From the IMG/VR virus record IMGVR_UViG_3300042090_000851, positions 1 through 37,275 of that record: a stretch of 37,275 bases of DNA. One strand, given 5' to 3'. This document shows positions 1 to 37,275 of this stretch, piece by piece. The position numbers and the translations under genes are program-made. The notes under the pieces were generated by a model that was not told the origin of the DNA, did not search any database, and saw only the letters and a program-made list of their open reading frames with translations. The DNA is from a virus. Each line of letters starts with the position of its first letter. The first letter of the stretch is position 1.

Positions 1-195
1 ATGGCTCAAGAACCAGAAATGACCGATGCCGATTATGAAAGAATGCCTGGCATGAGAGAATGGATGGCTGAAGTAAAAAAAATCGCTAACGATTTCAGGG
101 AAGAAAGAGAATGCTTAGATATTATCACAAAGATGGCACAAGAGAATGGTTATAATGTGCGTGTAATTACGGAAAATATGTCCGAAAATACATGA
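1..195 (+). CDS. 3' part of an 88-aa acidic hypothetical protein that spans the circular junction
   Basis: The reading frame is open from base 1 because the true start lies at 37106 on the other side of the circle. The ATG at base 1 is internal (codon 25). The whole protein is 88 aa, acidic and probably soluble, with no motif I recognise. Its stop overlaps an in-frame ATG (ATGA) of the next gene's frame. It lies between the replication initiator-like gene and a RusA-like gene, so it probably belongs to the replication and recombination operon. Function unknown. Confidence 0.7.
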   Translation: MAQEPEMTDADYERMPGMREWMAEVKKIANDFREERECLDIITKMAQENGYNVRVITENMSENT

Positions 196-206
196 AGGAA
201 GTAGTA

Positions 207-599
207 ATGAGAAGCAAACAATATATCATCCCCCTAAAACCAATACCTTGGCGTAGGGCCGGAATCAGTCAGACCAAATTCTATGACCAACAAGTGAACG
301 AGAAGATTGCCTATGGTCTCTATCTCCTCAAATGCCATGGCTCAGACCCCATCTTTTCAGTACCAGTAGAACTCGACGTAACTTTCTATATGACAACTGC
401 CCAACAAAAGAGCAAACAACTCAAAACCTACCATCATGCAACGCCAGATCTCTCAAATCTTATCAAGTTTTTAGAGGATGCGATTGTAGACGTAGGGTCC
501 ATAATAACAGATGACCGGATTATATCCAGAATTGTAGCCCAAAAAATATACTCAGATAAGCCTAGGACCGAATTTATCATCAGAGATCTTGAAGTTTAA
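207..599 (+). CDS. rusA-like: RusA-like Holliday junction resolvase with a substituted acidic residue
   Basis: A 130-aa protein of the size and shape of RusA endonucleases, which cut four-way DNA junctions as dimers using a cluster of aspartates. The N-terminus (IIPLKPIPWRRAG) matches the family's opening strand. The core is TPDLSNLIKFLEDAI at 79-93, followed by TDDRIIS at 101-107. Most family members read DLDN where this one reads D81-L-S83-N, so one metal-binding aspartate is a serine. D81, D91 and D102/D103 remain. I chose the ATG at 207 because AAGGA lies about 7 nt upstream; an in-frame ATG at 192 overlaps the previous stop but lacks a site. It likely trims replication or recombination intermediates before packaging. 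The family call is good; activity is uncertain because of S83. Confidence 0.8.
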   Translation: MRSKQYIIPLKPIPWRRAGISQTKFYDQQVNEKIAYGLYLLKCHGSDPIFSVPVELDVTFYMTTAQQKSKQLKTYHHATPDLSNLIKFLEDAIVDVGSIITDDRIISRIVAQKIYSDKPRTEFIIRDLEV

Positions 600-623
600 A
601 ATGCAATAAATGTTAATATATGT

Positions 624-629
624 TATAAT
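624..629 (+). promoter_or_regulatory. Candidate extended -10 promoter (TGT TATAAT)
   Basis: TGTTATAAT at 621-629 is a perfect extended -10 element. A weak -35 candidate (ATGCAA, 601-606) lies 17 nt upstream. It sits 30 bases before the small zinc protein gene at 659 and could drive the early-packaging genes. The surrounding AT-rich sequence can also fold as an imperfect palindrome. Confidence 0.5.
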
Positions 630-658
630 ATATTAAACAATATTATATAAAGGAATCT

Positions 659-805
659 ATGGAAACTATTCATTCTTGTATTCTCTGTGAAGTAACTCTC
701 ATTCAAAACCTTAACTGGAACGAGGATGGCAAAAACGAGAATGTAGATTTTTTGTGCGACTCTTGTTACTATCACGAACAATATAAAGCAGAGGAATGTG
801 AATGA
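659..805 (+). CDS. 48-aa double-CxxC zinc-ribbon-like protein
   Basis: A short acidic protein with CILC at residues 7-10 and CDSC at 33-36, spaced like a single zinc ribbon that would hold one zinc ion. AAGGA lies 5-6 nt before the ATG and an extended -10 promoter candidate lies just upstream. Its stop overlaps the next start (ATGAG). Small zinc-binding phage proteins of this sort often touch host enzymes, but nothing here identifies a target. Confidence 0.6.
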   Translation: METIHSCILCEVTLIQNLNWNEDGKNENVDFLCDSCYYHEQYKAEECE

Positions 806-933
806 GTCATTATATATGTGCATTTGGATGGATAACAGCGGCTTTTATGACGCAATATTCATTCGATAATAAGTATATAGATCACGCTATTTTTTTCCTC
901 AGCATAATCTTAGCACAATTGGCAAGTATATAG
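802..933 (+). CDS. 43-aa two-segment hydrophobic protein
   Basis: It starts inside the previous stop (ATGA coupling) and ends 9 nt before the small terminase gene. There are two hydrophobic stretches (about residues 4-17 and 27-43) with a short polar turn containing D-N-K between them, so it probably inserts in the inner membrane as a hairpin. Size and topology could fit a small holin-like or membrane-modifying protein, but its position far from the endolysin gives no support for lysis. Confidence 0.5.
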   Translation: MSHYICAFGWITAAFMTQYSFDNKYIDHAIFFLSIILAQLASI

Positions 934-942
934 AGAGTTAGA

Positions 943-1464
943 GTGAGAATAACTAAATCTAAAAAAGCTACTGATACTAGCACAGAAGTGAGAAGCTTAT
1001 CAAATACGAGATCTTGGCTGGATTTCCTCAATAAAGATGCTATTTTACTTCAACCAGATAAGGATATGTTCCGTAAAAGACTAGCTTTGACTCTACTCGA
1101 ATGGGCACAACAAGATTCCTCTCTAGAAATTGGAGATTTTGCTATTGAAATGAAGATGCGAAGAACAACTCTTTATGAATGGGCACAGAAGTATCCTGAC
1201 TTTAAGGAAGCTTACGATTTTGCAAAGCTTATGATTGGAGTTCGTAGACGCAAAGGAGCTCTTACAAGAAAGTTTGATAAGGACGTAGTACATAGAGATG
1301 AACATGTTTATGATCCAGAGCGACACGAAGTGAACGTCTATCACAACAACCTTAAGAAAGATATCCAGAACGACAATACAACCAAAGTTATAGTGCTATC
1401 GCAGCTCGATACTGGTGAACTCGTTCCTATTGGTGGAAAGAAAGACGATGAACGTCCGCTTTAA
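943..1464 (+). CDS. terS: Terminase small subunit (DNA recognition)
   Basis: A 173-aa protein starting at GTG. Its central part (about 60-110) reads as a helix-turn-helix with the family phrasing SLEIGDFAIEMKMRRTTLYE, then YPDFKEAY and RRRKGALTRKFD, typical of phage small terminases that bind the packaging site. It lies upstream of the large subunit, separated by three small genes. The C-terminus (VIVLSQLDTGELV) may contact the large subunit. Small subunits bind concatemeric phage DNA and load the motor. The start is not certain because the upstream Shine-Dalgarno is weak (AGAG). Confidence 0.7.
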   Translation: MRITKSKKATDTSTEVRSLSNTRSWLDFLNKDAILLQPDKDMFRKRLALTLLEWAQQDSSLEIGDFAIEMKMRRTTLYEWAQKYPDFKEAYDFAKLMIGVRRRKGALTRKFDKDVVHRDEHVYDPERHEVNVYHNNLKKDIQNDNTTKVIVLSQLDTGELVPIGGKKDDERPL

Positions 1465-1681
1465 ATTCATTCCCATTAAAGAAGTAATGCCAAATACAGA
1501 CGACAAAGTCTTATGGTTATGGAAAGATAAAGCTGGCGAGTTTGGTAAATGGCAATTCTCCACAGAAGAGCAACCTGAGGGGGCAATAGTTATGTGGGCT
1601 ACATTACCAGTTGATGAGATATTGAAAGAGAAATGGCCTTATTCAGGACCGTTACGATTAGCACAACGAGGAGATCAATGA
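1448..1681 (+). CDS. 77-aa DUF551-like protein
   Basis: The ATG at 1448 overlaps the end of the small terminase gene. A GTG at 1415 would give a longer form deep inside that gene, so I reject it. The sequence has FIPIKEVMPNTDDKVLWLW near the start and IVMWATLP near residue 50. This resembles the DUF551 layout (an opening W/F-I-P-hydrophobic stretch and a closing W), seen more clearly in the gene at 5821. DUF551 proteins are common small phage accessories of unknown function. Family assignment is tentative. Confidence 0.55.
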   Translation: MNVRFKFIPIKEVMPNTDDKVLWLWKDKAGEFGKWQFSTEEQPEGAIVMWATLPVDEILKEKWPYSGPLRLAQRGDQ

Positions 1682-1950
1682 GTTACGGAAAAGTGTTCGA
1701 CAAAATATGTAACGAACAATTGGAAAAATTACTTATCTTGGGTGAATTTCTATTGGAAGAAGATCGAATAAGTCCATTGTTGACTAAGATTATTGAAGGT
1801 GATGATGGCTTTATTTATTCTATGAATCTAGATATTAATGATAAAGAAGCTATAAAGAAGGCGGATATCTTCCTGAATAAACTTAGATTAATGCTTGCTG
1901 CTTCGGCTTATCATTTGAAGGAATGCAAAGAATGCGATCTGAAGGAATAA
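1678..1950 (+). CDS. 90-aa hypothetical helical protein
   Basis: The start is ATG 1678, overlapping the previous stop and preceded by AGGAG at 6 nt; an in-frame ATG at 1633 lies inside the previous gene. The protein is mostly helical and ends in a cysteine pair (CKEC) near its C-terminus. No family recognised. Placed between the terminase subunits and translationally coupled to both neighbours. Confidence 0.6.
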   Translation: MSYGKVFDKICNEQLEKLLILGEFLLEEDRISPLLTKIIEGDDGFIYSMNLDINDKEAIKKADIFLNKLRLMLAASAYHLKECKECDLKE

Positions 1951-1951
1951 T

Positions 1952-2290
1952 ATGAACTACGAGCAAATAACTAAACAAATGCTACTGCGTGGCTTTGATC
2001 ATCTATCATCAATAGCACAAGCATTACAACGCATACAGAAAGAGGCTAAGGATGAAGACGAAGCACTTAAGCAAAGCGTTACATTATCTATGCTGTTTCG
2101 TGCGATCAATGACATCCTTCATCCTGGGTTTTCAGATGCACCGAAGTTATTTCCGGAGCAGGATCTAACTGAATTTCTTGATAAGCTTAAAGCAGCACAT
2201 AAAGAAGCTGTAGATAAGAAGATATTCCCACCATGTAAATGTGAAGAATGCAATGCAGCTACTTCCAGAGACACAGATAAAGCTGAATAA
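1952..2290 (+). CDS. 112-aa hypothetical protein with C-terminal Cys cluster
   Basis: GAAGGA lies just before the ATG, one base after the previous stop. The protein is helical and its C-terminus holds CKCEECN, a possible metal-binding tail. Its last 50 bases overlap the start of the large terminase gene in another frame. Function unknown. Confidence 0.6.
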   Translation: MNYEQITKQMLLRGFDHLSSIAQALQRIQKEAKDEDEALKQSVTLSMLFRAINDILHPGFSDAPKLFPEQDLTEFLDKLKAAHKEAVDKKIFPPCKCEECNAATSRDTDKAE

Positions 2291-3644
2291 ATTTCAGCCA
2301 AGACCGTACCAACGCAATCTATGCAGAGCTTTTGAGGAAGGAAAACTCAAACGATATCTGATCATATGGCCACGACGATCTGGTAAGGATATATGTGCTG
2401 TTGCACTCTTAGTTCGTGCAGCATTGAGGCGTGTTGGTACCTATTTCTATGTGTTTCCAGAGTTCTCATCAGGCAGACGTATCTTATGGGATGGCATTGA
2501 TATTGATGGCCATCGAATCCTACATAAATATATACCAGAAGAGATTGTAGAATCACGCAATGAGCAGCAGATGCGTATTCGTCTTATTAATGGATCACAG
2601 ATTGTCGTACTGGGGTCAGATAACTTTGACTCAACTATTATTGGTACTAACGCTGTAGGCATGATCTTTTCAGAATATGCATTACAAGATTCCCGCGCAT
2701 GGTCTTATGCGATTCCTATTCTCAATGCTTCGAACGGCTGGGCTTTGTTTATATCTACTCCAAGAGGTAAGAACCATCTTTGGGAGTTATATAACGTAGC
2801 TTCAACAACGCCTGGCTGGTTTTGTGAGAAACTAACCATTGATGATACACAACATGTACCAATAGAAGAGATCCAAAAGGAAATAGAATCGGGACAAATG
2901 AGCCAAGATCTCGCTATGCAAGAATGGTGGACATCATTTGAGTTAGGTATTGAGGGATCCTTTTATAGTAAGTATATAGATAATCTTCGTCACAAGGGTC
3001 AGATTTCTTATGTGCCATGGGAGCCATATCATCCTGTAAACACCGCTTGGGACTTAGGTTTTAATGACCCGACTACGATAATCTTCTTTCAGCAAATTGG
3101 AGCGGTAATTCGTATCATAGATTGCTATGAGAATACAAAGAAAGGATTAGATCATTATGCTAAAGTGGTCAAAGAAAAGCCTTATACTTATGGCAAGCAT
3201 ATTGCTCCTCATGATATTGCTGTACATGATCTCGGTACTGGTATATCGCGTTGGAAGACAATGCATGATCTCGGAATCACTTTTATCCGTTACGATACAA
3301 AACAACCTAACATAGAAGATGGCATAGAATGCGTTCGACGCAACCTACCTAAGATGTGGTTTGATGAGAAAGCCTGCGAGCCATTACTCAAAGCACTCGA
3401 GAACTATCGCCAAGAATATGATGTAAAACGTAAGGTTTACAAGACAAATCCTCTACACGACTGGTCGTCACATTGGGCAGACGCGATGAGATATCTTTGT
3501 GTTGGATTGCCTAAAGTTACTAACACTAATGATCCAAAAGCTCTGGAGCAACGGTATAATGAAGCGATGGGATATCAGGGCAATATGCCAGCTATTTTCC
3601 GCACAGACTTGCCGGATTCAGGGCCTGGTGGATTTGGATTTTAG
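2253..3644 (+). CDS. terL: Terminase large subunit (packaging ATPase and nuclease)
   Basis: A 463-aa motor protein that pumps DNA into the prohead and cuts it. The N-terminal ATPase has Q-R-P-Y-Q at 16-20 (adenine-motif-like), a Walker A WPRRSGKD at 39-46, a Walker B IFSEYA with the catalytic E141, and FISTPRGKN at 167-175 as the coupling motif. The RNase H-like nuclease begins at TAWDLGFNDPTT (about 264-275, D267 metal ligand) and ends with HWADAMRYL, the usual last acidic motif. The domain order and length are typical, so the gene looks intact. An upstream GTG at 2241 would add four residues; I prefer ATG 2253. Its first codons overlap the previous gene. Confidence 0.92.
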   Translation: MQLLPETQIKLNKFQPRPYQRNLCRAFEEGKLKRYLIIWPRRSGKDICAVALLVRAALRRVGTYFYVFPEFSSGRRILWDGIDIDGHRILHKYIPEEIVESRNEQQMRIRLINGSQIVVLGSDNFDSTIIGTNAVGMIFSEYALQDSRAWSYAIPILNASNGWALFISTPRGKNHLWELYNVASTTPGWFCEKLTIDDTQHVPIEEIQKEIESGQMSQDLAMQEWWTSFELGIEGSFYSKYIDNLRHKGQISYVPWEPYHPVNTAWDLGFNDPTTIIFFQQIGAVIRIIDCYENTKKGLDHYAKVVKEKPYTYGKHIAPHDIAVHDLGTGISRWKTMHDLGITFIRYDTKQPNIEDGIECVRRNLPKMWFDEKACEPLLKALENYRQEYDVKRKVYKTNPLHDWSSHWADAMRYLCVGLPKVTNTNDPKALEQRYNEAMGYQGNMPAIFRTDLPDSGPGGFGF

Positions 3645-4007
3645 GGGTAAGGTATGACGCTATTTGAACAGAATATTATTGATGTTGTATTGAATCTTAA
3701 AATGTTTACTTTGCGAAGAACTATAATTTTGAAGTCTCTTGGAGTGTCTCATGCTGCTATAGCGCGAAGTTATCATTATGATGTCTCTACTATCAGAAGA
3801 AGATTAAAACAAGCTGAAAAATTATTTAATTCTCTTCATGTCTCATCAGAAGACGCGTATAAAGTGCTGCATAGACATAGAGATTATATAGCACAATATA
3901 ATGTTGAAAATCCTAAGTGGTTTTATACAAATGAGCATTATGGAGATTACAAACATCCAAATTGGAGAGAATATTTTGGAGATGGCATCTAGAACAGACT
4001 TGCCGGA
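3603..4007 (+). repeat. 14-bp direct repeats flanking the gene after terL
   Basis: ACAGACTTGCCGGA occurs at 3603-3616, inside the last codons of terL, and again at 3994-4007, just after the following HTH gene. The copies are 391 bases apart in the same orientation and bracket that gene. Confidence 0.7.
3654..3992 (+). CDS. Helix-turn-helix protein of unknown role, 112 aa
   Basis: GGGGTAAGGT precedes the ATG. The N-terminal half contains a clear HTH (LKSLGVSHAAIARSYHYDVS then TIRRRLKQAEKLF, about residues 27-62), of the kind found in resolvase or sigma-like DNA-binding segments. The C-terminal half is rich in H, Y and W (EHYGDYKHPNWREYFGDG) with no catalytic motif I recognise. The gene is bracketed by 14-bp direct repeats, so it may be a late insertion behind terL. 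It could be a regulator or the remnant of a larger DNA-acting protein. Confidence 0.6.
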   Translation: MTLFEQNIIDVVLNLKMFTLRRTIILKSLGVSHAAIARSYHYDVSTIRRRLKQAEKLFNSLHVSSEDAYKVLHRHRDYIAQYNVENPKWFYTNEHYGDYKHPNWREYFGDGI

Positions 4008-4080
4008 CTATTAAAAATGGTTATGATAAGAGCAACTTATTTCCTTATTACACACGTATGGGATTGTCGGTTACAGTTTT

Positions 4081-4107
4081 CGCCTCCAGCAATGGGGGCG
4101 TTTTATT
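4081..4107 (+). terminator. Rho-independent terminator or attenuator
   Basis: CGCCTCC and GGGGGCG (4081-4087 and 4094-4100) form a 7-bp stem with one G-U pair and a 6-nt loop, followed by TTTTATT. The T-run lies immediately before the Shine-Dalgarno (AGGAG) of the gene at 4117, so the hairpin could also shape translation of that gene. Confidence 0.7.
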
Positions 4108-4116
4108 AGGAGTGAG

Positions 4117-4599
4117 ATGACTAAGAGAAAACAACAAGTTATAGAATTAACAGAACAAATAGAGAGTTGCATTCATAAGCTTATTAATCTGATGGCTGAT
4201 GAACTTCAGTGTCCTGAAAAGTTATTCTCGGTTGATTTTAAAGGGGAACATTTTGAATTTCATTATGCTCCAGACTTTGCTAGTGATGATGCCCGTGAAC
4301 AATATAAACTTCGCACGCATTTCTTTCATTTGTTATTGAATGATGCTTTTTGTAAATCGGTGAAAATATGGTGTCCATATCCTACTTTTGATTTTACAGA
4401 TGGCGCACCATGGAAAAACATCATCGGCTTAGTATCAGGAGCAGATCCAGAAGATCATAAGTTTGAGATCATCAAAGAAACTTATATTCCCGATCTAGAC
4501 AAACAAGGCAATCCAATTACTGCAAAGCCTTTGAATCAAGATAGCATTTATGTACAATGGCAAGATGAGAATCGTTTTAAGTTCGAGGAGAACAAATGA
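4117..4599 (+). CDS. 160-aa hypothetical protein with a C-terminal AKPLN motif
   Basis: AGGAGTGAG precedes the ATG, directly after the hairpin. The protein is soluble, mixed alpha/beta and acidic. Residues near 136-145 read AKPLNQDSIYV; a closely similar segment (AKPLNEESVYV) opens the gene at 4973, so the two may share a small strand-turn module. No enzyme motif seen. Its stop overlaps the start of the next gene (ATGA), so the two are coupled. Function unknown. Confidence 0.65.
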   Translation: MTKRKQQVIELTEQIESCIHKLINLMADELQCPEKLFSVDFKGEHFEFHYAPDFASDDAREQYKLRTHFFHLLLNDAFCKSVKIWCPYPTFDFTDGAPWKNIIGLVSGADPEDHKFEIIKETYIPDLDKQGNPITAKPLNQDSIYVQWQDENRFKFEENK

Positions 4600-4955
4600 A
4601 TGTTAAATATCTATCATTATTATTGTTAATGCCAAGCATGCAAGCAATGCAAAATCAAGTTACTCCCGCTCCTGCATTAACTGATGCACAGATTGTTGCT
4701 CAAGCATTGCCTGCAATAGTTAACATTTCAGAAGAGCTCATTCCTCATCTTGCTACAGCGATCAAAAGCAATCCAGAAGCAGCAGATATAACTACTGCAG
4801 TAGTTCAAGGAGCAAGCGCAGCATTATCAGCACAGAGCAAAAATAGTGTCAGTAAAACAAATGCTGCTTATATTGCGACTGCTGCAGGTGCATTAACTTC
4901 TATCATTACTGCTCTAGCATCTGCATATGCATCATCATCTTCTTCTAAGTGTTAA
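4596..4955 (+). CDS. Secreted or membrane-anchored 119-aa protein
   Basis: The N-terminus is a signal peptide (K4, then YLSLLLLMPSMQAMQ, with cleavage plausible near A17). The mature part is Ala-rich, with a hydrophobic helix near the C-terminus (about 90-113, NAAYIATAAGALTSIITALA) and a final SSSSSKC. The gene at 11622 shows the same plan, with signal peptide and C-terminal SK-x-NAA-x-YIA hydrophobic helix, so they may be distant paralogues. It is probably exported to the periplasm and anchored by its C-terminal helix. A role in lysis or host-envelope modification is a guess. Confidence 0.6.
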   Translation: MNVKYLSLLLLMPSMQAMQNQVTPAPALTDAQIVAQALPAIVNISEELIPHLATAIKSNPEAADITTAVVQGASAALSAQSKNSVSKTNAAYIATAAGALTSIITALASAYASSSSSKC

Positions 4956-4972
4956 TTATTATGGAAAAAGTT

Positions 4973-5314
4973 ATGAAGAGATTTTTGCCCGCTAAGCCAT
5001 TAAATGAAGAATCTGTATATGTGGCATGCCAGCGTGATAAAAGAAAATTATATTATACGGTCAAGAGAGATCCTAACGATCCTAGGACTTTAGAAGAACT
5101 TGAGAAGCTTTTCAAGGATGGAAAATATAGGGAATATTGGGCTGCTACAGAATCAAAAAGTTTCCAAACTGAAGCATGGATCCGTGGTGAAGAATTCCCG
5201 ATGCCTGGAAAGATTCGCATGCTCGAAGAGGGTGATACTTTATGCCCAGAATTGCTAGAGCCATTTCCTAATGATAAAGCGCGTAGGTATCTTGCGGAGA
5301 ACAGTAATGTTTGA
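4973..5314 (+). CDS. 113-aa hypothetical protein opening with AKPLN motif
   Basis: I chose ATG 4973 because GGAAAAAG lies before it. ATG 4961 and GTG 4949 are in frame but lack a site. The protein starts FLPAKPLNEESVYVA, echoing the C-terminus of the 4117 product, and continues as a charged alpha/beta protein (LEELEKLFKDGKYREYW). Its end overlaps the start of the next gene. No family recognised. Confidence 0.55.
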   Translation: MKRFLPAKPLNEESVYVACQRDKRKLYYTVKRDPNDPRTLEELEKLFKDGKYREYWAATESKSFQTEAWIRGEEFPMPGKIRMLEEGDTLCPELLEPFPNDKARRYLAENSNV

Positions 5315-5840
5315 ATGGATCAAGAGCTTATTCTGTTTTAAGGTTAAACCAACTATTCCATTTGCTCAGCCTTTATGCGCAATGTGCAAAATATACAAGC
5401 CTATTATAACCAAAGATATGGGCGATGAGTTTTGTTTTACATGCGTAGCAAAAAGAGCAAGGGAAGTTCTTGGTATTCCTCTTGAAGAGAAGCCTCAGAA
5501 GAAATATAGATTAAATCAAAATATTGATATGCCAGTTTCTCCATCAGTTCAAGAAGATCCACGAGTACATGAATCTATTAAACGCACTCGTTCTGCATTC
5601 AAGCAGCAGCAATGTGCAATGGATATGAGAGCAATGAAAAGTCATGCAGCAGAATGCAATGATCCTTGGACTTGTGTAGCAGATCCTTGTTTTGTGATAG
5701 AGCCTGATAAGATTGTGAATAAGCAATTAGCATCGCAAGCAGAGCTTGATCGCTATAATGATATTCGCAAGAAGAATAGGACTCGTTATAAGAAGATGAA
5801 TAAAGTCAGAGCTAGCAAGCATGAAGTGGATATCAGTTAA
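5307..5840 (+). CDS. 177-aa protein with N-terminal zinc ribbon
   Basis: GGAG lies about 7 nt before ATG 5307; the in-frame ATG at 5271 is inside the previous gene. Near the N-terminus CAMC and CFTC, about 20 residues apart, form a likely zinc ribbon. The C-terminal half is basic (KKNRTRYKKMNKVRASKHE) and contains another cysteine group (CNDPWTCVADPC). It may bind nucleic acid. The last 20 bases overlap the next gene. Function unknown. Confidence 0.6.
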   Translation: MFEWIKSLFCFKVKPTIPFAQPLCAMCKIYKPIITKDMGDEFCFTCVAKRAREVLGIPLEEKPQKKYRLNQNIDMPVSPSVQEDPRVHESIKRTRSAFKQQQCAMDMRAMKSHAAECNDPWTCVADPCFVIEPDKIVNKQLASQAELDRYNDIRKKNRTRYKKMNKVRASKHEVDIS

Positions 5841-6039
5841 AGATCAATTGCCTAAAAAAGGTGAATGGGTTTTATTGTTCGATGGAGAAGAATATTTAAT
5901 AGGAAAAATTCCAAGCGGAAAAATCCCAAGCGGAGCTTCAAATACTAATTTTCATGAATGGTATTTAAATTGTTGCACTTCTTGCTGTTTTTCTTTTGGA
6001 GAGGTAACTCATTGGTCAAGATTTAAAGAATGTTCTTGA
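5821..6039 (+). CDS. DUF551 family protein, 72 aa
   Basis: It opens with MKWISVKDQLPKKGEWVLLF and closes with FGEVTHWSRF, the classic DUF551 pattern (W-I-x-V-x-D-x-L-P, V-L-L-F-D, then V-T-H-W). Family members are widespread small phage proteins without known activity. It contains a short in-frame duplication, IPSGK-IPSG, from a repeated 15-nt unit near 5909-5935. It starts within the previous gene and is the last gene before the portal. Confidence 0.75.
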   Translation: MKWISVKDQLPKKGEWVLLFDGEEYLIGKIPSGKIPSGASNTNFHEWYLNCCTSCCFSFGEVTHWSRFKECS

Positions 6040-6103
6040 TATAAGAAGCATAGCATTCTACACTGTGAAAAATTACTTTTATCTTAATAAAAGGATGCGG
6101 TAG

Positions 6104-8391
6104 ATGTTATTCCCCCAGCTCGGGCCCCAGTACTACGATGAAAAGGACAAAGCGATTCTTTCTCGTATGGAGGCATTTTACGCAGAATCCATAACGATTA
6201 ACCAATCGTTTTGGTCAGAGGCTAGACCATGTTGGCCTCTTTAAACTTTCTCTGATTGACTTGGAAGCGCTAACGTAAAGACGAGCGTGACAGGGCGGAA
6301 GGCAATGAAGCCACCGTGAACGACTGAGTGAGAAAGCCTCGAAAGAGGATGCGACAGTCTGAACACTATGGAGACATAGTGAGGGAATCTCGAAGAAGTT
6401 CCCCGCCTAGAAATAGGTCATTAAAGTAACAGATGCAGGACACAGATACTCGATTTGAGACTGGAGACCAGACTCTCTGGACCGATCTCTATGGTAACCT
6501 TCCTGCTAATCGTCGCAGGCAATTCAATTTCAACCGAATTCGGCGTGTTATAAACATGATTGATGGCCATCAGCGTCGCAATCGTAAATCTATTATTTGT
6601 ATTCCTGAGCGCAATAAAGATCAAGAGACCGCAGATCAATTCAGTAAAGCATTACTATGGTTAGATAAACAAGAAAATTATTTGCATACGGTGTCAGATG
6701 CATTTCATGGTGCTTTAGTCACCGGCCTAAACTTTCTACAAGTATGGGTTGATTATCGTTCCGATCCAGTTAATGGCTCTATTAAAGTAGATAATTGTTC
6801 TTACAATTCATTTTTAGTTGATCCTTATTTCCGTAAATCAGATCTATCTGATTGCAATGCACTTTGGAAACGATCATTCCTTACTAAGCGTGAAGCGATA
6901 TCATTGCTTCCAGAACATACTGAAGAAATACTCGGTTTAACTGGACTTGATGCAGGCACTGGCCGTGATGGAAAATTCCAATTCCTTCCAGAATCATATA
7001 ACTATGGCTATAAAAATCTCCTCACCTATGATGAATTCTATTATCGTGACTTTCGGACTCAACGTCTTCTTATAGATAGTGAGACGGGCGAGACAATGGA
7101 ATGGCGTGGAAAAGATGAAGAAGCTTTAAAAGTCTTCCTGAAACAATATCCAATGGTAACTATTTTAGAACAAGAAGTTCCTACCGTGAATCTTGCTATT
7201 GTAGTTCAGGGAAAAGTAATGTATCATGGACCTAATCCAATCGGAATAGACAAATATCCATTCATTCCAGTACTTTGTTATTACAATCCGCAAATGCCAT
7301 ATTTTCCATGGCGCATACAGGGCGTGGTAAGAGGATTAAGAGATGCGCAATATTTATATAATCGTCGGCGTATTATTGAGCTTGATATACTTGAGTCTCA
7401 AATCAATTCCGGCTGGGTTTATAAAGAGAATGCGCTCGTTAATCCAAAAGATATTTTCTTGTCTGGTCAGGGCAGAGGTCTAGCGCTGAAAGATGAAGCG
7501 CAAATGACTGACGTTCAAAAGATTCCATCTCCTGGTATTGATCCATCGATGATTCAGCTTTCTGAGCTCCTCGCTAAGGAAATTCAAGAAGTTGCGGGTG
7601 TTTCTGATGAGCTTTTAGGATTTGATAATACTGATACTCTTTCAGGATATCATGCAATGTTGAAGCAATCGGCTTCTACTACTACATTGCAAATTCTATT
7701 TGATCAACTTGATGAATCGCTCAAACTTCTTGGAAATATATTCATCGATATTATTCAAGCTAATTGGACTCCTGGAAAGATGACTAATGTTTTAGACGGT
7801 GAAGCTCCATCACAACAATTTTATGATAAGAATTTTGGCAAATATCATGCAGCCGTTGAAGAAGGGCTGAATACTACTACTCAACGCCAAATGCAGTTTG
7901 GTCAAATGCTTATGCTTCGTGAAGCAGGCGTTCCGATATCACCAGCAGATCTTCTTGAAGCTTCTACATTACAGAACAAAACCAAGATTATTGAATCTAC
8001 AGTCCAGCAACAACAACAAGCACAGCAAATGCAAATGCAGCAAATGCAATCGCAAATGCAAGAAGCTGCTGCTCGTACTGAGTTGGCGCATGCAAGAGCA
8101 ACTGCTGATAGAGGATTAGGCCTTGAAAGGGTATCACGTGTGCAGGAAAATCAAGCTTTGGCTGTGGAGAGGAAGGCAGAAGCTGAGAAGGATCGTGAAA
8201 TTGCTTTACTAAATTTTGTGAAGGCGTTAAAAGAAATGGAAGGATTGGATTTGGAACATTTAGAGAAACTCATAACTTTAAGTCATATAGTAAAGAATGA
8301 AGAGTCTCAAATGGTAGAACAGACTGCTCAAAATCAATCCCCTATGAACCAGAATCTTCAATCTCTCGGGCAAGAACAGCCCGTGCAGTAG
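6104..8391 (+). CDS. Portal protein, interrupted by a group I intron (exons 6104-6223 and 6439-8391)
   Basis: Exon 1 encodes 40 residues (MLFPQLGPQYYDEKDKAILS to FWSEA) and would hit a stop nine codons into the intron. Exon 2 continues in frame with DTDTRFETGDQ, giving 690 aa after splicing. The protein resembles P22-type portals: an early IDGHQRRNRKSIICIP block, a long alpha/beta body and a C-terminal glutamine-rich coiled coil (QQQQQAQQMQMQQMQ, then a charged helix). Portals are dodecameric rings at one head vertex through which DNA enters and leaves. AAGGA lies 9 nt before ATG 6104. An in-frame ATG at 6433 lies within the intron's last bases and, read alone, would give a falsely shortened 652-aa protein. 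Confidence 0.88.
6224..6438 (+). ncRNA. Group I self-splicing intron, ORF-less, in the portal gene
   Basis: A 215-nt intron. P1: exon AGAGGCU (6217-6223) pairs with guide GGCCUCU (6234-6240), leaving the required U-G pair at the splice site. P7: GACTG (6322-6326) with CAGTC (6355-6359). P8: CCTC-GAAA-GAGG (6337-6348). P9: CACTATG-GAGA-CATAGTG (6364-6381). A P9.2-like hairpin: CCTA-GAAA-TAGG (6406-6417). The terminal guanosine is 6438. A 4-bp P10 is possible between exon 2 GACA and UGUU at 6230-6233. The second intron (13355-13555) has every helix with compensatory changes. No endonuclease gene is present. Removal restores the portal frame exactly. The P3-P6 region is not drawn in detail here. 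Confidence 0.93.
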
Positions 8392-8440
8392 TTAGAGGAA
8401 AACCCTTGCTCTAAAGAGCAATTACTACGAAGGAGCCATA

Positions 8441-8752
8441 ATGGCAAAACGTTATCATCAATCAGCAAAAGATCGTAAGCATGAAAGCCGCGGCATGGAA
8501 CGCGCAATGCATCGCAAACACGGTATGCATGGTATGGATCCACGACGACGTCAGGAAATGGAAGATGCAGGAATGATCAGTGAAGATCACAATGCAACTG
8601 CTAATCTGCCACAGGATGTGAAATATCATCCATGGCCAGAAGCATCTCATTATTCTGATTATGGGCTTGATGACACAATCCGCGGAATCGATCGTCAAGA
8701 AAACGAAGATGAAAGCGGCATGAAACGTCATATGCAACCTGGAAAGTACTAA
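8441..8752 (+). CDS. 103-aa His/Met-rich basic hypothetical protein
   Basis: AAGGAG lies before the ATG. The N-terminal third is strongly basic and rich in H, R and M (MERAMHRKHGMHGMDPRRR); the rest is acidic and polar (DHNATANLPQDVKYHPWPEAS). It lacks membrane segments. Its place right after the portal, followed by a run of basic proteins, suggests a minor virion component or DNA-binding head protein. No family recognised with certainty. Confidence 0.6.
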   Translation: MAKRYHQSAKDRKHESRGMERAMHRKHGMHGMDPRRRQEMEDAGMISEDHNATANLPQDVKYHPWPEASHYSDYGLDDTIRGIDRQENEDESGMKRHMQPGKY

Positions 8753-8753
8753 G

Positions 8754-8903
8754 ATGCCAGCAGCTCCAAGAATGAAAGGTAAAGCTACTAAAATTGCATT
8801 TGCTCTTTTAGGAAAACCAGAAAACCTGGCTGCTAAAAAGACTGAGCGTCAAAAACATATTGACCATCAGTTGCTGTACCAAGCTTCGTTTAGAGTTCGT
8901 TAA
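8754..8903 (+). CDS. 49-aa basic hypothetical protein
   Basis: The ATG follows one base after the previous stop, with GGAAAG upstream in the preceding coding sequence. It is a short basic protein (KGKATKIAFALLGKP, then KKTERQK) ending RVR. It probably belongs to the same cluster of small basic head-region proteins. Function unknown. Confidence 0.5.
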   Translation: MPAAPRMKGKATKIAFALLGKPENLAAKKTERQKHIDHQLLYQASFRVR

Positions 8904-8908
8904 ATTAT

Positions 8909-8952
8909 GGGGTGAGGGAGTGTTATGTAAATAGAAACGCTCTCCTTGCCCT
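8909..8952 (+). other. Imperfect RNA hairpin between small head-region genes
   Basis: AGGGAGTGTT (8915-8924) pairs with AACGCTC-T-CCT (8936-8946) with a single bulged T and an 11-nt loop. GGG/CCC can extend the base. It lies before the gene at 8969 and is followed by TATTTCT. It may be a weak terminator or a processing site. Confidence 0.45.
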
Positions 8953-8968
8953 ATTTCTAAGGATAATT

Positions 8969-9271
8969 ATGGCTGAAAAGAAAAAGATAACCGTTGCTAA
9001 AGGCGTCAAGGTAAAACGTGGCGTTGAAGAGAAAATGCGGTCTAAAAAAGGTTCTTCCTCTGCAGGTAAATATAAAACTGTGTCGCCTAAAGAATTTGCT
9101 GGTAAGGCAGGTGGCGCATCTAAAGTATCATTTCCTATTAATACTCTTGCCCGTGCTCGTAATGCACTGGCACGTGCTCATTATGCTCCTCATCCAGAAG
9201 GCATCAGAGCTACGGTGTATAAAAAATATCCTGAACTGAAGATGCGACATGAAAAGAGAGAGGGTAAGTAA
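8969..9271 (+). CDS. 100-aa basic protein with ARNALARAHYAP motif
   Basis: AAGGATAATT precedes ATG 8969; an upstream in-frame ATG at 8912 would run through the hairpin and is unlikely. The N-terminal half is a Lys-rich tail. The C-terminal half reads FPINTLARARNALARAHYAP then GIRATVYKKYPEL, a short domain found in many phage proteins of unknown role near head genes. Its stop overlaps the next start. Probably a minor virion or DNA-associated protein. Confidence 0.65.
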   Translation: MAEKKKITVAKGVKVKRGVEEKMRSKKGSSSAGKYKTVSPKEFAGKAGGASKVSFPINTLARARNALARAHYAPHPEGIRATVYKKYPELKMRHEKREGK

Positions 9272-9477
9272 TGCCTAAATTAAAAAAGACAGCGCCAAAA
9301 AAAGTTAAGCGTGCTCGCGTAAAACTTGAAATGGAAAAGTTTAAAGAAGGAAAGTTAAGATCAGGCTCTGAGAATGGGCCGATTGTAACGAATCCCAAGC
9401 AAGCAATAGCAATTTCTCTCTCTGAATCTGGCCAATCTAAAAAGAAGGCTAAGAAAAAGAAATCAAAGAAGAAATGA
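9271..9477 (+). CDS. 68-aa DUF6496-like Lys-rich protein
   Basis: It contains MEKFKEGKLRSGSENGPIVT and then KQAIAISLSESG, the pattern of a small phage family (DUF6496, from memory), followed by a Lys-rich tail (KKKAKKKKSKKK). It is strongly basic, overlaps the previous gene by one base (TAATG) and is followed directly by a strong terminator. It likely binds nucleic acid; function unknown. Confidence 0.65.
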   Translation: MPKLKKTAPKKVKRARVKLEMEKFKEGKLRSGSENGPIVTNPKQAIAISLSESGQSKKKAKKKKSKKK

Positions 9478-9487
9478 CTCTTCCAGC

Positions 9488-9524
9488 GGGGGTGGTGCTC
9501 CCTTTTGGCCACCCCCATCTTTTG
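9488..9524 (+). terminator. Strong rho-independent terminator
   Basis: GGGGGTGG (9488-9495) and CCACCCCC (9509-9516) form an 8-bp GC-rich stem with a 13-nt loop, followed by ATCTTTT. It lies 11 bases after the stop of the Lys-rich gene and separates the portal cluster from the next cluster. Confidence 0.85.
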
Positions 9525-9581
9525 CATTTTCACTAAAAGTCAGTAGGCTTGAATCGAAAATACGCATCTACAAGGGAGTAT

Positions 9582-10121
9582 ATGACAAAAAAGAAAACAG
9601 TCGGCGCTATAGCCTCAGAATTATCCCAAAAATCCCCTGATTCACTCGATCCAATAGAAATTCAACGAGCAACTGAGCAAGAATATCTCGATAATCTCAT
9701 TTGGTGTGTTAAGCATGCACAAAAAAAGATAGATTGTTCTACTATTGAAGGTCATGATGCATGCAAAGATCGTCCTGCAATTGATGGAGACTTCTTTATT
9801 GCAGCTTTATTGAAGAAAGAGAAGTTATTATCTAATGTTTTGCGTAACTATTTTGTTCCTACTCTTGCTTGTCCTACTCCTCACTTCGACCAAACAGTGT
9901 TTAAATATGTCGCAGCAAAAGAAGATGTTGAATTCTTGTGGGTTGTTCCCGACCAAGAAACATGCGAGATCTTTAAAGAGAACAAAGATAAAATAGTTCC
10001 TGAAGAGAGAGCACTTTTAAAGTATGTTCTTGAATATTACGATGGAACATTATTTAATATGTCTAAGAAATTAAACGGCGAGTCACACTTTGCTGGCTCT
10101 GCATTGGAAAAGGCAATATGA
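9582..10121 (+). CDS. 179-aa hypothetical protein
   Basis: AGGGAG lies 5 nt before ATG 9582, which I prefer to the in-frame ATG at 9549. The protein is soluble and mostly helical (YLDNLIWCVKHAQKKIDC, EERALLKYVLEYYDGTLF). No known family or active-site motif is visible. It is the first gene after the terminator and is coupled by ATGA overlap to the frameshifted gene that follows. It is possibly a head-assembly accessory because of its place between portal and scaffold. Confidence 0.6.
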   Translation: MTKKKTVGAIASELSQKSPDSLDPIEIQRATEQEYLDNLIWCVKHAQKKIDCSTIEGHDACKDRPAIDGDFFIAALLKKEKLLSNVLRNYFVPTLACPTPHFDQTVFKYVAAKEDVEFLWVVPDQETCEIFKENKDKIVPEERALLKYVLEYYDGTLFNMSKKLNGESHFAGSALEKAI

Positions 10122-10400
10122 ACTGGAAAACAAAAAACGATATAAAAAAACGATATACCAGATAAATTCGCTACAATAGCAATAATATTAGATGGAGCTA
10201 TTTATTTTTGCTCATGGGATGATTGTACGTGGGGAGAAGAATGTTGTAAAAAACATGAATCTTCCATAGGAATTGCTATGGGATTTGATTGTGAGAAAGT
10301 TGCTTATACAGACAGTCCTTCATGGGAATGTATAGACTTGAAAGAAGTCGATGGCTGGATTTATGTTTCTGATATTTTAAAAGATTTTAAGAGATTGTGA
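10118..10400 (+). pseudogene. Cys-rich small gene broken (or recoded) at an A7 run
   Basis: The ATG at 10118 overlaps the previous stop. After 11 codons the frame crosses seven A's (10144-10150) and stops at 10163. One frame over, an open frame runs to TGA 10400 and encodes a coherent protein (DIPDKFATIAIILDGAIYF, then CSWDDCTW and EECCKKHE). With six A's the two parts would join as one 93-aa protein. Possibilities are a homopolymer assembly error, a real inactivating insertion, or expression by transcript slippage on the A run. A standard -1 shift would fail because that frame stops soon after. The next gene is tightly coupled to its end, which argues that the gene is normally translated. 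Confidence 0.6.
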
Positions 10401-10621
10401 TGGAACATAAAATCAATAGCGGAGAAAAAATTATGATGTGTGGATCGTGTAAAAAAATATTGCAAAAACATCTAGATGTATTTAATGGCCAACCAATTAA
10501 TATGGTTTTTCTATCATGTCAACAAGACTATAATCCTGATGATATTCGCCAGAGAACATGTTTAGATCAATTCCTTATGTTTGTGGTTAAAGAGATTTAT
10601 TATCAAGATTATGAAGCATAA
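10400..10621 (+). CDS. 73-aa hypothetical protein with CGSC motif
   Basis: The ATG overlaps the previous stop (TGATG). The protein contains MMCGSCKKIL near residue 13 and two further cysteines (LSCQQD, RTCLDQ). It is soluble and acidic, with a possible metal-binding centre, though the cysteine spacing is not a classic ribbon. Function unknown. Confidence 0.5.
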   Translation: MEHKINSGEKIMMCGSCKKILQKHLDVFNGQPINMVFLSCQQDYNPDDIRQRTCLDQFLMFVVKEIYYQDYEA

Positions 10622-10652
10622 ATTACTAAAGACATAAAACAAGGAAAGTAAT

Positions 10653-11603
10653 ATGGCATACGGAAAACAACTGAACAATAAAAGCTTTTATGCAAACAGC
10701 CAAGGCGCATCTGGCGCACCTGATATCGCAATGCCACCACTTAATGAAACTCCTGCTATAGCTAAAGCTGCACCAGATCCATGGCAACAACAAGCCTCTA
10801 ATCAACAAACTGAGAATCCTTTCGGTCCAGTTCCTGATCAATTACCAGAAGAAGTTGCGCAAGAGATGCAATCAGAGCAAGAAGCACCAGAATTGGAAGA
10901 AGCAGTTGAAGAAATAGTCCAAGCTCAAGAAATTGAAGAAACACAACCTTCCAAGCCATCACCTAAAGAATCCTTCCGTGCCCTTAAAGAGGCAAAAGAA
11001 CGTTCTGATCGAGAACGCGATGCAATGCTTTCTCAGATGCTTGAAATGCAGCGACAAATACAAAACATGCAGCAACAGCAACCGCAAGTTCAAGAACAAC
11101 CAGTAGAAGATTATGACTTTGATATTGAATCTGATGCGTTAGCAGAAGGCAAACACCTTAAAAAGCTGATGGCAAAGCAGAAAGCAATGGAGCAGCAGCT
11201 CAAGCGGTATCAAATGCATTCAGAAGAAGTTGCGGTAGAAACAAGAATAAGATCACAATATCCTGATTTTGAGAAAGTAGTATCAAAAGAGAATGTTGAG
11301 ATTCTCAATGAACAGTTTCCAGAGATTGCTAAAACACTCAGAGATACGCCAGATATGTTCAACAAAGCAGCTGCAGCATATACAGTGATAAAGAACTTTG
11401 GCATTCATAAAGATACGGCTAAGCATGAATCTGATCGTGTTAAGGCAGTAACAAATGCACAAAAGCCAAGACCATTAGCTTCAGTTAATCCAACGCAAGG
11501 CGATAGTCCATTATCGAAAGCAAATGCATTTGCTAATGGTATGACGGAAGAATTGAAAGAACAATTAAGAAGGGAGATGTATAACGCTCGTAAATCAATG
11601 TAA
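10653..11603 (+). CDS. Capsid scaffolding protein
   Basis: A 316-aa acidic, Pro/Gln/Glu-rich protein upstream of the capsid gene. The N-terminal third is disordered (PDPWQQQASNQQTENPFG). A coiled coil follows (about 100-185, SFRALKEAKERSDRERDAML then QMLEMQRQIQNMQQQQ), and a compact helical C-terminus ends at NARKSM. This composition and position are typical of podovirus scaffolds, which guide coat assembly and leave the prohead before packaging. AAGGAAAG lies before the ATG. Confidence 0.8.
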   Translation: MAYGKQLNNKSFYANSQGASGAPDIAMPPLNETPAIAKAAPDPWQQQASNQQTENPFGPVPDQLPEEVAQEMQSEQEAPELEEAVEEIVQAQEIEETQPSKPSPKESFRALKEAKERSDRERDAMLSQMLEMQRQIQNMQQQQPQVQEQPVEDYDFDIESDALAEGKHLKKLMAKQKAMEQQLKRYQMHSEEVAVETRIRSQYPDFEKVVSKENVEILNEQFPEIAKTLRDTPDMFNKAAAAYTVIKNFGIHKDTAKHESDRVKAVTNAQKPRPLASVNPTQGDSPLSKANAFANGMTEELKEQLRREMYNARKSM

Positions 11604-11621
11604 TATTTAAACGGAGGTCAT

Positions 11622-12068
11622 ATGAAAAGATTGGCGTTGATGTTGATAAGCACCAGTTGTTTTGCAATGTTGCGTGATGCTGAGATTGGCATAGTTGATA
11701 ATGAACAAACTGCAGACGAATATTTCTGCCATCTTGCTATGATTGTTTATCGTAAAAAGACCTCCATTGAATGTTCTCCAGAATTGAAGCCTTATATATT
11801 AAGAACTCTGAATTATTCTCGCCATAATGGTGATTCAGTAAAATTTGATCAAATTGATAAGGATCTAACGCGAGAAGACGAGAAATTTCTGATGTCACAA
11901 GTGAATAAAGCAGTGGCATCAGCTCTTAAAGATCAAAAGAATCAGATAGAATCTCGTATTTCTAAAAAGAATGCAGCTTTATATATAGCAGTTTGCGGTT
12001 TGTGCTGCACTGTTATTACCACTGCTATTACGTTAGGATCCACACTTTCAGGAGATTGTCCAAAATGA
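11622..12068 (+). CDS. 148-aa exported protein with C-terminal membrane helix
   Basis: It has a very strong Shine-Dalgarno (CGGAGGTC). The N-terminus is a signal peptide (MKRLALMLISTSCFAML, cleavage after about A15). The middle is charged and helical; residues about 118-145 read SKKNAALYIAVCGLCC followed by an IT-rich hydrophobic stretch, so the C-terminus probably anchors in a membrane. It overlaps the M15 peptidase gene by ATGA, which suggests a lysis function such as a spanin or holin-like partner. That role is inferred from the neighbour only. The hydrophobic tail resembles that of the 4596 product. Confidence 0.6.
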   Translation: MKRLALMLISTSCFAMLRDAEIGIVDNEQTADEYFCHLAMIVYRKKTSIECSPELKPYILRTLNYSRHNGDSVKFDQIDKDLTREDEKFLMSQVNKAVASALKDQKNQIESRISKKNAALYIAVCGLCCTVITTAITLGSTLSGDCPK

Positions 12069-12403
12069 GACTTTCAGAACAGCAAGCAGCATTCGCGCGT
12101 GATGTTGCTAAACTCATTAATTGGATATTCGATAATGGATTTGCAGTTACTTTAGGAGAGGCATTTAGAACTGCTGAACAAGCAGAGATCTATGCTAAAG
12201 AAGGTAAAGGCATCAAAGATAGTCTGCATTGCAAACGATTAGCCATCGATCTATTTTTGTTTGATCATGAAGGGCATTATCTCCAAGATAAAAAAGATTA
12301 CGAAGAGTTTGGTGTTTTCTGGGAGTCTCTCAATCCGCATAATCGTTGGGGAGGTAACTTTCCACGAGTTGATTGCGTACACTTTGAAAGACGTGAAGAA
12401 TAA
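12065..12403 (+). CDS. Peptidase M15-type endolysin (D-Ala-D-Ala or L-Ala-D-Glu peptidase)
   Basis: A compact 112-aa metallopeptidase of the VanY/M15 type. The zinc site is visible: S53-x-H55 followed by D62 (SLHCKRLAIDLF), then RWGGNF at 94-99 and D103-C-V-H106-F-E, with H55, D62 and H106 as ligands. Such enzymes cut peptide bridges in peptidoglycan to free progeny. There is no signal peptide, so it needs a holin or another route. The start is ATG 12065 inside the previous stop; the upstream extension lies in the preceding gene. It is a short member, close to the catalytic domain alone. Its position between scaffold and capsid genes is unusual for a lysin. Confidence 0.85.
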   Translation: MRLSEQQAAFARDVAKLINWIFDNGFAVTLGEAFRTAEQAEIYAKEGKGIKDSLHCKRLAIDLFLFDHEGHYLQDKKDYEEFGVFWESLNPHNRWGGNFPRVDCVHFERREE

Positions 12404-12455
12404 TATATAGTATTACCAGCATTGCAGATGTCGCGAATCTAAAATGTCACTCATC

Positions 12456-12534
12456 TTAGACCCAAAAGCAAGTTAGGAATTGGTCTAGCCTACAAATTAG
12501 GACCCAAAAGCTCCTTTAGGAATTGGTCCGACCT
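12456..12534 (+). promoter_or_regulatory. Tandem imperfect repeat hairpins in the capsid gene leader
   Basis: Two units of about 37 nt follow each other. Each has a closing stem and a conserved interior (CAAAAGC...TTAGGAATT). Unit 1 closes with AGACC (12458-12462) and GGTCT (12482-12486). Unit 2 closes with GGACC (12500-12504) and GGTCC (12525-12529). The A-U to G-C change in the outer pair is compensatory. The pair lies in the 168-nt gap before the capsid start, so it would be in the 5' untranslated region. It may stabilise or control capsid mRNA, or bind a protein. Confidence 0.65.
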
Positions 12535-12571
12535 AAGACAATGTTAATCAACATTCTCTTAAAGGAAATTC

Positions 12572-13720
12572 ATGGCAATTACTACTACATCTGGTTTGCC
12601 TGCACCGGTACAGCAAAGCTTTAGCTATAAACTGTTATCGGTTCCAGTGCCAAACATGATTCACAAAATCCCGGCGATGCTTAAGCAAATGCCGAGAAAT
12701 GGTGGTACAACTCTACGTATGCGTAGATATAATCCACTACAAACTGCAATGGTTCCATTAGGAAACACTGGCGTTACTCCACCAGCACAAAATCTAACTG
12801 CTGTGGATATAGATGCTAAGATTTCATTCTATGGCACATATGTGATACTTAATGAACAAGTTACCTTACAAAACCAGGATCCAGTTCTTAACGAATGTGC
12901 AGCACGTCTTGGCGTGTCACTTCGTCAAACTGAAGATCAGCTTACTCGTGATATGCTTGCAGGAACCGCAGCATTCATTAACTGTACTGCTGGTGTGAAT
13001 GGTGATAACCCAACTGAACTTACTCGTTCAGATGTTGATGATGTGGTTCGTGCGTTACTTGGTAACAATGCGTACACCATTCTTGATAACATCGAAGGTG
13101 ATGATAAGTTCGGTACTGCTCCGGTTCGTGATGCATACTTTGCGTTATGTCATACTGACTTAACTAAAGATATGGACAATGTTACTGGGTTCATTCAAAA
13201 GAACCAATATCCGTCACCAATGAATGCGTTGCGTTCTGAGTGGGGTGCAATTGGAAACCTACGTTTCTTGATTTCATCTATTGGTTCACAAAGTTTGAAT
13301 GCATCTTCTCTTGGCGCAAACGTATACAACATTTTCTGTGTTGGTATGGAGGCTAAAGTGTTAGGTCTCCTTAAATTTCTTCTGATTGACTTGGAAGTCC
13401 TACGGGATCACAAGGGGCAAGCGAAAGCAGCCTGAACGACTAAGTGAAGAAACGTCGAAAGACGAAGCGATAGTCTGGACTCTATGGTAACATAGAGAGG
13501 AATCTCCGAAGAGGGAATCCCGCCTGGAAACAGGTCATAAAAGTAACAGAATTCGTACGCCTGTGTAGAGCAAGATGGTTATTCAGCTCAGTTCATATAT
13601 CGTCCGCCTATTTATGATGGACCGTTAGCATTGAATGCTTCAGTCGGTTATAAATTTGCAGAAGTTCCTCGAATCTTAAATGATTTGTGGGTTCTGAACC
13701 TTCGTTGCACTTTGGCTTAG
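12572..13720 (+). CDS. Major capsid protein, interrupted by a group I intron (exons 12572-13354 and 13556-13720)
   Basis: Exon 1 gives 261 residues ending VGMEA. Exon 2 resumes YACVEQDGYSAQFIYRPP and runs 54 residues to the stop at 13720, for 315 aa in all. The protein resembles the N4 gp56-like capsid family: an early LKQMPRNGGTTLRMRRYNPL block, AVDIDAKISFYGTYVILNEQ, DAYFALCHTDL, and a conserved end PRILNDLWVLNLR. It would form the HK97-fold shell. Unspliced message would make a 287-aa product with a foreign tail (KVLGLLKF and on) lacking the end. AAAGGAAATTC precedes the ATG, after the tandem-hairpin leader. Confidence 0.9.
13355..13555 (+). ncRNA. Group I self-splicing intron, ORF-less, in the capsid gene
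   Basis: A 201-nt intron. P1: exon GGAGGCU (13348-13354) with guide GGUCUCC (13364-13370), including the splice-site U-G pair. P7: GACTA (13438-13442) with TAGTC (13471-13475). P8: CGTC-GAAA-GACG (13453-13464). P9: CTCTATG-GTAA-CATAGAG (13480-13497). A P9.2-like hairpin: CCTG-GAAA-CAGG (13523-13534). The terminal guanosine is 13555. It shares CTGATTGACTTGGAAG (13382-13397) and much of its core with the portal intron, while helices differ by compensatory pairs. No endonuclease gene. Removal joins GMEA to YACVEQDG, restoring the capsid C-terminus. Confidence 0.95.
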
Positions 13721-13729
13721 GGAGATAAT

Positions 13730-14959
13730 ATGGACAATACTACAATAATTGGACAAGGTTATTTCACCGCGTCTTCAATTGGATTGGCTAATCCTGATCC
13801 AGGTAATGCTGAAGTAGGACAATCTAATCCTGCATATATTCAGATTCCGTCTAATGCTGACTGGATGACAGTGCGCAACTGGACTCAATTTGGTACTGCA
13901 GGAACTGATGCTGCATATTTGAATGGTACTGCAAATGCGTTTGTTGGTGTAGAATTCTTCTGGCAAAGAGGAATGGCTGCCGGCTCTGCAATCTGCAAAT
14001 ATTATACTAATACTGCTGCAGTTATTACTGGCGACACTATCATTTCTGGTGGTTTCACACTGTATGATCCAAGCGGACAATCAGTTGGTGCTCAACCATT
14101 ACTTGGTAGCCCTGTAACAATCTCTGCTGTAACAAACGCTACGCGCCCGGTAGTGACTTGTTCTTCAACTGCTGGCCTTTCAGTAGGTACTGTAGTGAGA
14201 TTGAGCTCGACAGCACAAACTGACGTTAACGGCGTAGATATGGTTGTTGGTACCGTAACTAATGGAACTACGTTCACATTGCTTACTTCTACTAACGCTC
14301 TTGCTACAGCTCCAGGCGCTATTGGTGGTGCTGGTTCATTCCGTATCGTGTATAATGGCAACTCAGCGTTGTTCTATCCGCGTCTACGCTATGTAACTAA
14401 CATTACTCAAGCGACTAATGCACAAGTAAGTACTTCTATTGCTCACGGCTTGACTCCTGGTCAAGAATTGCGCTTTAAGATACCTACTACTTCTGGCATG
14501 ACGCAGTTGAATCCTCAACTTAACAATAACTATTTCCCGCAAAGCTCAAGCGTTGCAGCGATAGTACAATCTGTGGTTGATGATTATAACTTCACTATCA
14601 ACATCAATACTACTGGTTACACAGCATTTACTTGGCCAACTATTGCTCAAGAGCCTACTGATTTCCCAACCGTAACTCCATTCGGTGAAGATACTGCTAC
14701 AGCACTTGCAAGCAATACAGCACAAGTTCCTACAATTGCTGGCGTGCAGATCTACAATACTAACACTGGCATTCTTGCTGACTCAACCGTTAATACCGGT
14801 TATCTTGGCATGATTCTTGGTGCTGGTGGGATTGGTACCATTGCTTCTTCTAATGCAATTCTCGGGCCATCTGGTTCTATTGCTTGGACTGCAGGTAATG
14901 CTCCAACCGGTGACCTCATGTATTGGGTTGCAGGTAAATCAACCTATGGCGGATTGTAA
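13730..14959 (+). CDS. Virion surface or decoration-like protein with FCCH-like beta domains
   Basis: A 409-aa beta-rich protein starting after GGGAGATAAT, directly behind the capsid gene. The N-terminal part resembles small phage structural proteins (NPAYIQIPSNADWMTVRNW). Residues about 130-210 (ATRPVVTCSSTAGLSVGTVV to TVTNGTTFTL) and 230-320 (NAQVSTSIAHGLTPGQELRF to FTININTTGY) look like two copies of a short beta domain of the E1-FCCH-like type common in phage tail and head proteins. A related copy fills the small protein at 15440. Likely a capsid decoration or neck protein; exact role not known. Confidence 0.65.
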   Translation: MDNTTIIGQGYFTASSIGLANPDPGNAEVGQSNPAYIQIPSNADWMTVRNWTQFGTAGTDAAYLNGTANAFVGVEFFWQRGMAAGSAICKYYTNTAAVITGDTIISGGFTLYDPSGQSVGAQPLLGSPVTISAVTNATRPVVTCSSTAGLSVGTVVRLSSTAQTDVNGVDMVVGTVTNGTTFTLLTSTNALATAPGAIGGAGSFRIVYNGNSALFYPRLRYVTNITQATNAQVSTSIAHGLTPGQELRFKIPTTSGMTQLNPQLNNNYFPQSSSVAAIVQSVVDDYNFTININTTGYTAFTWPTIAQEPTDFPTVTPFGEDTATALASNTAQVPTIAGVQIYNTNTGILADSTVNTGYLGMILGAGGIGTIASSNAILGPSGSIAWTAGNAPTGDLMYWVAGKSTYGGL

Positions 14960-14975
14960 AATCTGATATAGTAGT

Positions 14976-15000
14976 GGGTGCTATCTAGCGGGTAGCACCC
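14976..15000 (+). other. Strong hairpin between structural genes
   Basis: GGGTGCTA (14976-14983) and TAGCACCC (14993-15000) form a perfect 8-bp stem with a 9-nt loop. No T-run follows (CGCTCATAAAG), so it is more likely an mRNA stability or processing element than an intrinsic terminator. It lies between the decoration-like gene and the gene at 15023. Confidence 0.6.
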
Positions 15001-15022
15001 CGCTCATAAAGAAAGGAAAACA

Positions 15023-15430
15023 ATGGCTCAAATAGAAAAACGTGAATTCACAAAAGAAGAAAAAGAACAACGAGATAAAATCAAATCTCAGTTAGAATTC
15101 CAACGCAAAAAAGATCGTGAGATGGTTCGTGGTATTTTCAGATTCCATGAAGTTCCAGGCGGCCAAATGGAATTCCCTTTCAAGAAATATAAAGGCGATC
15201 CATTAGAGACATTTAAAATGAATGATGGTGAAGTTTATACCATTCCATTAGGCGTAGCTAAGCATCTTAATACTAATTGCTGGTATCCCTCTTATACATT
15301 TAAGAATGATGAAGCAGGCAGGCCAAGCGTGAGTGTTGCTGAGAAGATTCGTCGCTGCAGCTTCCAAAGCTTAGAGTTTATTGATATTGAAGGATTGGAA
15401 AACAATCCTAAATCTGCACTGCCATCATAA
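15023..15430 (+). CDS. 135-aa conserved head-region protein
   Basis: AAAGGAAAAC precedes the ATG. The N-terminus is a charged helix (EEKEQRDKIKSQLEFQRKK). The rest has RGIFRFHEVPGGQMEFPFKK, then VYTIPLGVAKHLNTNCWYP. To my recollection this pattern recurs in phage genomes beside capsid genes, but no function has been attached. It is likely a virion or assembly protein. Confidence 0.6.
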   Translation: MAQIEKREFTKEEKEQRDKIKSQLEFQRKKDREMVRGIFRFHEVPGGQMEFPFKKYKGDPLETFKMNDGEVYTIPLGVAKHLNTNCWYPSYTFKNDEAGRPSVSVAEKIRRCSFQSLEFIDIEGLENNPKSALPS

Positions 15431-15439
15431 GGATGCATC

Positions 15440-15805
15440 ATGTCATATCAAGCCCAGAAGTTTCCCGTTTATCAACCAGCAATGAGGATCATTTCGAATA
15501 TAACGAATGCTAATCCTGCAGTAGTGACTACTACATTTGCGCATCAATATTTGACGGGAACTATTGTGAGATTAAATTTTCCACCTGGCTATGGCATGGA
15601 GCAAGCAAATCAATTGACAGGGGAGATAGTAGTAACTTCGCCTACTACCTTCTCTATCAATATTGATACGACAACATTTGATCCTTTTATGACTCCTGCT
15701 ACATTTCCTGATAATACTCAATATCCTCAAGTGGTTCCTATTGGTGAGAATGGATTAACATTAAAAGCTGCTACCGTAAATTCACTTCCCTATAGTGCAA
15801 CTTAA
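15440..15805 (+). CDS. 121-aa beta-domain protein (FCCH-like single domain)
   Basis: AAGGATGCATC precedes the ATG. Residues about 12-80 (MRIISNITNANPAVVTTTFA to TTFSINIDTTTFDPF) match the beta domain repeated in the 13730 product (AHGL/AHQYL, then V-x-L/F, G-M, then T-F-S-I-N-I). It is therefore a likely paralogous virion surface domain. Small size and tandem position suggest a decoration or tail-accessory protein. Confidence 0.6.
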   Translation: MSYQAQKFPVYQPAMRIISNITNANPAVVTTTFAHQYLTGTIVRLNFPPGYGMEQANQLTGEIVVTSPTTFSINIDTTTFDPFMTPATFPDNTQYPQVVPIGENGLTLKAATVNSLPYSAT

Positions 15806-15841
15806 AGGTAAGATGATTCTGAAATAATCAAGGAGATTAGT

Positions 15842-16945
15842 ATGCCAATAAGTCCCGCGGATTCTACCTTAACGGCGATCCAAACTAAGGTTCGTCGACT
15901 TACTCGTAGTCCATCAGTCAATCAATTATCTGATGGTGATCTGAATCAGTATATTAATACGTTTATTACGTATGATTTTCCTGAACATTTACGACTGTTC
16001 AATTTAAGAACAACTTTTACGTTCTATACTCAGCCCTATGTGGACGCTTATCCTACTAACCTATCTCCAATTTCCGATGAAGAGATTATTTATCCTCTAC
16101 AGAATTTTGATAATCTTTATCTCACTATTCATCCTCCTATTTATATAGCAGGTTATCAGGGCCTCTATCTTGAATCTCGAGAACAATTCTTCGGCATATA
16201 TCCTAAGCTCAATTTCATCAACTCAATTGGTGTAACCGGCGATGGAATGACCACCTCATTTTCAGGTGTTATTAATACTCAGCAAGCAACCACGCAAGCA
16301 GGATTACAACAAACAACTGTCATTCTACAAAATCAAGTTCTATTCTCTTCTATTGATAGCAATTTTAATGGTTTAGGACTGATTGATTATCCTCTTTATC
16401 CAACCTATCAACAGCCAAATATGGGCTGCTTAGGTCTTCCCGGACAACCGCCAGAAAATCTTGAAGCGTTTGAATATGGCTTTATAAATTATGTTACCGG
16501 TGAATTTACTATTAACTTTCCCGTAGCTCCTGGAGCAGGCGAGCAAATAAACTATCAAGTCGTCCCAGTTCAGCCAGCATTGCCACAAACAATGTGCTAC
16601 TATGATTCAACAATTCTATTGCGGCCAGTTCCGGATCAAGTTTATCGTGTGCAAATGGAAGTCTATGCAAGACCAACATATCTTTTAGAGACAAATCAAT
16701 CACCACAACTTGAAGAATGGTGGCAGTACATAGCTTATGGCGCCGCAAAAAAGGTTCTTGAAGATCGTATGGACATGGATACTGTTCAATTGATAATGCC
16801 AGAGTTTAAGAAACAGGAAAATTTGATACTCAGAAGAACAATTGTAGAAATGACTTCACAACGCGCTTCGACTATCTATACCCAAGACAATGGTGCCGCT
16901 GGTGCTTATGGTCCTGGGTGGTGGTCAGGAGGCGGCACGTTCTAA
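15842..16945 (+). CDS. Head-tail adaptor-like protein (P22 gp4-like N-terminus)
   Basis: AAGGAGATTAGT precedes the ATG. The opening (LTAIQTKVRRLTRSPSVNQL, then SDGDLNQYINTFITYDFPEH) matches the start of P22-type tail adaptors that bind the portal. The long middle is beta-rich, with Y and Q abundant. The C-terminus is helical (EWWQYIAYGAAKKVLEDRMD) and ends in a Gly/Trp-rich tail. At 367 aa it is longer than P22 gp4, so it may combine adaptor and neck functions. Placement after the capsid group and before the tail genes fits. Confidence 0.7.
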   Translation: MPISPADSTLTAIQTKVRRLTRSPSVNQLSDGDLNQYINTFITYDFPEHLRLFNLRTTFTFYTQPYVDAYPTNLSPISDEEIIYPLQNFDNLYLTIHPPIYIAGYQGLYLESREQFFGIYPKLNFINSIGVTGDGMTTSFSGVINTQQATTQAGLQQTTVILQNQVLFSSIDSNFNGLGLIDYPLYPTYQQPNMGCLGLPGQPPENLEAFEYGFINYVTGEFTINFPVAPGAGEQINYQVVPVQPALPQTMCYYDSTILLRPVPDQVYRVQMEVYARPTYLLETNQSPQLEEWWQYIAYGAAKKVLEDRMDMDTVQLIMPEFKKQENLILRRTIVEMTSQRASTIYTQDNGAAGAYGPGWWSGGGTF

Positions 16946-16976
16946 TTGATTAAAAAGTTAAAGTAAGGAGTTAACA

Positions 16977-17579
16977 TTGGCTTACCAACCAAACATTCCC
17001 GCGAGTACGGATCTATTGAGCGATTCTCAATCAGATATACAAGGCAATTTTCAGGCGATTCAAACGCTTATTGATGTAAATCATTATGATTTTGCAAGCA
17101 GTAATCAAGGCAAGCATTTTGCAATTTCAATGCCACCACAAGCATCAAGTCCGGCAATTACATTTGCTGCTGGTGAAGTGGGATTATATTCCTATGTGAA
17201 TGCTACCACGAGTCAGACTGAGCTCTATATTAATAAAACCAATGAAGCTACGGTTACACAAATTCCGGCTACTGCTTCTGTTTTAAGTCTTACTTCTGCT
17301 CCTTCTCAAGGATCGGCTGGATGGTCATATCTTCCTTCTGGAATTTATATTACATGGGGATCAACGACGGTATCAGGTAATACGCTTGTTACATTGGCTT
17401 CTCCTCCTCCAAATCAAATTCTCAATGTTCAATTAACGCCAGCTTCGGGGTCCTCGTCATATGTTAATGCTCAAGTTGTTCTTAATAATATTGTTTCTAG
17501 CTCTACTTTTAATGTAGTTGGCACCATCAATGGCTCTCCATCAGCGGTGACATGTTATTATTTTGTTATTGGGTACTAA
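16977..17579 (+). CDS. Short tail fibre-like protein, gp53-like C-terminal domain
   Basis: The start is TTG 16977, preceded by AAGGAG at 7 nt. The N-terminus is helical (DLLSDSQSDIQGNFQAIQTL). Residues about 105-200 (WSYLPSGIYITWGSTTVSGN, then LASPPP, ending YYFVIGY) look like the phage fibre C-terminal domain found in gp53-like proteins, a small receptor-binding beta fold. It probably forms a short spike or fibre on the adaptor. The unusual start codon may limit its level. Confidence 0.6.
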   Translation: MAYQPNIPASTDLLSDSQSDIQGNFQAIQTLIDVNHYDFASSNQGKHFAISMPPQASSPAITFAAGEVGLYSYVNATTSQTELYINKTNEATVTQIPATASVLSLTSAPSQGSAGWSYLPSGIYITWGSTTVSGNTLVTLASPPPNQILNVQLTPASGSSSYVNAQVVLNNIVSSSTFNVVGTINGSPSAVTCYYFVIGY

Positions 17580-17594
17580 ATTCAGGGAGTGCTC

Positions 17595-20417
17595 ATGCCA
17601 TTAGATAGATTCTTAATTGCGCCATTTAAGACTGGTCAACAGCAAGATGTGAGACCATGGTTGATAATGGATGATGCATTCCAGAAACTTAGTAATGCTT
17701 ATGTGTTCCGAGGAAGAGTCAGAAAACGTCCTGGTTCTTCAGTCATGAATACATCTGTTGATCTCTCAGTCCAACAACTTTATTCACGATTGCGTATAGG
17801 ACTAGGGACTACCGATTCTTCAGGAGATGCTTCAGGAACAGCATCTGGTTACATCTTTCAGACTGGTCAATTGTTTTCCATTGGCGATGAAATATTTACA
17901 GTATCTACTACGGGAACTCCAGCAGATATGCTCATTGCGCCGATTCAAGTAGGAACTACCGATTCTTCAGGGGACGCTTCAGGAACTATTTATGAAGGAG
18001 TTGGTTCTGTAGGAATGGTATTCACCATTGCAGGCTTTACGTATACGGTGGCCATGTCGAGTGGTGCATTAACGCCAGGTGTAGGAGCTCCCGGATCTGG
18101 CACATTTGATTGTGGTTCCGGTGCTTATACATTTACTGGAACAACAGACGATTCTACGATTTATTTAACGGCAGCATCAGACGCAACTTTTAATACTTCT
18201 ACCGGTGCATATACTTTTTCTGATGCATATCCATCAACAAATATCTATTTCTATCCCGCTCTTCCTGTTATGGGATTTGCAACTTATGATTCTGATCTTG
18301 TAGAAGACGAGCCCCTCTTTGCATTCGATACTGAATTTCCTTACCTTTGGGATGCTACTAATCAATATTGGAATAGAGTTGGCACAGCAGTCTGGACTGG
18401 ATCAAATCTCAATTATTTTTGGGCATGCACATGGCGCGGTATAACCAATTATGATTACTATCTTTTTGTCAGTAACTTCAAGATTCCAAGCCTTTCTCCT
18501 TCTGTAACTCCCGATTACATCAAATATTACAATGAATCAGATTTCTATAATCTCAATCCTGTTCTAAATCAAACAACACGACTTGTAACCGCTCTTATGG
18601 TGCAACCATTCAAAGATAGATTATGCGTTTATAACGTCGTTGAATCGACTTCTGGATCTGGAGAATCACAAGGAACTACTGATGGCACAACGGGAAATGT
18701 AACCGTTAATCCAGTTACTGCTTTTAATGGCAATCCTTTTATGGTTGGTGACAACTTTCTAGTGGGAACTACACTTTTTACAGTTACTGATGTCACTACA
18801 AATTCTGATGTTGCGATGCTCGTGAATTCACAAACATCATCAGCAACTGCTCCCACTTCTACCGGCACCTTTAATGGCACTACAGGCAAGCTCGTAATCA
18901 CCGGTAACGGAACGAATTTAAATGCTCCCGTGTATTATATATCTGTAGGAACTCCTACTGCCTATCGTCAATATTGGAATCGTTTAAGATTCTCTCAGAA
19001 TGGAACGCCAGTCTCCTCAAATCCATCATATCCTACTGCAACTAATGCATGGCTTGATAGCATTCCAGGACTTGGTGGCTATATTGATGCTCCAACTAAA
19101 GAAGCGATCGTCAGTGGAGAATATATTAAAGATCGATGGATAGTTTATTTTGAGACATCTACTTGGGAACAAGTTTATACATTCAACCAAGTATTACCGT
19201 TTGTTTGGCAAAAAATTAATACTGAACTTGGTGCAGTATCTCCATTCTCAACAGTTCCATTCGATAAAGTGGTTATTGGTATCGGTGATGTTGGTGTTCA
19301 TGCTTGTAATGGTTCAAACGTAGAACGTGTTGATGATCTGATTCCTGATAGCATCTTTAATTTTGCTAAGGAAAATGGCGGGAATCTCAGAGTCTGGGGA
19401 GTGCGTGATTATTATACTGAAATGATTTACTGGGCATTCCAAGAAGAAACGCGTTATACACCATTCAATAATAAATTATTGGCTTATAACTATAAAACTC
19501 AATCATGGGCATTTTTTGATGATGCAATTACTGCATTTGGCACTTTCTATAATAGCACCAATATAACTTGGGCATCATCAACATTCTCATGGGAATCATC
19601 CTATCAGCAATGGAATACTGGTAGTATTCAGCAGCAATTTAGGCAGGTAATAGCAGGCAATCAGCAAGGCTATACATTTCTTATTCAGCGTGATGAAGGA
19701 GCAAATGCACCATCATTACAGATCACTAATCTCGTTATCAATGCTCCAACTTCTTATTTTACTGTTACTTCTTATAATCATTGCCTTGGTTACGGTCAAT
19801 ATGTCTATATTGAGAATTGTACTGGCGTTACTGGCATTAATAATACCGTATTCCCGGTTGGCATTGTTATCGATGAGAATACTATTAGATTCTATGCTCG
19901 AGCAGACCAATCATTTGGAGGAACCTATGCAGGCGGCGGCACTATAAGACGCGTATCTCAAATAGATATCCTGACTAAGCAATATAACTTCTATATTAAA
20001 GAAGGCAGAAATGCACTGATTAATAAAGTTGATTTCCAGGTAGATAGAACTTCTGAGAATCCAGATGGAGTTCCTAATGGTGTTACCGTGGATTATTATA
20101 TTTCTACTGCATATCAATCATCTTTGAATGCAGGAGCTCCGCAACCAGGAGGAACGGGTACTATAACTGGAACTGGTATATTAGAAACTACGCCATATCC
20201 TGCATCGCCGTATACTGATGAAACATTCCAATATCCTCTTGAAGATATTCAAACTCAATTATGGCATCCAGTATATACCTGGGCTGATGGAGAATTCATT
20301 CAATTGCATATATATCTATCTCCCTATCAAATTCTTGATATTGATGTTGCATGGGCAGATTTCCAAATGCATAGCATGGTATTTTATACTCAGCCAAGTT
20401 CAAGCAGATTGCAATAA
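17595..20417 (+). CDS. Large tail protein (nozzle or stabilisation-like)
   Basis: AGGGAG lies 7 nt before ATG 17595. The 940-aa protein opens with a segment typical of large podovirus tail proteins (YVFRGRVRKRPGSSVM), then carries three related beta modules (about 75-115, 120-210, 355-450), each with D-G/T-T-G repeats and a phrase like GDEIFTVSTTG or GDNFLVGTTLFTVT. The first two start with the nearly identical GTTDSSGDASGT. The C-terminal half is aromatic and beta-rich, ending QMHSMVFYTQPSSSRLQ. It is the largest structural protein apart from the adhesin and probably builds the tail hub or nozzle. The exact family is not certain. Confidence 0.65.
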   Translation: MPLDRFLIAPFKTGQQQDVRPWLIMDDAFQKLSNAYVFRGRVRKRPGSSVMNTSVDLSVQQLYSRLRIGLGTTDSSGDASGTASGYIFQTGQLFSIGDEIFTVSTTGTPADMLIAPIQVGTTDSSGDASGTIYEGVGSVGMVFTIAGFTYTVAMSSGALTPGVGAPGSGTFDCGSGAYTFTGTTDDSTIYLTAASDATFNTSTGAYTFSDAYPSTNIYFYPALPVMGFATYDSDLVEDEPLFAFDTEFPYLWDATNQYWNRVGTAVWTGSNLNYFWACTWRGITNYDYYLFVSNFKIPSLSPSVTPDYIKYYNESDFYNLNPVLNQTTRLVTALMVQPFKDRLCVYNVVESTSGSGESQGTTDGTTGNVTVNPVTAFNGNPFMVGDNFLVGTTLFTVTDVTTNSDVAMLVNSQTSSATAPTSTGTFNGTTGKLVITGNGTNLNAPVYYISVGTPTAYRQYWNRLRFSQNGTPVSSNPSYPTATNAWLDSIPGLGGYIDAPTKEAIVSGEYIKDRWIVYFETSTWEQVYTFNQVLPFVWQKINTELGAVSPFSTVPFDKVVIGIGDVGVHACNGSNVERVDDLIPDSIFNFAKENGGNLRVWGVRDYYTEMIYWAFQEETRYTPFNNKLLAYNYKTQSWAFFDDAITAFGTFYNSTNITWASSTFSWESSYQQWNTGSIQQQFRQVIAGNQQGYTFLIQRDEGANAPSLQITNLVINAPTSYFTVTSYNHCLGYGQYVYIENCTGVTGINNTVFPVGIVIDENTIRFYARADQSFGGTYAGGGTIRRVSQIDILTKQYNFYIKEGRNALINKVDFQVDRTSENPDGVPNGVTVDYYISTAYQSSLNAGAPQPGGTGTITGTGILETTPYPASPYTDETFQYPLEDIQTQLWHPVYTWADGEFIQLHIYLSPYQILDIDVAWADFQMHSMVFYTQPSSSRLQ
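17811..17982 (+). repeat. Two near-identical direct repeats in the large tail gene
   Basis: ACTACCGATTCTTCAGG occurs near 17816 and again near 17954, each continuing with GA-GCTTCAGGAAC and flanked by further similarity. They encode TTDSSGDASGT twice, marking a duplicated beta module. Confidence 0.7.
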
Positions 20418-20960
20418 TCATTGCTTCAGATACTCAATGACCATATAGGTATTGATGAAATCAGAATAATCTATGCCAGTAGTAATGGTTATAATGGTAG
20501 TACCAACATCGACTTGAATATTCAGATCAAGGGTTGGTGAAGAATATGGCAACGGAATCATTTTAGTAGCGGCAGTATTTGTAGCAGCGCCATAAATATG
20601 CGTTGCCGTGAATCCCTGATCAACTTGAATGTTATGTACTACTGACTTGGCTCCTGCATTGGGCAATGCACCAAAATTGACCACCATACGATATGTTTGG
20701 CGATAAGTAGGCGTCTGACCATTCTGTGAATTATTAGGAAAATATAATTGTCCTGTCATGAATTCATACAATGGATAATAACCGGTTTCTTTTATGTTTA
20801 AATTCAACGCCATATTATTAACATTTTGATATAGACGAACTAAAAGTTCCTTGAATCGATCGCTATTAATATCGGTAGAATATAGTTCTGAAACATCCCA
20901 TATATTGGTTGTCGCTATAAATGAGCCAATATCTGAGAGGAAATTAGTTGATCCTGCCAT
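20418..20960 (-). CDS. 180-aa structural-type protein on the minus strand
   Basis: Read leftward, with AAAAGGAATAGC before the ATG. Its stop abuts the stop of the large tail gene with no gap. The protein has a helical start (FKELLVRLYQNVNNMALNLN), then a beta-rich body (YRMVVNFGALPNAGAK, then VVHNIQVDQGFTATHIYGAA) like small phage tail or fibre proteins. It is an isolated inversion inside an otherwise rightward morphogenesis block. It must have its own promoter, probably in the 81-nt divergent gap. Function inferred as virion-associated only. Confidence 0.65.
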   Translation of the reverse strand: MAGSTNFLSDIGSFIATTNIWDVSELYSTDINSDRFKELLVRLYQNVNNMALNLNIKETGYYPLYEFMTGQLYFPNNSQNGQTPTYRQTYRMVVNFGALPNAGAKSVVHNIQVDQGFTATHIYGAATNTAATKMIPLPYSSPTLDLNIQVDVGTTIITITTGIDYSDFINTYMVIEYLKQ

Positions 20961-21041
20961 GCTATTCCTTTTGTTTAGGATTTTTTATATAACATAGTAA
21001 GATGATACTGAGAAAATTGATAATATATTTTAGGAGATAGT
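20961..21041. promoter_or_regulatory. Divergent intergenic region, probable back-to-back promoters
   Basis: An AT-rich 81-base gap between two genes that point apart. GATAATATATTTT lies just before the AGGAGATAGT site of the rightward gene, and AT-rich hexamers near TTTTTTATATAAC could serve the leftward one. No clear -35 boxes were identified. Confidence 0.4.
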
Positions 21042-21800
21042 ATGGCTACAAATTGGAGAAGAAACCTGGGTTCCACATTGGGAACTCTTGGTGGTGGTTT
21101 GGTAGGGGGCCTTGCCGGTATTCCTGGAGGTCCAGCTGGTATTGCAGCCGGCGCTGGCATAGGGGCTGGCTTAGGTGGAAAAGCTGGAAACTATTTTCAA
21201 AACGTGGCCAATAGTAATCGTAGTAATCTCCCACAAAACAATGGTATCTCAGCTCAACCTACTACTTTTCCGGGAGGTCCTAATTCTCCGGCTATCACTG
21301 CTCAAAATTTGGGCGAAGAAGGAAATGCCTTATTCTTCAATAGATTTAATCCTCAGCAACAACAACTGATGGCAATACTCGGACAATTAGGTCAACAAGG
21401 ATTGCAGGGAAATAACTTTTCGTTTGGCCCAATTGAACAGCAAGCACGTCAAGGATTTGCCCAACAAACGGTACCTTCTATTGCAGAGCGCTTTTCTGGC
21501 CTTGGAGCACAAAAGTCATCAGCATTTGGACAGCAATTAGGACAAGCAGGCGCTGGATTAGAATCGGATTTGGCTGCTCAAAAGCAACTTTATAATATGA
21601 ATCTATCTGGATTATTTCAAAATTTAGCTAGTCTTGGACTCACTCCGCAATATGAAAGTATTTTCTCTCCTAAGCAGCCATCATTTGGTCAATCGTTAGG
21701 AACCAATATAGCCGGTCCAGCAGCGCAAGCGCTCACTACTCTTGGAGGTTTATATTTAATGAATAAATATGGTCAGCAATCACAATTGCCTAAACCTTAA
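21042..21800 (+). CDS. Internal virion (ejection) protein with glycine zipper
   Basis: AGGAGATAGT precedes the ATG. A 252-aa protein with an N-terminal Gly/Ala zipper (TLGTLGGGLVGGLAGIPGGP, then AGAGIGAGLGGKAG, about 11-50) able to insert in membranes, then a Q-, G- and N-rich tail (FNPQQQQLMAILGQLGQQGL). Podovirus ejection proteins, such as the P22 gp7/gp20/gp16 set, leave the head to form a channel across the host envelope. The next gene encodes a second protein of the same sort. Assignment rests on composition and position. Confidence 0.7.
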   Translation: MATNWRRNLGSTLGTLGGGLVGGLAGIPGGPAGIAAGAGIGAGLGGKAGNYFQNVANSNRSNLPQNNGISAQPTTFPGGPNSPAITAQNLGEEGNALFFNRFNPQQQQLMAILGQLGQQGLQGNNFSFGPIEQQARQGFAQQTVPSIAERFSGLGAQKSSAFGQQLGQAGAGLESDLAAQKQLYNMNLSGLFQNLASLGLTPQYESIFSPKQPSFGQSLGTNIAGPAAQALTTLGGLYLMNKYGQQSQLPKP

Positions 21801-21809
21801 AGGAATATC

Positions 21810-23162
21810 ATGCCTCAAATATTAAATAAATATTCTTTTGGGTCAGATTTAGGGGCAGCATTAGGTTCAGGCTTAGGAAGCGGTCTTCAATATCTTGCTC
21901 AGAATAAAATAAACCAAATGACTCGCGCAAATGAGATGAATCAATATTCTAATCTCTTACAGCAAAGTGGATTAGATCCTCGTGATGCAAATGTTCTTGC
22001 ATATCATGCGGTAAGTAATCCTGAGCAATTTCATCATATATTAGAACAATATAGCCCACGGCAAGCAATCAATCAGCAAGCTACAGAAGTTCCTCAATAT
22101 CAACAAGGATTGCAACAATTAGAACAGCAGCCTGCACAAGCAGCCTATAGGCAACCAACTCCTGAACAAGCAATGCAATTACAGAATCTGTTTAAAGGAC
22201 TAGGACAACCTCAGCAAGAGCCATCAGGCTTAGGAGAAGGCGTTGATCTGTTACGCAAGTCTGCCGCAAGTGAACTATTGAAAACTGCAGTAGGAAAGCA
22301 ACCAGAAGAACAACTGCCTCAAATTAGACAACCACAACCACAAGTTGTTCCACAGGTAGTTCCTCCTATTCAACAGCCACAACAACCAGTTGAATTTACA
22401 CCACAACAAATAGAAGAGCAGATTCATCCTTTATTAGCAAAAAGAAAAGCTCTTGAAGAAAAAGCGGCTCGTGAAAGAGATAAAGAGGAAAAGGCAAATC
22501 AAACTGCTATTAATAAAGCAGAAAAGCCTTACGTCGATAAGATTACTGCTTATAAGGAAGCTGCTGATGATGCAGATAAACGTCTTAATAAGATGGAAAA
22601 TCTTGTTAAGAAAGGAAGCCTCCCTTATTCCGGATATTATAATACTCTCAAATCATTAGAAGAACATGTTACTCCATTAACAGGAGCTGGCGCTGGAGCA
22701 GCTATTGGAGGAGCATTAGGATTAGCCGGAGGACCATTAGCTCCCGCATCTGCTACAATTGGTAGCGCTATTGGCGGTGGTATAGGAGCTGCTGTTACTC
22801 CTATAGTTCAAGTACTAAAATCATTCCAGCGAGGAATCACTGCTACTGATACTGAAGAATTTGAAAAACTATCAAATGACTTTATAAGAAATGCAAAGAC
22901 AATATTCGGATCAAGAATTACAGACGCAGATCTACGGGCTTTTATGGCTACATTGCCAACTTTATCTCAAACAGATGAAGGAAAACTTGCAGTCATAAAA
23001 AACATGAAATCATTTAATAAGGCAGCTCAGGTTCGATATAAAGCAATGCGTGATGTAATCAAAGATAATGGCAATAAAATACCGGCCGATATTCAAGGAT
23101 TAGTGGAAGAGCGAGCAAAGCCAGAATTAGACAGAATAGCTTCTGACTTTGAAGCGGTTTAG
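21810..23162 (+). CDS. Second internal virion (ejection) protein
   Basis: AAAGGAATATC precedes the ATG. 450 aa: a helical N-terminus (ANEMNQYSNLLQQSGLDPRD), a long Gln/Pro-rich stretch (about 85-200), a charged coiled coil (RKALEEKAARERDKEEKANQ, about 212-275), a glycine zipper (GAGAGAAIGGALGLAGG, then ATIGSAIGGGIGAAVTP, about 292-332) and a helical C-terminus. This suits a membrane-crossing ejection protein. Its stop overlaps the stop of the leftward gene by 3 nt. Confidence 0.7.
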   Translation: MPQILNKYSFGSDLGAALGSGLGSGLQYLAQNKINQMTRANEMNQYSNLLQQSGLDPRDANVLAYHAVSNPEQFHHILEQYSPRQAINQQATEVPQYQQGLQQLEQQPAQAAYRQPTPEQAMQLQNLFKGLGQPQQEPSGLGEGVDLLRKSAASELLKTAVGKQPEEQLPQIRQPQPQVVPQVVPPIQQPQQPVEFTPQQIEEQIHPLLAKRKALEEKAARERDKEEKANQTAINKAEKPYVDKITAYKEAADDADKRLNKMENLVKKGSLPYSGYYNTLKSLEEHVTPLTGAGAGAAIGGALGLAGGPLAPASATIGSAIGGGIGAAVTPIVQVLKSFQRGITATDTEEFEKLSNDFIRNAKTIFGSRITDADLRAFMATLPTLSQTDEGKLAVIKNMKSFNKAAQVRYKAMRDVIKDNGNKIPADIQGLVEERAKPELDRIASDFEAV

Positions 23163-23362
23163 TGGGCAAATATAATAATAAAGATTCCTAATTGAAGAAG
23201 GAGTAAGATTTCAATATTCTTTATTCTTTCTTCAATTGTTCTTTCATCCTTATAATTTTGTGCATTTAATACTGCATTTCTATACATCTTGCGAATTCCG
23301 TATCCAATAAGGGCACATATAAATAAAAAGAATGATATCCAAAATACGTCTGAAAAATTCAT
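23159..23362 (-). CDS. 67-aa two-helix membrane protein
   Basis: Leftward, GGAGAAACT before the ATG. Two hydrophobic helices (FWISFFLFICALIGYGI, residues 7-23, and ILLLLQLGIFIIIF at the end) flank a charged linker (NAQNYKDERTIEERIKN). It could be a holin-like or membrane-remodelling protein. Last gene of a four-gene minus-strand cassette. Confidence 0.6.
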   Translation of the reverse strand: MNFSDVFWISFFLFICALIGYGIRKMYRNAVLNAQNYKDERTIEERIKNIEILLLLQLGIFIIIFAH

Positions 23363-23371
23363 AGTTTCTCC

Positions 23372-23656
23372 CTAAATACTAACTTCTACTTTTAGTTTCC
23401 AGACTTTTACTGGCGCTTTTCTATACTTATTAAGATCAATATTATTCAGCTCAGGAATAGATTCATAATCTACAGGCCCTAATCTTGTCTCTAGATAGTA
23501 ACTTAAGCCACCATAGCTATAAGGCTTATAATCAGATAGATCTCGTAACTCAAGAGCAATTTGATGCTCTTTCTTCTCTAATGCCAATCGCTCTTGCGTA
23601 ATGTTATAGAGTTCTTTTGCCTTTGATAGCCAGATTGAATTGTCCCTATTTTCCAT
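23372..23656 (-). CDS. 94-aa coiled-coil hypothetical protein
   Basis: GGGGGG lies before the ATG on the minus strand. The N-terminal half is a charged helix (LYNITQERLALEKKEHQIAL), likely a coiled coil; the rest is a polar alpha/beta segment with several tyrosines. Function unknown. Between the ribbon-helix-helix gene and the membrane protein gene of the cassette. Confidence 0.6.
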   Translation of the reverse strand: MENRDNSIWLSKAKELYNITQERLALEKKEHQIALELRDLSDYKPYSYGGLSYYLETRLGPVDYESIPELNNIDLNKYRKAPVKVWKLKVEVSI

Positions 23657-23674
23657 AGTGTCCCCCCTGGATAC

Positions 23675-23830
23675 CTATTCGTATTTTTTATCTTTCTTTA
23701 TCTGTTCTAGTACTGATCCAACTATATATTCATTCAGTGTTATTCCCCTCCGTGCTGCTTGCGCCTTAGCTTCTGCATGTACTGCTGCATCGACTACTTT
23801 TACTACCCATCTTTTGTTCTTTATTTCCAT
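23675..23830 (-). CDS. 51-aa ribbon-helix-helix (Arc/HicB-like) DNA-binding protein
   Basis: The frame reads MEIKNKRWVVKVVDAAVHAE, then AKAQAARRGITLNEYIVGSV and a lysine-rich end. This is a classic RHH fold: strand (WVVKVV), helix A (AAVHAEAKAQAARRG) and helix B after the ITLNEYI turn. Such proteins bind operators as dimers and serve as phage repressors or as antitoxins. AAAGGAG lies 6 nt before the ATG, which overlaps the end of the upstream gene. No toxin family is recognisable in the adjacent genes. Confidence 0.75.
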   Translation of the reverse strand: MEIKNKRWVVKVVDAAVHAEAKAQAARRGITLNEYIVGSVLEQIKKDKKYE

Positions 23831-24087
23831 AGTGCTCCTTTATTGTTTCCCACTATAATGATCTTTTCATTGCTGTATTCTATATCCACAGGTACAGCAA
23901 TATCCTTATATGGAATCCAATAAAGAACTTCATCAGACCATATGCGAAATTCATTACTTTTTTCCCATTGTCCTTCGCCCTTGTAATAGGCTAAATGCAT
24001 GTCTCGATCTCTATGATCATATATAAGGCATCTTTCTCCAATTGCAGGAAGAGATCCTTTTGTTCCGTTTGGCTTAATCCATTCCAT
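23821..24087 (-). CDS. 88-aa DUF551-like protein
   Basis: It opens MEWIKPNGTKGSLPAIGERC, then LIYDHRDRDMHLAYYKGEGQW and VLYWIPYKD. W-I at the start, P-x-x-G-E-R-C-L-I-Y and a closing Y-W-x-P resemble the DUF551 layout. First gene of the leftward cassette; its end overlaps the start of the RHH gene, so the two are probably coupled. Function unknown. Confidence 0.6.
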   Translation of the reverse strand: MEWIKPNGTKGSLPAIGERCLIYDHRDRDMHLAYYKGEGQWEKSNEFRIWSDEVLYWIPYKDIAVPVDIEYSNEKIIIVGNNKGALWK

Positions 24088-24167
24088 ATTGCTCCTTGAT
24101 GATTATAGGTATAGTATAGCACCAATTGCACCCAATATCAAGTATATCTTGCTATTTCCTTCTTTAC

Positions 24168-24189
24168 AGGTTTAGACTGGGTAAAAATT
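24168..24189 (+). promoter_or_regulatory. 22-nt control motif, copy 1
   Basis: AGGTTTAGAC-TGGGTAAAAATT lies in the 123-nt divergent gap before the fibre operon. A second copy at 34754-34775, in another divergent gap, matches at 19 of 22 positions. Both copies face the rightward gene. Possibly an operator or promoter element. Confidence 0.55.
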
Positions 24190-24210
24190 ATAACTCTTAA
24201 GGAGAAAAAG

Positions 24211-25329
24211 ATGGCAATTCGGCAAAGAACACGATCATTAGTCGGTTACGGCATCGACAATGCGCTTCAATCATTGGCGCCTCAACCTATTATAGCCAAC
24301 CGAGCTCCAACCACCTCTGATACAGCCCCTCTGGGCGCGCTCTGGGTGTGGCCGGCACAAGATGAAGCATGGATTTTAGTGAGCAATGCTAATGCAACTG
24401 CTACTTGGAATCTTATAGAATCTTCTGGTGGCGCTGGTGTATTTAGTTCACTTTTAGTTAACCCAGGTCCGGTGACCACCCAAGGTACTGGCGCGGTGAA
24501 TATCTCTGCTGACGCGGTAGCTACTACTATTAACGTAGGTACTGGCGCTGCCGTTAAAACTCTTACTTTGGGTTCACAAACGGGCGCAAGTGTAACTACT
24601 ATTTATGGTGGCTCTACAGGTGGTATGCTTATAGAAACTGGTAGTGGAGGAGATATTGTTATCGATTCTGGAACTGGTGAAATTGATATATCTACTGATG
24701 CTGCTGCAAATACAGTTAAAATTGCTACTGGCGCCGCAGCTAAGGCTCTTACTTTAGGTTCCCTTAATACAACATCAGCTACTACCATCAATGCAGGAAG
24801 TGGGAGCTTAACGCTTGCTGCTGGTGTTAATACTATTAACATCGCTAATGATGCTACCACTTCAACCGTGAACGTTGGTACTGGCGCAGGAGCTAAAACG
24901 CTCAATCTTGGTTCTGTAAATACTACTGCTACTACTGCAATAAAATCAGGCACTGGTGGCATTAGTTTGGCTAGTGGATCTACTACTCCTGGTTCAGTAA
25001 CAATCACTCCTATAACCGGAACTGTTGCAGAAGGCGGTACAGATACTGTTACTGCAAACTCTCGTGTGATTTATGCTACGTATACTGGTTATACCACTGC
25101 TAATTCTGGTGGAACTCAAGTATTCAAAGTTGCATCATCTCTCATTACGACCACTTCAGCAGTTCATGTTACGGTTACTAACCTGAATACTTCTGGGAAT
25201 GGCGCATTCTTGACCGTGACTGGTATTATTCAAGGTTCTGGTTTATTGACCATTAACACTGCTAATAATGGCGCAGGCGCTTTAGGTGCAGGTGATACTG
25301 TGATTATCTCTGTATGGGTCATTAACTAA
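24211..25329 (+). CDS. Tail fibre protein with beta-helix-like repeats
   Basis: AAGGAG precedes the ATG. The 372-aa protein has an N-terminal virion-attachment-like segment (APTTSDTAPLGALWVWPAQD, then AWILVSNANATATW). It then has at least four repeats of about 45 residues with the phrase ATTINVGTGAAVKTLTLGS or STVNVGTGAGAKTLNLGS (about 95-260), typical of trimeric beta-helical fibre shafts, and a compact C-terminal beta domain. It likely forms a shaft that reaches the host surface. It shares attachment-segment style with the protein at 29271. Confidence 0.8.
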   Translation: MAIRQRTRSLVGYGIDNALQSLAPQPIIANRAPTTSDTAPLGALWVWPAQDEAWILVSNANATATWNLIESSGGAGVFSSLLVNPGPVTTQGTGAVNISADAVATTINVGTGAAVKTLTLGSQTGASVTTIYGGSTGGMLIETGSGGDIVIDSGTGEIDISTDAAANTVKIATGAAAKALTLGSLNTTSATTINAGSGSLTLAAGVNTINIANDATTSTVNVGTGAGAKTLNLGSVNTTATTAIKSGTGGISLASGSTTPGSVTITPITGTVAEGGTDTVTANSRVIYATYTGYTTANSGGTQVFKVASSLITTTSAVHVTVTNLNTSGNGAFLTVTGIIQGSGLLTINTANNGAGALGAGDTVIISVWVIN

Positions 25330-25358
25330 CTTATAGAAGCCCCCCTTCTATTCCTTAC

Positions 25359-25389
25359 AGCCTCCTAGTAATCTCATGCCTAGGAGGCT
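25359..25389. other. Perfect 10-bp inverted repeat between fibre genes
   Basis: AGCCTCCTAG (25359-25368) and CTAGGAGGCT (25380-25389) form a perfect stem with an 11-nt loop. No T-run follows directly on either strand. It could attenuate transcription or stabilise the end of the fibre mRNA. Confidence 0.65.
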
Positions 25390-25420
25390 ATGCTTAGTAA
25401 AAAAACTTTTAGGAGATTCC

Positions 25421-25633
25421 ATGGAAACCAGTCAAGCACTCGTTCTTAAAGCCACGCGTGGCAACTGTTCGTTCACTCTGATCCTTCCAGTAGGCACTAC
25501 TTGGGCAGATGCAGTCGATGCAACTGCAGAGCTCTATATGCAAGTAGGCGAAATGGCAAAGCAATCAGTGCCTCAAGAGCCGCCTGCAGATCCACAAGAG
25601 CCTTTAGAACCAACGATTGTTGAAGGAAACTAA
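25421..25633 (+). CDS. 70-aa fibre-region accessory protein
   Basis: AGGAGATTCC precedes ATG 25421; an in-frame ATG at 25376 lies within the inverted repeat and has no site. The N-terminal half is a small alpha/beta unit (ALVLKATRGNCSFTLILPVG, then TWADAVDATAELY); the C-terminus is Pro/Glu-rich (PPADPQEPLEP). Possibly a chaperone or linker for fibre assembly. Function unknown. Confidence 0.55.
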   Translation: METSQALVLKATRGNCSFTLILPVGTTWADAVDATAELYMQVGEMAKQSVPQEPPADPQEPLEPTIVEGN

Positions 25634-25634
25634 T

Positions 25635-25976
25635 ATGGCTATCAATAGAATTAAAGCTCTTGCTTTGACCAAAATAGAAGCAACAACATTTACTGGATCA
25701 TATCTTCCAATTAATCCCTCTGGCGCAGAAGGCGCAGCATTCTACTTCAGAATAAATAATGATACTGATGGTGCAGTAACAGTCAGCTTTGATGGCATTA
25801 ATGATCATATTTATCTTCTTGAAGCAGAAGTATATGAGACGCCAACAACACAGAATAATAGCTTGCCAGCAGGCAAAGTAGCATTATTTCCTAAAGGGCA
25901 AATAATCTATGTTAAAGCAAGTATGGGTACTGGCTATCTCTATCTTTCTGGCTTTTATCAACCAGTAGGAGAATAG
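25635..25976 (+). CDS. 113-aa fibre-associated beta protein, paralogue A
   Basis: GAAGGAAAC precedes ATG 25635. The body reads AAFYFRINNDTDGAVTVSFD-G-INDHIYLL, then GQIIYVKASMGTGYLYLSGF. The SFDGxNDH motif and the strand pattern recur in the next gene, so the two are duplicated paralogues. The small beta-sandwich style suggests a virion surface or fibre-tip accessory. No enzymatic motif seen. Confidence 0.6.
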   Translation: MAINRIKALALTKIEATTFTGSYLPINPSGAEGAAFYFRINNDTDGAVTVSFDGINDHIYLLEAEVYETPTTQNNSLPAGKVALFPKGQIIYVKASMGTGYLYLSGFYQPVGE

Positions 25977-25977
25977 A

Positions 25978-26325
25978 ATGGCAGCACCAAATTTAGCGAT
26001 ACGATTACACTTTGAGCCAGTACGATCATTAGCTTATACCTCGGTTGGTTCTGGCTATATGGGCGTAGGTACGGCAATTAGCAATCCTGCACGACAGTTC
26101 TTTGTCCAGAATCTAACTGATGTTACGCTCATGTTCTCATTTGATGGAGTGAATGATCATTTCCCTTTACCTGCTAATGGGTTCTTTCTTGATGATATAA
26201 CGAGTAATAAAACACAACAAGGCGGCTTCTGGCTTGCCGAAGGTACTCGTTTGTATGTTAAAGAAGTTGGTACACCATCTTCAGGATCAGTTTACTTTAC
26301 CGTTGCCTATGGCACAGATAATTAA
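25978..26325 (+). CDS. 115-aa fibre-associated beta protein, paralogue B
   Basis: It shares SFDGVNDHFPLP and a similar end (RLYVKEVGTPSSGSVYFTVA) with the previous gene. AGGAGAATAG-like sequence precedes the ATG. The pair probably arose by duplication and may form part of the tail-fibre network or its receptor-contact surface. Confidence 0.6.
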   Translation: MAAPNLAIRLHFEPVRSLAYTSVGSGYMGVGTAISNPARQFFVQNLTDVTLMFSFDGVNDHFPLPANGFFLDDITSNKTQQGGFWLAEGTRLYVKEVGTPSSGSVYFTVAYGTDN

Positions 26326-26334
26326 GGAGATACC

Positions 26335-29271
26335 ATGTCGCAAGCGGGAAGTTTTCAAAAAGCAATTCCAGCGGGAACCTACGTCGAAACGCTCGAAGGT
26401 AATGCCGGCGGAAAAGTGGGCCCTGATGGTACGGGTAATATTAATGTTGTTGGTGATGGCACTACTATTACTATAGTTGGCGATCCTGGCGATAATACCT
26501 TAACAGCAAGCGTGATATCAGGCAGTGCAGAAATAACCATAACGGGTGATACTGGCGGTCCATTAACGAGTAATACGTTTACCTTTACGGGTGGCACTAC
26601 TGGCATAACTTTTAATGGTTCTGGCACTACTGAAACGCTTGAAGGTACTTTAGTTGTTGCAAATGGTGGCACCGGAGATGTTAGCTTCACGGCTTATGCT
26701 CCAATCTGTGGTGGAACTACAACTACTGGCGTATTGCAATCTGCTTCAACAGGCATATCAAATTCAGGCTACGTACTTACATCAACAGGGTCCAGCTCAT
26801 TACCTACATGGCAAGAGGCTGCCGCAACGGGGATAGTTACTATTGATGGCAATAGTGGATCAGTAACTGGATCAACCGTAACCATAGAAACAGCGAATAC
26901 TACAGTTAAAACAAGTGGATCTGGCACTACTATGACGATAGATTTCCAACCAACTTCTGGTGGCAATCTTCTTTTGGGTGCCCCAGGATCGTCTATTTCT
27001 TCAGGTTTTCTCAATAGCGGTTATGGTATTCATTCTTTAGAAAGTATTAGCTCAGCTGAAAATAATAGTGGCTATGGACCATATTCTCTCCAGAAGCTTA
27101 CATCAGGGCAAGAAAATAGTGCTTTTGGCGTTAATGCTTTGAATGCTATTACTACTACGAATTCCAATAGTGCTTTTGGATTAGAATGTTTATGGAAGTG
27201 TACTGGTACTGGTAATACTGCAATAGGTGATCAAGCAGGGGAGAATATTGCTTCTAGCGGATCTTATAACTGCCTATTTGGTTATGGTGCTGGGCAGAAT
27301 TATACCACTACTGAATCAAGCAATATTGTTATTAGTGCCGATGGAGTTGTCGGCGAAAGTAATGTAATCAGAATTGGTACTCAAGGATCTGGCTCTTCGC
27401 AGCAAAATGCTTGTTATATAGCTGGTATTGATGGAGTGAATCTATCAACCGCAAATATAGTAACCGAATCGAGTACTCAGTTAGGAACTGCAGTTCTTAC
27501 TGGCGGTACTGGAATCACTATTGATGCTACATCAACGCCAAATGAAATTATTATTAATGCATCAGGCGGGGGCGGAGCTGGTACAATAACTGGTAATGAT
27601 GGAACGCCAGAAGCACAAGTTGCAGGTAACTGGGACATCGTTACTTCTAATGCAACGGTTACCTTTGCAGGATCTGCGGGTACTGAAACATTAAATTTCC
27701 AAGGGGATCAATATAACAATATTATTCTCGGTGCGTTGCCAGCAGGTATTACGTCGGGATCTGGTGATAGTGTTGGTGTTGGATTCAATGCTCTGAACAG
27801 TATTACTACTGATGAAAATTGCGTAGCCATAGGTGCATTTGCTCTACAAAGCCTAGTTGGATCAAACGGAAATAATGTAGCAGTTGGTGGCAGTTGTCTA
27901 ACTGGTTTAACCACGGGAGCTAATAACGTCGCCGTAGGTGCTGGAGCTGGTAGTGGATTTTTTGGTCTTGGTACTGGTTCATATAATGTGCTTATTGGTA
28001 ACTCAGCAGCAATTTCATATTCTGGATCAGAATCAAGCAATATTTTGATCAATAATGGGGGTGGTAATGGTGAAAATAATACGCTCCGTATCGGTGCCGG
28101 AACTGGTTCCGGTAATCAGCAATTAGCATCATCTTATATTTCAGGAATTAATGGCGTCAACGTCTCTTCGTCAACTCAAACAGTAGTAACCATGACTTCT
28201 GGATCTGATCAACTTGGTACTGCAGTCTTGACTTCTGGAAGTGGAATTAGTATAACTCCCGGAGCAAACACGATTACGATTGCAGCAACTGGCGGTGGCG
28301 GAGCTGGAACTATTACAGGCAATACTGGTGGAGCTATATCGCAATCAGCTGGCAATTGGAATCTAGTAACTGCTAATACTAATATTGGCGTAGTGGGATC
28401 TGGATCTACCTTAACCATGGATTGGACTGGTGATGCAAACTCAAATATTCTAGTAGGCGCTACAGGGGCTATTACTACTGGGGAAAATAATACTGGATTT
28501 GGGAATCTTGCTCTTGATTCTATTGTATCTGGCTCAAATAACACTGCTGTTGGAGAATATGCTCTTGGTGTATGTATAGGTGGCAACAATAATACTGCAA
28601 TTGGTAGCTTAGCTCTCTCTGGCATCGGAGGCGGTGCCGGCACTGATAGTGGCAACACTGCAATAGGATATAATGCACTAACTACTTTGGCAGCTGGTGG
28701 AGCGAATACCGGCAATACCGCAATAGGATATAATGCCGGACAGAATGCAGAGGAATCTTCATATTTAACGCTATTGGGATATCAAGCTGGTATTAATTAT
28801 GATACCACTGAAGCTAATAATATTCTTATTAATAGTAATGGTGTTGTTTCTGAATCTAATGTACTTCGTATTTGCGACGCTGCAAATACTTCTACTGGAA
28901 CGGGATTATCTGCTTCTTATATCGGTGGTATTACTGGAGTTTCAGTAACAGGCGCAGCAGTTATTGTTTCAACCGGTGATCAACTGGGCGTTACGGTATC
29001 TTCACGTAAATTCAAAGACAATATTGAAGATATGGGATCAGCGAGTGAAGCACTCTATAATCTCAGGCCGACTACATTTAACTACAAAGGATCAACTGAG
29101 ACACGCTATGGACTCATTGCCGAAGAAGTAGCTGAAGTTATGCCGAATCTTGTCGTATATGACAAGTCTGGTGACCCTCAGACTGTTATGTATCATGAAT
29201 TGCCTGCATTGTTATTGAATGAGATTCAAAAATTGAGAAAAGAGATTGATGAACTTAAGAAAGGGAAGTAA
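26335..29271 (+). CDS. Large adhesin or tail spike with YadA-head repeats and S74 chaperone domain
   Basis: AAGGAGATACC precedes the ATG. 978 aa. After a glycine-rich N-terminus there are three blocks of short repeats of the trimeric-adhesin head type (GYGIHSLESISSAENNSG, NNVAVGAGAGSGFFG, NTAIGYNAL), each closed by a segment like VVGESNVIRIGTQGSGSSQQ and YISGINGVNVS. The C-terminal 90 residues (SSRKFKDNIEDMGSASEALY, then YGLIAEEVAEVMPNLVVYD, ending in a coiled coil) are an S74 intramolecular chaperone, which trimerises the spike and usually cuts itself off at the conserved serine before R-K. This is probably the main host-binding protein. Confidence 0.88.
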   Translation: MSQAGSFQKAIPAGTYVETLEGNAGGKVGPDGTGNINVVGDGTTITIVGDPGDNTLTASVISGSAEITITGDTGGPLTSNTFTFTGGTTGITFNGSGTTETLEGTLVVANGGTGDVSFTAYAPICGGTTTTGVLQSASTGISNSGYVLTSTGSSSLPTWQEAAATGIVTIDGNSGSVTGSTVTIETANTTVKTSGSGTTMTIDFQPTSGGNLLLGAPGSSISSGFLNSGYGIHSLESISSAENNSGYGPYSLQKLTSGQENSAFGVNALNAITTTNSNSAFGLECLWKCTGTGNTAIGDQAGENIASSGSYNCLFGYGAGQNYTTTESSNIVISADGVVGESNVIRIGTQGSGSSQQNACYIAGIDGVNLSTANIVTESSTQLGTAVLTGGTGITIDATSTPNEIIINASGGGGAGTITGNDGTPEAQVAGNWDIVTSNATVTFAGSAGTETLNFQGDQYNNIILGALPAGITSGSGDSVGVGFNALNSITTDENCVAIGAFALQSLVGSNGNNVAVGGSCLTGLTTGANNVAVGAGAGSGFFGLGTGSYNVLIGNSAAISYSGSESSNILINNGGGNGENNTLRIGAGTGSGNQQLASSYISGINGVNVSSSTQTVVTMTSGSDQLGTAVLTSGSGISITPGANTITIAATGGGGAGTITGNTGGAISQSAGNWNLVTANTNIGVVGSGSTLTMDWTGDANSNILVGATGAITTGENNTGFGNLALDSIVSGSNNTAVGEYALGVCIGGNNNTAIGSLALSGIGGGAGTDSGNTAIGYNALTTLAAGGANTGNTAIGYNAGQNAEESSYLTLLGYQAGINYDTTEANNILINSNGVVSESNVLRICDAANTSTGTGLSASYIGGITGVSVTGAAVIVSTGDQLGVTVSSRKFKDNIEDMGSASEALYNLRPTTFNYKGSTETRYGLIAEEVAEVMPNLVVYDKSGDPQTVMYHELPALLLNEIQKLRKEIDELKKGK

Positions 29272-30689
29272 TGAGCAATGGATTATCAAGCATTGGCGCA
29301 TTAGCCTATCAAGGCACGAATGCTCCTACGCCTCCAAATACAGCCAGTTATAAACGAGCGCCAACGCCAAATGACTATCAAGGATTTTCAGTTGGTGATT
29401 TCTGGATATATAGAGTCTCTAAAACAGCAAACAATAGTCTTCTTTATGTTCTTATGGGCGTAGCAGGCAATGTTGCAGATTGGGTTCTTTTAAGTAATTC
29501 CATTGGTGTGGTTACTAATCTTGAAACCGATGACGGACATATTGTAACTCCTACAGCAGGAGTGATTAATATTTTAGGAGGAACTGGCATTGCTACTACG
29601 GGCACAGTCGGACCTAATACCGTTACTATATCTACTGCTGGCGACGTAGCTACTTCATATATAACTAACCCTGCTACTGGTACTGCGGTTCCTGTTGCTG
29701 GTGTGTTAACCTTCGCAGGTACTGGTGGAGCTGTCATATCTGCAGCAGGATCAACGATAACAGTTAATGCTGGATCTACTGGTGACGTAACCGGATTGCA
29801 CACTCAAGATGGACATACCGTTACTCCTACAGCTGGAGTGATTAACATATCTGGCGGTAATAATTTAACCACTACTGGTACGGTTGGTCCTAATACAGCA
29901 ACTATAAGCTTGTCTGGCATTACTCAGCATTCGCTTCAAGTTGGTGGAGCATCAAATGCATTAACTCAGCTTGGCGTTGCTACTAATGGGCAGTTAGCAA
30001 TTGGTTCAACCGGAGCTGATCCGGTGCTTGCTACATTGACGGCGGGAACTGGTGTGACCATAACGAATGGAGCTGGATCAATAACAATTGCTGCTTCAGG
30101 AGTTGACGCGCAATCATTTCCTACAGATTCTGGAACAGCTACTCCATCAAGTGGTGTATTGAATGTAAATGGTAATGGTGCCGGTGGTAGTATATCTACC
30201 ACTGGATCTGGTAATACTATTCATATAACTGATATTAACAAACCAGCTTTCTTGGTTGTTCCAACAGCTTCAGCTACAAATGCGACAGGTGATGGTACCT
30301 TTTTTACCGTTCCATGGGCAACAGCGCTCACCAATGTTGGATCTCATTTCAATACTGGAACTTATACTTTTACTGCTCCTGTTAATGGTTTGTATTATTT
30401 TGGATCTTCAATATCTCTTCAAAATCTTGGTGTCGCATTTACTCAAGGTGCTACATTTTTTGTTACTACTTCAATTGGTTATGAATATCTAACAGGAAAT
30501 CTCGGAGTAATTCAGGATGCTAATAATCAGTATTCTATAATCAATCATGTTTTGACTCCTATGAGTGCTGGTGATACATGCTATGTACAAGTATCGGTTG
30601 CAGGAGGCACTAAAACTATAACCGTTGCCGGTGGACATTCAGGTAATACTGGAAGTTGGTTTTATGGATATTTAGTTCAAGTAACTTAA
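29271..30689 (+). CDS. Tail fibre with C1q-like C-terminal domain
   Basis: It overlaps the previous stop by one base (TAATG). 472 aa: an N-terminal attachment-like segment (YKRAPTPNDYQGFSVGDFWI), two long similar repeats (GHIVTPTAGVINILGGTG and GHTVTPTAGVINISGGNN, each followed by TTGTVGPNT), more Gly/Thr-rich shaft, and a C-terminal jelly-roll (about 325-472: GSHFNTGTYTFTAPVNGLYY, then ITVAGGHSGNTGSWFYGYLV). The last pattern matches C1q/TNF-like domains used as phage receptor-binding tips. A second receptor-binding protein beside the S74 spike. Confidence 0.8.
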   Translation: MSNGLSSIGALAYQGTNAPTPPNTASYKRAPTPNDYQGFSVGDFWIYRVSKTANNSLLYVLMGVAGNVADWVLLSNSIGVVTNLETDDGHIVTPTAGVINILGGTGIATTGTVGPNTVTISTAGDVATSYITNPATGTAVPVAGVLTFAGTGGAVISAAGSTITVNAGSTGDVTGLHTQDGHTVTPTAGVINISGGNNLTTTGTVGPNTATISLSGITQHSLQVGGASNALTQLGVATNGQLAIGSTGADPVLATLTAGTGVTITNGAGSITIAASGVDAQSFPTDSGTATPSSGVLNVNGNGAGGSISTTGSGNTIHITDINKPAFLVVPTASATNATGDGTFFTVPWATALTNVGSHFNTGTYTFTAPVNGLYYFGSSISLQNLGVAFTQGATFFVTTSIGYEYLTGNLGVIQDANNQYSIINHVLTPMSAGDTCYVQVSVAGGTKTITVAGGHSGNTGSWFYGYLVQVT

Positions 30690-30706
30690 TATTAGAAGGA
30701 GGTCTT

Positions 30707-30883
30707 ATGTCAGATACAATGAAGATGCTCATCATTGCATTGGCTTTAGCTGCTGTAGGAATAGTTAAATATTATTACCCGGCTTATAAGGATGATAATC
30801 CCGTAGAAGTTATTGCGGAAGAGTTCATCGAATATGAGACTGGCATACATATAGATCTCACTCCATTATCATCAGACAAATAA
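30707..30883 (+). CDS. 58-aa single-pass membrane protein
   Basis: AGGAGG lies 4 nt before ATG 30707, a very strong site; the in-frame ATG at 30656 overlaps the previous gene and is unlikely. One transmembrane helix (MLIIALALAAVGIVKYYYP, about 7-25) is followed by an acidic cytoplasmic or periplasmic tail (NPVEVIAEEFIEYETGIHID). To my recollection this tail style is frequent in phages near lysis genes, but no function is assigned. It ends the rightward fibre operon. Confidence 0.65.
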   Translation: MSDTMKMLIIALALAAVGIVKYYYPAYKDDNPVEVIAEEFIEYETGIHIDLTPLSSDK

Positions 30884-30911
30884 AAACCCCCACGTCGCTA
30901 GAGCGTGAGGG
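30881..30911 (-). terminator. Minus-strand terminator 1
   Basis: On the minus strand CCCTCACG and CGTGGGGG (30911-30904 and 30894-30887) form an 8-bp stem with one mismatched pair, followed by TTTTTA. It faces the leftward operon. On the plus strand there is no T-run, so it acts in one direction. Confidence 0.8.
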
Positions 30912-30975
30912 AAAAAGGAGTTGCTCATGAATGAGAACAACCAATTTCATTATAGGGACTCTTACTGAAATCGCA

Positions 30976-31012
30976 ATAAAAACCCCCAACGCCTGAAGGA
31001 GGCAATTGGGGG
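30976..31012 (-). terminator. Minus-strand terminator 2
   Basis: On the minus strand CCCCCAA and TTGGGGG (31012-31006 and 30989-30983) plus an inner GCC/GGC form a long stem, followed by TTTTTATT. It lies directly downstream of the small gene at 31042-31206. Together with terminator 1 it shields the fibre genes from antisense transcription. Confidence 0.85.
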
Positions 31013-31041
31013 AGTAGATAGAAGTAAGCAGTACACACCAT

Positions 31042-31206
31042 CTAAGTTTTTTTTATCCCCATGAATTCCCACTGTGGATTTTCTTCATCCTTGCTGTATT
31101 GAATATATAACTGATATTCCCCTTCGCCAATATCCACATGGCATTCAGTTCCAAACGGAGCATGATCTAATTTACTGGGAGCGCTATGACGTATTATTGG
31201 TTCCAT
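31042..31206 (-). CDS. 54-aa hypothetical protein
   Basis: Leftward, with AGGAATAAC before the ATG. A polar protein with strand-rich middle (CHVDIGEGEYQLYIQYSKDE) and an end PQWEFMGIKKT. No family recognised. Last gene of the leftward operon, just before the tandem terminators. Confidence 0.55.
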   Translation of the reverse strand: MEPIIRHSAPSKLDHAPFGTECHVDIGEGEYQLYIQYSKDEENPQWEFMGIKKT

Positions 31207-31213
31207 GTTATTC

Positions 31214-31651
31214 CTAGTTTAAGAGATCTAAATAAGCCATATCATATTCAAGGTCCCCGCTCACAATTTGAAACACGAGCATGAATGCCTCAGTGAATTG
31301 TGGATAACTATAGGTTCCTTCTTCAGCAAAGAACTCTAATGCACATGATTGCTCGCTGCGAGATATATAAGCAGCTGCATATCCTTTATCGCCATAAATG
31401 AAGTAGGTTATGATATCGCTGGATATGATCTCTGCTGATACTTCTTGATTCTCAAATCCGCATGAAAAGCAAGCATGCTGCAAAGCCCGCTCTATGTTCA
31501 TATGATTGGTGACAAATTCTGGGCAATCATGTATCTGCAATACCATGTGTAGATAGTTCTTTTGTTCTATAGTTGGTTCACTTTCTATGATGCGTACGCA
31601 TCCTATAGTAAGCAGCAATAATGCAAAGCATCCCAACAACATTTTTTTCAT
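31214..31651 (-). CDS. 145-aa lipoprotein
   Basis: The N-terminus is a lipoprotein signal (MKKMLLGCFALLLLTIGC), with the lipobox LTIGC and lipid attachment expected at C18. AAGGAG precedes the ATG. The mature protein is acidic with several cysteines (HDCPEF, ACFSCGFE, QSCALEF) that could form disulphides in the periplasm. A phage lipoprotein of this size could be a superinfection-exclusion factor or an outer-membrane spanin, but no diagnostic motif is visible. Confidence 0.7.
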   Translation of the reverse strand: MKKMLLGCFALLLLTIGCVRIIESEPTIEQKNYLHMVLQIHDCPEFVTNHMNIERALQHACFSCGFENQEVSAEIISSDIITYFIYGDKGYAAAYISRSEQSCALEFFAEEGTYSYPQFTEAFMLVFQIVSGDLEYDMAYLDLLN

Positions 31652-31662
31652 TACGTCTCCTT

Positions 31663-31752
31663 TTATAACACGTATAACAATACCATGCAGATACCGATAA
31701 CCATTACCATTGTTAACTTAAAGATTATAGTCAGCCAAGTATTGAGATCCAT
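31663..31752 (-). CDS. 29-aa transmembrane peptide
   Basis: A single hydrophobic helix (LTIIFKLTMVMVIGICMVLL) makes up almost the whole product. The upstream site is weak (AAAGAG). It starts 3 bases after the stop of the upstream 42-aa gene. Its reality rests on the tight spacing in the operon and on the hydrophobic pattern. Possible holin-like peptide. Confidence 0.4.
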   Translation of the reverse strand: MDLNTWLTIIFKLTMVMVIGICMVLLYVL

Positions 31753-31754
31753 GA

Positions 31755-31883
31755 TTACTCTTTAAACAATTTTTCAAAAATCAGATATATCAAACTAATC
31801 CCTAACCCAAATAGCAATACCAATATCCCAAGAAAGAACCATATAACAAATTCCAGCTTATCCAAAAACTCATTGAGCGGCAT
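31755..31883 (-). CDS. 42-aa single-pass membrane protein
   Basis: Leftward, GGAAAG precedes the ATG. A charged N-terminus (PLNEFLDKLE) leads into a long hydrophobic helix (FVIWFFLGILVLLFGLGISL) and a short basic end (FEKLFKE). Its shape fits small holin or antiholin-like proteins; nothing else supports that. Confidence 0.5.
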   Translation of the reverse strand: MPLNEFLDKLEFVIWFFLGILVLLFGLGISLIYLIFEKLFKE

Positions 31884-31895
31884 TACTACTTTCCT

Positions 31896-32087
31896 TTATT
31901 TCATTCTTTTTTCTAACGCCAAATGAAGATCAATGTCTGGACAGAATTCTCCAGCAGGACAAATTTTACACATCCAAGGTTCCCTGGCCATCATTTTTCG
32001 TCTTTGTTTATCTTCTTTTTTCCATTGCCTCACTAAGTCATAAGAAGGCTCAAAGAAATGCCGATGTAATTTTTTAAAGAAGCTCAT
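31896..32087 (-). CDS. 63-aa basic protein with Cys-rich centre
   Basis: AAAGGAATACAC precedes ATG 32087; the in-frame ATG at 32120 is upstream of that site and unlikely. The N-terminal half is basic and aromatic (SFFKKLHRHFFEPSYDLVRQ, then KKEDKQRRK) and the C-terminal half holds CKICPAGEFC, a possible metal-binding knot. Function unknown; directly follows the Erf-like gene. Confidence 0.55.
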   Translation of the reverse strand: MSFFKKLHRHFFEPSYDLVRQWKKEDKQRRKMMAREPWMCKICPAGEFCPDIDLHLALEKRMK

Positions 32088-32106
32088 GTGTATTCCTTTG
32101 GTACTA

Positions 32107-32847
32107 TTATTTGGTACCATTTCTCAACTGCTTGATTTCCCTTATTCTCTTTATTGCAGGGAAATATTTATTTTTTGGAAGATCCGCCAAATTCTGCAAC
32201 TTCAATCCATCCAATATCATTTCGGCGATGTCTGGATATTCAGCGAGTTCGTAGTTTATCTCGTCAAGTTGTTCGGTTGTAATAACTTCTGGAGTATCAT
32301 CTTTTGCGTTGTACTTAGTATTGAGCGCAGTTCCTTTTGCATAGACTTCTCTACTAGTTGCTACAGCTGCTTCGCCATCATCATCTTCATCACCAACAAC
32401 CACACCAACCAACGAAACATAACATACGCGCTTCATATATGTAATTGTTGAAGAGATTGATTGTACGTCATTTTTAGCAGGTACAATGCGCACTTTGGAT
32501 TGAACCCATTCTCCTGATGTATGCATCATCTTGGTGATCAACCATTTACCATCATCAGCATCGATAATCATCTGCATGACTGATAAACCATTCTTGGTTA
32601 ATGCTGGACGTGAAGCTTGCACTACTGACATAAGATCAGCATAAGCACTCTTGAAGTATGGATTATTCTTGTTTTCACCAGCAACTGCAAAGTCAGCCTG
32701 AGCTTTAGCTAAAGCAGTAGCAAGCTCTTTGATCTCCACCGATGAATTTGCCTCAGGTTGCACGATCTTACTCGAGTTGAGTATGTCTATCTTCTTGGAA
32801 AGATCGTTGATCATATCCTGAATTTTAATGAGTTCCATTGTTTCCAT
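32107..32847 (-). CDS. erf-like: Erf family single-strand annealing protein
   Basis: A 246-aa protein with the Erf core: NNPYFKSAYADLMSVVQASR at about 61-80, NGLSVMQ at 86-92, LITKMMHTSGEWVQS at 103-117, then VQSISSTITYMKRVCYVSLV at 128-147 and an acidic DEDDDGEA end. The family (P22 Erf) coats single-stranded DNA and anneals complementary strands, which can circularise terminally redundant genomes or repair ends. The C-terminal 90 residues are variable and acidic. It is the first enzyme-like gene of the leftward operon after two small genes; the RusA-like resolvase lies across the junction. Confidence 0.85.
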   Translation of the reverse strand: METMELIKIQDMINDLSKKIDILNSSKIVQPEANSSVEIKELATALAKAQADFAVAGENKNNPYFKSAYADLMSVVQASRPALTKNGLSVMQMIIDADDGKWLITKMMHTSGEWVQSKVRIVPAKNDVQSISSTITYMKRVCYVSLVGVVVGDEDDDGEAAVATSREVYAKGTALNTKYNAKDDTPEVITTEQLDEINYELAEYPDIAEMILDGLKLQNLADLPKNKYFPAIKRIREIKQLRNGTK

Positions 32848-33014
32848 TACTTGTTTCTCCTATTGAGTTTCATATCCTCTACAACATCCATCAAATGTTG
32901 ATCCCAACAATCTTCTGAACAGAATTGAGCGACTTCATTATTCACATGTTTAACGACTATATCGCTGACTTCATATTCTTCAAAGCACCATTCGCATCGT
33001 TTAATGTTGTCCAT
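32847..33014 (-). CDS. 55-aa zinc-finger-like protein
   Basis: AAGGAAAAACACA precedes ATG 33014; a longer in-frame start at 33047 overlaps the upstream gene. It contains CEWC near residue 7 and CSEDC near residue 32, giving a C-x2-C...C-x3-C pattern like TRASH or MYM fingers. It abuts the Erf-like gene (shared base). May bind DNA or a host factor. Confidence 0.6.
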   Translation of the reverse strand: MDNIKRCEWCFEEYEVSDIVVKHVNNEVAQFCSEDCWDQHLMDVVEDMKLNRRNK

Positions 33015-33204
33015 TGTGTTTTTCCTTATGAATAGAATAAACATCATCTGCCAATGCCATAAATGCGTATTGTGCCATGGTATATTTATTCAATACATTT
33101 AACATTTCAGGCGTCATATCTTTAAAATCTATAGACGAGTGCATCTTATAAATCGCTGATGCTAAATCATTAAGAGCTTTTCCCAATTGTTCTACTCGCT
33201 CCAT
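33001..33204 (-). CDS. 67-aa helical hypothetical protein
   Basis: GGGGAATT precedes the ATG. All-helical pattern (LGKALNDLASAIYKMHSSID, then MLNVLNKYTMAQYAFMALAD) with a charged end. First gene of the leftward recombination operon, overlapping the zinc-finger gene by 14 bases. Function unknown. Confidence 0.6.
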   Translation of the reverse strand: MERVEQLGKALNDLASAIYKMHSSIDFKDMTPEMLNVLNKYTMAQYAFMALADDVYSIHKEKHNGQH

Positions 33205-33259
33205 AATTCCCCTTCGGTTTAACTTCTATCTACTACTATATTAACATATATTATATTAT

Positions 33260-33287
33260 TTGCAATCAAATTATAATATGTTATAAT
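33260..33287 (+). promoter_or_regulatory. Strong promoter for the first HTH module
   Basis: TTGCAA at 33260-33265 and TATAAT at 33282-33287, 16 nt apart, with TG one base before the -10 (extended -10). This lies about 35 nt before the HTH gene at 33322. The minus strand of the same gap also carries TATAAT near 33250, fitting a divergent promoter for the Erf operon. Confidence 0.7.
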
Positions 33288-33321
33288 AGATTCATATAGA
33301 ATATTAGATTGGAGAATGATG

Positions 33322-33543
33322 ATGATTGATAAACTAGCAGAAAAAAGACAGGATTTGCTCCTGAGATTAGAGAATTTGATTGTAGATGAACCTAAGTCAG
33401 CCAGGAGATTGGCTATAGAGATGGGGCTTCATGAGCATACCCTGAATAGTTTTATGAGAAACAATAGGGAAACTAGCATGTTAACACTAGCTAGGATAGA
33501 GAAATATATCTTGGGCAAGGAAAAGGGGGATAGGGATGAATAG
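33322..33543 (+). CDS. 73-aa Cro/CI-like helix-turn-helix regulator A
   Basis: GGAG lies 7 nt before ATG 33322, the third of three in-frame ATGs. HTH at about 24-50 (SARRLAIEMGLHEHTLNSFM, then RNNRETSMLTLARIEKYILG). The closing TLARIEKYIL is typical of small phage repressors, which bind operators as dimers. The gene at 34831 encodes a similar protein. It is followed by an overlapping gene for a 28-aa membrane peptide. It sits between two divergently controlled blocks, so it may act as a switch. Confidence 0.75.
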   Translation: MIDKLAEKRQDLLLRLENLIVDEPKSARRLAIEMGLHEHTLNSFMRNNRETSMLTLARIEKYILGKEKGDRDE

Positions 33544-33622
33544 GATATTTCTTTTGTTGCGTATAGGATTATTTGTCTTCCTAATGTATCGCATGATTAA
33601 AAGAGTCAACAGAGTGTTATAA
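33536..33622 (+). CDS. 28-aa membrane peptide coupled to HTH regulator A
   Basis: It starts inside the end of the HTH gene with AAGGGGGATAGGG upstream. One hydrophobic helix (IFLLLRIGLFVFLMYRM) with basic ends (KRVNRVL). Very short, yet it has a good site and a terminator directly after it. The second HTH gene is likewise followed by an overlapping membrane peptide gene, which supports its reality. Confidence 0.5.
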   Translation: MNRIFLLLRIGLFVFLMYRMIKRVNRVL

Positions 33623-33644
33623 AGGGGGAACTTAATCCCCCTTT
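33621..33644. terminator. Bidirectional terminator-like inverted repeat
   Basis: AAAGGGGG (33621-33628) and CCCCCTTT (33637-33644) form a perfect stem with an 8-nt loop between converging genes. T's close the stem on both strands, so it probably stops transcription from both sides. Confidence 0.8.
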
Positions 33645-33649
33645 GCTAA

Positions 33650-33931
33650 TTACGCACGTTTAACTGATGCGTAATTACAAGCAATGATACTTGCTGTTAA
33701 GACTGCTGGTATTAATACTGGCGCAGCGCTTATTGTTGGCACTGTTACCGTGACTAATCCAAGAGTTTGCATGATTGCCAGACCTACTCCTTGAGGAGCT
33801 ACTGTAGACATTACAGTGGTGTAGATCTTCTTTTCAATAAGTGTTCTCATAGAATCCTCAGGCAGAAATGCATGGGATTGACTGGTCATGATAATGGTTA
33901 GGGCTAGTAGGCCCTTTTTGATATTTAACAT
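33650..33931 (-). CDS. 93-aa exported hydrophobic protein
   Basis: Leftward, AAGGAAATT before the ATG. Signal peptide MLNIKKGLLALTIIMTSQSHA, cut probably after SHA. The mature part contains a long hydrophobic stretch (PTISAAPVLIPAVLTASIIA). It is exported and may reinsert in a membrane. Last gene of a four-gene leftward block of secreted and membrane proteins. Function unknown. Confidence 0.6.
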   Translation of the reverse strand: MLNIKKGLLALTIIMTSQSHAFLPEDSMRTLIEKKIYTTVMSTVAPQGVGLAIMQTLGLVTVTVPTISAAPVLIPAVLTASIIACNYASVKRA

Positions 33932-33954
33932 AATTTCCTTGATTGATTACAGTT

Positions 33955-34068
33955 TTAGTTTTGATATTCATCTGGCATGAAATCTCTGATGAAATGTTTT
34001 CTCAGGAATCCATACCAGGTGATCATTAGTAATAAGTATGCGATAGCGGTATGCATTGTTTGGGTCAT
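33955..34068 (-). CDS. 37-aa membrane peptide
   Basis: AGGAATATTCAA precedes the ATG, which overlaps the stop of the upstream gene (ATGA). One helix (MHTAIAYLLLMITWYGFL) followed by a basic and polar end (RKHFIRDFMPDEYQN). Supported by coupling and by a good site. Confidence 0.5.
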   Translation of the reverse strand: MTQTMHTAIAYLLLMITWYGFLRKHFIRDFMPDEYQN

Positions 34069-34181
34069 TTGAATATTCCTATTCTCTTCCAGAATTCAGT
34101 CTTCAACAGAATTACATTGATGACGTATCCTATGAAGAAGCCCATCAATCCTAAAAGATATTGTTCATACCAGTACCACAT
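34065..34181 (-). CDS. 38-aa membrane peptide
   Basis: AAGGAATCATT precedes the ATG. An aromatic N-terminus (MWYWYEQYLLG) leads into one helix (LMGFFIGYVINVILL) and a basic end (KTEFWKRIGIFK). Coupled to the next small membrane gene. Possibly a pair working together. Confidence 0.5.
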   Translation of the reverse strand: MWYWYEQYLLGLMGFFIGYVINVILLKTEFWKRIGIFK

Positions 34182-34190
34182 AATGATTCC

Positions 34191-34670
34191 TTAAGCTGGG
34201 CCTGTTGCAACGCCGCCAAGAATACCAAGGCCAAGACCTACGGTATTGCTTGCTGCTTCTACGGGAACTAACAAAGTAGTTTGTAGAGTAGCGAGTGTAA
34301 CTGGATATGCTGGTCCTGTTGCCAATGCTGCTACATGCATAAGTATTTGTGCAGTGCCATGAACAAGAATCTTGCCAGTCCAGAAACCGATAGTTGCTCC
34401 AAGAGCTCCACCACCATTGAGCGGTGCGCCAAGGTGCAATGCATAGTCTTCGCTATTATTAAGCTTAGCAAGCTTTAATGTAGCACCAGCTGCAGCAAGC
34501 TTAGCAAGTTTAACGTTATCAATACCACGTAGTTCTTTATCGATGAATGCACGTTCGATTTTGGTGTTATCAACAAAGAAATCATTTCCTTTGTGAGTGA
34601 GTTGCATTGCATTCATAGATGCGCATGCAATCATAGTTAAAGCTAGAATAGCTTTACGAATTTGTAACAC
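34191..34670 (-). CDS. 159-aa exported protein
   Basis: It starts at GTG 34670 with AGGAG 7 nt before. A signal peptide (MLQIRKAILALTMIACASMNAMQ), cut probably after NA. The mature part has a polar start, then a Gly/Ala-rich hydrophobic end (NGGGALGATIGFWTGKI, later VGLGLGILGGVATGPA). It is probably periplasmic or membrane-inserting. First gene of the leftward secreted block. No family recognised. Confidence 0.65.
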   Translation of the reverse strand: MLQIRKAILALTMIACASMNAMQLTHKGNDFFVDNTKIERAFIDKELRGIDNVKLAKLAAAGATLKLAKLNNSEDYALHLGAPLNGGGALGATIGFWTGKILVHGTAQILMHVAALATGPAYPVTLATLQTTLLVPVEAASNTVGLGLGILGGVATGPA

Positions 34671-34753
34671 AGAGTTACTCCTAAATAATGGTTAAATACT
34701 GCTGCTTTCTACTATCTCGTCCCTCTTTTACGCATGTACCATAATATCCCTTC

Positions 34754-34775
34754 AGGTTTAAACAGGGTAAAAGTT
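34754..34775 (+). promoter_or_regulatory. 22-nt control motif, copy 2
   Basis: AGGTTTAAAC-AGGGTAAAAGTT matches the copy at 24168-24189 at 19 of 22 positions and lies in the divergent gap before HTH gene B. Nearby ATTGT-GTCA-ACAAT (34799-34812) is a small inverted repeat that could be an operator. Confidence 0.55.
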
Positions 34776-34830
34776 GTATTCATTATAACAATATGCTACA
34801 TTGTGTCAACAATCTTAATGAGGAAAAGCT

Positions 34831-35082
34831 ATGACAATAGAAAAAATAGAAGAGATGAGACGGAAGTTAACTGAGATGTTGATCGATAGTGATTATGGAT
34901 CGGTTGAGATTGCCAAGCGAATAGATATTAGTTTTATGGCATTTAATCGATTCATCATAGGTGTTAAGAAGACTAACATAAGAACGTTGCTCAAAATTGA
35001 AAAATTCCTCAATGCGCCGCCTCCAAGAAAGATTCCAGTGAGGAAAGATGGCAAGAGAAGGATGGAAAGGATAGATGGATGA
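34831..35082 (+). CDS. 83-aa Cro/CI-like helix-turn-helix regulator B
   Basis: GAGGAAAAGCT precedes the ATG. HTH at about 24-50 (SVEIAKRIDISFMAFNRFII, then VKKTNIRTLLKIEKFLN), with a basic tail (RKIPVRKDGKRRMERIDG). It resembles regulator A in the order helix, turn, helix and closing L-x-K/R-I-E-K-F/Y-L. The stop overlaps the next gene's ATG. It may bind the control motif or the operator-like repeat upstream. Confidence 0.75.
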   Translation: MTIEKIEEMRRKLTEMLIDSDYGSVEIAKRIDISFMAFNRFIIGVKKTNIRTLLKIEKFLNAPPPRKIPVRKDGKRRMERIDG

Positions 35083-35192
35083 ACGTAGCTCTATATTTAT
35101 TGATATTTTTTGGATGCTTTCTTATGGGTCCAAGATTCTCATTAGCATTAATAGCTATGACATTTATATATATAGCGGCTAAAATTGGATAA
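35079..35192 (+). CDS. 37-aa membrane peptide coupled to HTH regulator B
   Basis: ATGA overlap with the HTH gene. Almost entirely hydrophobic (ALYLLIFFGCFLMGPRFS, then LALIAMTFIYIAAKIG), probably two short helices. GGAAAGG lies upstream. It mirrors the 28-aa peptide that follows regulator A. Confidence 0.55.
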   Translation: MNVALYLLIFFGCFLMGPRFSLALIAMTFIYIAAKIG

Positions 35193-35205
35193 GGATAGAA
35201 TAATC

Positions 35206-35400
35206 ATGGACATAATAATCTATTTTAAAGACACATATCAATCAGTTGAAGACATTAAAAAGCAACATTTGATGGATCAATTAGATATATTATTTTTTCA
35301 CCGAGATGAATTTCTTCAAATTGTAGGTAAGAATACTATTGCTATTGTTCGATGCGCTGATGTAGTGGGAATATGGTGCAAACGGGATGATGAAATATGA
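35206..35400 (+). CDS. 64-aa hypothetical protein
   Basis: AAGGATAG lies about 10 nt before ATG 35206; a TTG at 35185 would add seven residues. A soluble alpha/beta protein (MDIIIYFKDTYQSVEDIKKQ, then NTIAIVRCADVVGIWCKRDD). Overlaps the next gene (ATGA). Unknown function. Confidence 0.55.
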   Translation: MDIIIYFKDTYQSVEDIKKQHLMDQLDILFFHRDEFLQIVGKNTIAIVRCADVVGIWCKRDDEI

Positions 35401-35624
35401 ATCTAGATAAATCGTTTGATGAGATAGGAAAGCTTCTTCGTCTTCAAACTTATGGTGAATTATACAATGAGCTAGTGAGCAAACAGAATAAGACTGATGG
35501 TGATCGAGCACAAATGAAAGATCTACTGGATAAATATTCTGCTCTTGCAAAAGAATTAGGCATAAAAGTTACGATGAGCAGAGAGGATTTAGATGATATT
35601 CCCAAATCTGAATCAGTTGACTGA
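35397..35624 (+). CDS. 75-aa helical hypothetical protein
   Basis: Mostly helical and charged (SFDEIGKLLRLQTYGELYNE, then RAQMKDLLDKYSALAKELGI). It might pack as a coiled-coil bundle. Coupled to the preceding gene by ATGA. No family recognised. Confidence 0.55.
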   Translation: MNLDKSFDEIGKLLRLQTYGELYNELVSKQNKTDGDRAQMKDLLDKYSALAKELGIKVTMSREDLDDIPKSESVD

Positions 35625-35915
35625 ACCTGCAAAACAGCTACAATAACAGAGTTATTTTATAGATGAGATATATATCTTAATGCTAAAAATAACCAATGAA
35701 ATTCCCACTTAAAGAATTAAGGCCAGCAATTGCCAGCCTTAAAAACTTTTAACTCAATTCCTACGGATTAGCCCCCAAGTGGAACGAGTGATGAGATAAA
35801 AAAGAACCCGGTTTTAAACGAGCTCTTCTTTAGTACTAGCCGTTTGCTGTAACACAAAATAACTAGAAATGTGAAACACGAATTTTTCATGTTTCACAAA
35901 GTAAGGAAAGTATAA
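35625..35915 (+). promoter_or_regulatory. Leader region of the replication gene, with inverted repeats
   Basis: A 291-base stretch without a convincing gene. It holds AAGGC and GCCTT around a mismatched stem (35719-35741) followed by AAAAACTTTT, a possible weak terminator, and a perfect 9-bp inverted repeat TGTGAAACA/TGTTTCACA (35870-35878 and 35890-35898) just before the AAGGAAAG site of the next gene. The second is a candidate operator or part of a replication origin. Confidence 0.5.
35870..35898. promoter_or_regulatory. 9-bp inverted repeat upstream of the replication initiator
   Basis: TGTGAAACA and TGTTTCACA flank an 11-nt spacer 18 bases before the start at 35916. This is the right size and place for a dimer-binding operator used for autoregulation, or it could fold in the mRNA and control translation. 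Confidence 0.6.
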
Positions 35916-37106
35916 ATGAACTTTACACTAAGTCAAGAAAAAATTTCTGAAATAAAGCGTAGCCTAACAGGCAAAAGGGGAAAAACTAGAAGAATAGTAT
36001 TAAATACTATCGTTGGACTCCTTAATGCACATGGCAATGCTTCTCCGGGACAAACATATTTAGCAGGTCAGGCGAAGCGTCGCCGGAGAGAAACGGGTAA
36101 TAGAACAGTCAAGAGATTGTGTGAGCTTGGTATCATAATTAAGAAATATAGACATGAAGAAACTTGTCTATATTTCTTATCCCCTTCTTTTTTTCAATAT
36201 CGTCATCTCTTCTATGAACTAGTTCCTGCTCTAAGACAGCTTGGTCTGCTGTTGCTTTTTTCTCTTACTTCTAATGTTTTCGCAAAAGAAGTCACACAAC
36301 TTAAAAATATAAATTATAACTCTCGCAAGAGAGAGATTTCGTTGCTTACTTTTAGGGCTAACGAGGCGAATGGTTACAACTTTTACGATAAGGACTACGG
36401 CAAACTTATAACAATTCAAGTTATTAATAAAAAACAATCAATAACTATAGAAAAACAGCAGTTATGCCCAAAGGAGAGCGTAATGAACCAACAAACCATA
36501 ATTAATGTTATAGCTCAAGCTTATAATTTATCTATAGAACAACAGGAACTATTGTCGAGACATTCCTTCGAAGCATTGGAATACGCTCGCAAAGAACTCT
36601 ATCGACAAAAAAAGCAGTATAGTTTGTCCAATGCCCAAAGTGCTACTAGTTGGTTTTCTGCGGTGGCTAATTCTTTTGAGAAGAAAGCCTCGCGATCCTC
36701 AAATGGGAAGATGCCTGCATATTCTACAAAGCCAATGAACCCTGGTGGTCATAGTCCTGCGGGAGATGCGTCAAATTTGAGCAATGATGAAAGAATTCAG
36801 TTTGCTATGAATGAAGAGTCGGCATGGGAAGAGATAACTGAAACTACGCCAATTATGGAATCAGTGGGATTACATCTTGGATATGTTGATAGAGCAAAAA
36901 GCAACTGGAAACGTATCGGCCAGATTCCTAAAGAATTCCCAACCAGCAGTAACGCTTTTAAGAATGATCTTTCAGAAGCAGAGAAGTATACCGAAGGACC
37001 AGAGTATGAAGAACATTTGAATGCAATTTCGGAAGACAAACCCGATCCTGCAGGGTATAAAAGAAGAATAAGAATTACCGATTATAGAAGAATAGCGAGG
37101 AAATAA
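35916..37106 (+). CDS. Winged-helix replication initiator-like protein
   Basis: AAGGAAAG precedes the ATG. 396 aa. The N-terminal 100 residues form a winged helix (KTRRIVLNTIVGLLNAHGNA, then TYLAGQAKRRRRETGNRTVK and RLCELGIIIKKYRHEETCLY), as in plasmid and phage replication initiators and partition-linked HTH proteins. The middle includes a hydrophobic stretch (LLLLFSLTSNVFAK). The C-terminus is polar and charged, with a basic end. No helicase or primase motif is seen, so it would recruit host replication proteins. It overlaps the next gene by one base (TAATG). The initiator role is inferred from the domain and the upstream inverted repeat. Confidence 0.65.
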   Translation: MNFTLSQEKISEIKRSLTGKRGKTRRIVLNTIVGLLNAHGNASPGQTYLAGQAKRRRRETGNRTVKRLCELGIIIKKYRHEETCLYFLSPSFFQYRHLFYELVPALRQLGLLLLFSLTSNVFAKEVTQLKNINYNSRKREISLLTFRANEANGYNFYDKDYGKLITIQVINKKQSITIEKQQLCPKESVMNQQTIINVIAQAYNLSIEQQELLSRHSFEALEYARKELYRQKKQYSLSNAQSATSWFSAVANSFEKKASRSSNGKMPAYSTKPMNPGGHSPAGDASNLSNDERIQFAMNEESAWEEITETTPIMESVGLHLGYVDRAKSNWKRIGQIPKEFPTSSNAFKNDLSEAEKYTEGPEYEEHLNAISEDKPDPAGYKRRIRITDYRRIARK

Positions 37107-37275
37107 TGTGGATTGATTTAGAAAATATACGTAATGCAACCATAACTTCTGATGAATGGGTTGAAATCACAAATATCATGGCTCAAGAACCAGAAATGAC
37201 CGATGCCGATTATGAAAGAATGCCTGGCATGAGAGAATGGATGGCTGAAGTAAAAAAAATCGCTAACGATTTCAG
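37106..37275 (+). CDS. 5' part of the 88-aa hypothetical protein spanning the junction
   Basis: GCGAGGAAATA precedes ATG 37106. The frame runs through the 98-bp repeated end and continues at base 1. The added N-terminus reads MWIDLENIRNATITSDEWVE, then ITNI before the methionine at base 1. This proves that base 1 is not the real start. Function unknown. Confidence 0.75.
   Translation, partial: MWIDLENIRNATITSDEWVEITNIMAQEPEMTDADYERMPGMREWMAEVKKIANDF
37178..37275 (+). repeat. 98-bp terminal direct repeat (identical to 1-98)
   Basis: Bases 37178-37275 match bases 1-98 without a difference, and a gene continues across the overlap. This is the signature of a circular or circularly permuted genome assembled into a linear contig with a k-mer overlap. 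A true short terminal repeat of the virion DNA is less likely, because the repeat lies in the middle of a coding sequence. Confidence 0.9.

Follow-up and report, generated by a model that had tools for sequence, protein, structure and literature searches.

A clade-wide minus-strand island beside the fibre genes of an uncultured phage, with a possible role in exclusion

What is the function of four small genes that run against the late genes of a phage, at a site between a presumed ejection gene and the first fibre gene? The question is raised by IMG/VR record IMGVR_UViG_3300042090_000851, from an uncultured phage, of which all 37,275 bases were analysed and are referred to here as the window. 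The first and last 98 bases of the window are identical, so that the genome is probably complete. It encodes a portal protein (phrog_156), a head protein (phrog_1357) and TerL, as well as RusA, an endolysin and an ERF annealing protein. The portal protein is distantly like those of KPP25 and Bcep22-type phages, and the phage belongs to a different clade from P22. The island is made up of four minus-strand ORFs at 23159-24087, and all four ORFs listed in a preliminary description of this DNA are present between the late gene for a 450-aa protein and the fibre genes. The island and its surroundings contain the following features.

21810-23162, plus strand: 450-aa late protein, a presumed ejection protein by position; convergent neighbour of the island
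23159-23362, minus strand: last island gene, 67 aa, two membrane helices predicted from hydropathy
23372-23656, minus strand: 94-aa protein, by profiles and model a stand-alone C-terminal module of YqaJ-type phage exonucleases
23675-23830, minus strand: RHH protein, 51 aa (Pfam, profile and model), a presumed autorepressor; overlaps the first gene
23821-24087, minus strand: first island gene, 88 aa, remotely DUF551-like cargo (weak match to a clade-built profile)
24113-24141, minus strand: promoter-like site in the gap upstream of the island (TTGATA, 17 nt, TATACT, with TG before the second hexamer)
24211-25329, plus strand: first fibre-like gene, with a conserved N-terminus; divergent neighbour of the island

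Read from the promoter side, the gene order is 88 aa, RHH (51 aa), 94 aa and 67 aa, the last with the two membrane helices. Spacing is tight: neighbouring genes overlap or stand no more than 18 bases apart, and the 67-aa and 450-aa genes share 4 bases where their ends meet. An exact Shine-Dalgarno match of 4 to 6 nt precedes three of these genes, and the fourth has a G-rich stretch only. Over 16 islands, an exact match is found for 31 of 44 genes, compared to 163 of 671 ATGs on the minus strand of the window; the gene lists for this count and for the membrane count given below were picked by eye. The 450-aa neighbour receives no function from Pfam or PHROGs and is presumed to be an ejection protein from its position and a glycine-rich segment.

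Both neighbours of the island were used to collect relatives. Eleven contigs were reached through the 450-aa protein and twelve further ones through the N-terminus of the fibre protein, 4 of the 16 fibre loci being already known. An alignment of the 450-aa protein found no relative in a scan of 84,980 genomes, and none was found among cultured phages. The first set comprises eight complete intervals, that of the window among them. A set of ten records leaves out L009, a shorter contig with the same ejection protein as L010, and L013, which ends in the ejection gene. The 20 complete intervals do not include G003 and G009, whose contigs stop inside or ahead of the island.

A minus-strand RHH gene lies just before the fibre gene in 19 of these 20 intervals, or in 16 of 17 if the near-copies L052-L055 are merged, which are at least 98.8% identical in the 450-aa protein. 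It is on the minus strand in all eight complete intervals of the first set. A profile built from these eight sequences and applied to 637 ORFs in the twelve further loci identifies 12 ORFs at E≤1e-4, all of them on the minus strand ahead of the fibre gene, in 11 of the 12 held-out loci (two in L047, none in L057), and no other ORF at this threshold. The four-gene cassette of the preliminary description is not an isolated one. The held-out RHH genes, the relatives of the 94-aa protein at the same site and the Shine-Dalgarno matches raise the genes beyond chance, and the block is very probably a real, conserved and separately read unit. The cargo between the RHH gene and the last gene differs in each lineage. 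Judged from these sequences, the block is a clade-wide island at a fixed site, in which the RHH gene is nearly constant, a membrane protein is usual and the cargo changes. A keyword search of the literature found no description of this island, which is not proof of absence.

The 51-aa protein matches Pfam HicB with 21.7 bits (cut-off, 21) over 23 residues only. Its structural model shows a mean pLDDT of 79.7, and the PDB matches in Foldseek include MatP, antitoxins, PutA, Arc and CopG, with a resemblance to antitoxin domains such as Rv0298 and CopASO. The weak E-values (best, 0.088) are expected for a protein of only 51 residues. Together, the Pfam match and the model bear out the earlier naming of this gene product as an RHH DNA-binding protein. 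The RHH profile gives no match to PDB sequences, and tblastn with the window protein gives none at E≤10 in 50,697 phage records.

The RHH fold and the operon position are shared with the RHH antitoxins HicB, ParD, CopASO and Rv0298. The block might accordingly be read as a toxin-antitoxin or addiction system, with the RHH protein as antitoxin and autorepressor and the membrane peptide as toxin, keeping a non-integrating genome in the cell. The likeness of the model to antitoxin domains fits such a system, as do the small, hydrophobic last gene, the ten records in which no integrase was found and a MazE-like gene on the plus strand of the G006 interval. However, none of the eight records searched has a HicA match, the four window proteins belong to no PADLOC family and the four genes include no recognised toxin. 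Moreover, the supposed toxin forms no conserved family, L051 and L059 keep the RHH gene without a membrane gene, and the ParA-type partition ATPase (PF13614) is found in none of ten records, several of which are fragments. The missing HicA and PADLOC families weaken the idea of an antitoxin paired with a classical toxin, and the toxin-antitoxin reading as a whole is unlikely.

The promoter-like site, which resembles those of sigma-70, lies in a gap of 123 bp, 25 nt before the first island gene. For the window gap alone, the minus-strand promoter score has a p value of 0.043 against dinucleotide shuffles. In the stricter test relied on here, with dinucleotide shuffles and no TG bonus, the 16 gaps, which are related and therefore not independent trials, give Fisher values of 1e-4 (minus strand) and 0.99 (plus strand). 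The minus score is above the plus score in 12 of the 16 gaps, with 4 ties (Wilcoxon p, 9e-4). L053-L055 were handled as copies in the promoter tests, the first of which kept L053 and the stricter of which did not, and the start codons of L014 and L048 were chosen by the analyst. The value from the first test (Fisher, 1e-11) was set aside, since this test used single-base shuffles and a TG bonus added after the window had been seen. Over positions 20300-25500, promoter-like sites are not enriched (11 found versus 16.5 expected). L008, L011, L050, L051 and L052 show inverted repeats over their promoters that look like possible operators. The operator palindromes reach a Fisher value of 0.015, but the distal control part of the gaps is nearly as good at 0.049, and no operator is therefore claimed.

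With a minus-strand promoter-like site of its own, an RHH regulator and a membrane protein, the block agrees at the level of sequence with the separately regulated, moron-like unit of the preliminary description. Conservation together with co-expression with structural genes had been named as a sign against such a unit; conservation holds for the site, but the opposite strand and the promoter-like signal speak against joint expression with those genes. The RHH protein could instead mainly control the divergent fibre promoter or another phage promoter, in the manner of Mnt and Arc on ant of P22, with the other genes as passengers. The RHH gene is the most constant part of the island, always adjoins the fibre gene and stands alone in two islands (L051 and L059), all of which suits a regulatory switch. 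Against this, the same gaps carry no plus-strand promoter signal, no antirepressor candidate has been recognised and membrane genes are over-represented, and a mainly regulatory role is rather unlikely.

The last minus-strand gene passes a membrane test (19-residue mean hydropathy of at least 1.6) in 14 of 18 islands, whereas 31% of a control set of 532 spurious ORFs, similar in length and contained in long genes, pass it (p, 6e-5). At a stricter cut of 2.0, the values are 11 of 18 islands and 13% of the spurious ORFs. For the window, hydropathy of the 67-aa protein is consistent with the two-helix membrane protein described earlier. A membrane gene is not seen in L051, L057 and L059 and is marginal in G002. 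The island membrane proteins comprise 36-96 aa, and in most contigs their genes stop only a few bases away from where the preceding plus-strand gene ends; G005, G006 and L047 have a further plus-strand gene or a longer gap in between. Pairwise comparison reveals no common family among these proteins (best z, 5.2 of 136 pairs). In 50,697 phage records, tblastn with the window protein gives no hit even at E≤10, and the L053 protein is likewise unmatched in phage records.

A small protein that has one or two membrane helices could also serve in lysis, as a holin or antiholin. The strand of the island is opposite to that of the late genes, however, and the lysis genes apparently lie outside the island. 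An endolysin-like gene is found at 11993-12403 (plus strand) among the structural genes, and just upstream it is overlapped by 11622-12068 (plus strand), whose product starts with a signal-like sequence and has a membrane helix; these are the probable lysis genes. For the island protein, a lysis function is very unlikely.

In L047, a single 90-aa protein encoded at 3360-3632 (minus strand) combines a membrane helix with an RHH domain, and a second RHH gene adjoins it. This fusion is the only direct link between the RHH and membrane parts. Along with the position of the membrane gene after the RHH gene in most islands, it is consistent with a membrane tether, in which the RHH protein would bind phage DNA and the membrane protein would anchor it at the inner membrane, thereby organising replication or entry. 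A model for this is p16.7 of phi29. The fusion is seen only once, however, and no repeated binding sites were found in the window gap; a tether is quite unlikely. In a further version, the RHH and membrane proteins would form one membrane-anchored DNA-binding device, as fused in L047, which would hold the entered genome at the inner membrane and block or sense a second genome at the same entry site, with the exonuclease module as a link to recombination. The chance that this version is right is low.

The 94-aa protein is found in four of ten records searched (G000, G001, G002 and G008), each time in the island, and the relatives in three other records show 29-49% identity at the same site. One relative weakly matched the C-termini of two exonucleases, the RecE-like gp13 of the Bdellovibrio phage phi1422 (E, 0.02) and gp30 of DDSR119 (E, 0.002). 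At their N-termini, Pfam YqaJ is matched with E-values of 1.5e-18 for phi1422 and, under the cut-off, 0.0038 for DDSR119. Profile comparison of the 94-aa protein with the exonuclease C-termini gives probabilities of 96.7 and 95.9, and the 94-aa profile detects the two exonucleases with E-values of 3.5e-11 and 4.6e-12, the next unrelated one of 499 sequences following at 0.23. The model (pLDDT, 85.2) is built from a long helix followed by a beta module and matches predicted phage proteins, one of which is named a predicted endonuclease (E-values of the top three, 1.3e-5 to 4.2e-4). The YqaJ-type exonucleases phi1422 gp13 and DDSR119 gp30 share with it the C-terminal long helix and module and the motif G-x-V-D-Y ... 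D-L-x-x-Y-R ... W-K, but contain a nuclease domain that the 94-aa protein lacks. By profile and model, the 94-aa protein corresponds to the C-terminal module of YqaJ-type exonucleases, here encoded on its own. The "coiled-coil" protein of the preliminary description retains its long helix, to which the model adds a beta module and the profiles a recognisable family. No Pfam domain is detected in the 94-aa protein, and comparison of its profile or model with the PDB yields nothing useful. The YqaJ domain itself is found in none of ten records. Given that the phage encodes an ERF annealing protein at 32107-32847 but no YqaJ exonuclease that could be detected, the 94-aa protein would be cargo, and its docking partners would probably be recombination proteins, either of the phage or of the host.

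The 88-aa product of the first gene has no relative in viral contigs or phages. Its earlier label "DUF551-like" stands only in a weakened form: there is no Pfam match at E≤1, PF04448 (DUF551) included, and a DUF551 profile built from these phages gives a weak match (E, 0.015). A clear DUF551 gene of the window is located at 5821-6039 (plus strand; match, 5824-6027). Among the eight of the ten records searched for this domain, G001 contains three DUF551 matches and G002 five, and these repeated matches indicate an expansion of the family in these phages.

The changing cargo could reflect a loose accessory slot, a permissive site at which HNH mobile genes and small ORFs gather without a common function. 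The different cargo of each lineage speaks for such a slot, and so do the HNH genes in G002 and G008 (from sequence) and in L057 (Pfam HNH_3). The RHH gene, strand and order are nevertheless constant across distant lineages and the minus-strand promoter signal recurs, and a slot of this kind is distinctly unlikely.

The block is best read as an operon that is expressed early and autoregulated by its RHH protein, and whose membrane product acts on the host envelope, most probably to keep out superinfecting phages. Support for the operon is good, whereas its role in exclusion is an inference. Beside the toxin-antitoxin, regulatory and tether readings, exclusion through the membrane protein as the main effect is assigned, by analogy, a probability of roughly 0.42. 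Here, host polymerase would read the island early after DNA entry, followed by binding of the RHH protein at the island promoter, which would limit expression. Later, plus-strand late transcription would run against the island and turn it down. The membrane protein, placed in the inner membrane, would block the DNA entry of a second phage via its ejection proteins, like SieA of P22. The defence or exclusion unit proposed in the preliminary description is plausible for an island of RHH and membrane genes.

Mnt and Arc of P22 are RHH proteins, and Arc structures are among the PDB matches of the RHH model. SieA is larger than the island membrane proteins. The immI/sieA region of this Salmonella phage (mnt, arc, ant and sieA) lies between genes 16 and 9. 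SieA is described as an inner-membrane protein, with escape mutants mapping to the ejection proteins gp16 and gp20, and sieA is reported in 22 of 66 P22-like phages (PMC10883804). The island has in common with this region a site inside the late region, between an ejection-type gene (here by position) and a receptor-binding gene, putatively separate expression (here a sequence signal), an RHH regulator, a putative membrane exclusion protein and high variability between relatives. In contrast to P22, which has ant, no ant or other antirepressor candidate is recognised in the island. Since the window RHH and membrane proteins show no homology to those of P22, the island is classed as analogous in its working to the immI/sieA region rather than as belonging to it.

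In its described role, SieA acts in lysogens, whereas neither a tyrosine integrase nor a serine recombinase was found in any of the ten records of this clade; several of these records are fragments, and matching ends are seen only in the window and G006. We accordingly assume no lysogenic role, and the unit may act during infection itself. The missing integrase and HicA weaken the lysogenic and HicBA readings. If exclusion is right, phages unrelated in sequence to P22 have set an island of this regulated membrane-protein kind where P22 has its own, next to the ejection genes, which would suggest a general rule for where to seek exclusion genes in short-tailed phages without an integrase. The islands supply over a dozen small membrane proteins, very different from one another, as test candidates, and the C-terminal exonuclease module that stands alone is another peculiarity that can be tested.

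Several minor observations concern the islands and the rest of the genome. HNH-type genes are located on the minus strand inside the island of three contigs, at L014:1017-1856, L004:11245-12363 and L057:3436-3807; the last matches Pfam HNH_3, and the other two were read from the sequence. A 180-aa protein of the window (20418-20960, minus strand) is encoded opposite to the late genes. Its relatives are on the late-gene strand in eight of nine other records, with G003 as the sole exception among the nine; opposite-strand relatives are recorded for G003, L002 and L049. For this strand switch, no serine recombinase and no clear flanking inverted repeats were found. Two small proteins with signal-peptide-like starts are encoded on the minus strand at 33650-33931 and 34191-34670; a genome scan with the latter gave no relative. 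Both presumably resemble proteins of Dependentiae (Babeliae).
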